DNA of 64,000 bases from assembly GCF_964063345.1 (NCBI RefSeq), contig NZ_OZ061318.1, positions 2,108,001 to 2,172,000 on the forward strand, read 5' to 3'. The notes under the pieces were generated by a model. That model was not told where the DNA came from and did no database searches. It saw only the letters and a list, made by a program, of their open reading frames with translations. This DNA comes from Pseudomonas lini. GTDB lineage: Bacteria > Pseudomonadota > Gammaproteobacteria > Pseudomonadales > Pseudomonadaceae. The position numbers and the translations under genes were made by a program. Every line of letters begins with the position of its first letter. Positions within the stretch are counted from its first letter, which is position 1. Positions 1 through 64,000 of this stretch are shown piece by piece.

Positions 1-53
1 TACGGTGCACAAGGAACATGAAACGCTCACCGTGTCCTGAGCACCAGAAATAC

Positions 54-90
54 AAAAAACAAACCCGGCGCGAGGCCGGGTTTGTTTTTT
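54..90. terminator. bidirectional intrinsic terminator after aapP
   Basis: A near-perfect hairpin has arms AAACCCGGC (61-69) and GCCGGGTTT (75-83) around a 5-nt loop. It is flanked by an A-run on one side and a T-run on the other, so it can act on both strands. It lies just downstream of aapP and should end the aap transcript. Confidence 0.85.
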
Positions 91-106
91 GCGCGTCAGT
101 CTGGCA

Positions 107-871
107 TCAATGCAGAATCTGGCTCAGGAACAGCTTCGTACGCTCATTCTGCGGGTTATCGAAGAAGTCGTTCGGCGCAGCCTGTTCGACGATTTCACCC
201 TTGTCCATGAAGATCACGCGGTTGGCCACGGTACGGGCGAAACCCATTTCGTGGGTCACGCAGAGCATGGTCATGCCGTCTTCGGCCAGGCCGATCATGG
301 TGTCCAGAACCTCTTTCACCATCTCTGGGTCGAGTGCCGAAGTCGGTTCGTCGAACAGCATGATTTTCGGTTTCATGCACAGGGCGCGGGCAATCGCCAC
401 ACGCTGTTGCTGACCGCCGGACAATTGCCCCGGGAATTTATGCGCCTGCTCCGGAATGCGTACGCGCTCCAGGTAATGCATGGCGATTTCTTCGGCCTTG
501 CGCTTGGGCATCTTGCGTACCCACATCGGTGCCAGCGTGCAGTTCTGCAGGATGGTCAGGTGTGGGAACAGGTTGAAATGCTGGAATACCATGCCGACTT
601 CACGGCGGATCGCTTCGATCTGCTTGAGGTCGTTGGTCAGTTCCACGCCATCGACCACGATGCGGCCTTGCTGGTGTTCTTCCAGACGATTGAGGCAACG
701 GATGGTGGTGGATTTGCCGGAACCCGACGGGCCGCACAGAACGATACGCTCGCCCTGCTTGACGTTCAGGTTGATGTCTTTCAACACGTGGAACTGGCCG
801 TACCACTTGTTCACGCCCTGCATCTGAATAATGCCTTCGGGGCTCACTGTCTTTTTAATTGCTTCGCTCAT
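107..871 (-). CDS. aapP: general amino-acid ABC transporter, ATP-binding subunit AapP
   Basis: A 254-residue ATPase energising import of polar amino acids on the cytoplasmic side of the inner membrane. Visible motifs are Walker A (GPSGSGKST), the ABC signature (LSGGQQQR), Walker B ([13 protein letters not shown]) and the switch histidine (CVTHEMGF). An upstream in-frame start would add 42 unlikely residues. The start at 871 is preferred because AGGAAG precedes it and the length is that of GlnQ/AapP proteins. It is the last gene of aapJQMP, 28 nt after aapM, and a strong terminator follows. Family assignment is firm; the exact substrate range is inferred from the operon. Confidence 0.93.
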
Positions 872-899
872 CAGAGAACTTCCTAAATTAGGTACTGCT

Positions 900-1997
900 T
901 TAGCGCTTGTGGCCAGTGTCCAGCTTGCGTTCCAAATGCATGGAATAGCGGGACATACCAAAACAGAAAATCCAGAACACCAGGGCCGCGAACACATAGC
1001 CTTCAGTGGCCATGCCCAGCCATTTCGGGTCGGCGGCGGCTTGCTTGACGCTGTTGAGCAAGTCGAACAGGCCGATGATGATCACCAGGCTCGTGTCCTT
1101 GAACAGCGCAATGAAGGTGTTGACGATGCCAGGGATCACCAGCTTCAGGGCTTGCGGCAGAATCACCAGGCCCATGCTGCGCCAATAACCGAGGCCCATT
1201 GCTGCAGCCGCTTCGTATTGACCTTTGGGGATCGCTTGCAGACCGCCACGCACCACTTCAGCGATGTAGGCCGACTGGAACAGGATCACGCCGATCAGCG
1301 CCCGCAGCAGTTTGTCGAAGTTCATGCCTTCGGGCAGGAACAACGGCAACATCACCGAAGACATGAACAGCACCGTGATCAACGGCACACCACGCCAGAA
1401 TTCAATGAAGGTCACGCAGACCACACGAATCGCGGGCATGTTCGACCGCCGACCCAAGGCCAGAACGATACCCAGCGGCAGTGCGCCGACGATACCGACG
1501 GTAGCGATCACCAGGGTCAGCATCAGGCCGCCCCACTGGCTGGTCGCCACGGTGCTCAGGCCGAACAGGCCACCGTGCAGCAGCAGGTAGGCAATGATCG
1601 GATAGAGCACCAGAAAGCTCAGGCCGTAGATTGCCTTGTGTGGAACGCGTGCGACGAACAACGGCGCCACGCCAATCACCGCCAGCCACACGGTCAGGTC
1701 TACGCGCCAGCGCAGGTCTGTCGGGTAGTAGCCATACATGAACTGGCCGAAGCGCTGCTGGATGAACACCCAGCAGGCGCCCTCCTTGGTGCAATCGGCG
1801 CGAGTGGTGCCGACCCAGTTGGCGTCGAGAATCGCCCAGCTCACGATAGGCGGAACTATCAGGTAAATCAGATAGAACGCGAACAGCGTCAGCAGGGTGT
1901 TGATCCAGCTGGAGAACATGTGCGCCCGCATCCACGCCACGACACCGATGCTGCTGCTCGGTGGGGGCATGTCGGGTTTGAAAGTATGAGTCGTCAT
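900..1997 (-). CDS. aapM: amino-acid ABC transporter permease AapM
   Basis: A 365-residue inner-membrane permease of the HisMQ family. The C-terminal half carries the conserved coupling-loop region ([18 protein letters not shown]...ALGL-type, here MGLGYWRSM) that contacts the ATPase, preceded by [12 protein letters not shown]. The N-terminal extension of about 120 residues, with hydrophobic segments, is typical of AapM and absent from short HisM proteins. GGAAAAG precedes the start. It pairs with AapQ to form the heterodimeric channel. The aapQ stop and aapM start are separated by only 10 nt, showing co-transcription. Confidence 0.92.
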
Positions 1998-2007
1998 GCG
2001 CTTTTCC

Positions 2008-3189
2008 TTACCGCTCGATCAGCGCAATGCGCTTGTTGTACCAGTTCATCAGCAGGGAAATGCTGATACTGATTGCCAGGTACACGCTCATGGTGATGGC
2101 AATGACTTCGATCGCCTGCCCGGTCTGGTTCAGCACCGTACCGGCAAACAACGACACCATCTCCGGATAACCGATACCGGCCGCCAGCGAGGAGTTCTTC
2201 GCCAGGTTCAGGTATTGGCTGGTCAGCGGTGGAATGATCACGCGCAGGGCTTGCGGGATAATCACCTTGCGCAGGGTCGGACCGTTGCGCAATCCCAACG
2301 AGTGCGCCGCTTCGGTCTGGCCATGGCTGACCGACTTGATGCCCGAACGCACGATCTCGGCGATAAACGCCGCAGTGTATACCGTCAAGGCCAGGGTCAG
2401 CGCCAGCAGTTCCGGGATCAGCACCCAGCCACCGACGAAGTTGAAGCCCTTGAGTTCCGGCATTTCCCAGTGCAGTGGCGCGCCGAAGATCAAGGCGCAC
2501 AACGCAGGAATCACCAGAAACATCGCCAGGCCGACCCAGAACTTGTGGAACGGTACGCCGGTTGCTTCGAAACGCTTGTTGGCCCAGCGGCACATCAGCA
2601 CGATGGCCACGATGGCCACGACGATGCTCACCACAAACGGCCAGAAACCGTCCGCTGCCAACGCTGCGGGCATGTTCAGGCCGCGGCTGCTGACGAAGAA
2701 GGTGTCGCCGAAGTTATGGCTGTTGCGTGGCCCCGGCATGGTCAGGAACACGGCAAAGTACCAGAACAGAATTTGCAGCAGGGGCGGAATGTTACGGAAG
2801 ACCTCTACATAAACCGTCGCCAGCTTGGCAATGATCCAGTTCTTCGACAGCCGTGCCACACCGACGATGAACCCGAGGATCGTCGCCAGGATCACCCCGA
2901 TAAAGGTGACCAGCAGGGTGTTGAGCAAGCCGATGACAAACACCCGGGCATAGCTGTCCGATTCGGTGTAGTCGATCAGGTGCTGAGCGATGCCGAAACC
3001 GGCGCTGCGCTCCAGAAAACTGAAACCGGAGGTAATGCCCCGATGTTGCAGGTTTGTTTGAGTGTTGTCGAACAGGTACCAACCCATCCCGACCACGGCG
3101 ACAACCGTGATGATCTGAAACAGCCACGCACGCACTCGTGGATCGCTGAGGCTGAGCCTCTGCTTTGGTGCGCCGATTGAATTTTGCAT
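2008..3189 (-). CDS. aapQ: amino-acid ABC transporter permease AapQ
   Basis: A 393-residue multi-spanning permease of the HisMQ family and partner of AapM. Conserved family features include RNIPPLLQILFWYF in the middle and the ATPase-contact loop EIVRSGIKSVSHGQTEAA followed by LGL near residues 300-325. The large insert around residues 170-250 is characteristic of AapQ relative to HisQ. It is the second gene of the operon, 65 nt after aapJ. The N-terminus (basic residues, then a first membrane span) is consistent with the start at 3189. Confidence 0.92.
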   Translation of the reverse strand: MQNSIGAPKQRLSLSDPRVRAWLFQIITVVAVVGMGWYLFDNTQTNLQHRGITSGFSFLERSAGFGIAQHLIDYTESDSYARVFVIGLLNTLLVTFIGVILATILGFIVGVARLSKNWIIAKLATVYVEVFRNIPPLLQILFWYFAVFLTMPGPRNSHNFGDTFFVSSRGLNMPAALAADGFWPFVVSIVVAIVAIVLMCRWANKRFEATGVPFHKFWVGLAMFLVIPALCALIFGAPLHWEMPELKGFNFVGGWVLIPELLALTLALTVYTAAFIAEIVRSGIKSVSHGQTEAAHSLGLRNGPTLRKVIIPQALRVIIPPLTSQYLNLAKNSSLAAGIGYPEMVSLFAGTVLNQTGQAIEVIAITMSVYLAISISISLLMNWYNKRIALIER

Positions 3190-3254
3190 GAAGTGCCCCG
3201 GAAATAATGGAACAGAACATCACCCGGTGGTTGGCCCACCGGGTGATAGAACCA

Positions 3255-4286
3255 TCAGCGCACTGGTGGTGCGTATTGAATGCCGCCGTTGGTCCACAGG
3301 GCGTTCAAGCCACGGTCGATTTCCAGCGGAGTGCTCTTGCCGAGGTTTTTATCGAAAACTTCGCCGTAGTTACCGACTTGTTTGACGATTTTAACTACCC
3401 AGTCTTTCGGCAGTTTCAGATCCTTGCCGTATTCACCGTCGCCACCCAGCAGACGGGCAACGTCCGGGTTCTTGGTCGACTTGGCTTCAGCTTCGACGTT
3501 CTTCGAAGTGATGCCTGCTTCTTCAGCGTTGAGCATGGCGTAACCCGTCCAGCGCACGATGGCCAGCCACTCGTCGTCGCCATTACGCACGACCGGGCCC
3601 AGAGGTTCCTTGGAGATGGTTTCCGGCAGAACGACGTAGTCTTTAGGCGAGGCCAGTTTGCTGCGCTGTGCGTACAACTGGGACTTGTCGGAGGTCAGCA
3701 CGTCGCAACGACCGGATTCCAGCGACTTGGCGCTTTCATCGGAGGTGTCGAAGGTGATCGGGGTGTACTTCAGGCCATTGGCGCGGAAGTAGTCGGACAC
3801 GTTCAGCTCGGTGGTGGTACCGGCTTGAATACAGATGGTTGCGCCATCCAGTTCCTTGGCACTTTTCACGCCCAGCTTGCTGTTAGCCAGAAAGCCTACG
3901 CCGTCGTAATAGGTGATGAAGCCAGGAAACTTCAGGCCCATGCCCGCGTCACGGGAGCTGGTCATGGTGGAGTTGCGCGACAGCATGTCGATTTCGCCGG
4001 ATTGCAAAGCAGTGAAACGCTCCTTGGCATTCAACTGGCTGAATTTGACCTTGGTTGCGTCGCCGAATACGGCAGCAGCTACAGCACGGCAGAAGTCAGC
4101 ATCGATACCAACGATCTTGCCGGTAGAGTCTGGAACCGAGAAGCCCGGCAGACCGTCACTTACGCCGCACTGTACGAAACCTTTCTTCTGCACTGCATCC
4201 AGGGTTGCACCCGCCTGAGCGAACCCGCTGACACCAAGCACTGCAGCTGCAGTCACGATAGCCAGGGTGGATTTCAACATCTTCAT
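3255..4286 (-). CDS. aapJ: periplasmic general amino-acid binding protein AapJ
   Basis: A 343-residue solute-binding protein that delivers amino acids to AapQMP. It has a Sec signal peptide (basic start, hydrophobic core, cleavage near GFAQAG) and family 3 motifs such as GFSVPDSTGKIVGIDADFCRAVAAA and later the ligand-pocket segment EIDMLSRNSTMTSSRD. A strong ribosome site, GGAGG, lies 7 nt upstream of the start. The length matches AapJ/BztA proteins, which are about 340 residues. It is the first gene of the operon, with a long upstream region of about 470 nt facing the esterase gene. Confidence 0.93.
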   Translation of the reverse strand: MKMLKSTLAIVTAAAVLGVSGFAQAGATLDAVQKKGFVQCGVSDGLPGFSVPDSTGKIVGIDADFCRAVAAAVFGDATKVKFSQLNAKERFTALQSGEIDMLSRNSTMTSSRDAGMGLKFPGFITYYDGVGFLANSKLGVKSAKELDGATICIQAGTTTELNVSDYFRANGLKYTPITFDTSDESAKSLESGRCDVLTSDKSQLYAQRSKLASPKDYVVLPETISKEPLGPVVRNGDDEWLAIVRWTGYAMLNAEEAGITSKNVEAEAKSTKNPDVARLLGGDGEYGKDLKLPKDWVVKIVKQVGNYGEVFDKNLGKSTPLEIDRGLNALWTNGGIQYAPPVR

Positions 4287-4353
4287 TCAAACCTCCAAGT
4301 TTTTGCTCTTGTTGTGTCGGAGCTTAAGCCTTGCCGCACCCTTATGAGGCGCT

Positions 4354-4384
4354 GTTGACCCGTGCTGGTTTTTTTAGGGTCAAC
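4354..4384. promoter_or_regulatory. inverted repeat in the aapJ upstream region (4287-4755)
   Basis: GTTGACCC (4354-4361) and GGGTCAAC (4377-4384) form a perfect 8-bp dyad with a 15-nt centre, about 70 nt upstream of aapJ, a plausible operator. The rest of the 470-nt intergenic stretch holds a weaker GTTCGC/GCGAAC pair near 4484-4513 and no convincing gene. I could not find a clear -24/-12 or -35/-10 pair for aapJ. Confidence 0.4.
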
Positions 4385-4728
4385 CGACGCAGGACCGTCG
4401 CTATGAGTCTAGTAGGAGAAAATCCACATCATGGATAACTCCCTTCTCACCAATCGGCCGAACGGGCTGTAGCCCTTTCACGTTCGCGAAGCTCGTAGCG
4501 GCCTTTGGCGAACATCCATCACCGGATTCTTTGCTATCCCATGACTAGCCGTACACTGATAGTGTTACCGCCAGGCATGAGAATGGTGTACAGGTTTCCC
4601 TATAGCAAAGCCCGTACCAGACCGCTCGCTAAAGCGATTCAGCGACAGGTCAATAGCAAAACTTTCAGCCTTGCGACATCTTATTAACTGATCAACCTGT
4701 TGCGCACTCCAACCTCGCACTTAAATGA

Positions 4729-5412
<684 letters not shown>

Positions 5413-5497
5413 AAGCTACCCATTGATCCATCCCACTACGCCGCGCCCGATTCTTGCATTACACTGGCCGGCGTATATTCCTTAACCAATTGATGAG

Positions 5498-6985
5498 ATG
5501 ACCGTGCTCAAAGCACTCAAGAAAATGTTCGGTAAAAGCGAGACTGAGCAGCTCGCGCCAGTCTCCAGCGCTCCTTCTCATACTCCCAGCCACCGCACCG
5601 ACGGTAGTCAGCCTGGCCGGACCGCAACCGTAGCGGCACCGAAACACGAGCCGGTGACCACGCCGACCGCCCCCGCAGCCCCGGCCATCGCCTCTGAGCA
5701 GCCGCGCAGCGAAGCCCCGAAACCGGCAAAACCGCGTCGCGAACCAAAGCCAAAAGCGTCGGTTATTCCCTGGAAACTCGAAGACTTCGTCGTCGAACCC
5801 CAGGAAGGCAAAACCCGCTTCCACGATTTCAAACTCGCCCCCGAACTGATGCACGCCATTCAGGACCTGGGTTTTCCGTATTGCACGCCGATCCAGGCGC
5901 AGGTGCTTGGCTTCACCCTCGCGGGCAAAGACGCCATCGGTCGCGCCCAGACCGGCACCGGCAAAACCGCCGCCTTCCTGATTTCGATCATCACTCAGCT
6001 GCTGCAAACCCCGCCGCCCAAAGAGCGCTACATGGGTGAACCGCGGGCACTGATCATCGCCCCGACCCGGGAACTGGTGGTGCAGATCGCCAAGGACGCA
6101 GCCGACCTGACCAAGTACACCGGCCTCAACGTCATGACATTTGTCGGCGGCATGGACTTCGACAAGCAACTCAAGCACCTCGAAGCCCGCCACTGCGACA
6201 TCCTCGTGGCCACTCCGGGCCGCTTGCTCGACTTCAACCAGCGCGGCGATGTGCATCTGGACATGGTCGAAGTGATGGTGCTGGACGAAGCCGACCGGAT
6301 GCTCGACATGGGTTTCATCCCACAAGTGCGTCAGATCATTCGCCAGACTCCGCCGAAGAACGAGCGTCAGACGCTGCTGTTCTCCGCGACCTTCACCGAA
6401 GACGTGATGAACCTCGCCAAGCAATGGACCACCGACCCGTCGATCGTCGAGATCGAAGCGCAGAACGTGGCCAGCGAAAACGTCGAGCAACACATCTACG
6501 CGGTGGCCGGTGCCGACAAATACAAACTGCTCTACAACCTGGTCAACGATAACGGCTGGGAACGGGTAATGGTCTTCGCCAACCGCAAGGACGAAGTGCG
6601 GCGCATCGAAGAACGACTGGTACGCGATGGCGTCAACGCGGCGCAACTGTCTGGCGATGTGCCGCAGCACAAGCGCATCAAGACCCTTGAAGGTTTCCGC
6701 GAAGGCAAGATCCGCGTGCTGGTGGCCACCGATGTTGCCGGTCGCGGCATTCACATCGACGGCATCAGCCACGTGATCAACTTCACCCTGCCGGAAGTCC
6801 CGGACGACTACGTGCACCGCATCGGTCGTACCGGCCGTGCCGGCGCGGATGGCGTGTCCATCAGCTTTGCCGGTGAAGACGATTCCTACCAGCTACCGTC
6901 CATCGAGGCGCTGCTGGGTCGCAAGATCAGTTGTGAAACACCACCGACGCATCTGCTGCGGGCGGTTGAGCGCAAGCGCCCGTAA
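5498..6985 (+). CDS. rhlB: DEAD-box ATP-dependent RNA helicase RhlB
   Basis: A 495-residue RNA helicase, in many gammaproteobacteria a partner of RNase E in RNA decay. The first 100 residues are low complexity, rich in Pro, Ala and Lys. The helicase core follows: Q motif ([10 protein letters not shown]), motif I (AQTGTGKT), Ia ([10 protein letters not shown]), II ([13 protein letters not shown]), III (SATF) and VI ([12 protein letters not shown]). The long disordered N-terminus is typical of Pseudomonas RhlB and differs from the shorter E. coli protein. The C-terminus ends soon after the core in a basic tail (ERKRP). A Rho-independent terminator follows. Confidence 0.93.
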
Positions 6986-7005
6986 CTCGGGGCTTTAAGA
7001 AAGAG

Positions 7006-7039
7006 GCGCAGCCGGAAACGGACTGCGCTTTTTTTTTCG
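7006..7039 (+). terminator. intrinsic terminator of rhlB
   Basis: GCGCAG...CTGCGC arms with an inner CCG-GAAA-CGG are followed by a run of nine T. It lies 20 nt after the rhlB stop codon. Confidence 0.85.
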
Positions 7040-7073
7040 TCCGGCTTTTGCAACAGGAGCTTGCTAGAGACAA

Positions 7074-7099
7074 CTAAAAGTCCATAATGGACAAATTAG
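7074..7099 (+). promoter_or_regulatory. candidate operator upstream of dauB
   Basis: The sequence is a dyad, CTAA-N2-GTCCAT-A-ATGGAC-N3-TTAG, centred at 7086 and ending 26 nt before the dauB start. Its core, AAAAGTCCANNATGGA, recurs in the same orientation relative to the gene upstream of the binding-protein gene (11067-11082, minus strand). DauR, encoded in this operon, is the obvious candidate ligand; this is inference. Confidence 0.55.
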
Positions 7100-7125
7100 T
7101 TTACTTTCAGCGCCCGGAGCCGACC

Positions 7126-8073
7126 ATGCCCAGCACGCCTTACGTGATCACCCAACCCCAGGCCCGCGAACTGCTGGCGCAAGTCGACGTACCGCAGATC
7201 CTGCGCAAGCTGTTCCGCGACCTGGCCGCCGGGCAAGCCGTGCAGCCGGCGCAACAACTGGTGGAATTTCCGAAGGGTGCCGGGGACTTCATCAACTACC
7301 TGGGTGTGCTGGCCGAAGACGGGGTGTATGGCGTCAAGACCTCGCCTTACATCGTGCGCGAGCAAGGCCCGCTGGTAACTGCCTGGACGCTACTGATGTC
7401 GATGCAAACTGGCCAGCCGCTGCTGCTCTGCGATGCCGGTGAACTGACCACGGCTCGCACCGCCGCGACGACGGCGGTGGCAGTCGATGCCCTCGCGCCA
7501 TTGAACGCCCAACGCCTGGCGATCATCGGCAGCGGTAAAGTGGCCCAAGCGCACCTGCATTACGTCAAGGGTCTGCGAGACTGGCAAAGCATCAGCCTCT
7601 ACTCGCCGAGCCTGAGCGGCAAGAACCCCGAAGCGCTGGCACAGCTCAAAAGCCTCGACCCACGACTGACCCTCGCCGACAGTTGCGAAGCCGCGATTCA
7701 GGAGGCCGACGTGATCATGCTCTGCACTTCGTCCGCCGGTCCGGTGATCGACCCGTCGAACTTAAGCAAGCCAGCGCTGATCACCTCCATCAGCACCAAC
7801 GCCCCACGCGCCCACGAAGTGCCGCCGCAGAGCCTCAATGACATGCAGGTGTTCTGTGACTATCGTCAAACCACTCCGGGCTCGGCCGGTGAAATGCTGA
7901 TCGCCGGAGAGCAGCATGGCTGGGACAAGCATTCGATTGTCGGCGATCTGCCCGACTTGCTCAGCGAAAAAGTGCAGCGCCCCGAATACGATCGCACGGT
8001 GTTCTTCCGATCCATCGGTCTGGGCCTGGAAGACATCGCACTGGCCAATGCCCTTTACCAACTACAGCGCTAA
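7126..8073 (+). CDS. dauB: L-arginine dehydrogenase DauB, ornithine cyclodeaminase family
   Basis: A 315-residue NAD(P)H-dependent enzyme of the ornithine cyclodeaminase/mu-crystallin family. In the known DauA/DauB couple of P. aeruginosa, DauA oxidises D-arginine to 2-ketoarginine and DauB reduces this to L-arginine. Visible features are the Rossmann motif IIGSGKVAQAHLHYV near residue 130 and the substrate-side segment DAGELTTARTAATTAV before it. An ATG at 7087 would add 13 residues but overlaps the putative operator. The ATG at 7126 is preceded by GGAG and starts the conserved part. It is followed by dauA and dauR, as in P. aeruginosa. Confidence 0.88.
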   Translation: MPSTPYVITQPQARELLAQVDVPQILRKLFRDLAAGQAVQPAQQLVEFPKGAGDFINYLGVLAEDGVYGVKTSPYIVREQGPLVTAWTLLMSMQTGQPLLLCDAGELTTARTAATTAVAVDALAPLNAQRLAIIGSGKVAQAHLHYVKGLRDWQSISLYSPSLSGKNPEALAQLKSLDPRLTLADSCEAAIQEADVIMLCTSSAGPVIDPSNLSKPALITSISTNAPRAHEVPPQSLNDMQVFCDYRQTTPGSAGEMLIAGEQHGWDKHSIVGDLPDLLSEKVQRPEYDRTVFFRSIGLGLEDIALANALYQLQR

Positions 8074-8084
8074 CACCACGATCC

Positions 8085-9345
<1,261 letters not shown>

Positions 9346-9443
9346 TCCTGATCCTGCCTCTCAGGTGACGTGTCCACACGATTGCGGCAAACTTCCAGCG
9401 TCCCTTTTTAACGGGGCGCTGACGCTGCCTGGAGTTCCACTGT

Positions 9444-10085
9444 ATGAACGCACCTGAAAAAGACTCGGCCCTGGACGCTACGTCCATGGACAACTTCCGC
9501 GCGATTGCCGATGCGATCGCCACGTTGTTCTTCCCTCATGCCGAGGTGGTGCTGCATGACCTGCGCACGCAAAAGGTCGATTACATCGCCAACAACCTGT
9601 CCAAACGGGAAATCGGTGACGACTCGTCTCTGGAAGACATGCTCAGCGAAGAGGTCAGCGAACGAAACATCGGGCCGTACGAAAAGCTCAACTGGGACGG
9701 TCAGAAGATTCGCAGTCTCAGCAGCGTACTGCGCGACAGCGAGGGTCGTCCGCTGGCGGTGCTGTGCATCAACCTGAATATCTCGCTGTTCGAGAACGCG
9801 AAAGCGGCGCTGGATTTGTTCCTGTCGCCGACCAAGCTGATTCCGCAACCAGACTCACTGTTTCGCGATGACTGGCAGGAACGGATCAACACCTTTCTGC
9901 ACGCCTGGTTGCGTGAGCGTCAGTTGAGCCTGAACGTGCTGACCCGCGACCACAAGCGCGAACTGGTGCTGGCGCTGCACGCCGAAGGCGCCTTCAAAGG
10001 CAAAAGCGCCTCCAACTATGTGGCCAATGTGCTGAATATGGGGCGGGCGACGGTGTACAAGCATTTGAAGGAATTGAAGGGCTAA
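9444..10085 (+). CDS. dauR: YheO/PAS-type transcriptional regulator DauR
   Basis: A 213-residue regulator. Residues about 15-130 form a YheO-type PAS-like ligand domain (HAEVVLHDLRTQKVDYIANNL...). The C-terminus (about 160-212) is a helix-turn-helix ending GKSASNYVANVLNMGRATVY KHLKELK. By position after dauBA it corresponds to DauR, the repressor of the operon relieved by D-arginine in P. aeruginosa. It starts at an ATG 98 nt after dauA, with GGAG upstream. A REP doublet separates it from the convergent binding-protein gene. Confidence 0.88.
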   Translation: MNAPEKDSALDATSMDNFRAIADAIATLFFPHAEVVLHDLRTQKVDYIANNLSKREIGDDSSLEDMLSEEVSERNIGPYEKLNWDGQKIRSLSSVLRDSEGRPLAVLCINLNISLFENAKAALDLFLSPTKLIPQPDSLFRDDWQERINTFLHAWLRERQLSLNVLTRDHKRELVLALHAEGAFKGKSASNYVANVLNMGRATVYKHLKELKG

Positions 10086-10110
10086 AGATTTGCAGTGACT
10101 GTTCCGGCCT

Positions 10111-10201
10111 CATCGCGGGCAAGCCCGCTCCCACAGTGTCCGTGTCGTGCACAAAACATGAGTACACCGCAGAACCTGTGGGAGCGGGCTTGCCCGCGAT
10201 G
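10111..10201. repeat. REP doublet between dauR and the binding-protein gene
   Basis: Inverted pair of GTGGGAGCGGGCTTGCCCGC type with about 38 nt between arms, in the gap between convergent genes. Confidence 0.9.
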
Positions 10202-10209
10202 GCGATTAA

Positions 10210-10986
10210 TCAATCGCCGTAAATATCCGACTTGAAGTACTTCTGCGAAATCTTCTGATACTCGCCATTGGCGCGAATGTCGTCGATCGCCTTGTTCAGA
10301 TCCGCCACCAACTGCGTGTTGCCCTTGCGCACGGCAATCCCGGCGCCCTCGCCCACGTATTTCGGATCCTTGAGTTCCGGCCCGACAAAAGCGTAACCGG
10401 CGCCACGAGGCATCGCCAGGAAGTCACTCAACGGGATGGTGTCGGCAAAAATCGCATCGAGACGACCGGCTGCCAGATCCATGTAGATTTCTTCGTTGTT
10501 GCTGTAGCGCTTGACGTTGATGCCTTTGGGTTCAAAAACCTCGGTGGCGTAACGGTCGGTAGTGGTTGCGCGTTGCACGCCGATATTCTTGCCCTTGAGG
10601 CTGGCGTACTGGTCATCCACCACGGCGTCGTCCTTCATCACCAGACGCGATGAGGTGAAGTAATACTTGTGAGTGAAATCCACCGACTTCTTACGGTCTT
10701 CGTTAATGGTCATGGACGACAGCGCCATGTCGATTTTCTTCACCTTCAGGGAAGGAATCAGACCGTCGAACTCACCTTCGACCCACTCACACTTGACCTT
10801 CATCTGCGCGCACAGGGCATTGCCGATCTCGTAGTCAAAACCGACTATTTTGCCTTCCTGGGTTTTGGACGCGAACGGTGGATAAGCCGCTTCGATGCCG
10901 ATGCGCAGGTTTTTCTCGGCGGCGAACAGGCTACTGCACGCCAACAGGCTCAAGGCCAGACCGGTGATGAGGGGGAATTTCTTCAT
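10210..10986 (-). CDS. periplasmic basic amino-acid binding protein (ArgT/AotJ type)
   Basis: A 258-residue family 3 solute-binding protein with a signal peptide ([23 protein letters not shown]). Mature motifs are [32 protein letters not shown] and the ligand-contact segment [23 protein letters not shown], both typical of lysine/arginine/ornithine binding proteins. An ATG at 11049 would place 21 residues before the signal peptide and is rejected. It corresponds in position to the binding-protein gene beside dauBAR in P. aeruginosa. It shares an upstream dyad with dauB, so it is probably induced with D-arginine catabolism. No permease or ATPase gene is adjacent. Confidence 0.9.
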
Positions 10987-11066
10987 ATTCGTTCTCTCGC
11001 GGGTTGTTGTTGGTTTGGCAAGACAGAAGAAGCTGAAACGGGGAAACACTTTTTTGTACTTATAAT

Positions 11067-11082
11067 TCCATACTGGACTTTT
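11067..11082 (-). promoter_or_regulatory. second copy of the dau operator motif
   Basis: On the minus strand the sequence reads AAAAGTCCAGTATGGA, matching AAAAGTCCATAATGGA upstream of dauB. A TATAAG hexamer (11059-11064, minus strand) just downstream could be the -10, so the motif would sit at about the -35 region. That fits control by DauR. Confidence 0.5.
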
Positions 11083-11148
11083 ACGTATTATCCGTCAATC
11101 GGGCAGACAGCCTTATACCCGGCCTCTGGTCGGGTGCTAGCCAAATGC

Positions 11149-11198
11149 AAAAAAGGCCGGGTCGGTACTTCGCAAACAAGCGAAACACCGACCCGGCC
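11149..11198 (-). terminator. intrinsic terminator of the flavohemoglobin gene
   Basis: Perfect 12-bp arms GGCCGGGTCGGT (11155-11166) and ACCGACCCGGCC (11187-11198) enclose an inner TTCGC/GCGAA stem. A-residues at 11149-11154 give a T-run on the minus strand. Confidence 0.88.
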
Positions 11199-11218
11199 CT
11201 CAGAAACCGCCCAGACAG

Positions 11219-12400
11219 TTATTCCAGCGCGGCAGCCGGCCCGAAGAACTCGTAACGGCTTTGCTTCTCCGGCACCCCCAAGGCCTTGAGGTGACGCTTG
11301 ATCGCCGCCATGAAGCCTTTAGGCCCCAGGAAGTACGCATCCACATCGCGCTGTTCCGGCATCCACTCGCCGAGTTGTTCTTGGCTCAACAGGCCAACCT
11401 TGTCCGCCGCCGGGCTGACGCCATCGTCTTCGGCGTAGCAATAAAAACGCTTGAGCTGCGGATGACGGTCGGCCAGGCCATCGATCCAGTCGCGGAAGGC
11501 ATGCACGCTACCGTTGCGCGCGCAGTGGATAAAGTGCACCGGCCGCTCGGTCGCCAGCGCCGCTTCGAGCATCGCCAGCGTCGGGGTGATACCGACGCCA
11601 CCACTGATCAGCACCAGCGGTTTGTCGCTGGCGGTCAGGGTGAAATCGCCCGCTGGCGGGAACAGCATAATGCTCGCGCCCACATGCAGTTGATCGTGCA
11701 AATGGTTGGACGCGCGGCCGCCGGTTTCACGCTTGACGCTGATGCGGTACTGGCCCTTGTTGGCCAGCGCCGACAACGAATAGTTACGTCGAATTTCTTC
11801 GCCATCGAGGATCAGTTTCATGCCGATGTACTGGCCAGGCTCTGCCGCGAGAATCGGGCCCTTGTCCGCCGGTTCGAAGTAGAACGAGGTGATTTCTGCG
11901 CTCTCCTCGACCTTGGCCGCCACGATGAATTCCCGCGCGCCACGCCAGCCGCCCGGCGCCTGCTCTTTCTGGTCGTAGATGCTGGCTTCGGCGCCGATCA
12001 GGATCTCGGCCAATTGACCGTAGGCCGCCCCCCAGGCACTCATCACTTCAGGCGTGGCAATCTCTTCGCCCAGTACTTCGGAGATCGCTCGCAACAGGCA
12101 ACTACCCACGATCGGGTAATGCTCCGGGAGGATTTGCAGCGCCACGTGCTTGTTGATGATCTTGGCCACCAGGTCGCCCAACTGATCGAGCTGGTCGATG
12201 TGCCGCGCATACATCAGTACACCGTTGGCCAGGGCGCGAGGCTGATCACCGCTGGTCTGGTGAGCCTGGTTGAACAGCGGGCGGACTTCCGGGTATTCAG
12301 AGAGCATCATGCGGTAGAAGTGAGTGATCAACGCTTCGCCGCCGCTTTCCAGCAACGGCACGGTGGACTTGACGATGGCACGGTCTTGAACGCTAAGCAT
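11219..12400 (-). CDS. fhp: flavohemoglobin, nitric oxide dioxygenase
   Basis: A 393-residue cytoplasmic enzyme converting NO and O2 to nitrate using NAD(P)H. The N-terminal globin (about 1-140) carries the proximal His in INKHVALQI. The FAD domain follows with RRNYSLS, then the NAD domain with SGGVGITPTLAML and the C-terminal FFGP motif. The length matches Hmp. It is divergent from a NorR-type activator (12547-14100). The 146-nt gap holds GT-N7-AC sites and a -24/-12-like element, so induction by NO through sigma-54 is expected. Confidence 0.94.
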   Translation of the reverse strand: MLSVQDRAIVKSTVPLLESGGEALITHFYRMMLSEYPEVRPLFNQAHQTSGDQPRALANGVLMYARHIDQLDQLGDLVAKIINKHVALQILPEHYPIVGSCLLRAISEVLGEEIATPEVMSAWGAAYGQLAEILIGAEASIYDQKEQAPGGWRGAREFIVAAKVEESAEITSFYFEPADKGPILAAEPGQYIGMKLILDGEEIRRNYSLSALANKGQYRISVKRETGGRASNHLHDQLHVGASIMLFPPAGDFTLTASDKPLVLISGGVGITPTLAMLEAALATERPVHFIHCARNGSVHAFRDWIDGLADRHPQLKRFYCYAEDDGVSPAADKVGLLSQEQLGEWMPEQRDVDAYFLGPKGFMAAIKRHLKALGVPEKQSRYEFFGPAAALE

Positions 12401-12438
12401 AAGAGCAACCCCTGGCTTTATATGAATAACGTTTACGT

Positions 12439-12532
12439 ATCAGTTTCCATGCCAACAATTAAATCCTTATAACTCATATAGTTAAAAACACAGTAGTCAT
12501 ATCGACACGCGACGCTTTATAGTCACACCGAC
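12439..12532 (-). promoter_or_regulatory. sigma-54 promoter and NorR-type sites for fhp
   Basis: On the minus strand, TTGGCATG (-24) and CTGAT (-12, with GA instead of GC) are spaced correctly at 12439-12455. Three GT-N7-AC sites lie upstream: GTTAAAAACAC (12481-12491), GTCATATCGAC (12496-12506) and GTCACACCGAC (12522-12532). Three such sites are the usual enhancer arrangement of NorR proteins; the first site is the weakest. Confidence 0.65.
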
Positions 12533-12546
12533 TACACGGAGTCATT

Positions 12547-14100
12547 ATGACTGCAAAATTACTGCTCACGACCCTGCTGCCCCTGGTCTCCGACCTGTCC
12601 CGCGAATTGCCCGAAGGCGAGCGCTACCGACGCTTGCTCGAAGCCATGCGCGCCCTGCTCCCTTGCGACGCCGCAGCCCTGCTGCGACTCGATGGCGAAT
12701 GGCTGGTGCCGCTGGCGGTGGATGGATTGAGCACCGACACCCTCGGTCGACGGTTCAAGGTCAGCGAACACCCGCGCTTCGAAGTGCTGCTCAGCAGTCC
12801 CGGTCCGACTCGCTTCGCCGCCGACAGCGATTTGCCCGATCCTTATGACGGTTTGGTCGATGGTCTTCACGATCACCTGGAAGTCCACGACTGCATGGGC
12901 TGCCCGTTGTTTATCGACGAGCGTCCGTGGGGTTTGCTGACCCTCGACGCGCTCGACCCTGAACGTTTCGAACCGATCGAACTGGACGCCCTGCAAGCCT
13001 TCGCCAGCCTCGCCGCCGCCACGGTCAACGCCGCCGAGCGCATCGAACGGCTGGCCAATCGCGTCGAAGACGAACATCAGCGCGCCGAGGTTTACCGTCA
13101 GGCCAGCGGCCAGCAGAGCCGCGAAATGATCGGCCAGAGCAAGACTTACAAACGTCTGGTGGAAGAGATCAGCCTGGTGGGCGGCAGCGACCTGACGGTG
13201 CTGATCACCGGCGAAACCGGAGTCGGCAAAGAGCTGGTGGCCCAAGCCATCCACGCGGCGTCCCCACGGGCCGACAAACCGATCATCAGCCTCAATTGCG
13301 CCGCCCTGCCAGACACGCTGGTGGAGAGCGAATTGTTTGGCCATGTGCGCGGTGCTTTCACCGGCGCGACGAATGATCGGCGCGGCAAGTTCGAACTGGC
13401 CAACGGCGGCACATTATTTCTCGATGAAGTGGGCGAACTGTCGCTGACGGTACAGGCCAAATTATTGAGGGTGTTACAAAGCGGTCAACTGCAGCGCCTG
13501 GGGTCGGACAAGGAGCATCAGGTCGACGTGCGATTGATCGCGGCGACCAACCGCGACCTGGCCGAAGAAGTGCGCAGCGGTCGCTACCGTGCCGACTTTT
13601 ATCATCGCCTGAGTGTTTACCCGCTGCTGGTGCCCGCACTGCGCGATCGCGGTCGGGATGTGCTATTGCTCAGCGGCTACTTCCTGGAACAAAACCGCTC
13701 ACGCATGGGCCTCAACAGCTTGCGTCTGACCAGCGATGCGCAAGCGGCACTATTGGCGTATGACTGGCCGGGGAACGTGCGGGAGCTGGAGCATTTGATT
13801 GGTCGCAGTGCCTTGAAGGCGTTGGGCAACTGCAAACAACGGCCGAAGATTCTCAGCTTGAGCGCGGCGGATCTGGACTTGCCCAATGGCAGCGTTGAAC
13901 CCGCGCCAGAACCGGTGGATGCTGCGCCGGCCGCTGTGTTGGTTTCAGGGGACTTGCGTGAAGCCACCGAGCATTATCAGCGCCAACTGATCAGCGCTTG
14001 CCTGGAACGGCACCAGAACAACTGGGCCAGCGCGGCGCGGGAGCTGGGTCTGGATCGGGCGAACCTTGGACGGATGGCCAAGCGCCTTGGAATGAAGTGA
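12547..14100 (+). CDS. fhpR: NO-responsive sigma-54 activator, NorR type
   Basis: A 517-residue enhancer-binding protein. An N-terminal GAF domain (about 20-165), which in NorR holds the NO-sensing iron, is followed by the AAA+ domain with Walker A GETGVGKE, the sigma-54 contact loop GAFTGA and Walker B GGTLFLDEVGE. A Fis-type helix-turn-helix ends the protein (NNWASAARELGLDRANLGRM). The divergent partner is the flavohemoglobin gene, the same pairing as fhp/fhpR in P. aeruginosa. No other NO reductase genes are nearby, so the flavohemoglobin gene is the likely target. Confidence 0.9.
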   Translation: MTAKLLLTTLLPLVSDLSRELPEGERYRRLLEAMRALLPCDAAALLRLDGEWLVPLAVDGLSTDTLGRRFKVSEHPRFEVLLSSPGPTRFAADSDLPDPYDGLVDGLHDHLEVHDCMGCPLFIDERPWGLLTLDALDPERFEPIELDALQAFASLAAATVNAAERIERLANRVEDEHQRAEVYRQASGQQSREMIGQSKTYKRLVEEISLVGGSDLTVLITGETGVGKELVAQAIHAASPRADKPIISLNCAALPDTLVESELFGHVRGAFTGATNDRRGKFELANGGTLFLDEVGELSLTVQAKLLRVLQSGQLQRLGSDKEHQVDVRLIAATNRDLAEEVRSGRYRADFYHRLSVYPLLVPALRDRGRDVLLLSGYFLEQNRSRMGLNSLRLTSDAQAALLAYDWPGNVRELEHLIGRSALKALGNCKQRPKILSLSAADLDLPNGSVEPAPEPVDAAPAAVLVSGDLREATEHYQRQLISACLERHQNNWASAARELGLDRANLGRMAKRLGMK

Positions 14101-14106
14101 CGGCCT

Positions 14107-14229
14107 CATCGTCGGAACGCCGCCCGGAGCCGGCTCGCTCCCACATTTGATCTTTATGAGACACACATATTGTGTTCGGCGAAAATCCATTGTGGGAGCG
14201 AGCCGGCTCCGGGCGGCGTTCCGACGATG
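14107..14229. repeat. perfect 39-bp inverted repeat, atypical REP doublet
   Basis: Arms at 14107-14145 and 14191-14229 are exact reverse complements over 39 bp, with a 45-nt spacer. The outer part (CTCCCACA/TGTGGGAG) is REP-like, but the inner part (GGAACGCCGCCCGGAGCCGG) differs from the other REPs here. It follows fhpR and may also stop its transcript. Confidence 0.9.
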
Positions 14230-14346
14230 GGGTCCTGCCATTCACCCAAATTGCTAAAGCCTGCCCCCGACAAGTCGATAACCCGGCATCGATAGTTGTT
14301 GGCGATCTTCTCAATCGCCCATCACCTTTTTCCACAGAAGGTTTTT

Positions 14347-15249
14347 ATGTCTTCCAACAAAGCCCGCGCAGATTCACTTTCGCTTCTGCTGTTTACCTTG
14401 CGCAGCGGCAAGCTGATGGCGATCAACCTGCTGAAAGTCAGCGAAATCATTCCCTGCCCGCCGCTGACCAAGCTGCCGGAGTCGCACCCCCACGTCAAAG
14501 GCATCGCCACCCTGCGCGGCGCCTCGTTGTCAGTGATCGACCTGAGCCGCGCCATCGGCGAGCGCCCGCTGGAAGACCCGAACGGTGGCTGCCTGATCGT
14601 CACCGACGTCAGCCGCTCCAAGCAGGGCCTGCACGTTCAGGCGGTGAGCAAAATCGTCCATTGCCTGACCACTGACATCCGTCCACCCCCCTTCGGCTCC
14701 GGCGGTGTGCGTTCGTACATCACTGGCGTGACCTCGGTCGACGGCACGCTGGTGCAAGTGCTGGACATCGAAAAGGTCATCCACGGCATCGCTCCGGCGC
14801 AGATCGAAACGGCCCCGACCGAACTGAGCATGGAAGACGCCGAAGTACTCGGCAACGCGCGGATTCTGGTGGTCGATGACAGCCAGGTCGCCCTGCAACA
14901 ATCGGTGCACACCCTGCGCAACCTCGGCCTGCAATGCCACACCGCTCGCAGCGCCAAGGAAGCCATCGACTGCCTGCTGGACCTGCAAGGCACCGCCCAG
15001 CAGATCAACCTGATCGTCTCCGATATCGAAATGTCGGAAATGGACGGCTATGCCCTCACCCGCACATTGCGCGAAACCCCCGACTTCTCGCACCTCTATG
15101 TGTTGCTGCACACCTCGCTGGACAGTGCGATGAACAGCGAGAAGGCTCGACTGGCCGGGGCCAACGCGGTGCTGACCAAATTCTCCTCGCCGGAACTGAC
15201 CAAATGCCTGATCGTGGCGGCCAGGGCCATCGCCGAACAAGGTCACTGA
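14347..15249 (+). CDS. CheV-type chemotaxis coupling protein
   Basis: A 300-residue fusion of a CheW domain (about 10-155) and a receiver domain (about 170-298). The receiver shows the acidic pair in ILVVDDSQVA, the phospho-acceptor Asp in LIVSDIEMSEMDGYAL and the Lys in VLTKFSSPEL. Such proteins couple chemoreceptors to CheA and adapt by phosphorylation. The start at 14347 is preferred over one at 14296 because the CheW domain begins directly after it. A putative acetyltransferase gene starts 4 nt after its stop. A chemoreceptor gene is present elsewhere in the window (52619), but no flagellar or cheA cluster is close. Confidence 0.9.
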   Translation: MSSNKARADSLSLLLFTLRSGKLMAINLLKVSEIIPCPPLTKLPESHPHVKGIATLRGASLSVIDLSRAIGERPLEDPNGGCLIVTDVSRSKQGLHVQAVSKIVHCLTTDIRPPPFGSGGVRSYITGVTSVDGTLVQVLDIEKVIHGIAPAQIETAPTELSMEDAEVLGNARILVVDDSQVALQQSVHTLRNLGLQCHTARSAKEAIDCLLDLQGTAQQINLIVSDIEMSEMDGYALTRTLRETPDFSHLYVLLHTSLDSAMNSEKARLAGANAVLTKFSSPELTKCLIVAARAIAEQGH

Positions 15250-15252
15250 GTT

Positions 15253-15735
15253 GTGGCTGAGGTTTTTTGTTTTCTGATGCGGCGCAACCTCGCTGAGGAT
15301 GTGCCGCCTTTCACTTGGCCAAATGGCATTGAGTTGACCCAGTACCGCCCTGAACTTGCCGAAGACGTTCATCACTTGATGGAACTGGGCTATCTGGAAG
15401 GTAGCGGTCGCGTACCGGCGCTGGAAATCTGGCAGCAACGTTTCGAAACCGATCCTGAATACGATCCGACCCTGTGCTTCATCGCGCTCGACGCCGAAGG
15501 AGTCGTTGGCGTCGCCCAATGCTGGACCAGCGCTTACATCAAGAGCCTGGTAGTGCATCCGCGCGCTCAAGGCCTCGGACTTGGCCGTGCCCTGCTGCTA
15601 AATGCTTTCAACGTATTTCAGCAACGTCGCGAAGGTTTTGTGGATCTGAAGGTGCTGGAAAACAACCTTCGGGCCCAGCGTTTGTATGAAAGTGCCGGGA
15701 TGTATGTGGTCCGCCGGGAGCCGGTTCCAACCTGA
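15253..15735 (+). CDS. GNAT-family N-acetyltransferase
   Basis: A 160-residue protein with the acetyl-CoA binding signature VVHPRAQGLGLGRALLLNAF and the C-terminal LKVLENNLRAQRLYESAGM, both classic GNAT features. The substrate is unknown. The reading frame opens at GTG 15253, 4 nt after cheV; an ATG at 15277 is the alternative start, and neither has a strong ribosome site. Tight coupling to cheV suggests one transcript, but no functional link is evident. Confidence 0.85.
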   Translation: MAEVFCFLMRRNLAEDVPPFTWPNGIELTQYRPELAEDVHHLMELGYLEGSGRVPALEIWQQRFETDPEYDPTLCFIALDAEGVVGVAQCWTSAYIKSLVVHPRAQGLGLGRALLLNAFNVFQQRREGFVDLKVLENNLRAQRLYESAGMYVVRREPVPT

Positions 15736-15741
15736 CACCGC

Positions 15742-15812
15742 CTTCGCGGGCAAGCCTCGCTCCCACAGGATTCAGGTGATCCCTGTGGGAGCGGGGCTTG
15801 CCCGCGAAGAGG
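15742..15812. repeat. REP doublet followed by a run of 11 C
   Basis: Inverted REP pair (TTCGCGGGCAAGCC.../...GGCTTGCCCGCGAA) with a short spacer, after the acetyltransferase gene. C residues at 15817-15827 form an 11-nt homopolymer directly downstream. Confidence 0.88.
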
Positions 15813-15882
15813 CCCGCCCCCCCCCCCAAAAACCATCAGGCATACTCCGACCTCGGCCACTACACGCTAAGGATGCCCAACC

Positions 15883-16209
15883 ATGAAAGCCATCACCCTG
15901 ACCTTCCTCTGCGTCACCACCCTCGCCACCCCAGCCCACGCCTCCAGCCCCAACGCCTGGGCCACCTACGACAAAGCCGTGCTCGCCAGTTGCACCAAAA
16001 ACAGTGGCCTGAAAAACGTCAAACCCGTCGGCGACGCCGCACAGTTCGATGACCGGGTCGGTTATACCGCGCTCCTGCTGCAAGGCCAGTACCCGCAAAA
16101 ACACATGAAAGGCCAGCAAGGCACCGAGCTGTGCCTCTACCACAAGAAAAGCAAAACCGCGTACGTGACCGAGTGGGACTCCATCCGCCCAACAGCAAAA
16201 GCACAGTGA
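15883..16209 (+). CDS. small secreted protein of unknown function
   Basis: A 108-residue protein beginning with a clear signal peptide (MKAITLTFLCVTTLATPAHA, cleavage after AHA), so it is probably periplasmic. The mature part has two cysteines (SCTKNSG and ELCLYHK), which could form a disulfide, and is rich in Lys. I recognise no domain. It stands alone between a REP doublet and the YkgJ-type gene, with AAGGA before the start. Confidence 0.75.
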   Translation: MKAITLTFLCVTTLATPAHASSPNAWATYDKAVLASCTKNSGLKNVKPVGDAAQFDDRVGYTALLLQGQYPQKHMKGQQGTELCLYHKKSKTAYVTEWDSIRPTAKAQ

Positions 16210-16292
16210 GTGGCGCATAACTTGCTTCGGCACAGGCCTTTGCGGTGGCTTTTTGTCGCCATTTCATGCCCCCACAGGTGACTGGCCGTTCG

Positions 16293-17042
16293 ATGAATAC
16301 AACGTTTTCCTGCGTAGGTTGTGGCAAATGCTGCAACGACCACCACGTGCCCCTGACACTGGCCGAAGCCCGAATGTGGGCGGCCGATGGCGGTCAGGTG
16401 ATCGTGCTGGTGGAGGCCTTTCTCGCCAATGGCCTGGGCCTGCCCGTGCAGCAACGCGAACATGCCGAACGCCGTTCGGTGGTAGTTCGAAGTGGCACCT
16501 GCGAGGCGCACGTGGCGATCACCTTCGCCGCCTACAACGTCGGTCCCTGCCGGAATCTTGACGAAGACAACCTCTGCCGCATCTACGAACGCCGACCGCT
16601 GGTGTGTCGCATCTACCCGATGGAAATCAATCCGCACATCCCGCTCAACCCGGCTATCAAAGAATGCCCGTCCGAGTCGTGGGAAACAGGGCCGGATTTG
16701 ATCATCGGTGGTGAACTGGTGGATCAGGAACTGGCGGGATTAATTCAGCGCTCGCGTCAGGCGGATCGCGATGAGATTCAGACCAAGGATACGATTTGCG
16801 CGTTATTGGGGATTCGGACGACCGCGTTGAAGGGGGATGGATTTACAGCCTATTTGCCGGACATGACTGCGTTTGCCATGGTCATTGATCAGGTTTCAGC
16901 GCAATCGCAGATGGAGCCGGGTAGTGACTGGTGGTTTCACGTGTCGGGTGAGGATATTGCCGGGCAAGTGCAGGCGGCAGGTGCACAGGTGGCGACCGAT
17001 ACACCGGTTAACTATGCGTTTATTTCGTTGCGGGCAGCCTGA
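16293..17042 (+). CDS. YkgJ-family cysteine-cluster protein
   Basis: A 249-residue protein with an N-terminal cysteine motif CVGCGKCCNDHHVPL and a second group, CRIYERRPLVCRIYP, the pattern of the YkgJ/zinc- or iron-chelating family. The metal and function are not established. The start at 16293 places the cysteine motif near the N-terminus as in relatives; ATGs at 16245 and 16266 are alternatives. It is convergent with the binding-protein/RidA gene, whose stop is 54 nt away. Confidence 0.8.
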   Translation: MNTTFSCVGCGKCCNDHHVPLTLAEARMWAADGGQVIVLVEAFLANGLGLPVQQREHAERRSVVVRSGTCEAHVAITFAAYNVGPCRNLDEDNLCRIYERRPLVCRIYPMEINPHIPLNPAIKECPSESWETGPDLIIGGELVDQELAGLIQRSRQADRDEIQTKDTICALLGIRTTALKGDGFTAYLPDMTAFAMVIDQVSAQSQMEPGSDWWFHVSGEDIAGQVQAAGAQVATDTPVNYAFISLRAA

Positions 17043-17096
17043 AACACCCAACCACTGCACAACTTTCGTTGCACAGTGGCTTTGTCTGACGGTGAG

Positions 17097-18239
17097 TCAG
17101 CGAGCTGCAACCGCAAGGCATTCGACTTCCACCCGTGCATTCGCCAGCAGTTTTTTAGCCGCGAATGTTGTCCGAGCAGGCAGGCGATCGGCCGGAAAAG
17201 TCCCGCGGTAAACCGCATTCATGGCATCGAAGTCTTTGATATCGGCAAGTATGACCGTGCATTTGGCCACATGAGCGAGGGACGAGCCTCTACGTTGCAG
17301 CTCGGTGCGCAGGTTCTCCATGACCTGGGTCATTTGCGGGCCAATCCCGCCCTTGACCAGTTGGCCATCAGCATCCAGACCGAGCATCCCGGACAGATAA
17401 AGGGTCTCACCGGCCTGTACTGCATCGGAAAATGGCAAGCCTTCTTCATTCGGAAAGTAACGTGGTGAATCGGGGGCTGCTGGCGGCAAGTAGCGCTCAG
17501 TAATTGCTTGGTAGTGGCCATTTAGCTTGAGACGCTCAAGGGCCGCATTCAGGTTATCGCGCAAGCGGGTGTCACTTTTGCGCACAGCCATCGCCACACC
17601 ATTGCCCAGCATGGGATCGTTGAGGGCAGGACCGGCAAAGTCGAACGCCTGTCCTTGAGGTTGGCTTAGCAAGGCTTGAGTGATTTCGATGGAGTCTTGC
17701 AGGGTGGCATCGATCTCCCCCGCCAAAAGACTGGCAATCAACTGGTCGTTGAATTGAAAACTGCGCACCGTTACGCCCGCGTCCGCCCAACGCACCTTGG
17801 CGAACGCTTCACGGCTGGTGCCTGCCAAGACGCCGATACGCTTGCCTTTGAGCGATTGCACATCCGGTTGTAACGTCGCGCCTTTGCGCGCTACCAGACG
17901 GCTACTCAGGGGATAAAGATTGTCGGTGAAATCGACCCGCTCGCGCCGCGCCTGTGTAGCCGTCATCGGCATGATCACGTCGAAACGGCCGGCTTCAAGG
18001 GCATGGAGGTTGGTCGCGTAATCCTGATCGATCCAGACACAGCGGGTTTCGAGTTCAGCACACAGTGCGTTGCCCAACTCGATGTTCAATCCGACCAGCT
18101 CACCTTTGTCGTTACGGCTCTCAAACGGTGGAACCAGGGCTTCGACCCCGAAGCGGATCTGAGGATCGACCGCAGAGGACACGCAGCCGGTGGTCAGGGC
18201 CACCAGAGAGAGTAGAGACAGGGTTTTCAGCAGAGACAT
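17097..18239 (-). CDS. periplasmic solute-binding domain fused to a RidA/YjgF domain
   Basis: A 380-residue two-domain protein. Residues 1-19 look like a lipoprotein or signal sequence (ALTTGC). Residues about 28-250 are a family 3 amino-acid binding domain (RFGVEALVPPFESRNDKGEL; GRFDVIMPMTATQARRERVDF). Residues about 258-380 are a complete RidA/YjgF domain, with the active-site Arg context in LPARTTFAAKKLLANARVEV. RidA proteins hydrolyse reactive enamine/imine intermediates in the cytosol, so export in this fusion is unusual. No stop codon or frameshift separates the domains. No transporter genes are adjacent. The function is unknown; scavenging or sensing of an amino-acid-like compound is a guess. 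Confidence 0.85.
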   Translation of the reverse strand: MSLLKTLSLLSLVALTTGCVSSAVDPQIRFGVEALVPPFESRNDKGELVGLNIELGNALCAELETRCVWIDQDYATNLHALEAGRFDVIMPMTATQARRERVDFTDNLYPLSSRLVARKGATLQPDVQSLKGKRIGVLAGTSREAFAKVRWADAGVTVRSFQFNDQLIASLLAGEIDATLQDSIEITQALLSQPQGQAFDFAGPALNDPMLGNGVAMAVRKSDTRLRDNLNAALERLKLNGHYQAITERYLPPAAPDSPRYFPNEEGLPFSDAVQAGETLYLSGMLGLDADGQLVKGGIGPQMTQVMENLRTELQRRGSSLAHVAKCTVILADIKDFDAMNAVYRGTFPADRLPARTTFAAKKLLANARVEVECLAVAAR

Positions 18240-18381
18240 TGGGTGGCCTTCATCAAAAATTCACAGGGCGTGAATTCTTGATGAGTGACAGCCGTCTTTC
18301 CCAGAGGATTAATCGCGCATCCTTGTGGGAACTGTCTCAATGGCTGGAGGAATAGTTACCGGCCAAGAAAATGTCTGACTA

Positions 18382-18639
18382 TCAGCGTTTACCCATCGAA
18401 CGACGAGTGCCGGGAGGTGCGGCGCCGGGAGTCTTGGTATGGCCATTCTTGGCGCCGTTCTTGTACCAAGGCTGACTGGCGTTCTTCGCAGCGGCCAAAT
18501 CACCCGGTTTAAACGGGAACTTGAACGCCGGGATCGCCGCTTTGGTTTCGCTGTCTGCGCTGGAGTCGACGCTGTCTGGCAGGTCTGCCTGGTCGTCGCT
18601 CAAAGCGTCGCCAACCGGCGGTTGTGTCGGGGAAGTCAT
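18382..18639 (-). CDS. small low-complexity protein of unknown function
   Basis: An 85-residue protein. The first half is acidic (DDQADLPDSVDSSADSE) and the second half basic and Gly/Pro-rich, ending RRSMGKR. It has no signal peptide, membrane span or recognised domain. The charge pattern suggests an intrinsically disordered protein. It stands alone between the fusion gene and the REP before sspB. Confidence 0.55.
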   Translation of the reverse strand: MTSPTQPPVGDALSDDQADLPDSVDSSADSETKAAIPAFKFPFKPGDLAAAKNASQPWYKNGAKNGHTKTPGAAPPGTRRSMGKR

Positions 18640-18767
18640 GAAAGCTCCGGGTGATGCTCAAAGAGTCGGGCCCGGTAGGCGAGCCACGAAAGGCGGCAGT
18701 ATACCTGTGTCGGGAGCCGCAAGCTGCAGTTGCTCCATTGGGTTTTACGTGGACTGACCTGCCGTCT

Positions 18768-18842
18768 TCGCCGGCAAGCCTCAATGCCAGTCAGTTAAGA
18801 CATTGAACCCTATAGGAGCGAGCTTGCTCGCGAAGACGGCGG
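18768..18842. repeat. degenerate REP doublet
   Basis: GCCGTCTTCGCCGGCAAGCC and the facing GAGCTTGCTCGCGAAGACGG form an imperfect inverted pair. The remainder of 18640-18938 shows nothing else apart from the sspB terminator. Confidence 0.75.
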
Positions 18843-18904
18843 TGCAGTCAACATCGATGTCGCGTGATATACCGCTTTCGTCGGAACGATCCACCGGGCG
18901 CACA

Positions 18905-18938
18905 TAAAAAAAGCGATCCATTCGGATCGCCTTTTTTA
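18905..18938 (-). terminator. intrinsic terminator of sspAB
   Basis: GCGATCC-ATTC-GGATCGC with A-run and T-run flanks touches the sspB stop codon, so the transcript ends immediately after the gene. Confidence 0.85.
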
Positions 18939-19352
18939 TTACTTCACCACTTTCAAACTCGGTCGACCGCTGGGACGCGGCGGCTCGCTGTCGGGTGGCG
19001 GAACATCATCATCCGGCTCGATCTCTTCCTCGTCTTCCAGAGGCGATTCCATATCGAACACCATGCCCTGACCGTTCTCCCGAGCGTAAATGCCCAGGAT
19101 CGATGCGATAGGCACGTACAGGGTGTGTGGCACGCCACCGAAGCGCCCCTCGAAACTGACCGCCTCGTTGTCCATGTGCAGATGACGCACGGCTGCCGGG
19201 GAAACGTTCAGGACAATCTGTCCGTCACTGGCAAAACCCTGAGGCACCTGCACCGACGGATACTCGGAATTGACCAGCATGTGCGGGGTGCAATCGTTGT
19301 CCACAATCCACTCGTAGAGCGCACGGACCAGATAAGGTCGACTGGAGTTCAT
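18939..19352 (-). CDS. sspB: ClpXP specificity-enhancing factor SspB
   Basis: A 137-residue adaptor that binds ssrA-tagged proteins and hands them to ClpXP. The folded domain covers about 1-110 (SSRPYLVRALYEWIVDNDCT; INVSP-like VLNVSPAAVRHL). After an acidic, Pro-rich linker the last residues (RPSLKVVK) form the conserved ClpX-binding tail. It is located 16 nt after sspA, the usual pairing. Confidence 0.93.
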   Translation of the reverse strand: MNSSRPYLVRALYEWIVDNDCTPHMLVNSEYPSVQVPQGFASDGQIVLNVSPAAVRHLHMDNEAVSFEGRFGGVPHTLYVPIASILGIYARENGQGMVFDMESPLEDEEEIEPDDDVPPPDSEPPRPSGRPSLKVVK

Positions 19353-19368
19353 AGCGGCTCCTTAAGCC

Positions 19369-19986
19369 TTAGCGCATATCGCGTTCGACACCAGACAGAC
19401 TCGCCTGGAAAGCCTCACGTGCAAACGAGCGCTCCATATAATCAAGCAACGGCTTGGCAGGCCGCGGCAGTTCAATACCCAGAATCGGCAATCGCCAGAG
19501 TATTGGCAATAGGCAGCAATCCACCAGACTTTGTTCCTCACTGAGGAAAAACGGCTTGTCGGCAAACAACGGCGACACGCCTGTCAGGCTTTCGCGCAGC
19601 TCTTTACGAGCCACGACACGGGCGGCTTCCTTGGTCCGCGAATCCAGGATCAGATCCACCAGACCACACCAATCACGCTGAATGCGATGAATCAGCAGAC
19701 GACTGTTGGCACGCGCCACAGGATAAACCGGCAGCAATGGCGGGTGTGGGTAACGCTCATCCAGATATTCCATCACCACGGTCGACTCCCACAACGCCAG
19801 GTCACGATCGACCAGGGTGGGCAGGCTTCCGTAAGGGTTCACCTCAATCAGTTTAGGCGGCTGGCGACCAGCCTCCACGTAAATGATCTCGGCGCTGACA
19901 CCCTTCTCTGCAAGTACGATGCGCACTCGGTGGGAATAGTGGTCGGCGGGGTCGGAGTAACAGGCCAACCGATTGGTCACGCCCAT
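19369..19986 (-). CDS. sspA: stringent starvation protein A, RNA-polymerase-associated
   Basis: A 205-residue protein of the glutathione-S-transferase fold. The N-terminal thioredoxin-like part contains [19 protein letters not shown] and the cis-Pro region [14 protein letters not shown]. The C-terminal helical part contains [20 protein letters not shown]. SspA binds RNA polymerase and affects stress and virulence genes; it lacks transferase activity in studied cases. It is the first gene of sspAB, and a strong palindrome separates it from petC. Confidence 0.93.
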
Positions 19987-20030
19987 GGCGGTCCTCCTCG
20001 CTTGTTGAAATTATCGGAAACGGAAAAACA

Positions 20031-20110
20031 CGCGCGCCCAGAGGGCGCCTCCCGTAACGCCTGGGTCACCAGACTCGTTACACCTTCAGAGACGCCCCTG
20101 GGCGCGCGCG
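20031..20110. repeat. long nested palindrome between petC and sspA
   Basis: The outer arms CGCGCGCCCAGAGGGCG and CGCCCCTGGGCGCGCG are imperfect. GTAACG/CGTTAC and a central CTGG-GTCA-CCAG (20061-20072) lie inside. It may be a terminator without a T-run, or an mRNA processing or stabilising structure at the end of the bc1 message. Confidence 0.7.
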
Positions 20111-20136
20111 ATTAACAGCAATGGCTTACAGCTTTA

Positions 20137-20919
20137 TCAATGGACGTCTTTCCAGTATTCACGCTTGAGCAAGTAAGCGAATACGAAGAAGAACGCCAGG
20201 TACAGCAACACATAGGTACCGATGCGCTGATGCTGCAGCTTCACCGGGTTGGCCGAGTAGGCCAGGAAGGTCACCAGGTTCTTGACCTTCTCGTCGAACT
20301 GCTCTTCGTTCAGCGTGCCGGTTTTCGGCAATACCGTCAGCTGGTCGCAGGCTTCATGGGTCAAACCCGTACCGGTCAGCGGATCGTATTGCTTCTTGCC
20401 GTCTTCGACGATTTGAACTTGTTTACAGCCTACCACTTGACGACCCTGCAAGCCGACCAGAACGTTAGGCATGCCGACGTTCGGGAACACCTTGTTGTTC
20501 ACGCCCCAAGGACGCGACGGGTCTTCATAGAAGGAACGCAGGTAGCCGTAGAGCCAGTCTGTGCCACGAACACGAGCCACCAGCGTCAGGTCGGGCGGCG
20601 CAGCACCGAACCAGGTCTTGGCGTCAGCCGGCTGCATGCCGATGTTCATGTGGTCACCGATCTTGGCGCCGGTGAACACCAGCTTCTCAAGCATCAGTTC
20701 ATGAGGAATGCCCAGGTCATCGGCAACACGCTCGTAGCGCTGGAACTTGGCGCTGTGGCAGCCCATGCAATAGTTGGCGAACGTACGTGCGCCGTCCTGC
20801 ATGGCAGCCTTGTCGGAAACGTCGATGTCGACCTTCTCAAGCTCAGGACCACCGTGTTCGGCCGCAAAGGACAATACAGGCATCGCCGCAAGAATCAGTA
20901 CTGCAAATAGCTTTTTCAT
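20137..20919 (-). CDS. petC: cytochrome c1 of the bc1 complex
   Basis: A 260-residue haem protein of respiratory complex III. A signal peptide (MKKLFAVLILAAMPVLSFAA) is followed by the haem-binding motif NYCMGCHSAKFQRY near residue 60. A single C-terminal membrane anchor (YVLLYLAFFFVFAYLL) ends in basic residues. The Met ligand is probably in the GMQPADAKTWFGA or later region. The start at 20919 overlaps the petB stop by one base, so an upstream in-frame start within petB is rejected. It is the last gene of petABC. Confidence 0.95.
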   Translation of the reverse strand: MKKLFAVLILAAMPVLSFAAEHGGPELEKVDIDVSDKAAMQDGARTFANYCMGCHSAKFQRYERVADDLGIPHELMLEKLVFTGAKIGDHMNIGMQPADAKTWFGAAPPDLTLVARVRGTDWLYGYLRSFYEDPSRPWGVNNKVFPNVGMPNVLVGLQGRQVVGCKQVQIVEDGKKQYDPLTGTGLTHEACDQLTVLPKTGTLNEEQFDEKVKNLVTFLAYSANPVKLQHQRIGTYVLLYLAFFFVFAYLLKREYWKDVH

Positions 20920-22133
20920 CAGCCAGTCACCCTTTCCGGAACCGGTTTGGTCTTCTCGAGCCTGGTGTAGAACGGCATCAGAATGAAGTAGGCGAAGTAC
21001 AGGAAGGTACATACCTGCGACAGCAACGTACGGCCTGGAGTTGGAGCCAGAACACCCAACACGCCCAGGATCACGAACGAGATGCAGAACACCCAGAGCC
21101 AGATCTTGCTCAGCCAGCCCTTGTAGCGCATCGACTTGACCGGACTCCGATCAAGCCAGGGAAGGACAAACAACATTGCAATCGAAGCGCCCATGGCAAT
21201 TACGCCCAGAAGCTTGTCCGGAATCGCCCGCAGAATCGCGTAGAACGGCGTGAAGTACCAGACCGGAGCGATGTGCTCAGGGGTCTTGAAGGCGTTCGCC
21301 ACTTCAAAGTTCGGCTTCTCGAGGAAGTAGCCGCCCATTTCAGGGAAGAAGAACACGATCGAGCAGAAGATGAACAGGAACACCACCACGCCGACGATAT
21401 CTTTCACGGTGTAGTACGGGTGGAAGGCAATGCCGTCCAGCGGTATACCGTTTTCGTCTTTGTGTTTCTTGATGTCGACGCCATCCGGGTTGTTCGAACC
21501 GACTTCGTGCAGCGCCAGAATGTGCACCACCACCAGACCGAGGATCACGATCGGCAGGGCAACCACATGCAAGGCGAAGAAGCGGTTCAGGGTAATACCG
21601 GAAATCAGGTAGTCACCACGAATCCACTGGGTCAGGTCGTTACCGATGACCGGGATCGCACCGAACAGCGAGATGATCACCTGCGCACCCCAGTAGGACA
21701 TCTGGCCCCACGGCAGCAGATAACCCATGAAGGCTTCAGCCATCAGCGCCAGGTAGATCAGCATGCCGAACACCCACACCAGCTCGCGCGGCTTCTGATA
21801 CGAACCGTAGAGCAGGCCACGGAACATGTGCAGATAGACCACGATGAAGAACGCCGAAGCGCCGGTGGAGTGCAGCAGACGCAGGATCGAGCCGTACTCG
21901 ACGTCGCGCATGATGTATTCGACGGAAGCAAACGCCTCTTCCGCCGACGGGGTGTAGCTCATGGTCAGCCAGACACCGGTAACGATCTGGTTGACCAGAA
22001 CGAGCAGTGCGAGGGAGCCAAAGAAATAGAAGAAGTTGAAGTTCTTCGGGGCGTAGTACTTGCTGAGATGGTCTTCCCACATTTTGGTCGCGGGGAAGCG
22101 CGCATCAACCCAATCCATGAACTTGCTCATCAC
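20919..22133 (-). CDS. petB: cytochrome b of the bc1 complex
   Basis: A 404-residue membrane protein holding the two b haems and the quinol sites. Visible are the helix B/D histidine pairs (LHSTGASAFFIVVYLHMFRG; RFFALHVVALPIVILGLVVVHILALH), the GYLLPWGQMSYWGA segment and the PEWYF-like loop, here APVWYFTPFYAILR, at the quinol-oxidation site. Eight membrane spans are expected. Its start overlaps the petA stop by 4 nt and its stop overlaps petC, giving translational coupling. Confidence 0.96.
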   Translation of the reverse strand: MMSKFMDWVDARFPATKMWEDHLSKYYAPKNFNFFYFFGSLALLVLVNQIVTGVWLTMSYTPSAEEAFASVEYIMRDVEYGSILRLLHSTGASAFFIVVYLHMFRGLLYGSYQKPRELVWVFGMLIYLALMAEAFMGYLLPWGQMSYWGAQVIISLFGAIPVIGNDLTQWIRGDYLISGITLNRFFALHVVALPIVILGLVVVHILALHEVGSNNPDGVDIKKHKDENGIPLDGIAFHPYYTVKDIVGVVVFLFIFCSIVFFFPEMGGYFLEKPNFEVANAFKTPEHIAPVWYFTPFYAILRAIPDKLLGVIAMGASIAMLFVLPWLDRSPVKSMRYKGWLSKIWLWVFCISFVILGVLGVLAPTPGRTLLSQVCTFLYFAYFILMPFYTRLEKTKPVPERVTG

Positions 22134-22723
22134 GCTTTCTCCGTATCGACGCCAATGACAATGATGTCATCGGTCTCATAGGAATGCGGGGGAACTGGCA
22201 GGTTCAAAGGCGCAGGTTGCGACTTGTAGACGCGGCCAGCCAAATCGTAGTGAGAACCGTGGCAAGGGCAGAAATAACCACCTACCCAATCCTTGCCCAG
22301 GTCGGCAGGTGCCACTTCTGGACGGAAAGTTGGAGAGCAACCCAGGTGAGTGCAGATACCGATCAGCAGCAGAACTTCTGGCTTGATCGAACGCGTCTCC
22401 GGGTCGACATAGGTCGGTTGCGTAGAGTTCTTGGAGGCCGGGTCAGACAGCTGGCCCTCGATCTTTTTCAGATTCCCCAGGATTTCCTCGGTACGGCGGA
22501 CAATGAACACCGGCTGACCGCGCCACTCAGCAATCATTTGCTGACCTGGCTCGATTTTGCTGACATTCACTTTCACCGGTGCACCTGCAGCTTTCGCCTT
22601 GGCACTGGGAAACCATGACCCCACGAACGGGACCGCAGCCCCCACCGCTCCTGCAGCACCCACCACGGATGTGGCTGCTACCAAGAAGCGACGCCGGCCT
22701 GCATTCACGCCGTCATTGCTCAT
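22130..22723 (-). CDS. petA: Rieske iron-sulfur protein of the bc1 complex
   Basis: A 197-residue 2Fe-2S protein. The N-terminus has a twin-arginine-type signal-anchor (GRRRFLVAATSVVGAAGAVG). The cluster-binding motifs are CTHLGC and CPCHGSHYD, with conserved Cys and His ligands and the disulfide cysteines. It is the first gene of petABC, about 270 nt after the divergent-free upstream region that contains the rpsI terminator. Confidence 0.96.
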   Translation of the reverse strand: MSNDGVNAGRRRFLVAATSVVGAAGAVGAAVPFVGSWFPSAKAKAAGAPVKVNVSKIEPGQQMIAEWRGQPVFIVRRTEEILGNLKKIEGQLSDPASKNSTQPTYVDPETRSIKPEVLLLIGICTHLGCSPTFRPEVAPADLGKDWVGGYFCPCHGSHYDLAGRVYKSQPAPLNLPVPPHSYETDDIIVIGVDTEKA

Positions 22724-22816
22724 TCAGTCCTCTCCCATCAGCTTTGTGGCCTGTTAAATCAGGCGTCTACTAAGTAAAAATCTGAACTTATAAAAATTTT
22801 GCCGAATGGTAATGAA

Positions 22817-22853
22817 AAGCCCCAATTCTGACAAGGTAATTACCGAGGGGCTC
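22817..22853 (-). terminator. possible hairpin upstream of petA
   Basis: AGCCCC and GGGGCT arms enclose a palindromic GGTAATTACC. On the minus strand TTTT follows. It may be a second stop for the rpsI message or an element of the petA leader. Confidence 0.45.
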
Positions 22854-22933
22854 CACTGCCAAGCCTTGCAGTATAGGGCTTCTGCGGATGTGGCAAGTTG
22901 TCACAGCGCAATTCATTGATAAATCGCGCCCAT

Positions 22934-22969
22934 AAAAAAACGCCCAGCTTCGCGAGGAAACTGGGCGTT
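22934..22969 (-). terminator. intrinsic terminator of rplM-rpsI
   Basis: AACGCCCAG (22939-22947) and CTGGGCGTT (22961-22969) pair perfectly. The A-run at 22934-22940 gives seven T on the minus strand, 22 nt after the rpsI stop. Confidence 0.88.
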
Positions 22970-22990
22970 CTTTTTGAACGCGAAAGCGAA

Positions 22991-23383
22991 TTAACGCTTC
23001 GAGTACTGCGGACGCTTACGCGCTTTACGCAGACCAACTTTCTTACGTTCAACTTCACGAGCATCGCGAGTAACGAAGCCAGCTTTGCGCAGAGCGCCAC
23101 GCAGGGTTTCGTCGTACTGCATCAGTGCGCGAGTGATACCGTGGCGGATTGCGCCAGCTTGACCACTTACACCACCGCCGATCACGGTGACGTAGATGTC
23201 GAACTTCTCGACAGTCTCAGTCAATTCCAGCGGCTGACGAACTACCATGCGGGCAGTTTCGCGGCCGAAGAAATTATCCAGCGAACGGTTGTTGATGGAG
23301 ATGTTACCAGTACCCGGACGCAGGAAAACGCGTGCGGTTGCGGTCTTGCGACGGCCAGTGCCGTAATTTTGAGTCGCCGACAT
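22991..23383 (-). CDS. rpsI: 30S ribosomal protein S9
   Basis: A 130-residue ribosomal protein. It begins [20 protein letters not shown] and has the conserved [19 protein letters not shown] and the basic C-terminal tail [17 protein letters not shown], whose terminal Lys-Arg reaches the P-site tRNA. It is located 14 nt after rplM, the universal gene pair. Confidence 0.97.
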
Positions 23384-23397
23384 AATGAACTATTCCG

Positions 23398-23826
23398 TTA
23401 AAACTTCAGTTCTTGGGGCTGCTGAGCAGTATGAGGGTGTACAGCGCCCGCATAGACTTTCAGCTTACGATACATGTCGCGACCCAGCGGGTTCTTAGGC
23501 AGCATGCCTTTGACCGCAGTCTCGATCACGCGCTCAGGGGCTTTAGCGATCAGCTTTTCGAAGTTGATCGACTTGATGCCGCCCGGGAAACCGGAGTGGG
23601 AGTAGTAGATTTTGTCGGTGGTTTTAGCACCGGTTACACGAATCTGCTCGGCATTGATAACGACGATGTAATCGCCGGTGTCAACGTGAGGAGTGTACTC
23701 AGCTTTATGCTTGCCACGCAGACGGCTCGCGATTTCGGTGGCCAGACGACCCAGGGTCTGACCTGCAGCGTCGACGACAAACCAGTCGCGCTGTACTGTT
23801 TCCGGTTTAGCAGTAAAAGTTTTCAT
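23398..23826 (-). CDS. rplM: 50S ribosomal protein L13
   Basis: A 142-residue ribosomal protein with the conserved [34 protein letters not shown] and the [19 protein letters not shown] segment. First gene of rplM-rpsI, with a good promoter about 45 nt upstream. Confidence 0.97.
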
Positions 23827-23867
23827 TCTTTATAGCCTCAGGGGCCGCCCTGTAAATTAGACGGCGG

Positions 23868-23896
23868 ATCTTACTGAATAGTGCGTACTTTGACAA
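23868..23896 (-). promoter_or_regulatory. sigma-70 promoter of rplM
   Basis: On the minus strand TTGTCA (23891-23896) and TAAGAT (23868-23873) are separated by exactly 17 nt. The transcript would start about 35 nt before the L13 start codon. Confidence 0.65.
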
Positions 23897-24070
23897 GTCA
23901 AAGGCAGCCGGATACAGACGCTTTCGGGGGCTCGGGTCGGCGCGTCCGTTCAACGGCAAGATTCTTCGGCGGCGGCGCATCACTTCCACTGCAGAAAGAG
24001 GTGCGCAATTATGCAGATTGCGAAAAATTTTTCAACCTGCTTTTATGATTGTTTTGCCAAGGAGCACCCG

Positions 24071-25111
24071 ATGGACTATCGCCAGCTAGGCCGTACCGAT
24101 CTGAACGTGAGTGCAATCTGCCTCGGCACCATGACCTGGGGCGAGCAAAACAGCGAAGCTGAAGCCTTCGCCCAGATCGAACGGGCCAAGAGCGCGGGCA
24201 TCAATTTCATCGACACCGCCGAAATGTACCCGGTGCCGCCCAAGGCCGAAACCTACGCCACCACCGAGCGCTATATCGGCAATTACTTCAAAAGTCGCGG
24301 CGATCGCGCCGACTGGATTCTGGCGAGCAAGATCGCCGGCCCCGGCAACACCATCGACTACATCCGCGACAAAAACCTCAAGCACAACCGCGAGCACATC
24401 GTGCAGGCCGTGGATGCGAGCCTCAAGCGTTTGCAGACCGACTACATCGACCTCTATCAGTTGCACTGGCCGGAACGCAGCACCAATTTCTTCGGACAAC
24501 TGGGCTACAAGCACACGAGCGAAGTCAACCTCACGCCATTGGAAGACACCCTCCAAGCACTGGACGAACAGGTCAAGGCCGGCAAGATCCGCCACATCGG
24601 CCTGTCCAACGAAACCCCGTGGGGCACCATGCGTTTCCTCGCCATCGCCGAAGCCCGGGGCTGGCCGCGCGCAGTGTCGATCCAAAACCCCTACAACCTG
24701 CTCAATCGCAGTTTCGAAATCGGTCTGGCGGAAATTGCCATCCGTGAACAGTGCGGTCTGCTCGCCTATTCACCACTGGCGTTCGGCTTCCTGTCGGGCA
24801 AATACGAAGGTGGCGCGCGTCCGCCCAAAGGTCGCCTGAGCCTCTACAGCCGCTTCAGCCGCTATTTCAATCCTCAGTCAGAGGCAGCGTGCAGCCGTTA
24901 TGTGGCACTGGCTCGTGAACACGGTCTGGATCCGGCGCAGATGGCACTGGCATTCGTCACACAGCAACCGTTCGTCACCAGCAACATCATTGGCGCCACC
25001 ACGCTTGAGCAACTGGACAGCAACATTGCCAGCTTCGAGCTGAAACTTTCCGACGAAGTGTTGGCGGGGATCGAGGCGATTCACCAGGATCATCCGAATC
25101 CTGCACCTTGA
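24071..25111 (+). CDS. aldo/keto reductase, Tas type
   Basis: A 346-residue NADP(H)-dependent oxidoreductase of the aldo/keto reductase superfamily. The catalytic tetrad is visible as Asp and Tyr in FIDTAEMYPVPP, Lys in ILASKIAG and His in YQLHWPER. The C-terminal cofactor loop is NIIGATTLEQLDSN. The sequence follows E. coli Tas closely in pattern. Its natural substrate is not known. The start at 24071 follows AAGGAG; an ATG at 24011 lacks one. It is transcribed divergently from rplM. Confidence 0.9.
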   Translation: MDYRQLGRTDLNVSAICLGTMTWGEQNSEAEAFAQIERAKSAGINFIDTAEMYPVPPKAETYATTERYIGNYFKSRGDRADWILASKIAGPGNTIDYIRDKNLKHNREHIVQAVDASLKRLQTDYIDLYQLHWPERSTNFFGQLGYKHTSEVNLTPLEDTLQALDEQVKAGKIRHIGLSNETPWGTMRFLAIAEARGWPRAVSIQNPYNLLNRSFEIGLAEIAIREQCGLLAYSPLAFGFLSGKYEGGARPPKGRLSLYSRFSRYFNPQSEAACSRYVALAREHGLDPAQMALAFVTQQPFVTSNIIGATTLEQLDSNIASFELKLSDEVLAGIEAIHQDHPNPAP

Positions 25112-25126
25112 TTGATCTTTAGATCC

Positions 25127-25195
25127 AATCGCGGGCAAGCCACGCTCCACAGGGAAATAACAAACCTGTGGGAGTGTGGCTTGCCCGCGATGGCG
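25127..25195. repeat. REP doublet
   Basis: Inverted pair (ATCGCGGGCAAGCCACGCTC and GAGTGTGGCTTGCCCGCGAT) between convergent genes. The two copies share the ACGCTC/GAGTGT variant. Confidence 0.88.
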
Positions 25196-25214
25196 TCCGC
25201 TCAGTCACTGCAAA

Positions 25215-26351
25215 TTACAGCGACCGCGCAATAATCTCCTTCATGATCTCATTGGTCCCGGCATAGATCCGCTGCACCCGCGCATCAGCCCACGCCCGGG
25301 CGATCGGGTATTCCCACATGAACCCGTAACCGCCATGCAACTGCACGCATTCATCGAGCACCTTGCATTGCAGGTCGGTGCCCCAGTACTTGGCCATTGC
25401 CGCCGTCGGCACGTCGAGTTTGCCTTGCAGATGCAGTTCCAGGCAGCGATCGACGAAAACCCGGCCGATCTGGATTTCGGTCGCCATTTCAGCGAGTTTG
25501 AAGCGAGTGTTCTGGAAGTCGGCGATGGCCTTGCCGAAAGCCTTGCGCTCACGGGTGTAATCCAGCGTCCATTGCAACGCCGCTTCGGCTGAGGCCAAAC
25601 CACCCACCGCGACCGTCAGACGCTCCTGCGGCAATTCTTGCATCAGGTAAGCGAAGCCCATCCCGGCCTGGCCCAGCAGGTTTTCCTTTGGCACCCGAAC
25701 GTCCTGGAAGAACAGCTCCGAGGTGTCCTGAGCCTTCATGCCGACCTTTTCCAGGCGCTTGCCCTTGGCGAAGCCCGGCGTATTGGCCTCCACCAGAAAC
25801 AGACTGGTGCCCTTCGCCCCCGCCTTCGGATCGGTCTTGGCCACGACGATCACCAGGTCAGCCAGAAAGCCATTGGTGATGAAGGTCTTCGAACCGTTGA
25901 TCACGTATTCGTCGCCATCCAGCACAGCGGTGGTTTTCACCCCTTGCAGATCGGAACCAGCACCCGGCTCGGTCATGGCAATCGCGGTGACCATCTCGCC
26001 AGACACCAGTTTGGGCAGGTATTTGTGTTTCAGCGCTTCACTGCCGTAATGCAGGATGTAAGGCGCGACAATGTCCGAATGAAGAGAAAAGCCGATGCCG
26101 GTCAGCCCCAGACGGCCGACCTCTTCGATCACCACCGCGCTGTAGAGAAAGTCCGCCCCCAGCCCGCCGTACTCTTCCGGCAGATGCGAACAAAGCATCC
26201 CCGCCTCCCCTGCCTTGTTCCAGAGTTGGCGGTCGATATAGCCTTGTTTTTCCCATTGCCCATGGAACGGCACGGCCTCTTTTTCGAGGAACGTTCGCAC
26301 GCTGTCGCGAAAAAGTTCGTGCTCGGAGCTGAACAAGGTTCTGGGGATCAT
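25215..26351 (-). CDS. acyl-CoA dehydrogenase
   Basis: A 378-residue FAD enzyme of the acyl-CoA dehydrogenase family. Motifs are AMTEPGAGSDLQGVKT (flavin-contact signature), the second signature QLHGGYGFMWEYPIARAWADARVQRIYAGTNEIM with the catalytic Glu context in GTNEI, and RKAFGKAIADFQ. It introduces a 2,3-double bond into an acyl-CoA; chain preference cannot be read from sequence. It is divergent from a GlxA-type regulator, which may control it. Confidence 0.93.
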   Translation of the reverse strand: MIPRTLFSSEHELFRDSVRTFLEKEAVPFHGQWEKQGYIDRQLWNKAGEAGMLCSHLPEEYGGLGADFLYSAVVIEEVGRLGLTGIGFSLHSDIVAPYILHYGSEALKHKYLPKLVSGEMVTAIAMTEPGAGSDLQGVKTTAVLDGDEYVINGSKTFITNGFLADLVIVVAKTDPKAGAKGTSLFLVEANTPGFAKGKRLEKVGMKAQDTSELFFQDVRVPKENLLGQAGMGFAYLMQELPQERLTVAVGGLASAEAALQWTLDYTRERKAFGKAIADFQNTRFKLAEMATEIQIGRVFVDRCLELHLQGKLDVPTAAMAKYWGTDLQCKVLDECVQLHGGYGFMWEYPIARAWADARVQRIYAGTNEIMKEIIARSL

Positions 26352-26496
26352 GCGGCACCTGTGGTTATTGTTAGCCGGAATTGACCTTTAGAGACTAAGC
26401 CTCACTTCCGATACAGGACACTGGACACATCCGACAAAAAATAAGACGATCCAGCCGTCTGGTGACCACTTTCCCCTATAAGAATAAAGTTGAATT

Positions 26497-27492
26497 ATGT
26501 CTAACCAAGTCTCCACGCCCTTGCGGCGCGTCAGCATCCTGGCTATCGACCGGGTTTTCGCTTCCACCCTCATGCAAGCCAAGGATTTCTTCCATCTGGC
26601 CAGCCTGCGCTATGGCAAACAACTGGGTCACGGCCTGACACCGGCGTTTGAAACCCGGCTGGTCAGCCCCGACGGCAAACCGGTGAATAGCTTCAGCGAC
26701 GTGATCATGCCGGTGGACGGCGGCCTGGAAAATGCCGACGTCATCATCCTTCCCGCCTTCTGGGACGATTTCGACACGCTCTGCAAACGTTATCCACAGG
26801 TCCTGCCGTGGCTACGTCAGCAGCACGCACGCGGTGCCGTGTTGTGTGGCGAAGCTACCGGGGTGTTCTGGCTGGCCGAGGCCGGGTTGCTCGATGGCAA
26901 GGAAGCGACGACCTACTGGCGTTTCTTCAATGCGTTTGCCGAGCGCTTCCCGCAGGTCCAGCTCAATCAGGACAAACACCTGACCGACGCCGACAACCTG
27001 TATTGCGCCGGCGGCACCACCTCGGCCTGCGATCTCTACATTTACCTGATCGAGCGTTTTTGCGGCGCCAACGTGGCCCAGGCCGTGGCCCGCGACATTC
27101 TTTACGAAGTGCAACGCAGCTATGCGCCGGGGCGGATCGGTTTCGGCGGGCAGAAGCTGCACCAGGACGTGATCATTCTGCAGATCCAGCATTGGCTCGA
27201 AGAACACTTCGCCGACAAGTTCCGCTTCGAAGACGTGGCCCGCGAACACGGCATGAGCATCCGCAACTTCATGCGCCGTTTCCAGACCGCCACCGGCGAC
27301 AAACCGCTGCATTATCTGCAGCGACTACGCATCGAGACGGCCAAGGGCTTGTTGTCCGCCAGCCGCAAGAGCATCAAGACCATCAGCTATGAAGTCGGTT
27401 ACGACGATGCGAGCTTCTTCGCCCGGTTGTTCCGCCAGCATACGGAGTTGTCGCCGAATCAGTATCGGCAGCAGTTTCAGCAAGCGGCGTAG
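26497..27492 (+). CDS. GlxA-type transcriptional regulator (DJ-1/PfpI + AraC)
   Basis: A 331-residue regulator. The N-terminal half is a glutamine-amidotransferase-like DJ-1/PfpI domain with the elbow cysteine in GAVLCGEATGVFWLAEAG. The C-terminal AraC domain (about 225-325) has both helix-turn-helices (FRFEDVAREHGMSIRNFMRR and SIKTISYEVGYDDASFFARL). Such proteins often control amine or amino-acid catabolism. Its target is unknown; the divergent acyl-CoA dehydrogenase is the nearest candidate. The 145-nt shared upstream gap has no motif I could assign. Confidence 0.9.
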   Translation: MSNQVSTPLRRVSILAIDRVFASTLMQAKDFFHLASLRYGKQLGHGLTPAFETRLVSPDGKPVNSFSDVIMPVDGGLENADVIILPAFWDDFDTLCKRYPQVLPWLRQQHARGAVLCGEATGVFWLAEAGLLDGKEATTYWRFFNAFAERFPQVQLNQDKHLTDADNLYCAGGTTSACDLYIYLIERFCGANVAQAVARDILYEVQRSYAPGRIGFGGQKLHQDVIILQIQHWLEEHFADKFRFEDVAREHGMSIRNFMRRFQTATGDKPLHYLQRLRIETAKGLLSASRKSIKTISYEVGYDDASFFARLFRQHTELSPNQYRQQFQQAA

Positions 27493-27538
27493 CCCTAGAG
27501 AACAACACAAATCAACTAATGAAATGGCTACCCCCGCC

Positions 27539-27670
27539 GCCCCCTGCGATCGCCCACTAAGCTTTCGCAGGGGGCCTATCGGAGACCGTTGCCATGAAAG
27601 TAGCTATTGCTGCCATCGACCTGGGAAAACACGCACTCCGAGCATTCAGCTTGCCACTCACCGCTCTCAC
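27539..27670 (+). pseudogene. possible remnant of an IS110-type transposase start
   Basis: From ATG 27594 the frame reads MKVAIAAIDLGKHALRAF, which resembles the conserved N-terminus of IS110-family transposases (IDLGK with the first catalytic Asp). After about 25 residues similarity ends and the frame runs into a REP. A 10-bp hairpin, GCCCCCTGCG/CGCAGGGGGC, lies just upstream (27539-27575). If real, only the first tens of codons of the element survive. Confidence 0.3.
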
Positions 27671-27698
27671 CCTCAGTCTAATTCCTGCGCAAGACACA

Positions 27699-27783
27699 AG
27701 CGGGCTTGCCCGCGATGGCGGTGCATCAGTCACAATAATGTTGGATGTGCCGCCGCTATCGCGGGCAAGCCCGCTCCCACAGG
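27699..27783. repeat. REP doublet with truncated left copy
   Basis: Left copy AGCGGGCTTGCCCGCGATGG lacks the usual GTGGG start; the right copy is complete. It lies between the GlxA-type regulator and zapE. Confidence 0.85.
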
Positions 27784-27799
27784 TTCTGCGATAAACGAA

Positions 27800-27829
27800 A
27801 AAGGGCCTGCATATGCAGGCCCTTTTATT
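27800..27829. terminator. intrinsic terminator of zapE
   Basis: AAGGGCCTGC-ATAT-like palindrome (AAGGGCCTGCAT/ATGCAGGCCCTT) with A and T flanks, 13 nt after the zapE stop. Confidence 0.85.
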
Positions 27830-27841
27830 TTCCGAAATATC

Positions 27842-28936
27842 CTACGGCTTATGCGCCCTGGACAGAAACTCGTGTGACTGCATTTCCAGCAAACGACTAA
27901 GCGTGCGCTGGAACTCGAAGTTCAGGCGACCGCCGGTGTAGAGGTCTTTGAGCTCGACCTCGGCAGAAATGATCAGTTTCACGTTGCGGTCGTAGAACTC
28001 GTCCACCATGTTGATAAAGCGTCGGGCGATGTCGTCGGTGGTGACGCTCATCTGCTCGACATTGCTGAGCAACACGGCGTGGAAGATTTTACCCAGTTCG
28101 ATGTAATCGTTCTGGCTGCGTGGGCCGTCGCAGAGTTCGCGGAAGTCGAACCAGGCCACGTCATCGCAAGTGCGCACGGCACGGATTTCACGGTTCTCGA
28201 TCACCAGCACGTCGTTCTCGATGGCTGCCGTGCATTCTGGTGTCAGGGCCCGGAAGCTCTTGCGCAGGCTTTCCTGGGCAGCGTCATCCAGCGGGAAATG
28301 GAACAGTTCCGCTTGCTCGAGGTGGCGCAGACGGTAATCGACGCCGCTGTCGACGTTGACGATCTCGGTGTTCTGCTTGATCAACGCAATGGCCGGCAGG
28401 AAACGCGCACGTTGCAGGCCGTCCTTGTACAAACCGTCCGGCACGATGTTCGACGTCGCGACCAGGGTCACGCCGTTCTTGAACAGCTCTTCCATCAACG
28501 TGCCAAGAATCATCGCGTCGGTGATGTCGGAGACGAAGAACTCATCGAAACAAATCACTCGCGACTCGTCGGAGAAGCGCTTGGCGATGATGGTCAGCGG
28601 GTTTTTCTCGCCGCCCAGGGTCTTCATCTCTTCATGCACACGCTTCATGAAGCGGTGGAAGTGAGTGCGGGTCTTTTCCTTGAACGGCAGCGCTTCGAAG
28701 AAGGTATCGACCAGGTAGGTCTTGCCGCGACCCACGCCACCCCAGAAGTACAGGCCCTTGACCGGCACCTGGTCTTTCTTGCCAAACAGTTTGCCGAGCA
28801 GGCCCGGTTTGTTCTGCGAGGCCGCGACCAGATCATCGTACAGGCGCTGCAAATGGCGCACGGCAGTTTCCTGAGCGGCGTCATGAAAGAATTCCGGGCG
28901 TTTCAGATCAGCTTGATATCGTTCTAGGGGCGTCAT
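27842..28936 (-). CDS. zapE: cell-division ATPase ZapE (AFG1 family)
   Basis: A 364-residue AAA-type ATPase; ZapE acts on the Z-ring in E. coli. It has Walker A (GGVGRGKTYL), Walker B (VICFDEFFVSDI) and sensor features (LVATSNIVPDGLY). The N-terminus TPLERYQADLKRPEF and the ending LLEMQSHEFLSRAHKP fit the family. It is last in a hydrolase-trpS-zapE series on the minus strand, with a terminator between trpS and zapE. Confidence 0.92.
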   Translation of the reverse strand: MTPLERYQADLKRPEFFHDAAQETAVRHLQRLYDDLVAASQNKPGLLGKLFGKKDQVPVKGLYFWGGVGRGKTYLVDTFFEALPFKEKTRTHFHRFMKRVHEEMKTLGGEKNPLTIIAKRFSDESRVICFDEFFVSDITDAMILGTLMEELFKNGVTLVATSNIVPDGLYKDGLQRARFLPAIALIKQNTEIVNVDSGVDYRLRHLEQAELFHFPLDDAAQESLRKSFRALTPECTAAIENDVLVIENREIRAVRTCDDVAWFDFRELCDGPRSQNDYIELGKIFHAVLLSNVEQMSVTTDDIARRFINMVDEFYDRNVKLIISAEVELKDLYTGGRLNFEFQRTLSRLLEMQSHEFLSRAHKP

Positions 28937-28953
28937 AATTCGTTAGCAAGGCA

Positions 28954-28987
28954 ACAAAAACGGGCCGTCACTGTAGCGACGGCCCGT
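28954..28987 (-). terminator. intrinsic terminator of trpS
   Basis: ACGGGCCGTC...GACGGCCCGT arms are followed on the minus strand by TTTTTG. The hairpin lies between the trpS stop and the zapE start, so zapE may be read through or have its own promoter. Confidence 0.8.
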
Positions 28988-29026
28988 GGGAATGGCAATC
29001 GGCCCTTGGTCGGACCGAGCCGTTGA

Positions 29027-30382
29027 TTATTCCTGAACCGGTGTCAGCGCAACGCGCAAAGCCCCGATGGCAGCATCGCGAGCAGCGCTGTCGGCGAAGG
29101 CCGGGCTGTCGGCAACGCACTCGCCTTCCAGCCAGACGCTGAAGCTCAGGTCTTCACTGCGCACGTCCAAGGCTTGACCGGATTGCAGTTGCTTGGTCAC
29201 TTGCCCTGCGGTTTTACCGTCGGCGAAGTGGCGCGACAGCAGCAGTTGTTCGCCATCGGCCGCCAGCAGACGGAAGCGGAAACTGCCGTCGTCTTCACGG
29301 AAGCTGACGAAACGCGCGGCTTTGGCTGCTTTCTTCTTGGTGGTCGCTGCGACTTGGGTCTGAGCGACGAAAGAGCGCAGGCCGACCGCCTCGCGCAGTT
29401 CGTGGAGGAACGGCGTCGCCACCGAGCGGGCCTTTTTGGCGCCGATCTGCAGCATGTCTTCCAGATCCGCCGGGCGCTCGATCAACTGGTGATAACGCTC
29501 GCGGGATTCGCCCAATTCGTTGTCGAGCAACTGGAACAGACGATTCTTCGCCTCGCCCCAACCCAGGCCCTGGAGCAATTCGCTGCGGAACTCGTCGGAT
29601 TGTGCCGGCGTAGCGAAGGCCTGGAACAAAGTGAACAGGTGCGAATTGTCCGGATCCTTGGCTTCGCCCGGGGCACGGGAGTCGGTGACGATCCGCGAAA
29701 TCGCGTCTTTCATCTCTTTGGCGCTGCTGAACAACGGAATGGTGTTGTCGTAGCTCTTCGACATCTTGCGACCGTCGAGCCCCGGCAAGGTGGCGACGCT
29801 TTCCTCGATCAGCGCTTCGGGCATGGTGAAGAACTCTTTACCCTGGCCGAACAAGTGATTGAAGCGCTGGCCGATGTCACGGGCCATTTCCACGTGCTGG
29901 ATCTGGTCACGACCGACCGGCACCTTGTGGGCGTTGAACATCAGAATGTCCGCAGCCATCAACACCGGGTAGCTGTACAAGCCCATGGTGATGCCGGCAT
30001 CCGGGTCTTCGCCGGTTTCGACGTTCTTGTCCACCGAGGCCTTGTAGGCATGGGCGCGGTTGAGCAGGCCCTTGGCGGCCACGCAGGTCAGCAGCCAGGT
30101 CAGTTCAGGGATTTCCGGGATGTCGGACTGGCGATAGAACGTCACGCGGTCCACGTCCAGGCCACCGGCCAGCCAGGTCGCGGCGATTTCCAGACGCGAG
30201 CGCTGGATGCGCAGCGGGTCATCGCATTTGATCAGGGCGTGGTAGTCGGCCAGGAAGTAGAACGAATCGGCATTGCTGTCACGGCTGGCGACGATCGCCG
30301 GACGGATAGCGCCAGCGTAGTTGCCCAGGTGCGGCGTGCCGGTGGTGGTGATGCCGGTGAGGATACGGGTACGAGTCGTCAT
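29027..30382 (-). CDS. trpS: tryptophan-tRNA ligase with C-terminal YegP-like domain
   Basis: A 451-residue class I aminoacyl-tRNA synthetase. The HIGH-type motif is TPHLGNY and the KMSKS loop is GRKMSKSYDN; AIRPAI and the tryptophan pocket region follow the family. Standard bacterial TrpRS are about 330-350 residues. Here a Lys-rich linker (TTKKKAAKAA near 352) is followed by about 90 residues resembling a YegP/DUF1508 domain (FVSFREDDGSFRFRLLAADG). This long form is, as I recall, usual in pseudomonads. The start at 30382 (MTTRTRIL) is preferred over one 24 nt upstream. Confidence 0.92.
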   Translation of the reverse strand: MTTRTRILTGITTTGTPHLGNYAGAIRPAIVASRDSNADSFYFLADYHALIKCDDPLRIQRSRLEIAATWLAGGLDVDRVTFYRQSDIPEIPELTWLLTCVAAKGLLNRAHAYKASVDKNVETGEDPDAGITMGLYSYPVLMAADILMFNAHKVPVGRDQIQHVEMARDIGQRFNHLFGQGKEFFTMPEALIEESVATLPGLDGRKMSKSYDNTIPLFSSAKEMKDAISRIVTDSRAPGEAKDPDNSHLFTLFQAFATPAQSDEFRSELLQGLGWGEAKNRLFQLLDNELGESRERYHQLIERPADLEDMLQIGAKKARSVATPFLHELREAVGLRSFVAQTQVAATTKKKAAKAARFVSFREDDGSFRFRLLAADGEQLLLSRHFADGKTAGQVTKQLQSGQALDVRSEDLSFSVWLEGECVADSPAFADSAARDAAIGALRVALTPVQE

Positions 30383-30406
30383 GGGTAATCGCTTGTCAGA
30401 CTGCAA

Positions 30407-31051
30407 TCAATTCGAAAGACGCGGCAGGATCAGATCCTTGAGATCGGTCAGCTTGCCATGAAAAAAGTGTCCGCATTCTGCCACTTTCAGCAGCTCATGG
30501 GGGCGATCGAGTGCGCCGGACCAGTCGTAAACGAGCTGTGGATCGATGACTTCATCGGTTTCTGGCTGGATCAGGGTCAATGTACCTTGTTGCGGCAGTT
30601 GATCCTGTTCGCCCAAGCGCATGACGGCGGGCGCGATCATGAACAAATGCTTGAGGTGTTCGCCCTTGGCTTCCAGGCGTCCGCCGAGACTTGCTGCAAC
30701 AAATCCGCCGAAGGAGAAGCCGAACAGGGTCAGGGGCAAGTCAGGATGTTTGGCCCGCAGCCACTCGGCCGCCGCCTGGGCATCGTCGACTTCGCCAGTG
30801 CCCATGTCGTGCGAGCCTTCACTGGCGCCGACGCCACGGTAATTGAAACGCAAAGTAATCAAACCGGCATCGCGCGCGGTGCGCTGCAAGGTCGAGACGA
30901 CTTTGTTGAGCATGGTGCCGCCCTGCACCGGGTTCGGGTGGCAGATCAGCGCCAGGCCGCGGGGCTGCTCGTTATCCGGCCCCTCGCTATTTAAGTACAG
31001 GGCTTCCAGTTGGCCGACCGGGCCATCAATCACTACAGGGGTTTCGCGCAT
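30407..31051 (-). CDS. alpha/beta-hydrolase
   Basis: A 214-residue serine hydrolase. It shows HPNPVQGGTM after strand 3 (oxyanion region), the nucleophile elbow GFSFGGFVA near residue 102, a downstream Asp in PETDEVIDPQ and His in AECGHFFHG. It is similar in layout to small dienelactone-hydrolase-like or CocE/YsgA-like proteins. The substrate is unknown. The start at 31051 (MRETPVVI) follows GGAAGGA; the upstream ATG at 31102 is less likely. It ends 24 nt before trpS, so co-transcription is likely. Confidence 0.85.
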   Translation of the reverse strand: MRETPVVIDGPVGQLEALYLNSEGPDNEQPRGLALICHPNPVQGGTMLNKVVSTLQRTARDAGLITLRFNYRGVGASEGSHDMGTGEVDDAQAAAEWLRAKHPDLPLTLFGFSFGGFVAASLGGRLEAKGEHLKHLFMIAPAVMRLGEQDQLPQQGTLTLIQPETDEVIDPQLVYDWSGALDRPHELLKVAECGHFFHGKLTDLKDLILPRLSN

Positions 31052-31196
31052 AAGCAAGGAAGGAACTCCGTGACCTCGAATCGGGTCGACTCGTCTAGCC
31101 AATTGTCTGTGCCAATTCTATTGCGAGTGAATCGCGGTATACAGCGCAGGTTCGAGCCGTTAACGTAAAGCAAAGCCGTTTATAGAGGAAGGACTC

Positions 31197-31631
31197 GTGG
31201 AACACTCGCTCTTAGTTTGGTTGTTGCCGACTCTTGCCCTGGTTGTGGGTGTCGCCATTGGATTCCTGATCGCTCGCCTGGTGCCGAATGCCGCGCCTAA
31301 CCGCACGCAACGTCAGCTGGACGACATTCAGGAACGTTTCGACAGTTATCAGAACGAAGTGGTCACCCACTTCAACAGCACTGCAACACTGGTCAAGAAA
31401 CTGACTCAGAGCTATCAGGAAGTGCAGGACCATCTCGCCGAGGGCGCCAATCGTCTGGCCCTGGACGAGCAGACTCGCCAACGCTTGCTGGCGGCCCTGC
31501 ACGCCGACGCGGCGCAGTCTCCACGGGAACGCCTGACGCCACCGCGCGATCAGGAACCGCCTCGCGACTACGCCCCTAAAATGCCGAACGCGCCGGGCAT
31601 GCTCGATGAGCATTACGGCCTGAAGAAGTAA
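31197..31631 (+). CDS. zapG: YhcB/ZapG-family inner-membrane protein
   Basis: A 144-residue protein that starts with GTG after GAGGAAGGA. One N-terminal membrane span (LLPTLALVVGVAIGFLIARL) is followed by a long coiled-coil-like region (RTQRQLDDIQERFDSYQNEV) and a Pro-rich tail. This is the architecture of YhcB (DUF1043), which has been linked to cell division and envelope synthesis. It is divergent from the hydrolase-trpS unit, and a terminator follows. Confidence 0.88.
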   Translation: MEHSLLVWLLPTLALVVGVAIGFLIARLVPNAAPNRTQRQLDDIQERFDSYQNEVVTHFNSTATLVKKLTQSYQEVQDHLAEGANRLALDEQTRQRLLAALHADAAQSPRERLTPPRDQEPPRDYAPKMPNAPGMLDEHYGLKK

Positions 31632-31649
31632 TCAGGTTTCGCGCGACAC

Positions 31650-31687
31650 AAAAAGCCCTCGGATGAGTGATCGTCCGAGGGCTTTTT
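31650..31687 (+). terminator. intrinsic terminator of zapG
   Basis: AAAAGCCCTCGGA and TCCGAGGGCTTTT pair around a short loop, followed by T6. Confidence 0.88.
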
Positions 31688-31724
31688 TGTTTCTGATCCG
31701 ATATCTGTGGTGTCTGTCAGGGCC

Positions 31725-31886
31725 TCTTCGCGGGCAAGCCCGCTCCCACAGGATTTGTGTTTGACCACTATCTTGTGATCGACAAAGAACACTGTGGGAG
31801 CGGGCTTGCCCGCGAAGAGGCCGTGTCAGTCGATATTAATGTCGCCTGGCACACCGCTTTCGCGAGCAAGCCCGCTCCCACAGTTT
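31725..31886. repeat. three REP copies
   Basis: Copies near 31727-31752, 31793-31820 and 31858-31883 alternate in orientation. Together they fill the gap between zapG and the convergent OmpA-type gene. Confidence 0.88.
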
Positions 31887-31899
31887 TTATGTGCAGGTG

Positions 31900-32625
31900 T
31901 TACTGATACTGCTGAACAGGCTGGCCCTGCTGCTGATACTCCTGACCCGGAATCGGCTTCAGGTTGACCTCGACGCGACGGTTCTGCGCCCGGCCATTCA
32001 CATCACCGTTGCTGGCAATCGGATTATCCGGCCCGGCACCACGCGCCGACAGGTTGGTGCCGCTGACACCCTGAGAGGTCAGGTAAGTCGCCACACTCTG
32101 GGCACGACGCTGGGACAGGTCCATGTTGTGCTGACGGCTGCCGGTGCTGTCGGTGTAGCCGACGATCTCGATCTGGTTCTGGTTGAACTCCTTGAGCGAG
32201 CCCGCCAAATTGTTCAGCGGCTGGTAGAAGCCCGACGCGATGTTCGCCGAATCGGTGGCGAATGTGATGTTGCCCGGCATGATCAGCTTGATCTGATCGC
32301 CTTGGCGCTGCACTTCAACCCCAGTGTTGGCCATGCTGGCCCGCAATTTTTTCTCCTGCTGGTCGGCGTAGTAACCGTAACCGGCGGCAGAAGCCCCCAC
32401 CACGGCGGCGCCAATCAGCGCGCCCTTGCCACGGTTATCGTGACTGATGGCAGCACCGGCCAGTGCACCGGCCAAGGCGCCGAGGCCACCGTATTTGGCT
32501 GTTTTGCTCATGCCCGTAGAACCGCTATCAGCCTGACCCTGGTTGTCATAAGGGTTCTGCGATGCGCAACCGGACAACAAAGCCACAGCAGTAGCGACAA
32601 TAATCAAACGACGCGAGGTGAACAT
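31900..32625 (-). CDS. OmpA-family outer-membrane lipoprotein
   Basis: A 241-residue lipoprotein with lipobox LLSGC (Cys near 20). A glycine-zipper-like hydrophobic segment (GGLGALAGALAGAAIS) is followed by a C-terminal OmpA peptidoglycan-binding domain (ITFATDSANI; IEIVGYTDSTGS; LSQRRAQSVATYL; GRAQNRRVEV). It presumably anchors the outer membrane to peptidoglycan, like YiaD. The Gln/Tyr-rich tail (QQQGQPVQQYQ) is unremarkable. Confidence 0.9.
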   Translation of the reverse strand: MFTSRRLIIVATAVALLSGCASQNPYDNQGQADSGSTGMSKTAKYGGLGALAGALAGAAISHDNRGKGALIGAAVVGASAAGYGYYADQQEKKLRASMANTGVEVQRQGDQIKLIMPGNITFATDSANIASGFYQPLNNLAGSLKEFNQNQIEIVGYTDSTGSRQHNMDLSQRRAQSVATYLTSQGVSGTNLSARGAGPDNPIASNGDVNGRAQNRRVEVNLKPIPGQEYQQQGQPVQQYQ

Positions 32626-32743
32626 GGAGAGCTCCTACTTTTTTTTGCATTCTGTGGTGCAGCGGACTTAAGCAATGAACCTTTGCGGGCGTTGGATCAT
32701 GGGCAACGCCAAAAATTCCTTCGTGCCTTTCACAACTGCAGCA

Positions 32744-33388
32744 TCAGGCTCGCACAAAAGGGTTACCGCGCATTTCATCGCCCAGACACGTGTCCGGACC
32801 ATGACCGGTCACCACCGTCGCCTCTTCGTCGAGGGTATACAACCGTTGTTTGATCGAACGCACGAGAGTCGCCTGATCGCCTCCCCATAAATCCGTGCGT
32901 CCTACCCCGCGCTTGAACAGCGTATCACCGGCAATCAGCAGCTTAGCCTCTGAAAACCAAAAGCTCATGGAACCGGGTGTATGACCCGGCGTGTGCAACG
33001 CCACGCCACACCCGCAAGCCAGCTCTTCATCGTCGGCCAACCAGCGATCCGGCGATGGCACCGGGACGTAAGGCACACCGAACATCTGGCACTGCATCTC
33101 CAGGTTGTCCCAGAGAAATTGATCTTCCTTATGCAGGTGCAGCGTCGCGCCGGTTTTCTCCTTGAGCTGCCCGGAAGCCAGGAAGTGATCAAGGTGCGCG
33201 TGGGTGTGGATGATGCTGACCACCTTCAGGCCCAAGGCGTCGAGGCGAGCGAGGATCAGTTCGTGGTTGCCGCCCGGGTCGACCACAATGGCTTTTTTGG
33301 TGATCGGGTCGCCGATGATTGTGCAGTTGCACTGCAACGGCCCGACAGGGAAGGTTTCGCGGATGAGCGCTGGGGTCGGCACGTTCAT
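32744..33388 (-). CDS. metallo-beta-lactamase-fold hydrolase (glyoxalase II-like)
   Basis: A 214-residue hydrolase with the metal motif HTHAHLDH near residue 62 and further ligands in LHTPGHTPGS and VVTGHGPDT; an Asp ligand lies in LLIAGDTLF. The pattern is that of the GloB/YcbL group acting on thioesters such as S-lactoylglutathione. Its actual substrate is unproven. The 118-nt gap to the OmpA-type gene contains nothing clear. Confidence 0.88.
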   Translation of the reverse strand: MNVPTPALIRETFPVGPLQCNCTIIGDPITKKAIVVDPGGNHELILARLDALGLKVVSIIHTHAHLDHFLASGQLKEKTGATLHLHKEDQFLWDNLEMQCQMFGVPYVPVPSPDRWLADDEELACGCGVALHTPGHTPGSMSFWFSEAKLLIAGDTLFKRGVGRTDLWGGDQATLVRSIKQRLYTLDEEATVVTGHGPDTCLGDEMRGNPFVRA

Positions 33389-33603
33389 GGGAGGTCCTGA
33401 TCAGTCAATTTCGAACAGGATACCAGCGCGTATTCCTCAAGACTCAATGGCATATGCCGACATAAACTTGCCAGCCAGTTTTCTGACGTCATTAATAAAA
33501 AAATAGTGGCTACATGATATCAATTGACGCTGACTCTGGTGCAAAATCGCTGTCTTGTAGCGGCCACATACAGGAAAGGTCGCAGCGTACTCAGGAACTT
33601 CGC

Positions 33604-36600
33604 ATGCCTCGTCCCACTGGTAACACCGATAGCTTGTCCTCGTCGCTGACCGGCATAAAATCCGTCGACAGTCTTATTTCTGGCGCCCAATGGGAAAGCA
33701 CCAAGTGGTGGATGCCGGGGGCCGTGACTGATCTGACCTATAGTTTTATTTCGCTGACGACCTCTTTTTTCGCGACCAGCTACAGCGCTGACAACGAGTA
33801 CACCTCGGCGTATGCCCTGACAAGCGCGCAGCAAAACGCGGTTATCAGTGCGCTGGGCAGCTGGAGCGCGGTTGCCAATATCACGTTCACCCTCACCAGC
33901 GACACCATCACTAATGTCGGCGACTTGCGTTTTGGTGGTTACACGCTGATGGACGGCGAGACAGCTGCCTGGGCCTACACTCCCGGCAGTACACCGAAAG
34001 CGGGAGATGTCTGGATTGGTCCAGCGACGAACGAGGTCACGCCAGTCAAGGGTTCTTACGATTACCTGACCTTCGTGCATGAAATAGGCCATGCCATCGG
34101 CCTCAAGCACCCGTTCTCACCTAACGCATCGAATAACACGGTACTTGACGCATCGCTGGACGATGTCCGCTTCACGGTCATGAGCTACAACGACTCATAC
34201 TCGTATCTGCCCACCACGCCGATGCTGCTCGACATCCTCGCGATCCAGAGCCTGTACGGCGCCAACACGCTATGGCAGGCCGGTAACAACACCTACAGCT
34301 GGGCGAATGACCAATCAGTGTTCGAGACCATCTGGGACGCCGGCGGTATCGACACGATCGACGCCAGCAACCAGTTGAATGCAGTGCGCATTGACCTGAA
34401 CGAGGGTGCATTCAGCCAGATCGGCAAAGCGTTCCTCGACCTCACGACCCTGTCTGCGTTCAACGAAGGTCTGGCGATTGCTTATGGCGCAAAAATCGAA
34501 AACGCCGTGGGCTCCTCCAACAACGACAGCCTGATTGGCAACGGCCTGAATAATATCCTCAATGGTCTGGCGGGCGCCGACACCATGAACGGCGGCGTTG
34601 GCAACGACACTTATTTTGTCGACGATGTCGGTGATGTGATCATTGAAGGCCGCACCTCACCAACGGAAATCGATACCGCTCTGGCATGGATCAGTTACAC
34701 CCTGGGCAGTAATGTCGAGGCCCTGACGTTACTGGGCAGCGGCAACCTCAACGGTACCGGCAATGCCCTTAACAACGTCATTACCGGTAACTGGGGTCAA
34801 AACATTCTGGACGGTGGTGCTGGTGCCGACACCTTGATCGGAGGAGGTGGCAACGACACCTATGTTGTCGACAATACCGGTGACGTCATTATTGAAAACA
34901 GTACGGTGGTCGGCGAAATCGATACCGTGAACGCTTCGGTCAACTACAACCTGGGCGCCAACGTGGAAAATGTCGTGCTGACCGGCACGGCCAACATCAA
35001 TGCCAACGGCAATACCCTGAACAACGTGTTGACCGGCAACAGCGGCAACAACGTGCTCAACGGTAGCGCTGGCCTGGACACCATGATCGGTGGCGCGGGT
35101 GACGATACCTACTACCTCGATCAGGCCGGCGAACAGTCACTGGTGCAGGAAAACACCAGCGAAGGCAGCGACACCCTGCGCATCTACTACGCCTCGAGCG
35201 GGATAACCAACACCATCAATCTGGGCCTGAGCAATCTGGCCAACGTCGAAAACGTCTGGCTGATGGGTACCGGCGGTTACACGGTACAGGGCAACAGTCT
35301 CGACAACTCCCTGCTCGGCAGTGCCTCGGCGGACAATCTGCAAGGCGGTGCGGGCAATGACCGCCTGAACGGGGCGGCCGGGGCAGACACTCTGATGGGC
35401 GGGATCGGCGACGATACCTACGTGGTCGACCATGCGGGCGACGTCATCGTCGAAGGTAGCAACGAAGGTCGTGACCAGGTCATCACTTCGATCAGCTACA
35501 CCCTGCAGGCCAACCTCGAGGACGCCCAGCTGTTGGGCGCCGGCGATCTGTACCTGATCGGCAACGCGCTGGACAACAGCCTGACCGGTAATGGCGGCAA
35601 CAACATCATCAACGGTCAGGGCGGGGCTGACACCATGAGCGGTGGTGCCGGCAACGACACCTACTTCGTCGATAACGTCGGCGACACCATCATCGAGCTG
35701 GGCACTTCGCTGACCGAAATCGACAGTGTGCTGTCCACGCTGGCTGATTACACCCTGAGCGCCAACCTGGAAAACCTGACGCTACGTTTCAACGACAACC
35801 TCAACGGCACCGGCAACGCGCGGAATAACGTCATTACCGGGAATACTGGCGACAACACCCTGGACGGAGGCTTCGGTGCGGACACCCTGATCGGCGGCCT
35901 CGGCAACGACACTTATGTGGTCGACAATGCCGGTGACGTGATCACCGAGACCAGCACCCTGCCCTCCGAGATCGACACCGTTCGCTCCTCGATCAACTAC
36001 AACCTGGGCGCCAACATGGAGAATGTCGTGCTGACCGGCACGGCCAACATCAATGCCAACGGCAATACCTTGAACAACGTGTTGACCGGCAACAGCGGCA
36101 ACAACGTGCTCAACGGTAGCGCTGGCCTGGACACCATGATCGGTGGCGCGGGTGACGATACCTACTACCTTGATCAGGCTGGCGAGCAGTCACTGGTGCA
36201 GGAAAACACCAACGAAGGCAGCGACACCCTGCGCATCTACTACGCCTCGAGCGGGATAACCAACACCATCAATCTGGGCCTGAGCAATCTGGCCAACGTC
36301 GAAAACGTCTGGCTGATGGGTACCGGCGGTTACACGGTACAGGGCAACAGTCTCGACAACTCCCTGCTCGGCAGTGCCTCGGCGGACAATCTGCAAGGCG
36401 GTGCCGGCAATGACCGCCTGAACGGGGCGGCCGGGGCAGACACTCTGATGGGCGGGATCGGCGACGATACCTACGTGGTCGACAATGCGGGCGACGTCAT
36501 CGTCGAAGGTAGCAACGAAGGTCGTGACCAGGTCATCACTTCGACCAGCTACACCCTGCAGGCCAACCTCGAGGACGCCCAGTTGTTGGGCGCCGGCGAT

Positions 36601-38586
36601 CTGTACCTGATCGGCAACGCGCTGGACAACAGCCTGACCGGTAATGGCGGCAACAACATCATCAACGGTCAGGGCGGGGCTGACACCATGAGCGGTGGTG
36701 CCGGCAACGACACCTACTTCGTCGATAACGTCGGCGACACCATCATCGAGCTGGGCACTTCGCTGACCGAAATCGACAGCGTGCTGTCCACGCTGGCTGA
36801 TTACACCCTGAGCGCCAACCTGGAAAACCTGACGCTGCGTTTCAACGACAACCTCAACGGCACCGGCAACGCGCGGAACAACGTCATTACAGGGAATGCC
36901 GGCAACAACGTCCTGGACGGCGACCTTGGTGCCGACACCCTGATCGGCGGCCTCGGCAACGACACTTATGTGGTCGACAATGCCGGTGACGTGATCACCG
37001 AGACCAGCACCCTGCCCGCCGAGATCGACACCGTTCGCTCCTCGATCAACTACAACCTGGGCGCCAACATGGAGAATGTCGTGCTGACCGGCACGGCCAA
37101 CATCAATGCCAACGGCAATACCTTGAACAACGTGTTGACCGGCAACAGCGGCAACAACGTGCTCAACGGTAGCGCTGGCCTGGACACCATGATCGGTGGC
37201 GCGGGTGACGATACCTACTACCTCGATCAGGCCGGCGAACAGTCACTGGTGCAGGAAAACACCAGCGAAGGCAGCGACACCCTGCGCATCTACTACGCCT
37301 CGAGCGGGATAACCAACACCATCAATCTGGGCCTGAGCAATCTGGCCAACGTCGAAAACGTCTGGCTGATGGGTACCGGCGGTTACACGGTACAGGGCAA
37401 CAGTCTCGACAACTCCCTGCTCGGCAGTGCCTCGGCGGACAATCTGCAAGGCGGTGCGGGCAATGACCGCCTGAACGGGGCGGCCGGGGCAGACACTCTG
37501 ATGGGCGGGATCGGCGACGATACCTACGTGGTCGACCATGCGGGCGACGTCATCGTCGAAGGTAGCAACGAAGGTCGTGACCAGGTCATCACTTCGATCA
37601 GCTACACCCTGCAGGCCAACCTCGAGGACGCCCAGCTGTTGGGCGCCGGCGATCTGTACCTGATCGGCAACGCGCTGGACAACAGCCTGACCGGTAATGG
37701 CGGCAACAACATCATCAACGGTCAGGGCGGGGCTGACACCATGAGCGGTGGTGCCGGCAACGACACCTACTTCGTCGATAACGTCGGCGACACCATCATC
37801 GAGCTGGGCACTTCGCTGACCGAAATCGACAGTGTGCTGTCCACGCTGGCTGATTACACCCTGAGCGCCAACCTGGAAAACCTGACGCTACGTTTCAACG
37901 ACAACCTCAACGGCACCGGCAACGCGCGGAACAACATCATCACCGGGAATGCCGGCAACAACGTCCTGGACGGCGACCTTGGTGCCGACACCATGATCGG
38001 CGGCCTCGGCAACGACACTTATGTGGTCGACAATGCCGGTGACGTGATCACCGAGACCAGCACCCTGCCCGCCGAGATCGACACCGTTCGCTCCTCGGTC
38101 AACTACAGTCTGGGCGTTAACCTGGAAAACCTGGTCCTCACCGGCAGCACCAACCTCGTCGGTTTCGGCAACGGTTTGAACAACTCCCTGTTCGGTAACG
38201 CCGGCAACAACATACTCAACGGCGGTGCGGGCAACGACACGCTGATCGGTGGCCTCGGGGCCGACACGCTCACCGGCGGTATCGGCGCGGACAGGTTTGC
38301 CTTCACCGACTTGAGTGAGGTGGGCAAAGGCGCATTGCGCGACGTCATCAATGATTTCAGCAGCCTGCAGGGCGACAAGATCGACCTGTCACTGTTTGAT
38401 GCCAATCTCGCCAACAGCGGAGTCAACGCGTTCAGCTTTATCGGCTCGAATGAGTTCACCGGAGCAGGACAGTTGCGCTTCGTCGATCAGGTACTTTCGG
38501 GCAACGTCAGCGGCAACGCCGGTGCCGACTTCGAAATCCACCTGGTGGGCATCAATACCTTCAGCGCCCAGGACCTGGTGGCCTGA
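33604..38586 (+). CDS. giant RTX protein with serralysin-like metalloprotease domain
   Basis: A 1660-residue secreted calcium-binding protein. Residues about 1-225 form an M10B-type protease domain with zinc motif HEIGHAIGLKH (159-169), Met-turn TVMSYND (Met193) and the following LLDILAIQSLYGAN. RTX-like GGxGxDxx and GNDTYVVDNAGDV repeats fill about 330-1590, including three nearly identical 351-residue units. The C-terminal 100 residues resemble the serralysin C domain and end DLVA, fitting type I secretion. The start at 33604 follows AGGA; an in-frame ATG at 33514 lacks support. No type I secretion genes or inhibitor are in the window. Protease activity is inferred from the intact motif. 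Confidence 0.88.
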   Translation: MPRPTGNTDSLSSSLTGIKSVDSLISGAQWESTKWWMPGAVTDLTYSFISLTTSFFATSYSADNEYTSAYALTSAQQNAVISALGSWSAVANITFTLTSDTITNVGDLRFGGYTLMDGETAAWAYTPGSTPKAGDVWIGPATNEVTPVKGSYDYLTFVHEIGHAIGLKHPFSPNASNNTVLDASLDDVRFTVMSYNDSYSYLPTTPMLLDILAIQSLYGANTLWQAGNNTYSWANDQSVFETIWDAGGIDTIDASNQLNAVRIDLNEGAFSQIGKAFLDLTTLSAFNEGLAIAYGAKIENAVGSSNNDSLIGNGLNNILNGLAGADTMNGGVGNDTYFVDDVGDVIIEGRTSPTEIDTALAWISYTLGSNVEALTLLGSGNLNGTGNALNNVITGNWGQNILDGGAGADTLIGGGGNDTYVVDNTGDVIIENSTVVGEIDTVNASVNYNLGANVENVVLTGTANINANGNTLNNVLTGNSGNNVLNGSAGLDTMIGGAGDDTYYLDQAGEQSLVQENTSEGSDTLRIYYASSGITNTINLGLSNLANVENVWLMGTGGYTVQGNSLDNSLLGSASADNLQGGAGNDRLNGAAGADTLMGGIGDDTYVVDHAGDVIVEGSNEGRDQVITSISYTLQANLEDAQLLGAGDLYLIGNALDNSLTGNGGNNIINGQGGADTMSGGAGNDTYFVDNVGDTIIELGTSLTEIDSVLSTLADYTLSANLENLTLRFNDNLNGTGNARNNVITGNTGDNTLDGGFGADTLIGGLGNDTYVVDNAGDVITETSTLPSEIDTVRSSINYNLGANMENVVLTGTANINANGNTLNNVLTGNSGNNVLNGSAGLDTMIGGAGDDTYYLDQAGEQSLVQENTNEGSDTLRIYYASSGITNTINLGLSNLANVENVWLMGTGGYTVQGNSLDNSLLGSASADNLQGGAGNDRLNGAAGADTLMGGIGDDTYVVDNAGDVIVEGSNEGRDQVITSTSYTLQANLEDAQLLGAGDLYLIGNALDNSLTGNGGNNIINGQGGADTMSGGAGNDTYFVDNVGDTIIELGTSLTEIDSVLSTLADYTLSANLENLTLRFNDNLNGTGNARNNVITGNAGNNVLDGDLGADTLIGGLGNDTYVVDNAGDVITETSTLPAEIDTVRSSINYNLGANMENVVLTGTANINANGNTLNNVLTGNSGNNVLNGSAGLDTMIGGAGDDTYYLDQAGEQSLVQENTSEGSDTLRIYYASSGITNTINLGLSNLANVENVWLMGTGGYTVQGNSLDNSLLGSASADNLQGGAGNDRLNGAAGADTLMGGIGDDTYVVDHAGDVIVEGSNEGRDQVITSISYTLQANLEDAQLLGAGDLYLIGNALDNSLTGNGGNNIINGQGGADTMSGGAGNDTYFVDNVGDTIIELGTSLTEIDSVLSTLADYTLSANLENLTLRFNDNLNGTGNARNNIITGNAGNNVLDGDLGADTMIGGLGNDTYVVDNAGDVITETSTLPAEIDTVRSSVNYSLGVNLENLVLTGSTNLVGFGNGLNNSLFGNAGNNILNGGAGNDTLIGGLGADTLTGGIGADRFAFTDLSEVGKGALRDVINDFSSLQGDKIDLSLFDANLANSGVNAFSFIGSNEFTGAGQLRFVDQVLSGNVSGNAGADFEIHLVGINTFSAQDLVA
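34941..38099 (+). repeat. three tandem 1053-bp units inside the RTX gene
   Basis: Units at 34941-35993, 35994-37046 and 37047-38099 each begin CAACTACAACCTGGGCGCCA and differ at only a few positions by eye. Each encodes 351 residues in frame. A 297-nt subregion of units 1 and 3 translates identically on both strands. Confidence 0.95.
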
Positions 38587-38609
38587 CAATATCGATACAT
38601 GAGGTCAGT

Positions 38610-38631
38610 CCGGTTTGTGAAAGCAAACCGG
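38610..38631 (+). terminator. hairpin after the RTX gene
   Basis: CCGGTTTG and CAAACCGG pair around TGAAAG, 24 nt after the stop. No T-run follows directly, though GGCGTTTTTTT comes 40 nt later. Confidence 0.4.
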
Positions 38632-38705
38632 GCTGCAACACATTGAACGGCCCGACGGGTTCGGGGCGTTTTTTTGTCCGTGGTGAAATGACCGCAGACA
38701 CGGCC

Positions 38706-41444
38706 TTATCCCAACACCCCCAACTCCTTCGCCCTTGCCACCGCTTGGGTCCTGCGTTCTACCCCAAGCTTACTGTTGATATGGCTGGCATGGGTCTTCA
38801 CCGTGTGCAGCGAAATAAACAACTGATCGCTGATTTCCTGGTTCGAACACCCCTGCGCGATCAGCCGTAGAACGGCCATTTCACGGGTACTGAGTTGTTC
38901 CGTAGCAGAGGACGACTCCACCATTGGCCGAAAGACCACGGCTGGAAGTTTTTCCGAGAGGCTCTGCGAAATGGCCGTCGACGCACAGAGTTGAAGTTGC
39001 CCGCGCAGCCAGTCAGGGTGTTCGGTCAACAATGGGTCAAACGGTTGCAGGACACCGCCGGTGGCCGCTTCCAAAGCCTGGACCAGCGCCTTGCGCGCCT
39101 CGGATTCGCGCCCGCCCGCCAGCAACAGGGTGACTTTCTGACTCAGCGCCATCACGCTGAGCATCTGCCGGCCGCTGTGCTGACCGTGTTCATGCAACGC
39201 GTTCAAGCGTCCTTCGGCGAGCATGGGCTGGCCTTTCATCATGTCCAGCACCGCCTGTTGCAGTTCAATGTGCAACGGTAGTTGCGGATGGAATTCCGGC
39301 GGTGCCGCCGGATGCTCTCCGTTGTAGGTCTGGCCCAATCGCGCGAGCCAGGCTTCGGCCAGATCGGTGCGACCCTGGGCCAGCCAGAGTTCGCATTTGA
39401 CCAGGGTGATCATCGCCAGGTAGTAAATCGGCGGAACATCCCAGATGTGCATCAGCCGCTCGGCCTCGGCGAGTTCGGCGAAGGCTTTGGCGAACTCGCT
39501 GCTGCTGCCCTCCAATCGGGCAATCACGCAGTGGCCGATCAACACGCTGATGTCACGACAGGCCCGGGCTTCGCTCAACCCCGCGAGCAAACGTAGCCGC
39601 GCGGCCTGGGGTTGCAAACGCAGCGCCAGCAAAAAACCCTCGTATAAAGTCAAGCGTGCGCGCACCGCATAAAGCCGTTGCGGGGATAGGCCTTGGAGGC
39701 GCTGCAACCCTTGGCGAACTTCGTCCAATGAACGAAGAATCTCCCCGCGCGCTTGCAGCACGCGGGCGCGATCGTAATGGGCCAGCGCCTCGAACAGCGG
39801 ATTGCCGACCCGCTGTGCCAGCTCAAGGGACTCACGGTTCAACTCTCGTGCACGCCAGAGATCGCTGTCGGCAATGGCCAGATTGGACAATGTCGAGAGG
39901 CACATCAGGCGCTGCCCATAGCGTTTGGCCGGCAGGCTCTCCAGCGCTTCGGTGCAATAGAGCAAAGTCAGCTCGCGATTGCCTCGCCCGCGAGCAATGA
40001 TGCCGCTCAGGGCCAGCCATTGCGCCAGCATGGATTTTTGCGCAGTGGCCGACGGCGCCGGCAGGAAGCGGCTCAAGTGGCTGGCCAGTTCCTCGGCGGC
40101 GTCCAGTTGGCAGGCCAGACCCAACGCCCAGCTATAGAGCACGATCAGCCGTGGCGTGCTGATCAGCAGGCTGTCGGGCAAGTCCATTTTCCAGCGCAGC
40201 AGCATGCCGACATTCTGCTCGGCCAGCAGTTGTTCTTCAGAGAGGTTTTGTACCAGATTCGCCGCAACATCCAGATGCCCGGCACGCAACGCCTGCTCTA
40301 CCGCCTCATCGAGTAACCCTTGAGAATTGAACCAGCGGCAGGCACGCAGATGCAGGCTGGCCGTCGGCACCATCGCCTGGGCGGTGGGCCGACTACGCAG
40401 CAGGTCGGAAAACAGGTGGTGATAGCGATACCAGTGACCGTGTTCGTCCAGCGGCACCAGAAACACCTGATGCGCCAGCAAGAAACGCAGGATCTCGGCA
40501 CTGTCATGGGCTTCGCGCACGGCGTCGCACAACTCGCTGCAAAAGCGCTCTTGAAGCGCGGTCTCGTACAGGAATGACTGCACCTCGGCGGGCAGGCAAT
40601 CGATCACTTCTTCGAGCAGGTAATCGCGAATCAGCCCTTCCCCACCGTACAGCGATTGGGGCAATGCGCCCTCGCTGCCGGCTTCGGAGGCCGCCAGCAG
40701 CCAGAAGCGCAGCCCGGCCACCCAGCCTTCGCTGCGCAGGATCAAACTCTCCAGTGCCTCGCCACGCAATGAAATACTGTGTCTATCGAGTAGGGTCAGG
40801 GCTTCATCGTGGGTCAGTCGAAGATCCTGCTCATGCAACTCGAGCAGTTGCCGCGATAGCCGCAGGCGAGCCAGATGCCAGTCGGGACGTTGCCGGCTGG
40901 TGACCATGACCAGCAGACCATCGGGTAAATGATTGAGAAAAAACTGCAGGCAACGATCAAGCACCGGGCCCTGGGCCAGATGATAGTCATCGAGCACCAG
41001 CAACAGCGGCGTAACGGGTGAAAGGTGCACAGCCAGTTCATCGAGCAAACCGTCCAGCCATTCTTCGAAGGCGAACGGCTGATGACGTTGGCGCATTTTC
41101 AGCAACCCCAGCGCCTGACTACCCAGTTGCGGAAAATACTCCTGAAGCCCTTCGAGCAGCCGTTCAAGAAAACGACCGGGATCGCAGTCCCGAGGACTTA
41201 ACCCCAGCCACAGGCTTTGCCAGTGATCCGGCAACCCCTGGCAAAACTCCACCGCCAATGAGCTCTTGCCGAACCCCGCCGGCGCGCTGACCAGCAGCAG
41301 CCTGCCACCGAGACCGGCGCTCAGGCGCTCGCACAAACGCGGCCGCAGCACATGGCCGTCGGGCAGCGGAGGCCGGAAAAAGCGCCCGTCCAATACGGCG
41401 ACGGCAACACTTGCAGGGCCCGGAAATGGGGACAGATCAGTCAT
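38706..41444 (-). CDS. MalT-type large LuxR-family transcriptional activator
   Basis: A 912-residue LAL regulator. Walker A is SAPAGFGKSS near residue 55 and Walker B is LLLVLDDYH near 148. A TPR-like helical middle region (about 400-830) is followed by a LuxR helix-turn-helix at the C-terminus (LSTREMAVLRLIAQGCSNQE; LHTVKTHASHINSKLGV). Such proteins bind an inducer and ATP, oligomerise and activate nearby operons. The adjacent DUF1329/DUF1302 genes on the same strand are the likely targets. I recall the same set in P. putida near an acyl-CoA ligase gene. Confidence 0.92.
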   Translation of the reverse strand: MTDLSPFPGPASVAVAVLDGRFFRPPLPDGHVLRPRLCERLSAGLGGRLLLVSAPAGFGKSSLAVEFCQGLPDHWQSLWLGLSPRDCDPGRFLERLLEGLQEYFPQLGSQALGLLKMRQRHQPFAFEEWLDGLLDELAVHLSPVTPLLLVLDDYHLAQGPVLDRCLQFFLNHLPDGLLVMVTSRQRPDWHLARLRLSRQLLELHEQDLRLTHDEALTLLDRHSISLRGEALESLILRSEGWVAGLRFWLLAASEAGSEGALPQSLYGGEGLIRDYLLEEVIDCLPAEVQSFLYETALQERFCSELCDAVREAHDSAEILRFLLAHQVFLVPLDEHGHWYRYHHLFSDLLRSRPTAQAMVPTASLHLRACRWFNSQGLLDEAVEQALRAGHLDVAANLVQNLSEEQLLAEQNVGMLLRWKMDLPDSLLISTPRLIVLYSWALGLACQLDAAEELASHLSRFLPAPSATAQKSMLAQWLALSGIIARGRGNRELTLLYCTEALESLPAKRYGQRLMCLSTLSNLAIADSDLWRARELNRESLELAQRVGNPLFEALAHYDRARVLQARGEILRSLDEVRQGLQRLQGLSPQRLYAVRARLTLYEGFLLALRLQPQAARLRLLAGLSEARACRDISVLIGHCVIARLEGSSSEFAKAFAELAEAERLMHIWDVPPIYYLAMITLVKCELWLAQGRTDLAEAWLARLGQTYNGEHPAAPPEFHPQLPLHIELQQAVLDMMKGQPMLAEGRLNALHEHGQHSGRQMLSVMALSQKVTLLLAGGRESEARKALVQALEAATGGVLQPFDPLLTEHPDWLRGQLQLCASTAISQSLSEKLPAVVFRPMVESSSATEQLSTREMAVLRLIAQGCSNQEISDQLFISLHTVKTHASHINSKLGVERRTQAVARAKELGVLG

Positions 41445-41600
41445 GGCCGGCTCTTGTTTGAAAGGCTGATGGCGGCGTTACAGATGTCCGCAGCCTAGCG
41501 GTAAACGAAGAGCTATTGAAGGTTGTTGCTACAAATGGCTACAAAAAGACTACGAGCAGAAGTTACCAAGCCTGAGGTGCAGTTTTCCGACAGACCGTGT

Positions 41601-41722
41601 CGCCCGCCTTCGCGAGCGAGCCCGCTCCCACACTGGATCTCCATTGCTCACAGATTGTATGTCCACCAAAGATCAAATGTGGGAGCGGCGGTGCGGCGAT
41701 CCGACTTGCTCGCGAAAGGGCA
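41601..41722. repeat. degenerate REP pair with interrupted right copy
   Basis: Left copy TTCGCGAGCGAGCCCGCTCC is intact. The right copy is split: TGTGGGAGCGG, then GCGGTGCGGCGATCCGA, then CTTGCTCGCGAA. It lies between the regulator and the DUF1329 gene. Confidence 0.7.
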
Positions 41723-41787
41723 ATCACAGTCACCGACGTTTCGCGCCCCCCCGCGTGAACAAGTGCGCCCTGATACAAAATTCCAAT

Positions 41788-41822
41788 AAAAAAACGCCCC
41801 GAACAAGTCGGGGCGCTTTTTT
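41788..41822 (-). terminator. intrinsic terminator of the DUF1302-DUF1329 operon
   Basis: CGCCCCGA and TCGGGGCG arms with A-run and T-run flanks, 29 nt after the DUF1329 stop. Confidence 0.88.
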
Positions 41823-41850
41823 CGAGGATGCGGCCTCGGTTCACACCATA

Positions 41851-43215
41851 TTAACGAACGCCTTCCTGACGCAAGGCTGCCGGAGTGAAATCGGCGGTGC
41901 CGGCAGTGAAGCCGAAGTTATACGCCGACTTCTCTTCGTTCTTCATGCCCAGGGCCAGGTAGCGGCCCGATTGCAGGTCGTACAGGGTTTCGAGGGCGTA
42001 CCACGGCACTTGCTTGTCGTAGTAGTTCTCGGAGTGAGCCTCGGCGACACGCCACAGTTGCCCGCGACCGTCGTAGTGGTCGACCACAGCCGCCTGCCAG
42101 GTGTCTTCGTCGATGTAGAAATCACGCTTGGCGTAGATGTGACGCTGACCTTCCTTCAGGGTCGCGACCACATGCCAGACCCGACGCAGTTCATAGCGAG
42201 CCAGGTCCTGGTTGATGTGACCGGCCTTGATGATGTCGGCGTACTTCAGTTGTGGCGAATCGAGCTTGTAGCTGTCGGAGGCGATGTACATCTCTTTCTT
42301 GCCTTCGAGCTTCCAGTCGTAGCGATCCGGCGCACCGTTGTACATGTCCAGGTTGTCGGAGGTACGCAGGCCATCGGCAGCGGTACCCGGCCCGTCATAG
42401 GACACTTGCGGCGCACGACGCACACGGCGTTGCCCGGCGTTGTAGACCCACGCCGAACGCGGTTCTTTAACCTGGTCGAGGGTTTCGTGCACCAACAGCA
42501 CACCACCGGCCAGACGCGCCGGCGCGGTCACTTTCTGCTTGAAGTAGAACAGGATGTTGCCCGGATTTTTCGGGTCGTAATCCTTCATCTTGTCGCGGAA
42601 GACGAACTGGTCCTCGAAATACACCAGGCTGAACGAGCCATTCGGCTGCGGCGTGGCCTGGGTTATCAGACGGGTCACACTGCCGCCACGATAACGGGTG
42701 ATATGGTTCCAGATCACTTCAACGCCAGTTTTCGGAATCGGGAACGGGATCGCGGTTTCGAAGTTTTCCAGACCATTGCCGCCGGACACCAGGTTAGTGT
42801 TGGTGGCGTTTTTCTTGATGGAGGCGAACACCTCATCCGGCACGGTGGCGCCGCGATGGGACGGGTAGACCGGCATCTTGAAGGTTTCCGGGTAGCGCTT
42901 GAACATCGCGTACTGGCCCGGCGCGAGCTTGTCCTTGTACTGGTCGACGTTTTGCGCGGTGATGGTGAACTGCGGTTTTTCACTCGCGAACGGGTCAGCC
43001 AGGAAACCCTTGCCGTCTACTGCACCGGCGTTTTTCGGCATGGGTTTCCAGGCCGGGATCGAACCGTCGGCGTTGCCCGCCATCTCGGCGCCCATCGGGG
43101 TCAGGCTCTTGCCCAGCTTGTCTGCTTCGGCCGCAGGGACCGCCGCCATGACACCAGTTGCCAGCAGCGACAGCCCCAGAACGCCAACGTGGAACAGACT
43201 CTTTGTTATTTTCAT
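41851..43215 (-). CDS. DUF1329 outer-membrane-associated protein
   Basis: A 454-residue exported protein with signal peptide (SLFHVGVLGLSLLATGVMAA). It has the DUF1329 features near the start (LGKSLTPMGAEMAGNADGSIPAW) and a LolA/LolB-like beta-rich body expected for the family. DUF1329 genes regularly follow DUF1302 genes, as here (26 nt gap). In P. putida the pair is, from memory, linked to use of hydrophobic esters or fatty compounds. The biochemical role is unproven. Confidence 0.88.
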   Translation of the reverse strand: MKITKSLFHVGVLGLSLLATGVMAAVPAAEADKLGKSLTPMGAEMAGNADGSIPAWKPMPKNAGAVDGKGFLADPFASEKPQFTITAQNVDQYKDKLAPGQYAMFKRYPETFKMPVYPSHRGATVPDEVFASIKKNATNTNLVSGGNGLENFETAIPFPIPKTGVEVIWNHITRYRGGSVTRLITQATPQPNGSFSLVYFEDQFVFRDKMKDYDPKNPGNILFYFKQKVTAPARLAGGVLLVHETLDQVKEPRSAWVYNAGQRRVRRAPQVSYDGPGTAADGLRTSDNLDMYNGAPDRYDWKLEGKKEMYIASDSYKLDSPQLKYADIIKAGHINQDLARYELRRVWHVVATLKEGQRHIYAKRDFYIDEDTWQAAVVDHYDGRGQLWRVAEAHSENYYDKQVPWYALETLYDLQSGRYLALGMKNEEKSAYNFGFTAGTADFTPAALRQEGVR

Positions 43216-43241
43216 AAATGTGTTCGTCCTGAAAATAGTGC

Positions 43242-45131
43242 TTAGAAGTTCACGCCGAAGCTGAGCGCAACGAAGTCGCGATCATCCACGGTGGTGTACT
43301 TGCCGTCGAAGAAGTTGGTGTACGCCAGGCTCGCGGTGTAGGTGTTCTGGTATTCGGCATCCAGACCCAGGCTCACCGCTTTACGACCTTCCTCGAAGTT
43401 ACCACCAGGGCCAGGCGAGTAACCGCTCACGTCGTGGGACCAAGCCACGTTCGGCTTGAGGTTCACACCGGCGAATACGTCGTTGTAATCCCAGATGGCA
43501 CGAGCGCGATAACCCCACGAAGTGGCCGTAGTAAAGCCGTCGTCTTCGCAATTGCGGCTGCGGTTATTGGTAGCAGCACCTGCGCCGGCACCGTTGATGG
43601 TGCTGGTATTGAGGATCGCCGAGCAGGTGTTGAGGCCGCCGGTAGACGGCAGTTCACCAGGCCCGTAGACCGGGTCACGGCCATAACGGATGTCGGAGCT
43701 GCTTTCCAGGCCGCCGACGTGGGTCACGCCCACTTCGCCCACCAGGGTCATACGGCTGGCGCCCATGACCTGATCGAAGAAGTGCGTCAGGGTGGTCTGG
43801 AACTGGGTGACTTCCTTGCGGCGATAACCGTGCAAGTCCTGACCCGGAACACCGGGGAGCAACGAAGCGTTAGTCAGGGCACCGCCCAATGGGCGCACGC
43901 CGGCAAACAGGATGTCGGTGGAGTTAAGCTGCACCGGCGCGTTCGGACGGTAGCTGATTTCGCCGCTCCACGCCGTACCGGTAGGCAGGGTGGTGGAGAA
44001 GCTCAAGCCGTAGAGGCGGATGTCTTCAGGATACTCGACGAAGTACTCGGAATTACCGGCGACCACCAGTGGCCCCAGCGCGCGGAACGCCGCCGGCAAA
44101 GCTGCCACGCCGTTGTAGATCGATTGCGGAGCTCCCGTGGCGCTGAAGATCGGCGCACGGCTGTGGTAGTTCATGAAGTACGCACCGAACTCGGTATCGA
44201 GCGGATCGAACATGTACTTCAAGGACGCGCCCCACTGGCCGCTGTCCCGCGCATCGCGGTCAGGACCACGACGCACCAGCACACCTTCTTGGTTGACGTC
44301 GACGCCCGCGTTGGCCAATGGGCCCAGCGCGACGGCAGGAATGGTCGAGCGCTTGTTCAGCACGCGCAGATTGTCGGTGCAACCGTCGGCAATGATGTCT
44401 GGCTGGGAGAAAAAGGTACCGCAGTTATCGACAACCGTCTGGTCCCATTCCAGCTGATAGAAGGCTTCGGCCGACAGATTGTCGGTCAGGCTCTGGGACA
44501 CGTAGAACATGTTGACCGGGATCAGACCTTCCTTGACCTCGGCACCGGGACGACGGAACGCGGACACGTCGATCGGGTTGATCGAGTTGATGCCGCCGCC
44601 GATGAAGGTACTTTCACCCCAGCTCACAACCTGCTTGCCCAGACGCACGGAACCCGGCTGATCGGCAATGGAGTAGTTGTGATAGACGAAGGCGTCGAGG
44701 ATCTGGCCGCCGGAGGACTTGGCGCCTTCCTTGCGATTTTCGTCGCTGATGTCCTTGAACTCGCGGCTTTCATCCTTGAGTTCGAAGTCGTACCAGTATT
44801 TGCCCCGGACGAAGACACCGGTATCGCCGTATTTCAATTCAAGGTCATGGATGCCCTTGAAGATCTTCGAAAAGGTTTCGCCGCTCTTGAAATTGTTGTG
44901 ACCGTCATCGGACGTCTGGGACAGGCCGTGGCCCCCGTTATTGACGCCGATGAGGTTCTTGTTGGGACTCTGAGTAGACCAACTGGCGCCGATCGACAGG
45001 GATGAGTCGAACTGACCTTCGATCTCACCGACGTTGAAACTGACGCCGAATGCAGGCCCGGCGAGCGAAGAGGCAAGACTGACCGCCAGGGGCAGTTTCG
45101 CCCGGCGCCAGAACTGGTTTACTGATGTCAT
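43242..45131 (-). CDS. DUF1302 outer-membrane protein
   Basis: A 629-residue exported protein with signal peptide (FWRRAKLPLAVSLASSLAG). The body is rich in aromatic and Gly/Asn residues and ends in a beta-strand with terminal Phe (FVALSFGVNF), the mark of an outer-membrane barrel. Conserved DUF1302 features include GEIEGQFDSSLSIGASW and VRLGKQVVSWGESTFI. The frame is open upstream to 45575, but the signal peptide fixes the start at 45131. It is probably a channel or surface component working with the DUF1329 protein. Confidence 0.88.
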   Translation of the reverse strand: MTSVNQFWRRAKLPLAVSLASSLAGPAFGVSFNVGEIEGQFDSSLSIGASWSTQSPNKNLIGVNNGGHGLSQTSDDGHNNFKSGETFSKIFKGIHDLELKYGDTGVFVRGKYWYDFELKDESREFKDISDENRKEGAKSSGGQILDAFVYHNYSIADQPGSVRLGKQVVSWGESTFIGGGINSINPIDVSAFRRPGAEVKEGLIPVNMFYVSQSLTDNLSAEAFYQLEWDQTVVDNCGTFFSQPDIIADGCTDNLRVLNKRSTIPAVALGPLANAGVDVNQEGVLVRRGPDRDARDSGQWGASLKYMFDPLDTEFGAYFMNYHSRAPIFSATGAPQSIYNGVAALPAAFRALGPLVVAGNSEYFVEYPEDIRLYGLSFSTTLPTGTAWSGEISYRPNAPVQLNSTDILFAGVRPLGGALTNASLLPGVPGQDLHGYRRKEVTQFQTTLTHFFDQVMGASRMTLVGEVGVTHVGGLESSSDIRYGRDPVYGPGELPSTGGLNTCSAILNTSTINGAGAGAATNNRSRNCEDDGFTTATSWGYRARAIWDYNDVFAGVNLKPNVAWSHDVSGYSPGPGGNFEEGRKAVSLGLDAEYQNTYTASLAYTNFFDGKYTTVDDRDFVALSFGVNF

Positions 45132-45432
45132 CGACGCTACTCCATGTGCATTATTGTTATGGCTGAGTACTTTTAAAAACGTTGTGGGTGACCGGAAGCC
45201 AAGTGGTCCGAAGTCACTCCAAAGTTGCATCGCCCCGTTTTGTGCGTGCGCTCCGTTCTTAAAAATCCTTGAGCGGACTATAGCCAGCAGGTAGTAGTGC
45301 TTGATCCCTCTAAAGTGTGATTTGCAGCTGCCGGCCACTCTGGAACAGTCCTTTCGCCAGTCCGACACATGTCGGCACGGCAAGGATGGCTGAAAATTCG
45401 GATTTGACAAGCCAAGCGCTTGCTTGGTGGGG

Positions 45433-45458
45433 CTGGCGTGCCCTTTCGGGCACGCCAG
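45433..45458. terminator. hairpin after the acyl-CoA ligase gene
   Basis: CTGGCGTGCCC-TTT-like loop-GGGCACGCCAG is a perfect 11-bp stem, 8 nt after the ligase stop on the minus strand, without a T-run. The rest of the 334-nt gap (45132-45465) must hold the DUF1302 promoter; TATAGT (minus strand, near 45284) is a possible -10. Confidence 0.55.
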
Positions 45459-45465
45459 ATGACGC

Positions 45466-47148
45466 TTAAAGCGTCGAGAGGAAGGTGCTGTTGTTGGCCT
45501 GCCATTCAGTGATGTCGACGCGGATACGCTTCTTGTCGAGCTTACCGACGCTGGTCTTGGGAATTTCAGTAACAACGGCTATCTGGCTCGGGATAGCCCA
45601 CTTGCTCAGGTGCCCCTGTTCAACGAACGGCTTGAGGTGCTCCTTGAGTTCCCTGGCCCCGATCTCATGCTCGTCGCGGACCACCAGCAGCGCGAACGGT
45701 CGCTCGCCCCACTGCGGATCGGCGATGCCCACCACTGCTACTTCACGTACCGCAGGGTGGCGGCTGATCAGGTCTTCCAGGTCCAGGGAGGAGATCCACT
45801 CGCCACCGGTCTTGATCACGTCCTTGATCCGGTCGCGAATGTCGATCACGCCCATGCTGTCCAGGGTGGCTACGTCACCAGTGTGCAGCCAGCCGCCGGC
45901 CCAGAGCTCGGCGCCCTTCTGCGGCTCGTTGAAATAACCCTCGGTGAGCCACGGCGCACGCAGCACCAGTTCGCCCTGGGTCTCGCCATCGGCAGGCAGG
46001 AAGTTGCCGTCGGTGTCGACGATCGCCGCCTCGACCAACGGCCCTGGCACACCCGCCTTGATCCGGTAGGTGGTGCGTTCGTCTTCGGTGCCGGCCATCA
46101 GCTCATCGTTGAGGTGCGCACACGAGACCAATGGCCCGGTTTCCGACATGCCGTAAGCGGCGGTCAACTGAATGCCCTTGGCCTTCGCCGCTTCGTACAG
46201 CGCACGGTTCAGCGCACTGCCGCCAATGACGATTTTCCAGCCACCGAAATCGATGTCTTTCGCCGCCTTGGCATTGAGGACCATTTGCAGAATGGTCGGC
46301 ACGCAGTGGGAAAAACTCACCTTCTCCTTACGCCACAACTCCACCAGATATTCGGGGTCGTAGCGGCCGGGATAAACCTGCTTGAGCCCGAGCATGGTCG
46401 CCACATACGGCAAGCCCCAGGCGTGCACATGGAACATTGGGGTAATCGGCATGTACACGTCGTTGGTGCCCAGCAGCCGCACGCTGTCGATGGAACCCAT
46501 AATGGTCGACACGCCCATGGTGTGCAGCACCAGCTGACGATGGGTGAAATACACACCTTTGGGATTACCGGTAGTGCCGGTGGTGTAGAACGTGGTGGCG
46601 ACCGAGTTTTCGTCGAAGTCCTCGAAGTCGTACTGCGTGCTCGCGGCCGCCAGCAATTGCTCGTACTCGCCAATCAGGTTTGGCAGGTCGGCGGTTTTTT
46701 CCGGCAAGTCGGTCAACAGCAGGGTTTTCTCCACGGTAGTCAGGTGCCCGGCAATCGCCTTGTACAGCCCGACGAACTCGCTGTTGACCAGCACGAAGCG
46801 GTCCTCGGCGTGGTTCATGGTGTAGAGAATCTGTTCCGGCGACAGGCGCACGTTGATGGTGTGGATTACCGCACCGATCATCGGGATGGCGAACATGCAT
46901 TCCAGGTAGCGATGGCTGTCCCAGTCCATCACCGCCACGGTGTCCCCGGCCTTCACACCGGCGGCCGTCAGCACGTTGGCCAGCCGCGCGACCCGCTCGA
47001 TCAGGGTCGGATAGCTATAGCGCAATTGATCGCGGTAGATGATCTCGCGGGTTTTTTCATAACGGGCGCCGGACATCAGCAGCCGTTTAATCAACAGCGG
47101 ATACTGGTAAGCGCCCTCGGCTGGAGGAATAACGCGAGTCTGCAACAT
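45466..47148 (-). CDS. medium/long-chain fatty-acid-CoA ligase
   Basis: A 560-residue AMP-forming acyl-CoA synthetase. The phosphate-binding motif TFYTTGTTGNPKGVYFTHRQ, the A5-type AYGMSETGP and A8 LHTGDVATLDSMGVIDIRDR with KDVIKTGGEWISSLDLE are all present, and the catalytic Lys is in SVGKLDKKRI. The sequence pattern is that of AlkK-like medium-chain ligases. The start at 47148 follows GGGAC and gives MLQTRVIPPAEG; an ATG at 47196 is less likely. Its position behind the DUF1302/DUF1329 genes suggests activation of the fatty acids they help acquire. Confidence 0.9.
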   Translation of the reverse strand: MLQTRVIPPAEGAYQYPLLIKRLLMSGARYEKTREIIYRDQLRYSYPTLIERVARLANVLTAAGVKAGDTVAVMDWDSHRYLECMFAIPMIGAVIHTINVRLSPEQILYTMNHAEDRFVLVNSEFVGLYKAIAGHLTTVEKTLLLTDLPEKTADLPNLIGEYEQLLAAASTQYDFEDFDENSVATTFYTTGTTGNPKGVYFTHRQLVLHTMGVSTIMGSIDSVRLLGTNDVYMPITPMFHVHAWGLPYVATMLGLKQVYPGRYDPEYLVELWRKEKVSFSHCVPTILQMVLNAKAAKDIDFGGWKIVIGGSALNRALYEAAKAKGIQLTAAYGMSETGPLVSCAHLNDELMAGTEDERTTYRIKAGVPGPLVEAAIVDTDGNFLPADGETQGELVLRAPWLTEGYFNEPQKGAELWAGGWLHTGDVATLDSMGVIDIRDRIKDVIKTGGEWISSLDLEDLISRHPAVREVAVVGIADPQWGERPFALLVVRDEHEIGARELKEHLKPFVEQGHLSKWAIPSQIAVVTEIPKTSVGKLDKKRIRVDITEWQANNSTFLSTL

Positions 47149-47320
47149 AAGAGTCCCTTTTCTGACTGCACGGTCTTGGCTTTTAAAGCTAAGCACTCTA
47201 GAGCCCTTGAACGCCAGCCAAATCAGCCAAAGGGATGATTTGCACAGCCGTACGAATGCTAGCTTTGCGCCAGCATTTGCTGTGTGTCACCTGAACCTGA
47301 ACGCAGGAATGGCCGAACAC

Positions 47321-47452
47321 TGTGGCGAGGGAGCTTGCTCCCGCTGGGCTGCGTAGCGGCCCCAAAACCGGTGAACGCACTCTGTCGGACACACCTCGTT
47401 GCCTGCTTTACGACTGCTTCGCAGCCGAGCGGGAGCAAGCTCCCTCGCCACA
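47321..47452. repeat. long REP doublet, second family
   Basis: Arms begin TGTGGCGAGGGAGCTTGCTC and end with its reverse complement, each extended by GCTGCG...CAGC variants. It occupies the gap between the ligase and the LysE-type gene. Confidence 0.9.
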
Positions 47453-47473
47453 GCTTTCGGCAGCTCCGGGAAA

Positions 47474-48103
47474 TCAGTGCATTTCGGTGAACGCAAGTTT
47501 CACACCGATGGCGATCAACACCGCGCCCATGGTCCGGTCGAACCAGTGGCCCATGCGGGCGAAACCGGCGCGCACGCGCTGTTGGCTGAACAGCATCGCC
47601 ACGAGGCAAAACCAGACCGCCGTCGCCGCTGCCAGGTAAATCCCGTAACCGGCCTGTACCGCCAAAGGTGTTTGCGGGTTGATCACCACGGTGAACAGCG
47701 ACAGGAAAAACAGCGTGGCTTTCGGGTTCAAGCCATTGGTTACGAAGCCCGAGGTGAAGGCACCGCGTGCGGTGCGTTCGCCGGCCTCCTGATGCAGGTC
47801 ATCAGCCGCAGGTGGGGCCGGTTGTGCGCGCAAGGCCTTGAAGCCGACGTACAGCAGATACGCGGCAGCGGCCCATTTCAAGGCGTTAAACAGCACGATC
47901 GACTGAGACACGATCAACCCGATCCCCAGCAGCGAATAACCGACGTGCAGGAAAATCGCCGAGCCGACACCCAGCGCCGTCCAGGTCCCGGCACGGCGAC
48001 CGTGGGTCACGCTCTCACGCACCACCACGGCAAAGTCCGGGCCGGGGCTGGCGACGGCAAGCAGGTGAATCAGGGCGACGGTCAAAAACTCTGTCCAGTA
48101 CAT
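47474..48103 (-). CDS. LysE/RhtB-family amino-acid exporter
   Basis: A 209-residue inner-membrane protein with about six hydrophobic spans. The family signature ASPGPDFAVVVRESVTHGRR lies near residue 20, followed by AAYLLYVGFKALR and FVTNGLNPKATLFFLSLF. Members export lysine, threonine, homoserine lactones or similar compounds; the substrate here is unknown. It is flanked by second-family REPs. Confidence 0.9.
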   Translation of the reverse strand: MYWTEFLTVALIHLLAVASPGPDFAVVVRESVTHGRRAGTWTALGVGSAIFLHVGYSLLGIGLIVSQSIVLFNALKWAAAAYLLYVGFKALRAQPAPPAADDLHQEAGERTARGAFTSGFVTNGLNPKATLFFLSLFTVVINPQTPLAVQAGYGIYLAAATAVWFCLVAMLFSQQRVRAGFARMGHWFDRTMGAVLIAIGVKLAFTEMH

Positions 48104-48159
48104 GGGGGCTCCTTTTGGGCAGGGCGATCAACAAAAAATTCTGAGGCCGACTTCACCTC

Positions 48160-48292
48160 TGTGGCGAGGGAGCTTGCTCCCGTTCGGCTGCGAAGCAGTC
48201 GTAAAACCGGATGACACGGTATGTCTGACAATACACGGTCGCCTGGGTTGGGGCCGCTGCGCAGCCCAGCGGGAGCAAGCTCCCTCGCCACA
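48160..48292. repeat. long REP doublet, second family
   Basis: TGTGGCGAGGGAGCTTGCTC and its reverse complement about 90 nt apart, between the divergent LysE-type and dehydrogenase genes. Confidence 0.9.
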
Positions 48293-48382
48293 GGTGCCAG
48301 ACCAGACAATGCGTAACAGTTTATTTCATCTGGTAGGCTCGGCAGATTACGCCTTCAGTTCAATGCACAAAAGGTACAGTTG

Positions 48383-49348
48383 ATGACGAACTCTCGCCGC
48401 GCCGTTTTCCTCGACCATCCGTCCCTGGACCTCGGCGATCTCGACCTCAACCCGCTACGCGAGTGCTTCAGCGACTTGCAGCTGTTCGCGCAAACCACAC
48501 CTGAACAGGTGATCGAACGCCTCAAGGGCACTACCGTCGCCATCAGCAACAAAATCCTGATCGATGCGACGGCCATAGCGGCCAGTCCCGAGTTGAAGCT
48601 GATCCTGGTCACCGCCACCGGCACCAACAACGTCGACCTCGCTGCCGCCCGTGCTCACGGAATCACTGTCTGCAACTGCCAGGGTTACGGCACGCCGTCG
48701 GTGGCTCAGCACACGATCATGTTGCTGCTGAATTTGGCGACGCGTCTGGCCGATTATCAAAAAGCTGTCGCCGAAGGTCGCTGGCAGCAGGCGAAACAGT
48801 TCTGCCTGCTGGACTATCCGATCGTCGAACTCGAAGGCAAAACCCTCGGCCTGCTTGGCCACGGTGAACTGGGCAGTGCCGTGGCGCGGTTGGCCGAGGC
48901 GTTCGGTATGCGCGTATTGCTGGGGCAGATTCCGGGGCGCCCTGCCCGACCGGATCGCTTGCCGCTGGATGAACTGCTGCCGCAAATCGACGCCCTGACC
49001 CTGCACTGCCCGCTCAACGAACACACTCGCCACTTCATCGGCGCCCGCGAATTGGCCTCGATGAAACCCGGTGCTTTCGTGGTCAACACCGCGCGCGGTG
49101 GTTTGATTGACGAGCAGGCATTGGCCGACGCTCTGCGCAACGGTCACTTGGGCGGTGCGGCCACCGACGTGTTGAGTGTCGAACCACCCACCGCGGGCAA
49201 TCCGTTGTTGGCCCACGATATTCCACGGCTGATCGTGACCCCGCACAACGCCTGGGGCAGTCGCGAGGCGCGGCAGCGAATCGTTGGCCAGTTGACCGAA
49301 AACGCCCAAGGCTACTTCAGCGGTCAAGCGCTGCGGGTCGTCAGTTGA
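48383..49348 (+). CDS. D-isomer-specific 2-hydroxyacid dehydrogenase
   Basis: A 321-residue NAD(P)H-dependent dehydrogenase. The Rossmann motif is GLLGHGELGSAVARLAEAFG, with the active-site Arg in NTARGGLIDEQALADAL, Glu in the following segment and His in TPHNAWGSREARQ. It resembles glycerate/hydroxypyruvate reductases (HprA type). AAGG precedes the ATG at 48383. Its stop is 33 nt before the methyltransferase gene, so the two may be co-transcribed. Confidence 0.9.
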   Translation: MTNSRRAVFLDHPSLDLGDLDLNPLRECFSDLQLFAQTTPEQVIERLKGTTVAISNKILIDATAIAASPELKLILVTATGTNNVDLAAARAHGITVCNCQGYGTPSVAQHTIMLLLNLATRLADYQKAVAEGRWQQAKQFCLLDYPIVELEGKTLGLLGHGELGSAVARLAEAFGMRVLLGQIPGRPARPDRLPLDELLPQIDALTLHCPLNEHTRHFIGARELASMKPGAFVVNTARGGLIDEQALADALRNGHLGGAATDVLSVEPPTAGNPLLAHDIPRLIVTPHNAWGSREARQRIVGQLTENAQGYFSGQALRVVS

Positions 49349-49381
49349 TAAACTGCGGCACTTTTTTTCCAGGAGCAGAGT

Positions 49382-50380
49382 ATGGATCCGCGCAGTGAAG
49401 TACTGCTTCGTCAGGCCGAGTTATTCCAGGGTTCGGTGCTGCTGGCCGGTTTGCCCGCCGATGATTTGCTGGGCCGCCTGCCCGATGCCCATGGTTGGTG
49501 CTGGCACGCCGGCGATCAAGCGGCGCTGGACGCCCGTTTCGCCGAGCGCAGCCATTTCGGCGTAAATGCGCCCGAGCGCGAGTTCGACAGTGCCGTGGTG
49601 TTTCTGCCCAAGTCCAAAGACCTGACCGATTACATCCTCAACGCCCTCGCCTCTCGTCTGGCCGGCCGTGAGCTGTACCTGGTGGGCGAAAAACGCAGCG
49701 GTATCGAAGGCGCGGCCAAGCAACTGAACCCCTTCGGCAAACCACGCAAGCTCGACAGCGCACGGCATTGCCAACTCTGGCAGGTCACCGTGGCCAATGC
49801 ACCAGAAGCCAAGTCGCTGGAAAGCCTGGCCCAGACCTACGAACTGCCGTTGGCCGAAGGCCCATTGAAAGTCATCAGCCTGCCGGGCGTGTTCAGCCAC
49901 GGTCGCCTGGATCGCGGTAGCGCCCTGCTGCTGGAGCATCTGGACAAACTGCCGAGCGGCCACTTGCTGGACTTCGGTTGTGGCGCGGGCGTGTTGGGGG
50001 CGGCGGTCAAGCGGCGTTATCCACACAATCAGGTCACCCTGCTCGATGTCGACGCGTTTGCCGCCGCCAGCAGTCGCCTGACCCTGGCCGCCAACGGTCT
50101 GGACGCGGAGGTGATGACCGGTGACGGCATCGATGCCGCGCCCATGGGTTTGAGCGCGATTCTGAGCAATCCACCGTTCCATGTCGGCGTACACACCGAT
50201 TACTTCGCTACCGAGAACTTGCTGCGAAAAGCGGCCAAGCATCTGAAAAACGGTGGCGAACTTCGATTGGTAGCGAACAGCTTCCTGAAGTATCAACCGC
50301 TGATCGAAGAGCATCTCGGCACCTGCGCGATCAAGGCTGAAGGACAGGGTTTCCGAATTTACCGGGCCAAACGCGGCTGA
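49382..50380 (+). CDS. rsmC: rRNA guanine-N2 methyltransferase, RsmC type
   Basis: A 332-residue two-domain methyltransferase. The degenerate N-terminal half is typical of RsmC/RlmG. The C-terminal half holds the AdoMet site [15 protein letters not shown] near 200 and the catalytic NPPF in [12 protein letters not shown] near 262. E. coli RsmC makes m2G1207 in 16S rRNA. RlmG shares the layout, but RsmC fits better by length. AGGAGCAG precedes the start. Confidence 0.88.
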
Positions 50381-50422
50381 AACACTTTTGCAAAACAGGG
50401 CTTGCCCTGGAGCGACGAAGAA

Positions 50423-50517
50423 CCTGTGGGAGCGTGGCTTGCCCGCGAAGAATGCACCGCGGTTTTTCAGGTATTACGCGTCATCGTTCTTCGCGGGCAA
50501 GCCACGCGCCCACAGGT
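50423..50517. repeat. REP doublet
   Basis: Inverted pair of the AGCGTGGCTTGCCCGCGAAG variant between the methyltransferase gene and the riboswitch. Its right half (GCGTCATCGTTCTTCGCGGG) recurs exactly in the next doublet at 51396. Confidence 0.9.
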
Positions 50518-50579
50518 TTTGTGGTTTAGCTACCGACATTGGGGCTTGCCCAATCGGATTTGCCTAGGCAGAATCCGCT

Positions 50580-50779
50580 CCGTCCTAGGGGAGTAGTCTC
50601 CCACGAGCGCCATGCTCGTCCGGCATACGTCAACATACTTGGTCCTCAGACCATGGCGTATGCGACCCAAGCGTCCGCATCAGACGGATCGCAGGGTTTG
50701 ACAAGACCTATGACACGAACACCTTACCCGGGGCGGGAAGGCTGTACGTGTCATAGCCGTGTCGACCCGCCCCTTAGGA
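50580..50779 (+). promoter_or_regulatory. yybP-ykoY manganese riboswitch
   Basis: The leader of the GDT1-type gene carries the two hallmarks of this class: GGGGAGTAG (50588-50596) and CATACGTCAACATACT (from 50624), closed by CGTATGC, plus ACAAGACCTATG near the 3' end. Downstream, CTATGACACG (50708-50717) can pair with CGTGTCATAG (50747-50756). Alternatively GGGGCGGG (50730-50737) pairs with CCCGCCCC (50766-50773), which abuts the ribosome site AGGAAA. These helices exclude each other, giving a clear translational switch. Mn2+ binding is established for the class. Confidence 0.9.
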
Positions 50780-50787
50780 AAACCCTG

Positions 50788-51375
50788 ATGATGCTGGACT
50801 CTCTGCTCGTTCCCACCGCAATCGTTGCCTTGGCCGAAATCGGCGACAAGACGCAACTGCTCGCGCTCATTCTCGCTGCCCGCTTTCGCAAACCCTGGCC
50901 AATCATCGCCGGCATCGTCGCCGCGACCCTGGCCAACCATGCGGCAGCCGGTGCGGTAGGCGCCTGGTTCGGCAGTTTCTTCTCGAATGCGACGTTGCAC
51001 TGGATCCTCGCCGCGAGCTTTACCGCCACGGCGCTGTGGACGCTGGTGCCGGACAAGATGGACGAAGACGAAGCCAGCACCGCCCGAAAATTCGGGCCAT
51101 TCCTGACCACGCTGATTGCATTCTTCCTCGCGGAAATGGGTGACAAGACCCAAGTCGCCACCGTGATGCTTGCCGCGCAATACCCGGATCTGTGGCTGGT
51201 GATCATCGGCACTACCGCCGGGATGTTGATTGCCAACGTGCCGGTGGTACTGGCAGGTAACTTTGCGGCGGACAAACTGCCCTTGACCCTGATCCGTCGC
51301 CTGGCGGCATCGGCGTTCCTGATTTTGGCAATTGTTGCGGTGTACAAGGCGATGCAGAGCAGTGGGTGGGTTTGA
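50788..51375 (+). CDS. GDT1/TMEM165-family manganese transporter
   Basis: A 195-residue membrane protein with six spans and the two family signatures, ALAEIGDKTQLLALI near residue 13 and FLAEMGDKTQVATVM near 108, that form the cation site. Bacterial relatives (MneA type) export Mn2+. The riboswitch just upstream supports a manganese role. The start is ATG 50788 or 50791, with AGGAAA upstream; longer frames reach into the riboswitch and are rejected. Confidence 0.92.
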   Translation: MMLDSLLVPTAIVALAEIGDKTQLLALILAARFRKPWPIIAGIVAATLANHAAAGAVGAWFGSFFSNATLHWILAASFTATALWTLVPDKMDEDEASTARKFGPFLTTLIAFFLAEMGDKTQVATVMLAAQYPDLWLVIIGTTAGMLIANVPVVLAGNFAADKLPLTLIRRLAASAFLILAIVAVYKAMQSSGWV

Positions 51376-51395
51376 CGCGGTAGGTCAGTAGTACC

Positions 51396-51500
51396 GCGTC
51401 ATCGTTCTTCGCGGGCAAGCCACGCTCCCACAGGTTTTCGGTCGATTACATCATTTGTGTATGGCACAGAACCTGTGGGAGCGGGCTTGCCCGCGAAGGC
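51396..51500. repeat. REP doublet
   Basis: Inverted pair (TTCGCGGGCAAGCCACGCTC / GAGCGGGCTTGCCCGCGAAG) between convergent genes. Its left flank is identical to part of the doublet at 50423-50517, a sign of local duplication. Confidence 0.9.
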
Positions 51501-51524
51501 GTCAGCGGCATCAACGCCTATCTA

Positions 51525-52343
51525 TCAGGATTTCTTGGCTTTTTCATATAACGGCATGACTTTAGGAATCGCCGCCTGCAAGGCAGCAATCCGACTGGCC
51601 GACGCCGGGTGCGTGCTCAAGAACTCTGGCGGCGCGCCATTCGAGGCTTTGCTCATCTTGTTCCACAGGGTGATCGCCGCGTTCGGGTTGTACCCGGCAC
51701 GGGCAGCCAATTCGAGGCCGATCAAGTCTGCTTCGTTTTCATTGCCGCGACTGTTGGGCAAGGTCATGCCGTATTGGGCTACGGTGTCCGCCAGGGCCAG
51801 GCTGCCCTCGCCCAGACCGAACAACGCACCAGCACCCTGCTTGGCCATTTCGATACCGTAAGCCTTGGACATCGCTTCGCGACCGTGCTCGCGCAAGGCG
51901 TGAGCGATTTCATGGCCGATGATGGCGGCGATTTCGTCGTCGGTGAGTTGCAGGGTGTCGATCAGCCCCGAGTAGAAAATGATCTTGCCGCCAGGCCCGC
52001 AGGAGGCATTCAGATCGTCGCTCTTGATCAAATTCACTTCCCATTGCCACTGAGCCGAATCCGGACGGAACACCGGCGCCTGGGCAATCAGCCGCCTGGA
52101 GATCGCCTGAACGCGCTTCGCATCGTTACTGGTTTTGTCCAGCACCCCTTTGCTGCTCGCCTCCCCGACGGTCTTTTGATAAGACTGGGCGTACATCTGG
52201 TTGACCTCAGAGGTCGACAACATGCTGAACATGTATTGCTTGCGCTCAACGCCCACGGCGCCACCGCTGGTGGTGTTGACCGACTGACAACCGGCGAGCA
52301 GCAAACTTGCGCTCAGTGCACACAAAACCAATGTCTTATTCAT
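51525..52343 (-). CDS. M48-family metalloprotease lipoprotein
   Basis: A 272-residue lipoprotein with lipobox LLLAGC (Cys19). The protease motif HEIAH lies at 144-148, with a third zinc ligand expected in NENEADLIGLELAARAGYNP. The layout is that of LoiP/YcaL-like periplasmic M48 proteases, which act in outer-membrane quality control. The start at 52343 places the signal peptide at the N-terminus; an upstream frame is rejected. It faces the chemoreceptor gene divergently. Confidence 0.92.
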   Translation of the reverse strand: MNKTLVLCALSASLLLAGCQSVNTTSGGAVGVERKQYMFSMLSTSEVNQMYAQSYQKTVGEASSKGVLDKTSNDAKRVQAISRRLIAQAPVFRPDSAQWQWEVNLIKSDDLNASCGPGGKIIFYSGLIDTLQLTDDEIAAIIGHEIAHALREHGREAMSKAYGIEMAKQGAGALFGLGEGSLALADTVAQYGMTLPNSRGNENEADLIGLELAARAGYNPNAAITLWNKMSKASNGAPPEFLSTHPASASRIAALQAAIPKVMPLYEKAKKS

Positions 52344-52618
52344 CAAGAAGCTCCCTGGAAACATGCCGCGTATCCTAGGTGGGGATTTGTATCGGCGCCA
52401 GATACAACGGACGTGTAACACGTACATTTCAGACAAAGCCCTTATCACCGTAGGAAAAATTTCATATAACGGCGCCCGCCACGGCCGATCACGGTCAGCA
52501 ATAATTCATTTACGACATCCAGCACTCCAAAACAGCCAATTCGTCATGGGTCGTTCATGACCTTCCAGCTTCCTGCCGATACAGCACCGCAGACGTCCTC
52601 TTGCGCGCGGAGCCCCCC

Positions 52619-54760
52619 ATGAAATTCAAGTCGATCCAGTTTTCCGTTGCCGCCCTGGCCGGCGCCATTGTGCTTAGCGTCGTCGCTGCCCTGGTGCTGT
52701 ATGCGCTGTTTTCCGGTGCCCGCACCCAAGACATGGTTCAGCAACGGACTCAGGCGCAGTTCGAGCAAGTCATCGAACAACGCCTGACCTCGCTGGCGCA
52801 AACACAGGTCAGCCAGATCCAGCGCGAACTCGAAGCACCGCTGCTGATTGCCGGCGGGCTGGTTAGGGTCAACGCGTTGATTGGTACCCCCGGCGCCGAT
52901 GGTCAGCCACAGTTGAGCCTGAGCCGTGAGCAACTGATCAGCCTGATCAAGGAAAACGTCGCCCGGAACCCGAAAATTCTCGGCACCTACATCGGTTGGG
53001 AAAAAAACGCACTCGACCACAATGATGCGGCCTACGTCGACACCCCTGTGGTCGGCATCGACGCCAGCAACGGGCGCTTCCTGCCGTGGTGGTTCCGCAA
53101 TGAAGACGGCAGCCTGGGCCTGGACAAACTGGTGGACGTCGACGACCAGAAAACCCTGTCCACCGGCGTGCGTGCCAGCGAGTACTACCTGTGCTCCAAA
53201 GAAACCAAAAAATCCTGCGTGATCGATCCGGCGCCCTACAAGGTCGGCGACAAGATCGTCATGCTCGCCTCATTCATTGAACCGATCATGCTCAATGGCG
53301 CGTTCCAGGGCATCGTCGGCGCTGACCTGTCGGTGAACTTCATCCAGGAAATGCTCCTGGGGGCGAATCAGAAACTGTACAGCGGCGCCGGGGAAATGGT
53401 CCTGATCGGCGGTAACGGCCGGATCGTCGCCTACACCAAAGACCCGAGCAAATTCGGCGAAAAGGTCAGCGACATTCTCGACAGCAAACAGATTGCCAAC
53501 ATGGCCAATCTCAAGCGCGGCGAAGTGACTTACACCATCGACAAGGACCAGGGCCGGATCGAGTTGTACCTGCCCTTCGGCATCGGCCAGACCGACGCCC
53601 GCTGGACCTTGATGCTGCAACTGCCGCTGAACGCGGTGATGGCCGATCTGCAAAAACTTCAGGGTGATCTGGACGCACAGCGCAAATCCGACACCTTTGG
53701 CATGGCCATGGTCGGCCTGTTGATCGCTGGTATCGGTTTGTTGGTGATCTGGCTGGTAGGCCACGGCATTGCTCGTCCACTCAAGCAAATGGTCGCGATG
53801 CTCGACGATATTGCTCAGGGTGAAGGCGACCTGACCCGTCGATTGACCAGCGACCGCGCCGACGAATTGGGCTCGATCGCCAAAGGCTTCAACACTTTCC
53901 TCGCCAAGTTGCAGGCGATGATTACCCAAGTGGTGACGTCGGTGCAGAGCGTCAGCGACTCATCGGAACATACCGCCGACATCGCCATTCGCACCAACAT
54001 CGGCGTGCATAAACAAATGGCCGAGATCGATCAGGTCGCGACCGCCGTGCATGAAATGACCGCCACCGCCCAGGATGTCGCGCGCAATGCCACTCAGGCC
54101 GCGCAAGCCGCCAGCCATGCGGATCAGGCAGCGGCGCAGGGCATGCAAATCGTCCGTGACACCTCGAATTCCATCGGCGTACTGGCGGTGGAAATCGGCA
54201 AAGCCGTCGGCGTGGTGCAGACCCTGGCCAAGGACAGCGAGAACATCAATGCGATCCTGACGGCCATTCGCGGCATCGCCGAGCAGACCAACCTATTGGC
54301 CTTGAACGCCGCCATCGAAGCCGCCCGTGCCGGTGAGCAGGGTCGTGGGTTTGCAGTGGTGGCCGATGAAGTGCGCAACCTGGCGCAGAAAACCCAGAAG
54401 GCCACTGAAGAAATCCAGACCATGATCCAGCATCTGCAGCAAGGTACCCGCGATGTGGTGCGGGTCATGGAAGACAGCCAGAACCGCACCGACGAAAGCG
54501 TGCAACACGCGGCGAAAGCGGCCGAGGCGCTGGAGACCATTACGCAAGCGGTGTCGGTGATCAACGACATGAACACCCAGATCGCCAGCGCGGCCGAGGA
54601 ACAGAGCGCGGTGGCCGACGACATCAATCGTAATGTGATCAACATCGGGCAAGTGGCCAATGAAGTGGCCGGTGGGGCGGATGAATCGAGCGCGGCCAGT
54701 GCGGACTTGACCAAGTTGGCGGAACAGCAGCGGCGGTTGATCAATCAGTTCAAGGTTTGA
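52619..54760 (+). CDS. methyl-accepting chemotaxis protein with dCache sensor
   Basis: A 713-residue chemoreceptor. It has a first membrane span (about 8-30) and a large periplasmic domain (about 35-365) of dCache type with [21 protein letters not shown] second span (about 368-390) is followed by a HAMP domain and a signalling domain with the hairpin tip [35 protein letters not shown]. The amino-acid-binding signature YxRxWY is not present, so the ligand is not predicted. ATG 52619 follows CGGAG. No CheR-binding pentapeptide ends the protein (QFKV). Confidence 0.92.
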
Positions 54761-54770
54761 TCCGAAGGCC

Positions 54771-54845
54771 CCATCGCGGGCAAGCCCGCTCCCACAGGTT
54801 TTGTGAACGCCATAAATCCCTGTGGGAGCGGGCTTGCCCGCGATG
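54771..54845. repeat. REP doublet
   Basis: Inverted pair (CATCGCGGGCAAGCCCGCTC / GAGCGGGCTTGCCCGCGATG) between the chemoreceptor and yedK-type genes. Confidence 0.9.
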
Positions 54846-54865
54846 ACGTCAGCCCAGACACCCCA

Positions 54866-55489
54866 TCAACCCGGAGTCAAACACTCCGGCCCATTGAGCT
54901 TCGGATCGTTCACCAGGTTCGCCAGCACCCGCTCGCGCAATGCCGCAGGTTCACTGGCCAGCAACGCCTGCAAGGCATGCAACGGCGTTTCGGGGTTGAG
55001 CCAGGCTTCCTGCCCCGCCGCATCGAGAATCAACGGTCGACGCTGACTCGAAGCCGGCTGGGTGATCACCGCCGTACTCAACCACACCTGTTCCTGCACC
55101 GGATACGCCTCCCAGATCGCCGCGAAGAACAGCGCCGAACCCTCCCCCGGGGTCAGCCAGTACGGACGTTTGCGTGTGGTGCCGCGCCATTCGTAGAAAC
55201 CATTGGCCGGCAGCAGGCAGCGACGCAGGCGCAAGGCTTCGCGAAACATCGGTTGTTCGGCAACGGTTTCAGCGCGGGCATGGGCCGGGGTGCGAGACAG
55301 GTCGGTCAGCCACGGCGGCGTCAGGCCCCAGCGGGCGCGGGCCAACTCGCGTTGCCCGTCTGCGCCGGCACGCAGCATCAACACCGAATCGTTGGGGGAG
55401 ATATTCCACTGGGCCTGCTGATCGGCGGGGAATCCGGGCAGGGCCGCAAAAGCGGGGTTCCAGCGAAACAGGGCATAACGTCCACACAT
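54866..55489 (-). CDS. yedK: SOS response-associated protein YedK/HMCES
   Basis: A 207-residue protein that forms a covalent crosslink with abasic sites in single-stranded DNA in studied homologues. It starts MCGRYALF, giving the catalytic Cys2. Other conserved elements are RWGLTPPW, the NARAET-like HARAETV, ANGFYEWRG with the active-site Glu, and the late LDAAGQEAWLNPETP region; the active-site His could not be placed with certainty. It lies 35 nt after a small DUF2007 gene in the same direction. No LexA box was searched with confidence. Confidence 0.9.
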   Translation of the reverse strand: MCGRYALFRWNPAFAALPGFPADQQAQWNISPNDSVLMLRAGADGQRELARARWGLTPPWLTDLSRTPAHARAETVAEQPMFREALRLRRCLLPANGFYEWRGTTRKRPYWLTPGEGSALFFAAIWEAYPVQEQVWLSTAVITQPASSQRRPLILDAAGQEAWLNPETPLHALQALLASEPAALRERVLANLVNDPKLNGPECLTPG

Positions 55490-55524
55490 GGGGCAATACG
55501 ACTCTTGATCAAACGAACGTCAGC

Positions 55525-55785
55525 CTAACAGACCAGCGTGCCGGGAAAACTGTCCGGTTCATCGCCGGACAGCGGCAGCGCGGCATTGTACGCGGTGATC
55601 AGCTCCCGGGCGTATTCGGCCTGGTCGTTATCGACCGATAGGCCCAGCAGGCCGAATATCGGTAACTCGCCTGTGCCGCCGACCAAATCACGCCCAACCA
55701 GATGCGCTTCGATACCCTCGCTGGCGAGCATGCCTTGCAGCAATTCGCCTTCCATCAGGTTTTCCGGTTCGTAGATGCGCTGCAT
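55525..55785 (-). CDS. DUF2007-type small protein
   Basis: An 86-residue protein with the family pattern MQRIYEPENLMEGELLQGMLASEGI, then VGGTGELPIFGLLGLSVDND, resembling PII-like putative signal-transducing proteins. It is cytoplasmic and the ligand is unknown. The ATG at 55785 starts the conserved part. It lies 11 nt after the CPXCG protein gene, so the two are probably co-transcribed. Confidence 0.82.
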   Translation of the reverse strand: MQRIYEPENLMEGELLQGMLASEGIEAHLVGRDLVGGTGELPIFGLLGLSVDNDQAEYARELITAYNAALPLSGDEPDSFPGTLVC

Positions 55786-55796
55786 GGGCCGCCCTC

Positions 55797-55979
55797 TCAT
55801 TCATTTTCGCTGCGGACTTCGAGATGCCATTCCTCTCCGTGAACCTGCAACACAAACGTAATCGGCCGACAACACACCTGACAATCCTCGATATAGGTCT
55901 GATCGCCTCCTGACAGGTCTACAGAAGTCTCAACCACTTCACCACAATACGGACATTCATACTGCGCAGTTTCCAGCAT
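55797..55979 (-). CDS. CPXCG-motif cysteine-rich small protein
   Basis: A 60-residue protein with two cysteine pairs, YECPYCGE and EDCQVCCRP, forming a probable zinc ribbon. It is acidic overall, with a C-terminal [14 protein letters not shown]. The family is widespread in proteobacteria, with no known function. It is the first gene of a run with the DUF2007 and yedK-type genes. Confidence 0.85.
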
Positions 55980-56118
55980 CGCGGTCTCCCAGGTGACTTG
56001 TGCGTATAATCGCCGGTCTATTTGCAGGGCTATTTTCGTCTGGCTACCTTTTCAGACCGTGCCCCGTTGGTTTTTTATCAAAACCTTTACTTACCCTAGC
56101 CGTTTCTAACAAGAGAGC

Positions 56119-57285
56119 ATGATGGGCGAATTCGATGCCATCCGACCTTACGACGACAGCGAAGTCCCGGCAGTATTGAACCGGTTGCTTGGTGACAAGG
56201 CGTTTCTAGATATCCTCATCCACTTCCGCTTCCCGCGCTATGCCGGTGCCTTCGGCTGGATGCTCAAACCTCTTATAGCTCATCGGCTGCGCCGTGAGTT
56301 CGCCGGTATCACGTCGGTGGCGACATTGCAGGACAAAGTCGAGTTTTACGTCGACCACACCATCGAGCGTGCCACGGACGGTGTGACGTACACCGGCGTG
56401 GAACAATTCAAGTCTGGCAGCGCCTACCTGTTCATCGCCAACCACCGCGACATCGTGATGGACCCGGCCTTCGTCAACTACGCCGTGTACCACGCCGGCC
56501 TGCCGACCCCGCGCATCGCCATTGGCGACAACCTGCTGCAAAAGCCTTTTGTCAGCGATTTGATGCGCCTGAACAAGAGCTTCATCGTGCACCGTTCGAT
56601 CACCGGCCGCCGGGAAAAAATGGCGGCGTATCAGCTGTTGTCAGCGTACATCAACCATTCGATCCGCAACGACTGCGCCTCGATCTGGATCGCCCAGGCT
56701 GAAGGCCGGGCCAAGGACGGCGACGACCGTACCGAGTCGGCGATCCTCAAGATGTTCCACATGAGCCGCAAGGACGAGCCGTTCGGCGAAGTCATTCGCT
56801 CGCTGAACCTCACCCCGGTGTCGATCAGCTACGAATACGATCCGTGCGACCAGGCCAAGGCCCGCGAGCTGTACATCCGCGCCACCACCGGCAGCTACAG
56901 CAAAGTGCCAGGCGAGGATGACGTGAGCATCGCCAAAGGCATCACCGGTTACAAAGGCCGGGTCCACGTGAACTTCGCCGCGCCGATCACTGAACTGTTC
57001 GAAGACACCAAGCAATTGGCGATCGAAATGGACAAGCAGATCCTCAGCGGTTACCGGTTGTTCCCGGCGCACTACCTGGCCTATGCCCAGTGGAAAGACG
57101 CCGACCCGCAACTGCAGGTGCCGAAAGCGGCCGAGGTGTTTGCGGCTGACGAACTGGCCAAGGCCCAGGAAGAATGGCAGCGTCGGCTGGATGCCTGCCC
57201 TGAGGAGCATCGTCCGTTTATGGTGCTGCAATATGCGACGCCGGTGCGCAATCAGTATCGGGTCAAGGCCGGGTTGCCGCTGTAA
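56119..57285 (+). CDS. PlsC-like glycerol-phosphate/acyl acyltransferase
   Basis: A 388-residue acyltransferase. The catalytic block FIANHRDIVMDPAFV (HX4D-type NHRDIVMD) lies near residue 107. Downstream blocks are NKSFIVHRSITGRREK (substrate binding), IWIAQAEGRAKDGDDRTE (EGR motif) and LTPVSISYEYDP. There is no strong membrane span, so it may be peripheral. It could acylate lysophosphatidate or a related acceptor. The start is ATG 56119 or 56122. A strong terminator follows. Confidence 0.85.
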   Translation: MMGEFDAIRPYDDSEVPAVLNRLLGDKAFLDILIHFRFPRYAGAFGWMLKPLIAHRLRREFAGITSVATLQDKVEFYVDHTIERATDGVTYTGVEQFKSGSAYLFIANHRDIVMDPAFVNYAVYHAGLPTPRIAIGDNLLQKPFVSDLMRLNKSFIVHRSITGRREKMAAYQLLSAYINHSIRNDCASIWIAQAEGRAKDGDDRTESAILKMFHMSRKDEPFGEVIRSLNLTPVSISYEYDPCDQAKARELYIRATTGSYSKVPGEDDVSIAKGITGYKGRVHVNFAAPITELFEDTKQLAIEMDKQILSGYRLFPAHYLAYAQWKDADPQLQVPKAAEVFAADELAKAQEEWQRRLDACPEEHRPFMVLQYATPVRNQYRVKAGLPL

Positions 57286-57305
57286 GCGATTTTGGCTGGA
57301 AACAA

Positions 57306-57334
57306 CAACGGCGCCTTCGGGGCGCCGTTTTTGT
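57306..57334 (+). terminator. intrinsic terminator of the acyltransferase gene
   Basis: ACGGCGCC-TTCG-GGGCGCCGT with a UUCG tetraloop-type centre and T5 following. Confidence 0.88.
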
Positions 57335-57370
57335 TTGCCTTGATGCGGTAAGACAGTCAGGCACTGTACC

Positions 57371-57504
57371 TGTGGCGAGGGAGCTTGCTCCCGCTCGGCT
57401 GCGCAGCAGTCGTAAAGTCAGTGCTCGCAGTGTGTCTGAGATAACAGAGGTGGCCGTTTTTGGGGCCGCTTCGCAGCCCAGCGGGAGCAAGCTCCCTCGC
57501 CACA
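57371..57504. repeat. long REP doublet, second family
   Basis: TGTGGCGAGGGAGCTTGCTC and its reverse complement about 95 nt apart, between convergent genes. Confidence 0.9.
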
Positions 57505-57522
57505 GGGGCTTGTGTCAGATCT

Positions 57523-57801
57523 TCAGACGCGGGTGCTGATCCACGACACCAGCAACGCCATCCCGAGGCAGGCGAAACCGAAGCGGTAGAAAAACCGGTT
57601 CATGCGCAGGGTCGCCCAATCCAGCGTTGGCTCTTCACTGGGACGACGTTGGCGCTGCGCTTCGATACTGGCCAGGGCGCGCTGTTCGCGGCGACGGGTG
57701 GCGTGCAGCAACCAGCCGCCCGGGAAGGCTAACAGCAAGGCCAGCAAATTGATCAATTTGGCGGGATGAGCGGTAAAGAGCGAAATCAATTGCAGCGACA
57801 T
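57523..57801 (-). CDS. small inner-membrane protein of unknown function
   Basis: A 92-residue protein. Two hydrophobic segments, LINLLALLLAFPGGWLL (about 15-32) and FGFACLGMALLVSWI near the end, flank a charged loop (TRRREQRALASIEAQRQRRP). It is probably a two-span membrane protein. I recognise no family. The ATG at 57801 gives a compact protein; a longer upstream frame looks non-coding. Confidence 0.65.
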   Translation of the reverse strand: MSLQLISLFTAHPAKLINLLALLLAFPGGWLLHATRRREQRALASIEAQRQRRPSEEPTLDWATLRMNRFFYRFGFACLGMALLVSWISTRV

Positions 57802-57994
57802 CACAAACCTCAGGCAAACCGGTATAGCAGACGCCGGACCGACGACCACGGCGCGGATTCTACCGAAAGCGCTCCGACCTGCCCCGGCTTTCCGACAAAT
57901 AACGAAACCATTTAGTCGATTACTGTTCTGTGTCACGACGCCGTCATCTGAATCCGCCAGTCTGTTGCCCCTCGAAACCGACACGGACTCCGTC

Positions 57995-58201
57995 ATGCTC
58001 CACGCCGAAAACCAGGACCGCCTCTACCTCATTGCCCAAAGCGACGAACAACAAACCTTAGTCGGCAGCCTCGCCTTCAACGTACAGGACCGGCATTGGC
58101 TGGTGTATTGCGCGCTGGGCGGGCATCAACATGCGGATTTGCCGGAAGCGGATTTGCTGACGGGGGTGAGTGTCCTGGATTTTTATTCAGAGGCGGCTTG
58201 A
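57995..58201 (+). CDS. small cytoplasmic protein of unknown function
   Basis: A 68-residue acidic protein (MLHAENQDRLYLIAQSDEQQ...) without signal peptide, span or recognised domain. The ribosome site is weak. Coding use looks plausible (a mix of strong and neutral codons), but no family is recognised, so the call is moderate. Confidence 0.5.
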   Translation: MLHAENQDRLYLIAQSDEQQTLVGSLAFNVQDRHWLVYCALGGHQHADLPEADLLTGVSVLDFYSEAA

Positions 58202-58344
58202 ACGTCCTACAAACGCAGTGATTGAAAGGGAAGATTCCGACAGGTTTTGAAGGTTGTCGCTCGGAAATGGGGTGGATAGGCTTTGGGGGTCGCTGCACAT
58301 CAGCGACCGGGCGTCGCAGTCCGTTCAGTTCAGCTCATTTGGTG

Positions 58345-58480
58345 CATAATCGCCGGCCCAAACCGGAGCGCTTCGGTGCTAGTCGTTTGGTTTGATGGTG
58401 GCTGTGCGCGGGATACCTTCGGGTATGCCGGGTTTCCGAATGGCTCGGTCTGCGACCCCGCGTACAGCTGCCTCCTTCAA
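58345..58480 (+). ncRNA. structured RNA leader upstream of the DUF6124 gene
   Basis: An extended -10 (TGCATAAT, ending 58350) precedes an AGCGC-TTCG-type hairpin near 58366-58380. A long closing stem follows: 16 pairs between 58397-58412 and 58457-58472, including G-U pairs. Inside are ATACC-TTCG-GGTAT (58413-58426) and CCGA/TCGG (58436-58448). The whole resembles a three-way-junction RNA. Its general form recalls C4-type antisense RNAs, which I could not verify. Confidence 0.6.
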
Positions 58481-58529
58481 TCGCGTCGCAGCGATCGTGG
58501 CAGCTAAACCTTTCATTCGGAGCATCACC

Positions 58530-58907
58530 ATGTTCAAAGAAACACCGAATCCCCCAGAAACCGACGACGTTTCCCCCTACGAATCCCTCGATTCAAAAAA
58601 ACTCCACGAAGCAGCTAACCGCGCGCTCGATCACTACCTCAACCCAGCCGCCCTCAAATCACCCGCGACCCGCAAACCGAGCACGATGTATATGGTTGCG
58701 CCGGATATCAAAGACGAAGACTTGTTGGCCCATACCTGTGAATCGTTGGCCCAGGCCAGTGTGATGGCGAGTGATTTTGCGGGGTATCTGGAAGGGCCGC
58801 ACCGGCACACGGCGATGGCGATTCAACAGATCGTCATGCTGGCCGAACTGGCGGTGAACCGGATGCTGGATAACGTTGCCATACCAAAAGCTGCGCCACA
58901 CAGCTAA
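58530..58907 (+). CDS. DUF6124-family small protein
   Basis: A 125-residue soluble protein with the pattern MFKETPNPPETDDVSPYESLDSKKLHEAANRALDHYL, which I associate with the DUF6124 (formerly DUF3077-like) family common in pseudomonads. The rest is helical (AHTCESLAQASVMASDFAGYL). Function unknown. The start at 58530 follows GGAGCATC. It lies behind a structured leader and in front of a REP cluster. Confidence 0.82.
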   Translation: MFKETPNPPETDDVSPYESLDSKKLHEAANRALDHYLNPAALKSPATRKPSTMYMVAPDIKDEDLLAHTCESLAQASVMASDFAGYLEGPHRHTAMAIQQIVMLAELAVNRMLDNVAIPKAAPHS

Positions 58908-58912
58908 TCCCC

Positions 58913-59150
58913 TGTAGGAGCGAGGCTTGCCCGCGAAGGCTTTCTCACATTCGACATGGAGGTAGCCTGACACGCCGCCATCGCGGGCAAGCCTCGCTCC
59001 CACATTGAATCGTGTATATCTGCGAGAGACTGGTCGGCTGTCAGGCCGCCTTCGCGGGCAAGCCTCGCTTCTACAGTTGAATCGTGTCCATCTGCGAGAA
59101 ATTGGTCGGCTGTCAGGCCGCCTTCGCGGGCAAGCCCGCTCCCACAGTAG
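58913..59150. repeat. cluster of four REP copies with a 72-bp tandem duplication
   Basis: Four REP copies lie at about 58915, 58979, 59050 and 59122. The segments 59005-59076 and 59077-59148 are a tandem duplication with a few changes, each containing TTGAATCGTGT and one REP. Confidence 0.88.
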
Positions 59151-59176
59151 AGCGGCGTACACCCGCCCTCCCCTCA

Positions 59177-59417
59177 CCACTCAACAGGCCGAGCGTTAGC
59201 TCGCCTGCAGCTTTTGATCTTGATCCACCCGCCCCTTCGGGAGGCTGAGTGGAGGTGTTCATCTGGGGATTGGCGCGCAGCGCCGTTCGACGCAGTCGAA
59301 CCCATCGCATGTAGGTCGTAGCGAAGCAGACCGTAGGGCGATGCCCCCAGATGGATACCGGAGCGAAGGAACGCCGAGCCTTAGCGAGGGGCCGTACGCT
59401 TGGGGCGAGCGTTTTTT
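59177..59417 (+). ncRNA. candidate structured RNA ending in an intrinsic terminator
   Basis: Domain 1: CCACTCA (59177-59183) pairs with TGAGTGG (59246-59252), enclosing CAGGC-GAGC-GTTA-GCTC-GCCTG and a GCCCC-TTCG hairpin. Domain 2: a 15-bp stem (59254-59268 with 59345-59359, with G-U pairs) encloses three hairpins: GGCGC-GCA-GCGCC (59272-59284), GTTCGAC-GCA-GTCGAAC (59285-59301) and CATCGC/GCGATG (59303-59343), a four-way junction. ACGCT/AGCGT then T6 (59396-59417) looks like a terminator. No promoter is assigned. I recall similar sequences scattered in Pseudomonas genomes. Confidence 0.6.
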
Positions 59418-59497
59418 GCTTCCTTTTTTAGGCGCTTGTAAAAAAGGGAGTCGCCGTAAGGGCGAAACCATAAGCCGCCGTTACCGCAGCAACGGAT

Positions 59498-59611
59498 ATG
59501 TACACCACCAACCAAAACATGGTCGGCCCAAAGGCCGCCATCCCGACCAAACCCGCTCCCGCAAAGGACACAAAAAAACCCGGCGCCATCACTGACACCG
59601 GGTTCTTTTAA
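59498..59611 (+). CDS. possible 37-residue small ORF
   Basis: ATG 59498 opens MYTTNQNMVGPKAAIPTKPA and stops at TAA 59611. It lies behind the structured element and a CCGTT/AACGG hairpin. Its end overlaps the yajG-type terminator on the other strand. The ribosome site is poor (AACGGAT). It may be chance. Confidence 0.25.
   Translation: MYTTNQNMVGPKAAIPTKPAPAKDTKKPGAITDTGFF
59572..59608 (-). terminator. intrinsic terminator of the YajG-type gene
   Basis: On the minus strand AACCCGG and CCGGGTT pair around a 14-nt loop and are followed by T7. It lies 18 nt after the gene's stop. Confidence 0.85.
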
Positions 59612-59625
59612 CAAGCCGCAAACCG

Positions 59626-60210
59626 TTACTCGGCAAGCACCTGACCAATCGTCGGGTCCTTGAACAAGCGGGTCAACGCGTCACTCAATACATCACTGAC
59701 CAGCTTGGTATTGGTTTCCTGATTCGGCGCCATGCCAAAACGCTGATCCAGCGACGCACCGTAGCGACCGCTATAACGACGGTTGGCATTCTGCACATCC
59801 GAACGGAACGTCGCGCCAATCGTTGCCTCAGTCACATACAGGCCTTCCTTGGGCGACTGATACTTCAGCTCGGCCAGGGTCACCGTCAATTGCGGTGCAT
59901 TCAGCGCATTGGCCGTTGGGGTAAAGCCCAGCAAGCGCACGGCCGCTTCAGCCTGAGCCTGCAGCTTCGGCAGAATCTGCGCGCCCTGCACGGTGATCGC
60001 GCTGGTCTCCGGATACAGGCCACCACGAGTCCCCAGCGTTGGCGACGGACGACCGTCCACCACGCGCACCACCACCGGCTGACCACGGCCGACCGGCGCC
60101 AGCTGAGCCGTCAGCTTGGGTTCCGGGTTCAGTTGTTGCGGGCTGTGGGCGCAGCCGACGAGGGTCAAACTGGTCACAGTGATCAAACCGAACAACAGGC
60201 GTTGCAACAT
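59626..60210 (-). CDS. YajG-family outer-membrane lipoprotein
   Basis: A 194-residue lipoprotein with lipobox TLVGC (Cys near 20). The mature part has the YajG-type pattern VVVRVVDGRPSPTLGTRGG, TLAELKYQSPKEGLYVTEAT and NTKLVSDVLSDALTRLFKD. Function unknown. The start at 60210 sets the signal peptide at the N-terminus; a longer frame to 60288 is rejected. It is divergent from a small gene behind a Pho box. Confidence 0.88.
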   Translation of the reverse strand: MLQRLLFGLITVTSLTLVGCAHSPQQLNPEPKLTAQLAPVGRGQPVVVRVVDGRPSPTLGTRGGLYPETSAITVQGAQILPKLQAQAEAAVRLLGFTPTANALNAPQLTVTLAELKYQSPKEGLYVTEATIGATFRSDVQNANRRYSGRYGASLDQRFGMAPNQETNTKLVSDVLSDALTRLFKDPTIGQVLAE

Positions 60211-60329
60211 GCTCTTCTCTCCAGAAACAGGCACTAACATTACCCGCAGTATAGCGGTGCGCCACTGCGGCGAACTAGCTTCGAACAACGATTACTGAAA
60301 TCTCTGACAAACCCGGCACAGAGCGGTTC

Positions 60330-60369
60330 CTGTCACACATCTGTCATCGCCCAGACACAGGCATGTCAT
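60330..60369 (+). promoter_or_regulatory. tandem Pho box (PhoB site)
   Basis: CTGTCAC-ACAT-CTGTCAT (60330-60347) matches the 7-4-7 Pho box design. Two further units on the same 11-bp phase follow, a weak CAGACAC at 60352 and ATGTCAT at 60363. Orientation points to the small gene at 60416. The 12-mer TGTCATCGCCCA occurs twice, 22 nt apart. Confidence 0.7.
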
Positions 60370-60415
60370 CGCCCACTGGCAAGCTTCACGACAGTCACCC
60401 ACAAGGTACGTTGCC

Positions 60416-60649
60416 ATGCGTGTTCTCATCTCCCTGTTCGCGCCACGCCCACTGCATCGCTGTTTTGCCCTGCTCGACCGCGATGGCCGTTGCCAGGCAT
60501 TCAAACAGTGCAGCCTGCAGCCCATGGGCGATGGCTGGGTCGAAATCGAAGAAATCCGCCTCAACTGGCTGCACCATCCCCTACCCGCCAGCGCCCGTGT
60601 CAGCCAGCACCAGCCACGTGCTCGTGCGCAACAACTGTTGACCACCTGA
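60416..60649 (+). CDS. small protein of unknown function, probably PhoB-controlled
   Basis: A 77-residue protein (MRVLISLFAPRPLHRCFALL...) without signal peptide or clear span. The middle WVEIEEIRLNWLHHPLP is moderately conserved-looking; the tail is Ser/Gln/Arg-rich. No family recognised. AAGG lies 9 nt before the ATG. The tandem Pho box upstream suggests induction on phosphate limitation. Confidence 0.65.
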   Translation: MRVLISLFAPRPLHRCFALLDRDGRCQAFKQCSLQPMGDGWVEIEEIRLNWLHHPLPASARVSQHQPRARAQQLLTT

Positions 60650-61389
60650 CCGGACGCCTAATAAAAGTCATTAAACACGACCATTTCCCTGCGTTTCTTC
60701 GCTACAATCTCCCCCCGATTATAAGGACGTCTCCTGATCGGGCCTCGCAGCATCGTCAATGCCTCGGTATTGACACCCCCGCACCGCCCACAGAGAGCCG
60801 CCCACACAGATCGAGTGAAGCTGGCGCGCTTGCTGTTCCCTAAGCAAAAACACCACTTTTCGCGAATCTGCAGAGCTGTCATTACGCTCGGTCACTGAGC
60901 TGTTTGCCCGTTTTGCTTGTCATGTATCCCATGGCGGCATTCCATCCGGGCACGGTGCCAGGCTGGGACAGCCCTTTTTTGAGGTTCACGTCTTCAAAAG
61001 AGCGTGAAAAAAACGGGTTTTCACAACTTCACAAGAGTGTGGCGAGCAAATGAATAGTTTTGCGTCTGAACATGCACCATTAGCGTCTACAACAGCCCAA
61101 CGACACAGGACCGAGTATTCCTCGAACACCGGAGCCTGAAGCCTGTCCGCTACGGATTTGGTTGCACAAACGGATGTCTCGACCATAAGTCGAATTGCCA
61201 GCCGCGTGCCGAAATGAGTTCATGTGACTCTTGAGGCCAGGCCGCATGCATCCGTCGAAGTTGCGAAAAATTGCGAAGATTCGGACATGGCGATCCTGGC
61301 CATGGGTACCTGGGGCATCACTGACACGCCCCGGAACGCCTGGCAGCTATGCCGACAATTTGGTGCTGCAGATTTTGGAGACGCGTTAA
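60650..61389. other. long non-coding region upstream of mqo
   Basis: About 740 nt without a convincing gene. Short frames on both strands look non-coding. Visible are a T-rich segment with TTTTTTGAGG near 60975, A-rich GTGAAAAAAACGGG near 61005, and several short inverted repeats. The mqo ribosome site (TTTTGGAG, near 61372) is good. I see no known riboswitch class; it may contain a long leader. Confidence 0.5.
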
Positions 61390-62898
61390 ATGGCGCATAA
61401 CGAAGCAGTCGACGTAGTACTGGTTGGGGCCGGCATCATGAGTGCCACCCTGGCTGTACTGCTCAAAGAGCTCGACCCCGCGATCAAGCTGGAAGTCGTC
61501 GAGCTGATGGATTCCGGTGCCGCGGAGAGTTCCAATCCGTGGAACAACGCCGGTACCGGTCACGCCGGGCTGTGTGAGCTGAACTACACGCCACAGGCCG
61601 CCGACGGCACCGTCGACATCAAGAAAGCCGTGCACATCAACACCCAGTTCGAGGTGTCGAAGCAGTTCTGGTCCTACCTGACCAAGAAAGGCACCTTCGG
61701 TTCGTGCAAATCGTTCATCAGCCCGGTGCCGCACCTGAGCTTCGTGCAGGGCGACGACGGCGTCTCCTTCCTCAAGGAACGTTTCAAGACGCTGAGCAAG
61801 CACCACGCCTTCTCGGACATGGAATACACCGAAGACAAGGCCACCATGGCCGAGTGGATGCCCTTGATGATGCCGGGCCGCCCGGCTGACGAAGTCGTCG
61901 CCGCCACCCGCGTGATGAACGGCACCGACGTAAACTTCGGCGCCCTGACCAACCAATTGCTCAAGCACCTGACCAGCGCGCCTGATGCCCAGGTCAAGTA
62001 CTGCAAGCGTGTGACGGGTCTGAAGCGTAACAACGGTGGCTGGACTGTCAGCATCAAGGACGTCAACAGCGGCAATACCCGTGATGTCGATGCGAAGTTC
62101 GTGTTCCTCGGCGCTGGCGGTGCTGCACTGCCACTGTTGCAAGCTTCGGGCATCGAAGAAAGCAAAGGCTTCGGCGGTTTCCCGATCAGCGGCCAATGGC
62201 TGCGTTGCGACAACCCGGAAGTGGTCAAGCACCACCAGGCCAAGGTCTACAGCCAGGCTGCGGTAGGTTCGCCACCGATGTCCGTGCCGCACCTGGACAC
62301 CCGTGTGGTCGATGGCAAGAAGTCCCTGCTGTTCGGACCTTACGCCGGTTTCACCACCAAGTTCCTCAAGCACGGTTCGTTCATGGACCTGCCGATGTCG
62401 GTCCGCGCCGGCAACATCGGCCCGATGCTGGCCGTGGCCAAAAACAACATGGACCTGACCAAGTACCTGGTCAGCGAAGTGATGCAGTCGATGGAGCAGC
62501 GTCTGGATTCCCTGCGTCGTTTCTACCCTGAAGCGAAAGCCGAAGACTGGCGCCTGGAAGTGGCCGGCCAACGGGTGCAGATTATCAAGAAAGACCCGAA
62601 GAAAGGCGGCGTTCTGCAGTTCGGTACCGAACTGGTCGCGGCCAAGGACGGTTCACTTGCGGCCCTGCTCGGCGCATCCCCAGGCGCTTCGGTGACTGTT
62701 TCGATCATGCTTGAGCTGATCGAGAAATGTTTCCCGAACAAGGCCCATGGCGAGTGGGCTGCCAAGCTCGCGGAAATCTTCCCGGCTCGGGAAAAGGTTC
62801 TGGAAACCGACGCTGCGCTGTATCGCAAGATCAATGCGCACAACAACGTCGCGCTGGAACTGGTTGAAGCCAGTAACGAGACCGAAAGCTACGCTTGA
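61390..62898 (+). CDS. mqo: malate:quinone oxidoreductase
   Basis: A 502-residue FAD enzyme bound peripherally to the inner membrane that oxidises malate to oxaloacetate and reduces quinone, an alternative to malate dehydrogenase in the citric-acid cycle. It has the N-terminal FAD motif [20 protein letters not shown], the Mqo segment [20 protein letters not shown] and [17 protein letters not shown]. The length is standard. It is followed by a strong terminator. Position beside the PA4642-type gene suggests it is the MqoB type of P. aeruginosa. Confidence 0.95.
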
Positions 62899-62906
62899 TT
62901 CGGCCT

Positions 62907-62947
62907 AAAAAAACGCCCCGTCCTCATTGAGGGCGGGGCGTTTTTTT
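62907..62947. terminator. intrinsic terminator of mqo
   Basis: AACGCCCCG and CGGGGCGTT arms flanked by A7 and T7. Confidence 0.9.
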
Positions 62948-62967
62948 GTGTGCGGTGAAACAATCTT

Positions 62968-63080
62968 TGTGGCGAGGGAGCTTGCTCCCGCTGGGCTGCG
63001 AAGCGGCCCCGAAATTCTGCGAACGGCGCAGATTTTTGTGAGCGCTGCGCACTCAAGCGGGAGCAAGCTCCCTCGCCACA
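62968..63080. repeat. long REP doublet, second family
   Basis: TGTGGCGAGGGAGCTTGCTC and its reverse complement about 70 nt apart, between convergent genes. Confidence 0.9.
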
Positions 63081-63090
63081 AATGCCTACG

Positions 63091-63378
63091 TTAAACGCGA
63101 GCCTTGCTGATCAGCTCGATGTACTCGGCGGCGTTGCGCTGATCCTTGATCAGGGCGACGAAGTCATTACCGTGCTCATCCTTCCCATCCAGGTCATGGC
63201 CGGCTTCAACAAAGAACGTCAGAAAACGCTCGAAGTCATCGATGCGCAGGCCACGGTACGCCTTGATCAGTTTGTGCAGCGACGGTGAAGTGGCGTCGAC
63301 CGGCTCAAAATCGAGGAACAGCTTGATCTGCTCATCGCCGATCTCGTCACCAATCACTTGCTTCTTATCTTTACGCAT
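63091..63378 (-). CDS. PA4642-type small conserved protein
   Basis: A 95-residue acidic cytoplasmic protein. It starts MRKDKKQVIGDEIGDEQIKL and continues FLTFFVEAGHDLDGKDEHGNDFVALI, a helical repeat-like pattern. I associate it with the protein family named after P. aeruginosa PA4642. Function unknown. The neighbouring mqo gene matches P. aeruginosa order. Confidence 0.8.
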   Translation of the reverse strand: MRKDKKQVIGDEIGDEQIKLFLDFEPVDATSPSLHKLIKAYRGLRIDDFERFLTFFVEAGHDLDGKDEHGNDFVALIKDQRNAAEYIELISKARV

Positions 63379-63441
63379 TGCCGACTCCAGCTCGCAGACA
63401 TTTCACGGGGCGGGCAGTTTACCCCTGCGCAGGCGCCAGGC

Positions 63442-63927
63442 TCAACGCGGACGAACGCTGCCTGTGTGCAAATCGGCCCAGATATGGCCGTTGGCGTAGC
63501 TGAGGAACTGGCAATACACCGTGTCATTGCGCAACAAGTCGATCACCACCCGGTATTGGGCCAACGGGTAATAGAGGGTCAGGGTTTTGCTTTTTTCGTC
63601 GTAGATCGGCTTTTTCAGGCTTTTGCTTTCGCCATCGAAGTTGACCAATACCTGGCTGATGGTGGCGCCCTTGTTCAAGGATTTGCCCTTGAGGCGGATC
63701 AGCAATGGTGATGTAACCGGGATCGGCTGTTGGTTGGACTGACGCTGACTGCCGATCACCACCGAATACTCGGTGATCTGCAACAGTTGCTGCTGCTCGG
63801 GTTCAGCATCGCGCAGGGTCAAGTCGTCCGGGGGCAAAAACTGCGCATGCATCGGCGACGGGGCGGCGGCCAGGGGCAGGCTGACGGTCAGCAACAGGGC
63901 GGCGCAGCTGCGGATCAAAAGGCTCAT
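63442..63927 (-). CDS. small exported protein of unknown function
   Basis: A 161-residue protein with a signal peptide (LLIRSCAALLLTVSLPLAAA, cleavage near AAA-AP). The mature part is beta-rich (SVVIGSQRQSN; LTLYYPLAQYRVVIDLL), with one Cys in DTVYCQFL. No family recognised with confidence. It is probably periplasmic. The start at 63927 follows GGAGCC. It ends 63 nt before the PA4642-type gene, on the same strand. Confidence 0.75.
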   Translation of the reverse strand: MSLLIRSCAALLLTVSLPLAAAPSPMHAQFLPPDDLTLRDAEPEQQQLLQITEYSVVIGSQRQSNQQPIPVTSPLLIRLKGKSLNKGATISQVLVNFDGESKSLKKPIYDEKSKTLTLYYPLAQYRVVIDLLRNDTVYCQFLSYANGHIWADLHTGSVRPR

Positions 63928-64000
63928 GGATGGCTCCGGGGGCGGGGCCGAGCACTCTAGCATGGGTGTACGAAGATATTTCTATGGACACAGATCCCTG

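Follow-up and report, generated by a model that had tools for sequence, protein, structure and literature searches.

A four-way-junction fold on a MITE-like dispersed element of Pseudomonas that probably acts as RNA

The locus

The element described here was found in a 64,000-nucleotide stretch of the Pseudomonas lini genome (the window, in whose coordinates all positions below are given; the source genome measures 6.58 Mb in one contig). Its flanking genes are a DUF6124 gene (58533-58907) and, convergent with it, a lipoprotein gene (59626-60213, Lipoprotein_16), and it occupies 59175-59503, this being a single-arm copy that starts at about 59175 and extends beyond 59417, where the initial annotation had ended it, to about 59503. 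Its neighbours on the 5' side are:

58391..58478, plus strand: C4 antisense RNA (Rfam RF01695, 69.9 bits against a cut-off of 45), 5' of the DUF6124 gene and outside the element proper
58533..58907, plus strand: DUF6124 gene (Pfam PF19619, E 2.9e-21), lying 5' of the element, toward which it reads
58912..59147, no strand assigned: REP-like array of direct and inverted repeats, between the DUF6124 gene and the element

Elsewhere in the window, a Mn2+ riboswitch (yybP-ykoY) was recognized at 50575-50699 with 56.3 bits. The initial annotation had held that no gene explains the stretch, and this agrees with the proteins of its overlapping open reading frames, six of which (one being the DUF6124 protein) gave 0 matches to NCBIfam and five 0 matches to Pfam. 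Among the 129 aligned copies described below, three of the frames remain unbroken by shifts or stops in 65, 25 and 46, so that with frames often broken and no family match a protein-coding origin is unlikely, yet reading frame alone does not exclude it. An origin from phages or plasmids was rejected, as 0 of 50,697 phage records and one of 72,556 plasmid records, the latter partially, matched the element.

Fold of the element and its conservation

Folding of 59177-59430 gave a minimum free energy of -119.2 kcal/mol (z -4.28) that none of 200 shuffles equalled; the reverse strand folds well too (z -3.38, again 0 of 200 shuffles as low). The two adjacent domains that had been drawn by hand in the initial annotation were both recovered in place. 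As described there, the second closes with a 15-pair stem (59254-59268/59345-59359) that includes two G-U pairs (59257-59356 and 59259-59354) and surrounds three inner hairpins, two of them with GCA loops. The 16th position of this stem is A-C, and the three loops are of GCA, GCA and GAA type. The parts of the element are:

59177..59252, plus strand: Domain 1, with closing stem 59177-59183/59246-59252 and inner hairpin 59186-59206
59245..59253, plus strand: 5' half of a purine platform, GA and GGA internal loops opposite 59360-59368
59254..59359, plus strand: four-way junction
59254-59269/59344-59359, plus strand: junction P1, the closing stem
59272-59284, plus strand: junction P2
59285-59301, plus strand: junction P3
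59303-59343, plus strand: junction P4, with inner stem 59314-59332
59360..59368, plus strand: 3' half of the purine platform
59372..59391, plus strand: P5 hairpin, imperfect in the window, taken from the consensus fold of 129 copies (one multi-type pair, 57% paired)
59396..59417, plus strand: terminator-like hairpin and T-run, from a scan of the window
59412..59417, plus strand: T-run, whose length tracks the A/T tract of the following hairpin
59419..59450, plus strand: A/T-rich tail hairpin
59451..59465, plus strand: short G/C hairpin 3' of the tail (98.5% of cells paired)
59477..59503, plus strand: terminal repeat, ending GGATATGTAC, whose inverse opens the left end in dimers

We collected 138 copies, which are best matches at no more than four per genome plus more from six genomes and not a random sample; some stand at orthologous sites, and eight loci have one common 3'-side gene. 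Of these, 129 full-length copies were aligned and 93 kept (less than 95% identity, at least 270 nt) as alignment A1. Three rows that carry a sister core discussed below (L126, L210, L211) were counted in the covariation of the junction, Domain 1, terminator and tail, and excluded from the G-U count.

On this alignment the junction pairs in 97.2% of cells, and 20 of its 37 pairs change on both sides. Cells with a double change number 277 against 69.9 in shuffles; none of 500 shuffles reaches the pairing or double-change values, four of 500 reach the count of further pair types, and sliding the partners lowers pairing to 31-45%. The junction fold is real and conserved through compensatory change, which is what the initial annotation had proposed to look for in these stems; it withstood the refuting condition set there, homologues with uncompensated breaks in the stems. 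The purine platform on which it stands is nearly invariant, with GA facing GA in 92 (5' half) and 93 (3' half) and GGA facing GGA in 86 and 76 of the 93 rows. Domain 1 pairs in 91.5% of cells and has double changes at 8 of 15 pairs, six of them inside the inner hairpin, which covaries. The closing stem of the domain persists in some 90% of cells, mostly by invariance. This 5' module is absent from some copies, such as L002, which matches from 59214 on.

Within the junction, G-U cells outnumber A-C cells by 143 to 16 (at 15 and 3 of the 37 pairs, sister-core rows left out). A DNA palindrome should give the two alike, and the excess therefore points to selection on the plus strand, whether as RNA or in the form of single-stranded DNA. 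The initial annotation had read G-U pairs inside long stems as an argument for RNA; the strand on which they occur is indeed the selected one, but G-T pairs form in single-stranded DNA too, and the bias alone is no proof of RNA.

Dispersal and movement

The guess that the sequence belongs to a family dispersed among pseudomonads proved right. The source genome holds 29 matches to 59150-59600, namely the window's own copy, four others that are 87-98% identical (L002 among them, without the 5' end) and a remainder of weaker, partial matches, and the element is matched in 115 of 149 genomes of the genus. A pattern scan of named genomes returned 91 stretches; among the matches listed (80), all are Pseudomonas.

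The lipoprotein gene is present in all 149 genus genomes, and the element is absent from the orthologous site beside it in 29 of 29 stretches from relatives (27 of which include both flanking genes), so that of 30 stretches only the window's own has it. The relative L075, 96% identical in the lipoprotein gene, has the upstream gene end, REP-like repeats including part of the array at 58912-59147, and the lipoprotein terminator, and has neither the C4/DUF6124 unit nor the element. At a second site, G114 has a gap of 3 bases where L038 carries its copy, about 0.49 kb of cleanly inserted DNA made up of the element and REP-like repeats; by eye the insertion shows no duplication. At a third, G083 has a short perfect palindrome of two terminal repeats instead of the element (L286, ~2600-2700), perhaps the remnant of a collapsed dimer.

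Terminal-repeat ends number 22 in the source genome, where a reversed control pattern gave 0, and seven loci hold outward-facing pairs of them spanning 0.1-1.0 kb. An inverted partner stands on the 5' side of 15 of the 138 copies and on the 3' side of none. We built a covariance model (R1) from the 52 copies that remained after removal of near-identical rows and, by hand, of L126, L210, L211, L065 and L209. It matches 35 of 148 genomes of the family (E <= 0.001) in 8 of 19 genera, most of the matches outside the genus being weak, and in the source genome gives five matches near 158 bits and nine at or below 49 bits. One other genus of the family is strong (G279, 19 matches). Its eight fetched loci hold two inverted arms each, giving 16 matches at 71-97 bits, and five of these eight dimers have both ends readable as GGTTCTTCACGGAAT-type repeats. 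The flanking 8-mers are alike at 8, 7, 7, 8 and 6 of 8 positions, against a mean of 3.8 for swapped flanks, one of which also reaches 8 because several flanks are A/T runs.

Judging by these ends and flanks, transposition is well supported in the genus of G279. In the window's own genus, none of 18 dimers has a flanking direct repeat of more than 5 bases, nor has the window copy, and the mean flanking repeat of the dimers is 0.83 against 2.19 for swapped flanks; transposition is therefore not shown in that genus. Terminal inverted repeats without a transposase gene occur in dimers of both the source genome and G279, whereas the window copy consists of one arm.

Flanking repeats of 8 A/T-rich bases together with terminal repeats are features of ISL3-family MITEs, and both are seen in the G279 dimers. 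The likeness ends at the transposase, since no ISL3-type enzyme with the element's ends was found, and at the window copy, which has one arm and no flanking repeat. An ISL3 transposase as the partner was rejected, because a search of G279 and the source genome for such enzymes gave a single match in each, not flanked by the element's terminal repeat. Openly licensed literature on MITEs and ISL3 held nothing on point.

Two cores on a shared chassis

Some of the partial matches in the source genome have the same ends and tail around another multi-branched core, with ATGGAT-type loops. This sister core matches Rfam RF01731 (TwoAYGGAY) above the gathering threshold in L031, L035 and L036 of the source genome and in L424, L425 and L427 of others, whereas L416-L418, which carry the junction, have no such match. 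The copies thus show a chassis, consisting of the purine platform, P5, the T-run with its matched A/T hairpin and the terminal repeat, that carries either the junction core or a TwoAYGGAY-type core.

The description of TwoAYGGAY dates from 2010, and in the parts of the two papers that bear on it (PMC2864571, PMC4333381) its function is only predicted. The discovery paper (PMC2864571) marks it as a probable RNA that is probably not cis-regulatory, against which Rfam types RF01731 as Cis-reg; the text of PMC4333381 on this family reports CsrA-binding motifs and tandem GAs and proposes CsrA sequestration. The window family resembles it in sharing chassis and ends within the source genome, in seating a multi-branched core on a closing stem, and in the tandem GA in a stem (PMC4333381), which the facing GA steps of the platform fit in nearly every row. 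It differs in having four arms and GCA loops in place of AYGGAY loops, two hairpins of which TwoAYGGAY requires and which are absent from the window junction. Against Rfam the window core has no match at gathering and none up to E 10, where the search returned four chance-level matches, all at 59558-59620 outside the element. Because it has neither AYGGAY loops nor an Rfam match, the window core is not filed as a TwoAYGGAY member.

Placing TwoAYGGAY in Pseudomonas on a repeated, transposon-like chassis that also bears an unlisted second core would account for the way it is scattered in that genus, and two cores on one chassis are matched natural variants for testing. By eye, one sister-core dimer (L036, ~1550-2440) sits between genes that we read as selA and fdhE, co-directional.

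These findings bear on whether the fold works as DNA, that is, as a single-strand or cruciform structure offered to a transposase or recombinase during movement and with no RNA function. We think this unlikely, though deserving of serious attention: the element appears mobile in at least one genus, REP-like palindromes surround it, single-stranded DNA tolerates G-T wobble, and both strands fold well. A mechanism that works on double-stranded DNA or on both strands would nevertheless not produce the excess of G-U over A-C, Rfam files the sister core under RNA families, and the fold lies inside the element, distant from the terminal repeats.

The sister core also invites the view that the element encodes a free-standing, trans-acting small RNA with its own promoter, possibly an RsmA/CsrA decoy as predicted for TwoAYGGAY. 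Its AYGGAY loops and RF01731 match, the CsrA-binding motifs published for that family (PMC4333381) and the GGA kept in the platform would all suit such a role. For the window copy it is improbable, as none of the hairpin loops of the junction contains GGA, the model places most of the junction's GGAs in pairs, and a scan of 58300-59700, covering sigma-70-type promoters only, found none where 0.9 would be expected by chance.

Terminator-like hairpin and tail

An intrinsic terminator had been placed 37 nt past the closing stem. The window does have a hairpin and T-run at that distance (59396-59417), but the hairpin is not conserved in the family, and its inclusion in the element is not supported. 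Across the 93 copies 56.2% of its cells are paired, which exceeds every one of the 500 shuffles by a small margin (mean 53.1), but in double changes and covariation score it does not surpass shuffling. Hairpins of -6 kcal/mol or lower that end within 3 nt of the T-run occur in 19 of 59 copies (59 of 60 sampled out of the 129) against 38 of 59 once the upstream 40 nt are shuffled, and T-runs of 3 or 4 are common. An intrinsic terminator was accordingly rejected as a family feature. That the element serves as a portable transcription terminator or insulator is very improbable for the same reasons, even though the window has this structure 3' of the junction and 34 of the 81 copies with neither a DUF6124 match nor an inverted partner lie between convergent genes (by a simple codon-usage gene caller).

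What the copies do conserve is a T-run followed by an A/T hairpin whose tract matches it in length. The length of the T-run correlates with that of the A-tract at r 0.90 over the 116 of 129 aligned copies that fitted the tail pattern, and at 0.77 by independent contrasts on a tree built without the tail. Among 40 disjoint close pairs differing in hairpin length, the T-run changes in the same direction in 23, in the opposite direction in 3 and not at all in 14. Three equal tail lengths recur in 29 of 33 tails with the sister core and in the other genus (34 rows, of which the first, L033, was dropped as a chance pattern match). For the A/T-rich hairpin and the G/C hairpin after it taken together, 84.8% of cells are paired, and double changes fill 82 cells where shuffles give 33.5; their further pair types are not above shuffled, and a shift of the pairs by +1, which A/T runs permit, loses little score (0.121 against 0.146). 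A triple helix, a pairing switch, or copying errors acting on both tracts would explain the matched lengths; tails may also move as blocks, which would inflate the count. Given these lengths, an RNA triple helix or switch in bacteria can be put to a direct test. The intrastrand triplexes treated in PMC4666352, as far as that study bears on the tail, concern G/C-rich motifs, unlike the A/T tail here.

Gene context and interpretation

Of the 138 copies, 42 have a DUF6124 match within ~1.5 kb on the 5' side and 0 have one on the 3' side; in none of the 138 does such a match occur together with an inverted partner. The largest class comprises the 81 copies that have neither; a 3'-side gene was called for 76 of these, and in 56 it runs toward the element. 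The 3'-side genes are mixed. A riboswitch or 5' leader, for which the compact, conserved, aptamer-like junction and the place of some copies 5' of a co-directional gene might speak, is hardly credible given this opposed orientation, the lack of a consistent same-direction place upstream of any one gene class, and the variety of the 3'-side genes.

We favour, with somewhat better than even confidence, the reading that the window holds a single-arm copy of a MITE-like dispersed element with exchangeable cores whose fold probably acts as RNA. Its RNA side is supported because the junction covaries, G-U cells far exceed A-C cells, the purine platform is nearly invariant, and Rfam lists the sister core among its RNA families; its mobile side, because the element is dispersed, is absent at orthologous sites, and forms dimers in another genus with terminal and flanking repeats in five of eight. 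The element would be copied into RNA by read-through, mostly within a 3' untranslated region, a step supported by the largest class, where 49 of the 64 copies with a called 5'-side gene have that gene directed at the element. Against read-through, the 5'-side DUF6124 gene points toward the element in 15 of 42 copies and away in 27, and read-through from such an outward gene would miss it. Once transcribed, the fold would most likely act as a protein-binding or RNA-stabilising module, CsrA binding being what others predict for the TwoAYGGAY core (PMC4333381). In an inverted dimer, transcription from either side would yield one sense copy, so that orientation would be irrelevant. If the fold does act as RNA, mobile elements would be spreading a structured regulatory RNA.

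The element is partly known, its sister core being in Rfam and the repeats probably being catalogued as DNA. Its published name is likely R26, R200 or R178 of P. fluorescens, compared by description only: the relevant part of PMC2718517 describes these as intergenic repeats of 352, 320 and 101 bp that number tens of copies at most, R178 having an inverted repeat of 11 bp inside it, and reports a tail-to-tail bias for repeats. Length, low copy number and intergenic setting are comparable; no RNA structure or dimer is described for them in that part. On R178/R200 in SBW25 the openly licensed literature yielded PMC2718517 alone, and on repeated small RNAs nothing; a text search with short strings led to no paper that concerns Pseudomonas by its title. 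REP/REPIN sequences with RAYT transposases (PMC3390384, in the part relevant here, concerns REP elements) are alike in that REP-like arrays flank the window copy and occur inside dimers, and unlike in that the element is longer, differs in its core and has ends of its own. The bcr repeats of Bacillus cereus, presented in the relevant part of PMC3446304 as intergenic and MITE-like or structured, with many transcribed in UTRs, are a precedent for such transcription from an unrelated host, likened by description and not by sequence. The openly licensed papers searched contained neither the four-way-junction core nor the chassis common to both cores nor the tail of matched lengths.

A fuller version, which we hold only tentatively and think rather unlikely to be right in all its parts, joins a mobile chassis swapping an RsmA/CsrA-decoy (TwoAYGGAY) core for a four-way-junction core, the sense copy made either way, a three-strand tail and a C4/DUF6124 partner. 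In the tail, a U-run of matched length would lie against the A-U hairpin as a triple helix or a switchable partner, and the C4 RNA/DUF6124 unit would be the preferred partner on the element's 5' side.

In the source genome, 45 C4 antisense RNAs score above the cut-off, and by comparison of positions 33 of the 45 lie directly 5' of a match to a DUF6124-like protein. A phage-type C4 antisense RNA thus seems tied to a chromosomal DUF6124 gene family, on which we found no paper in the openly licensed literature. At a second site of the same genome, where the C4 RNA was not detected, the DUF6124 gene, the REP-like array and the element are repeated at 93% identity (L040, 1244-2234, against window 58554-59540), and by this repeat the three may have been copied as a single unit.
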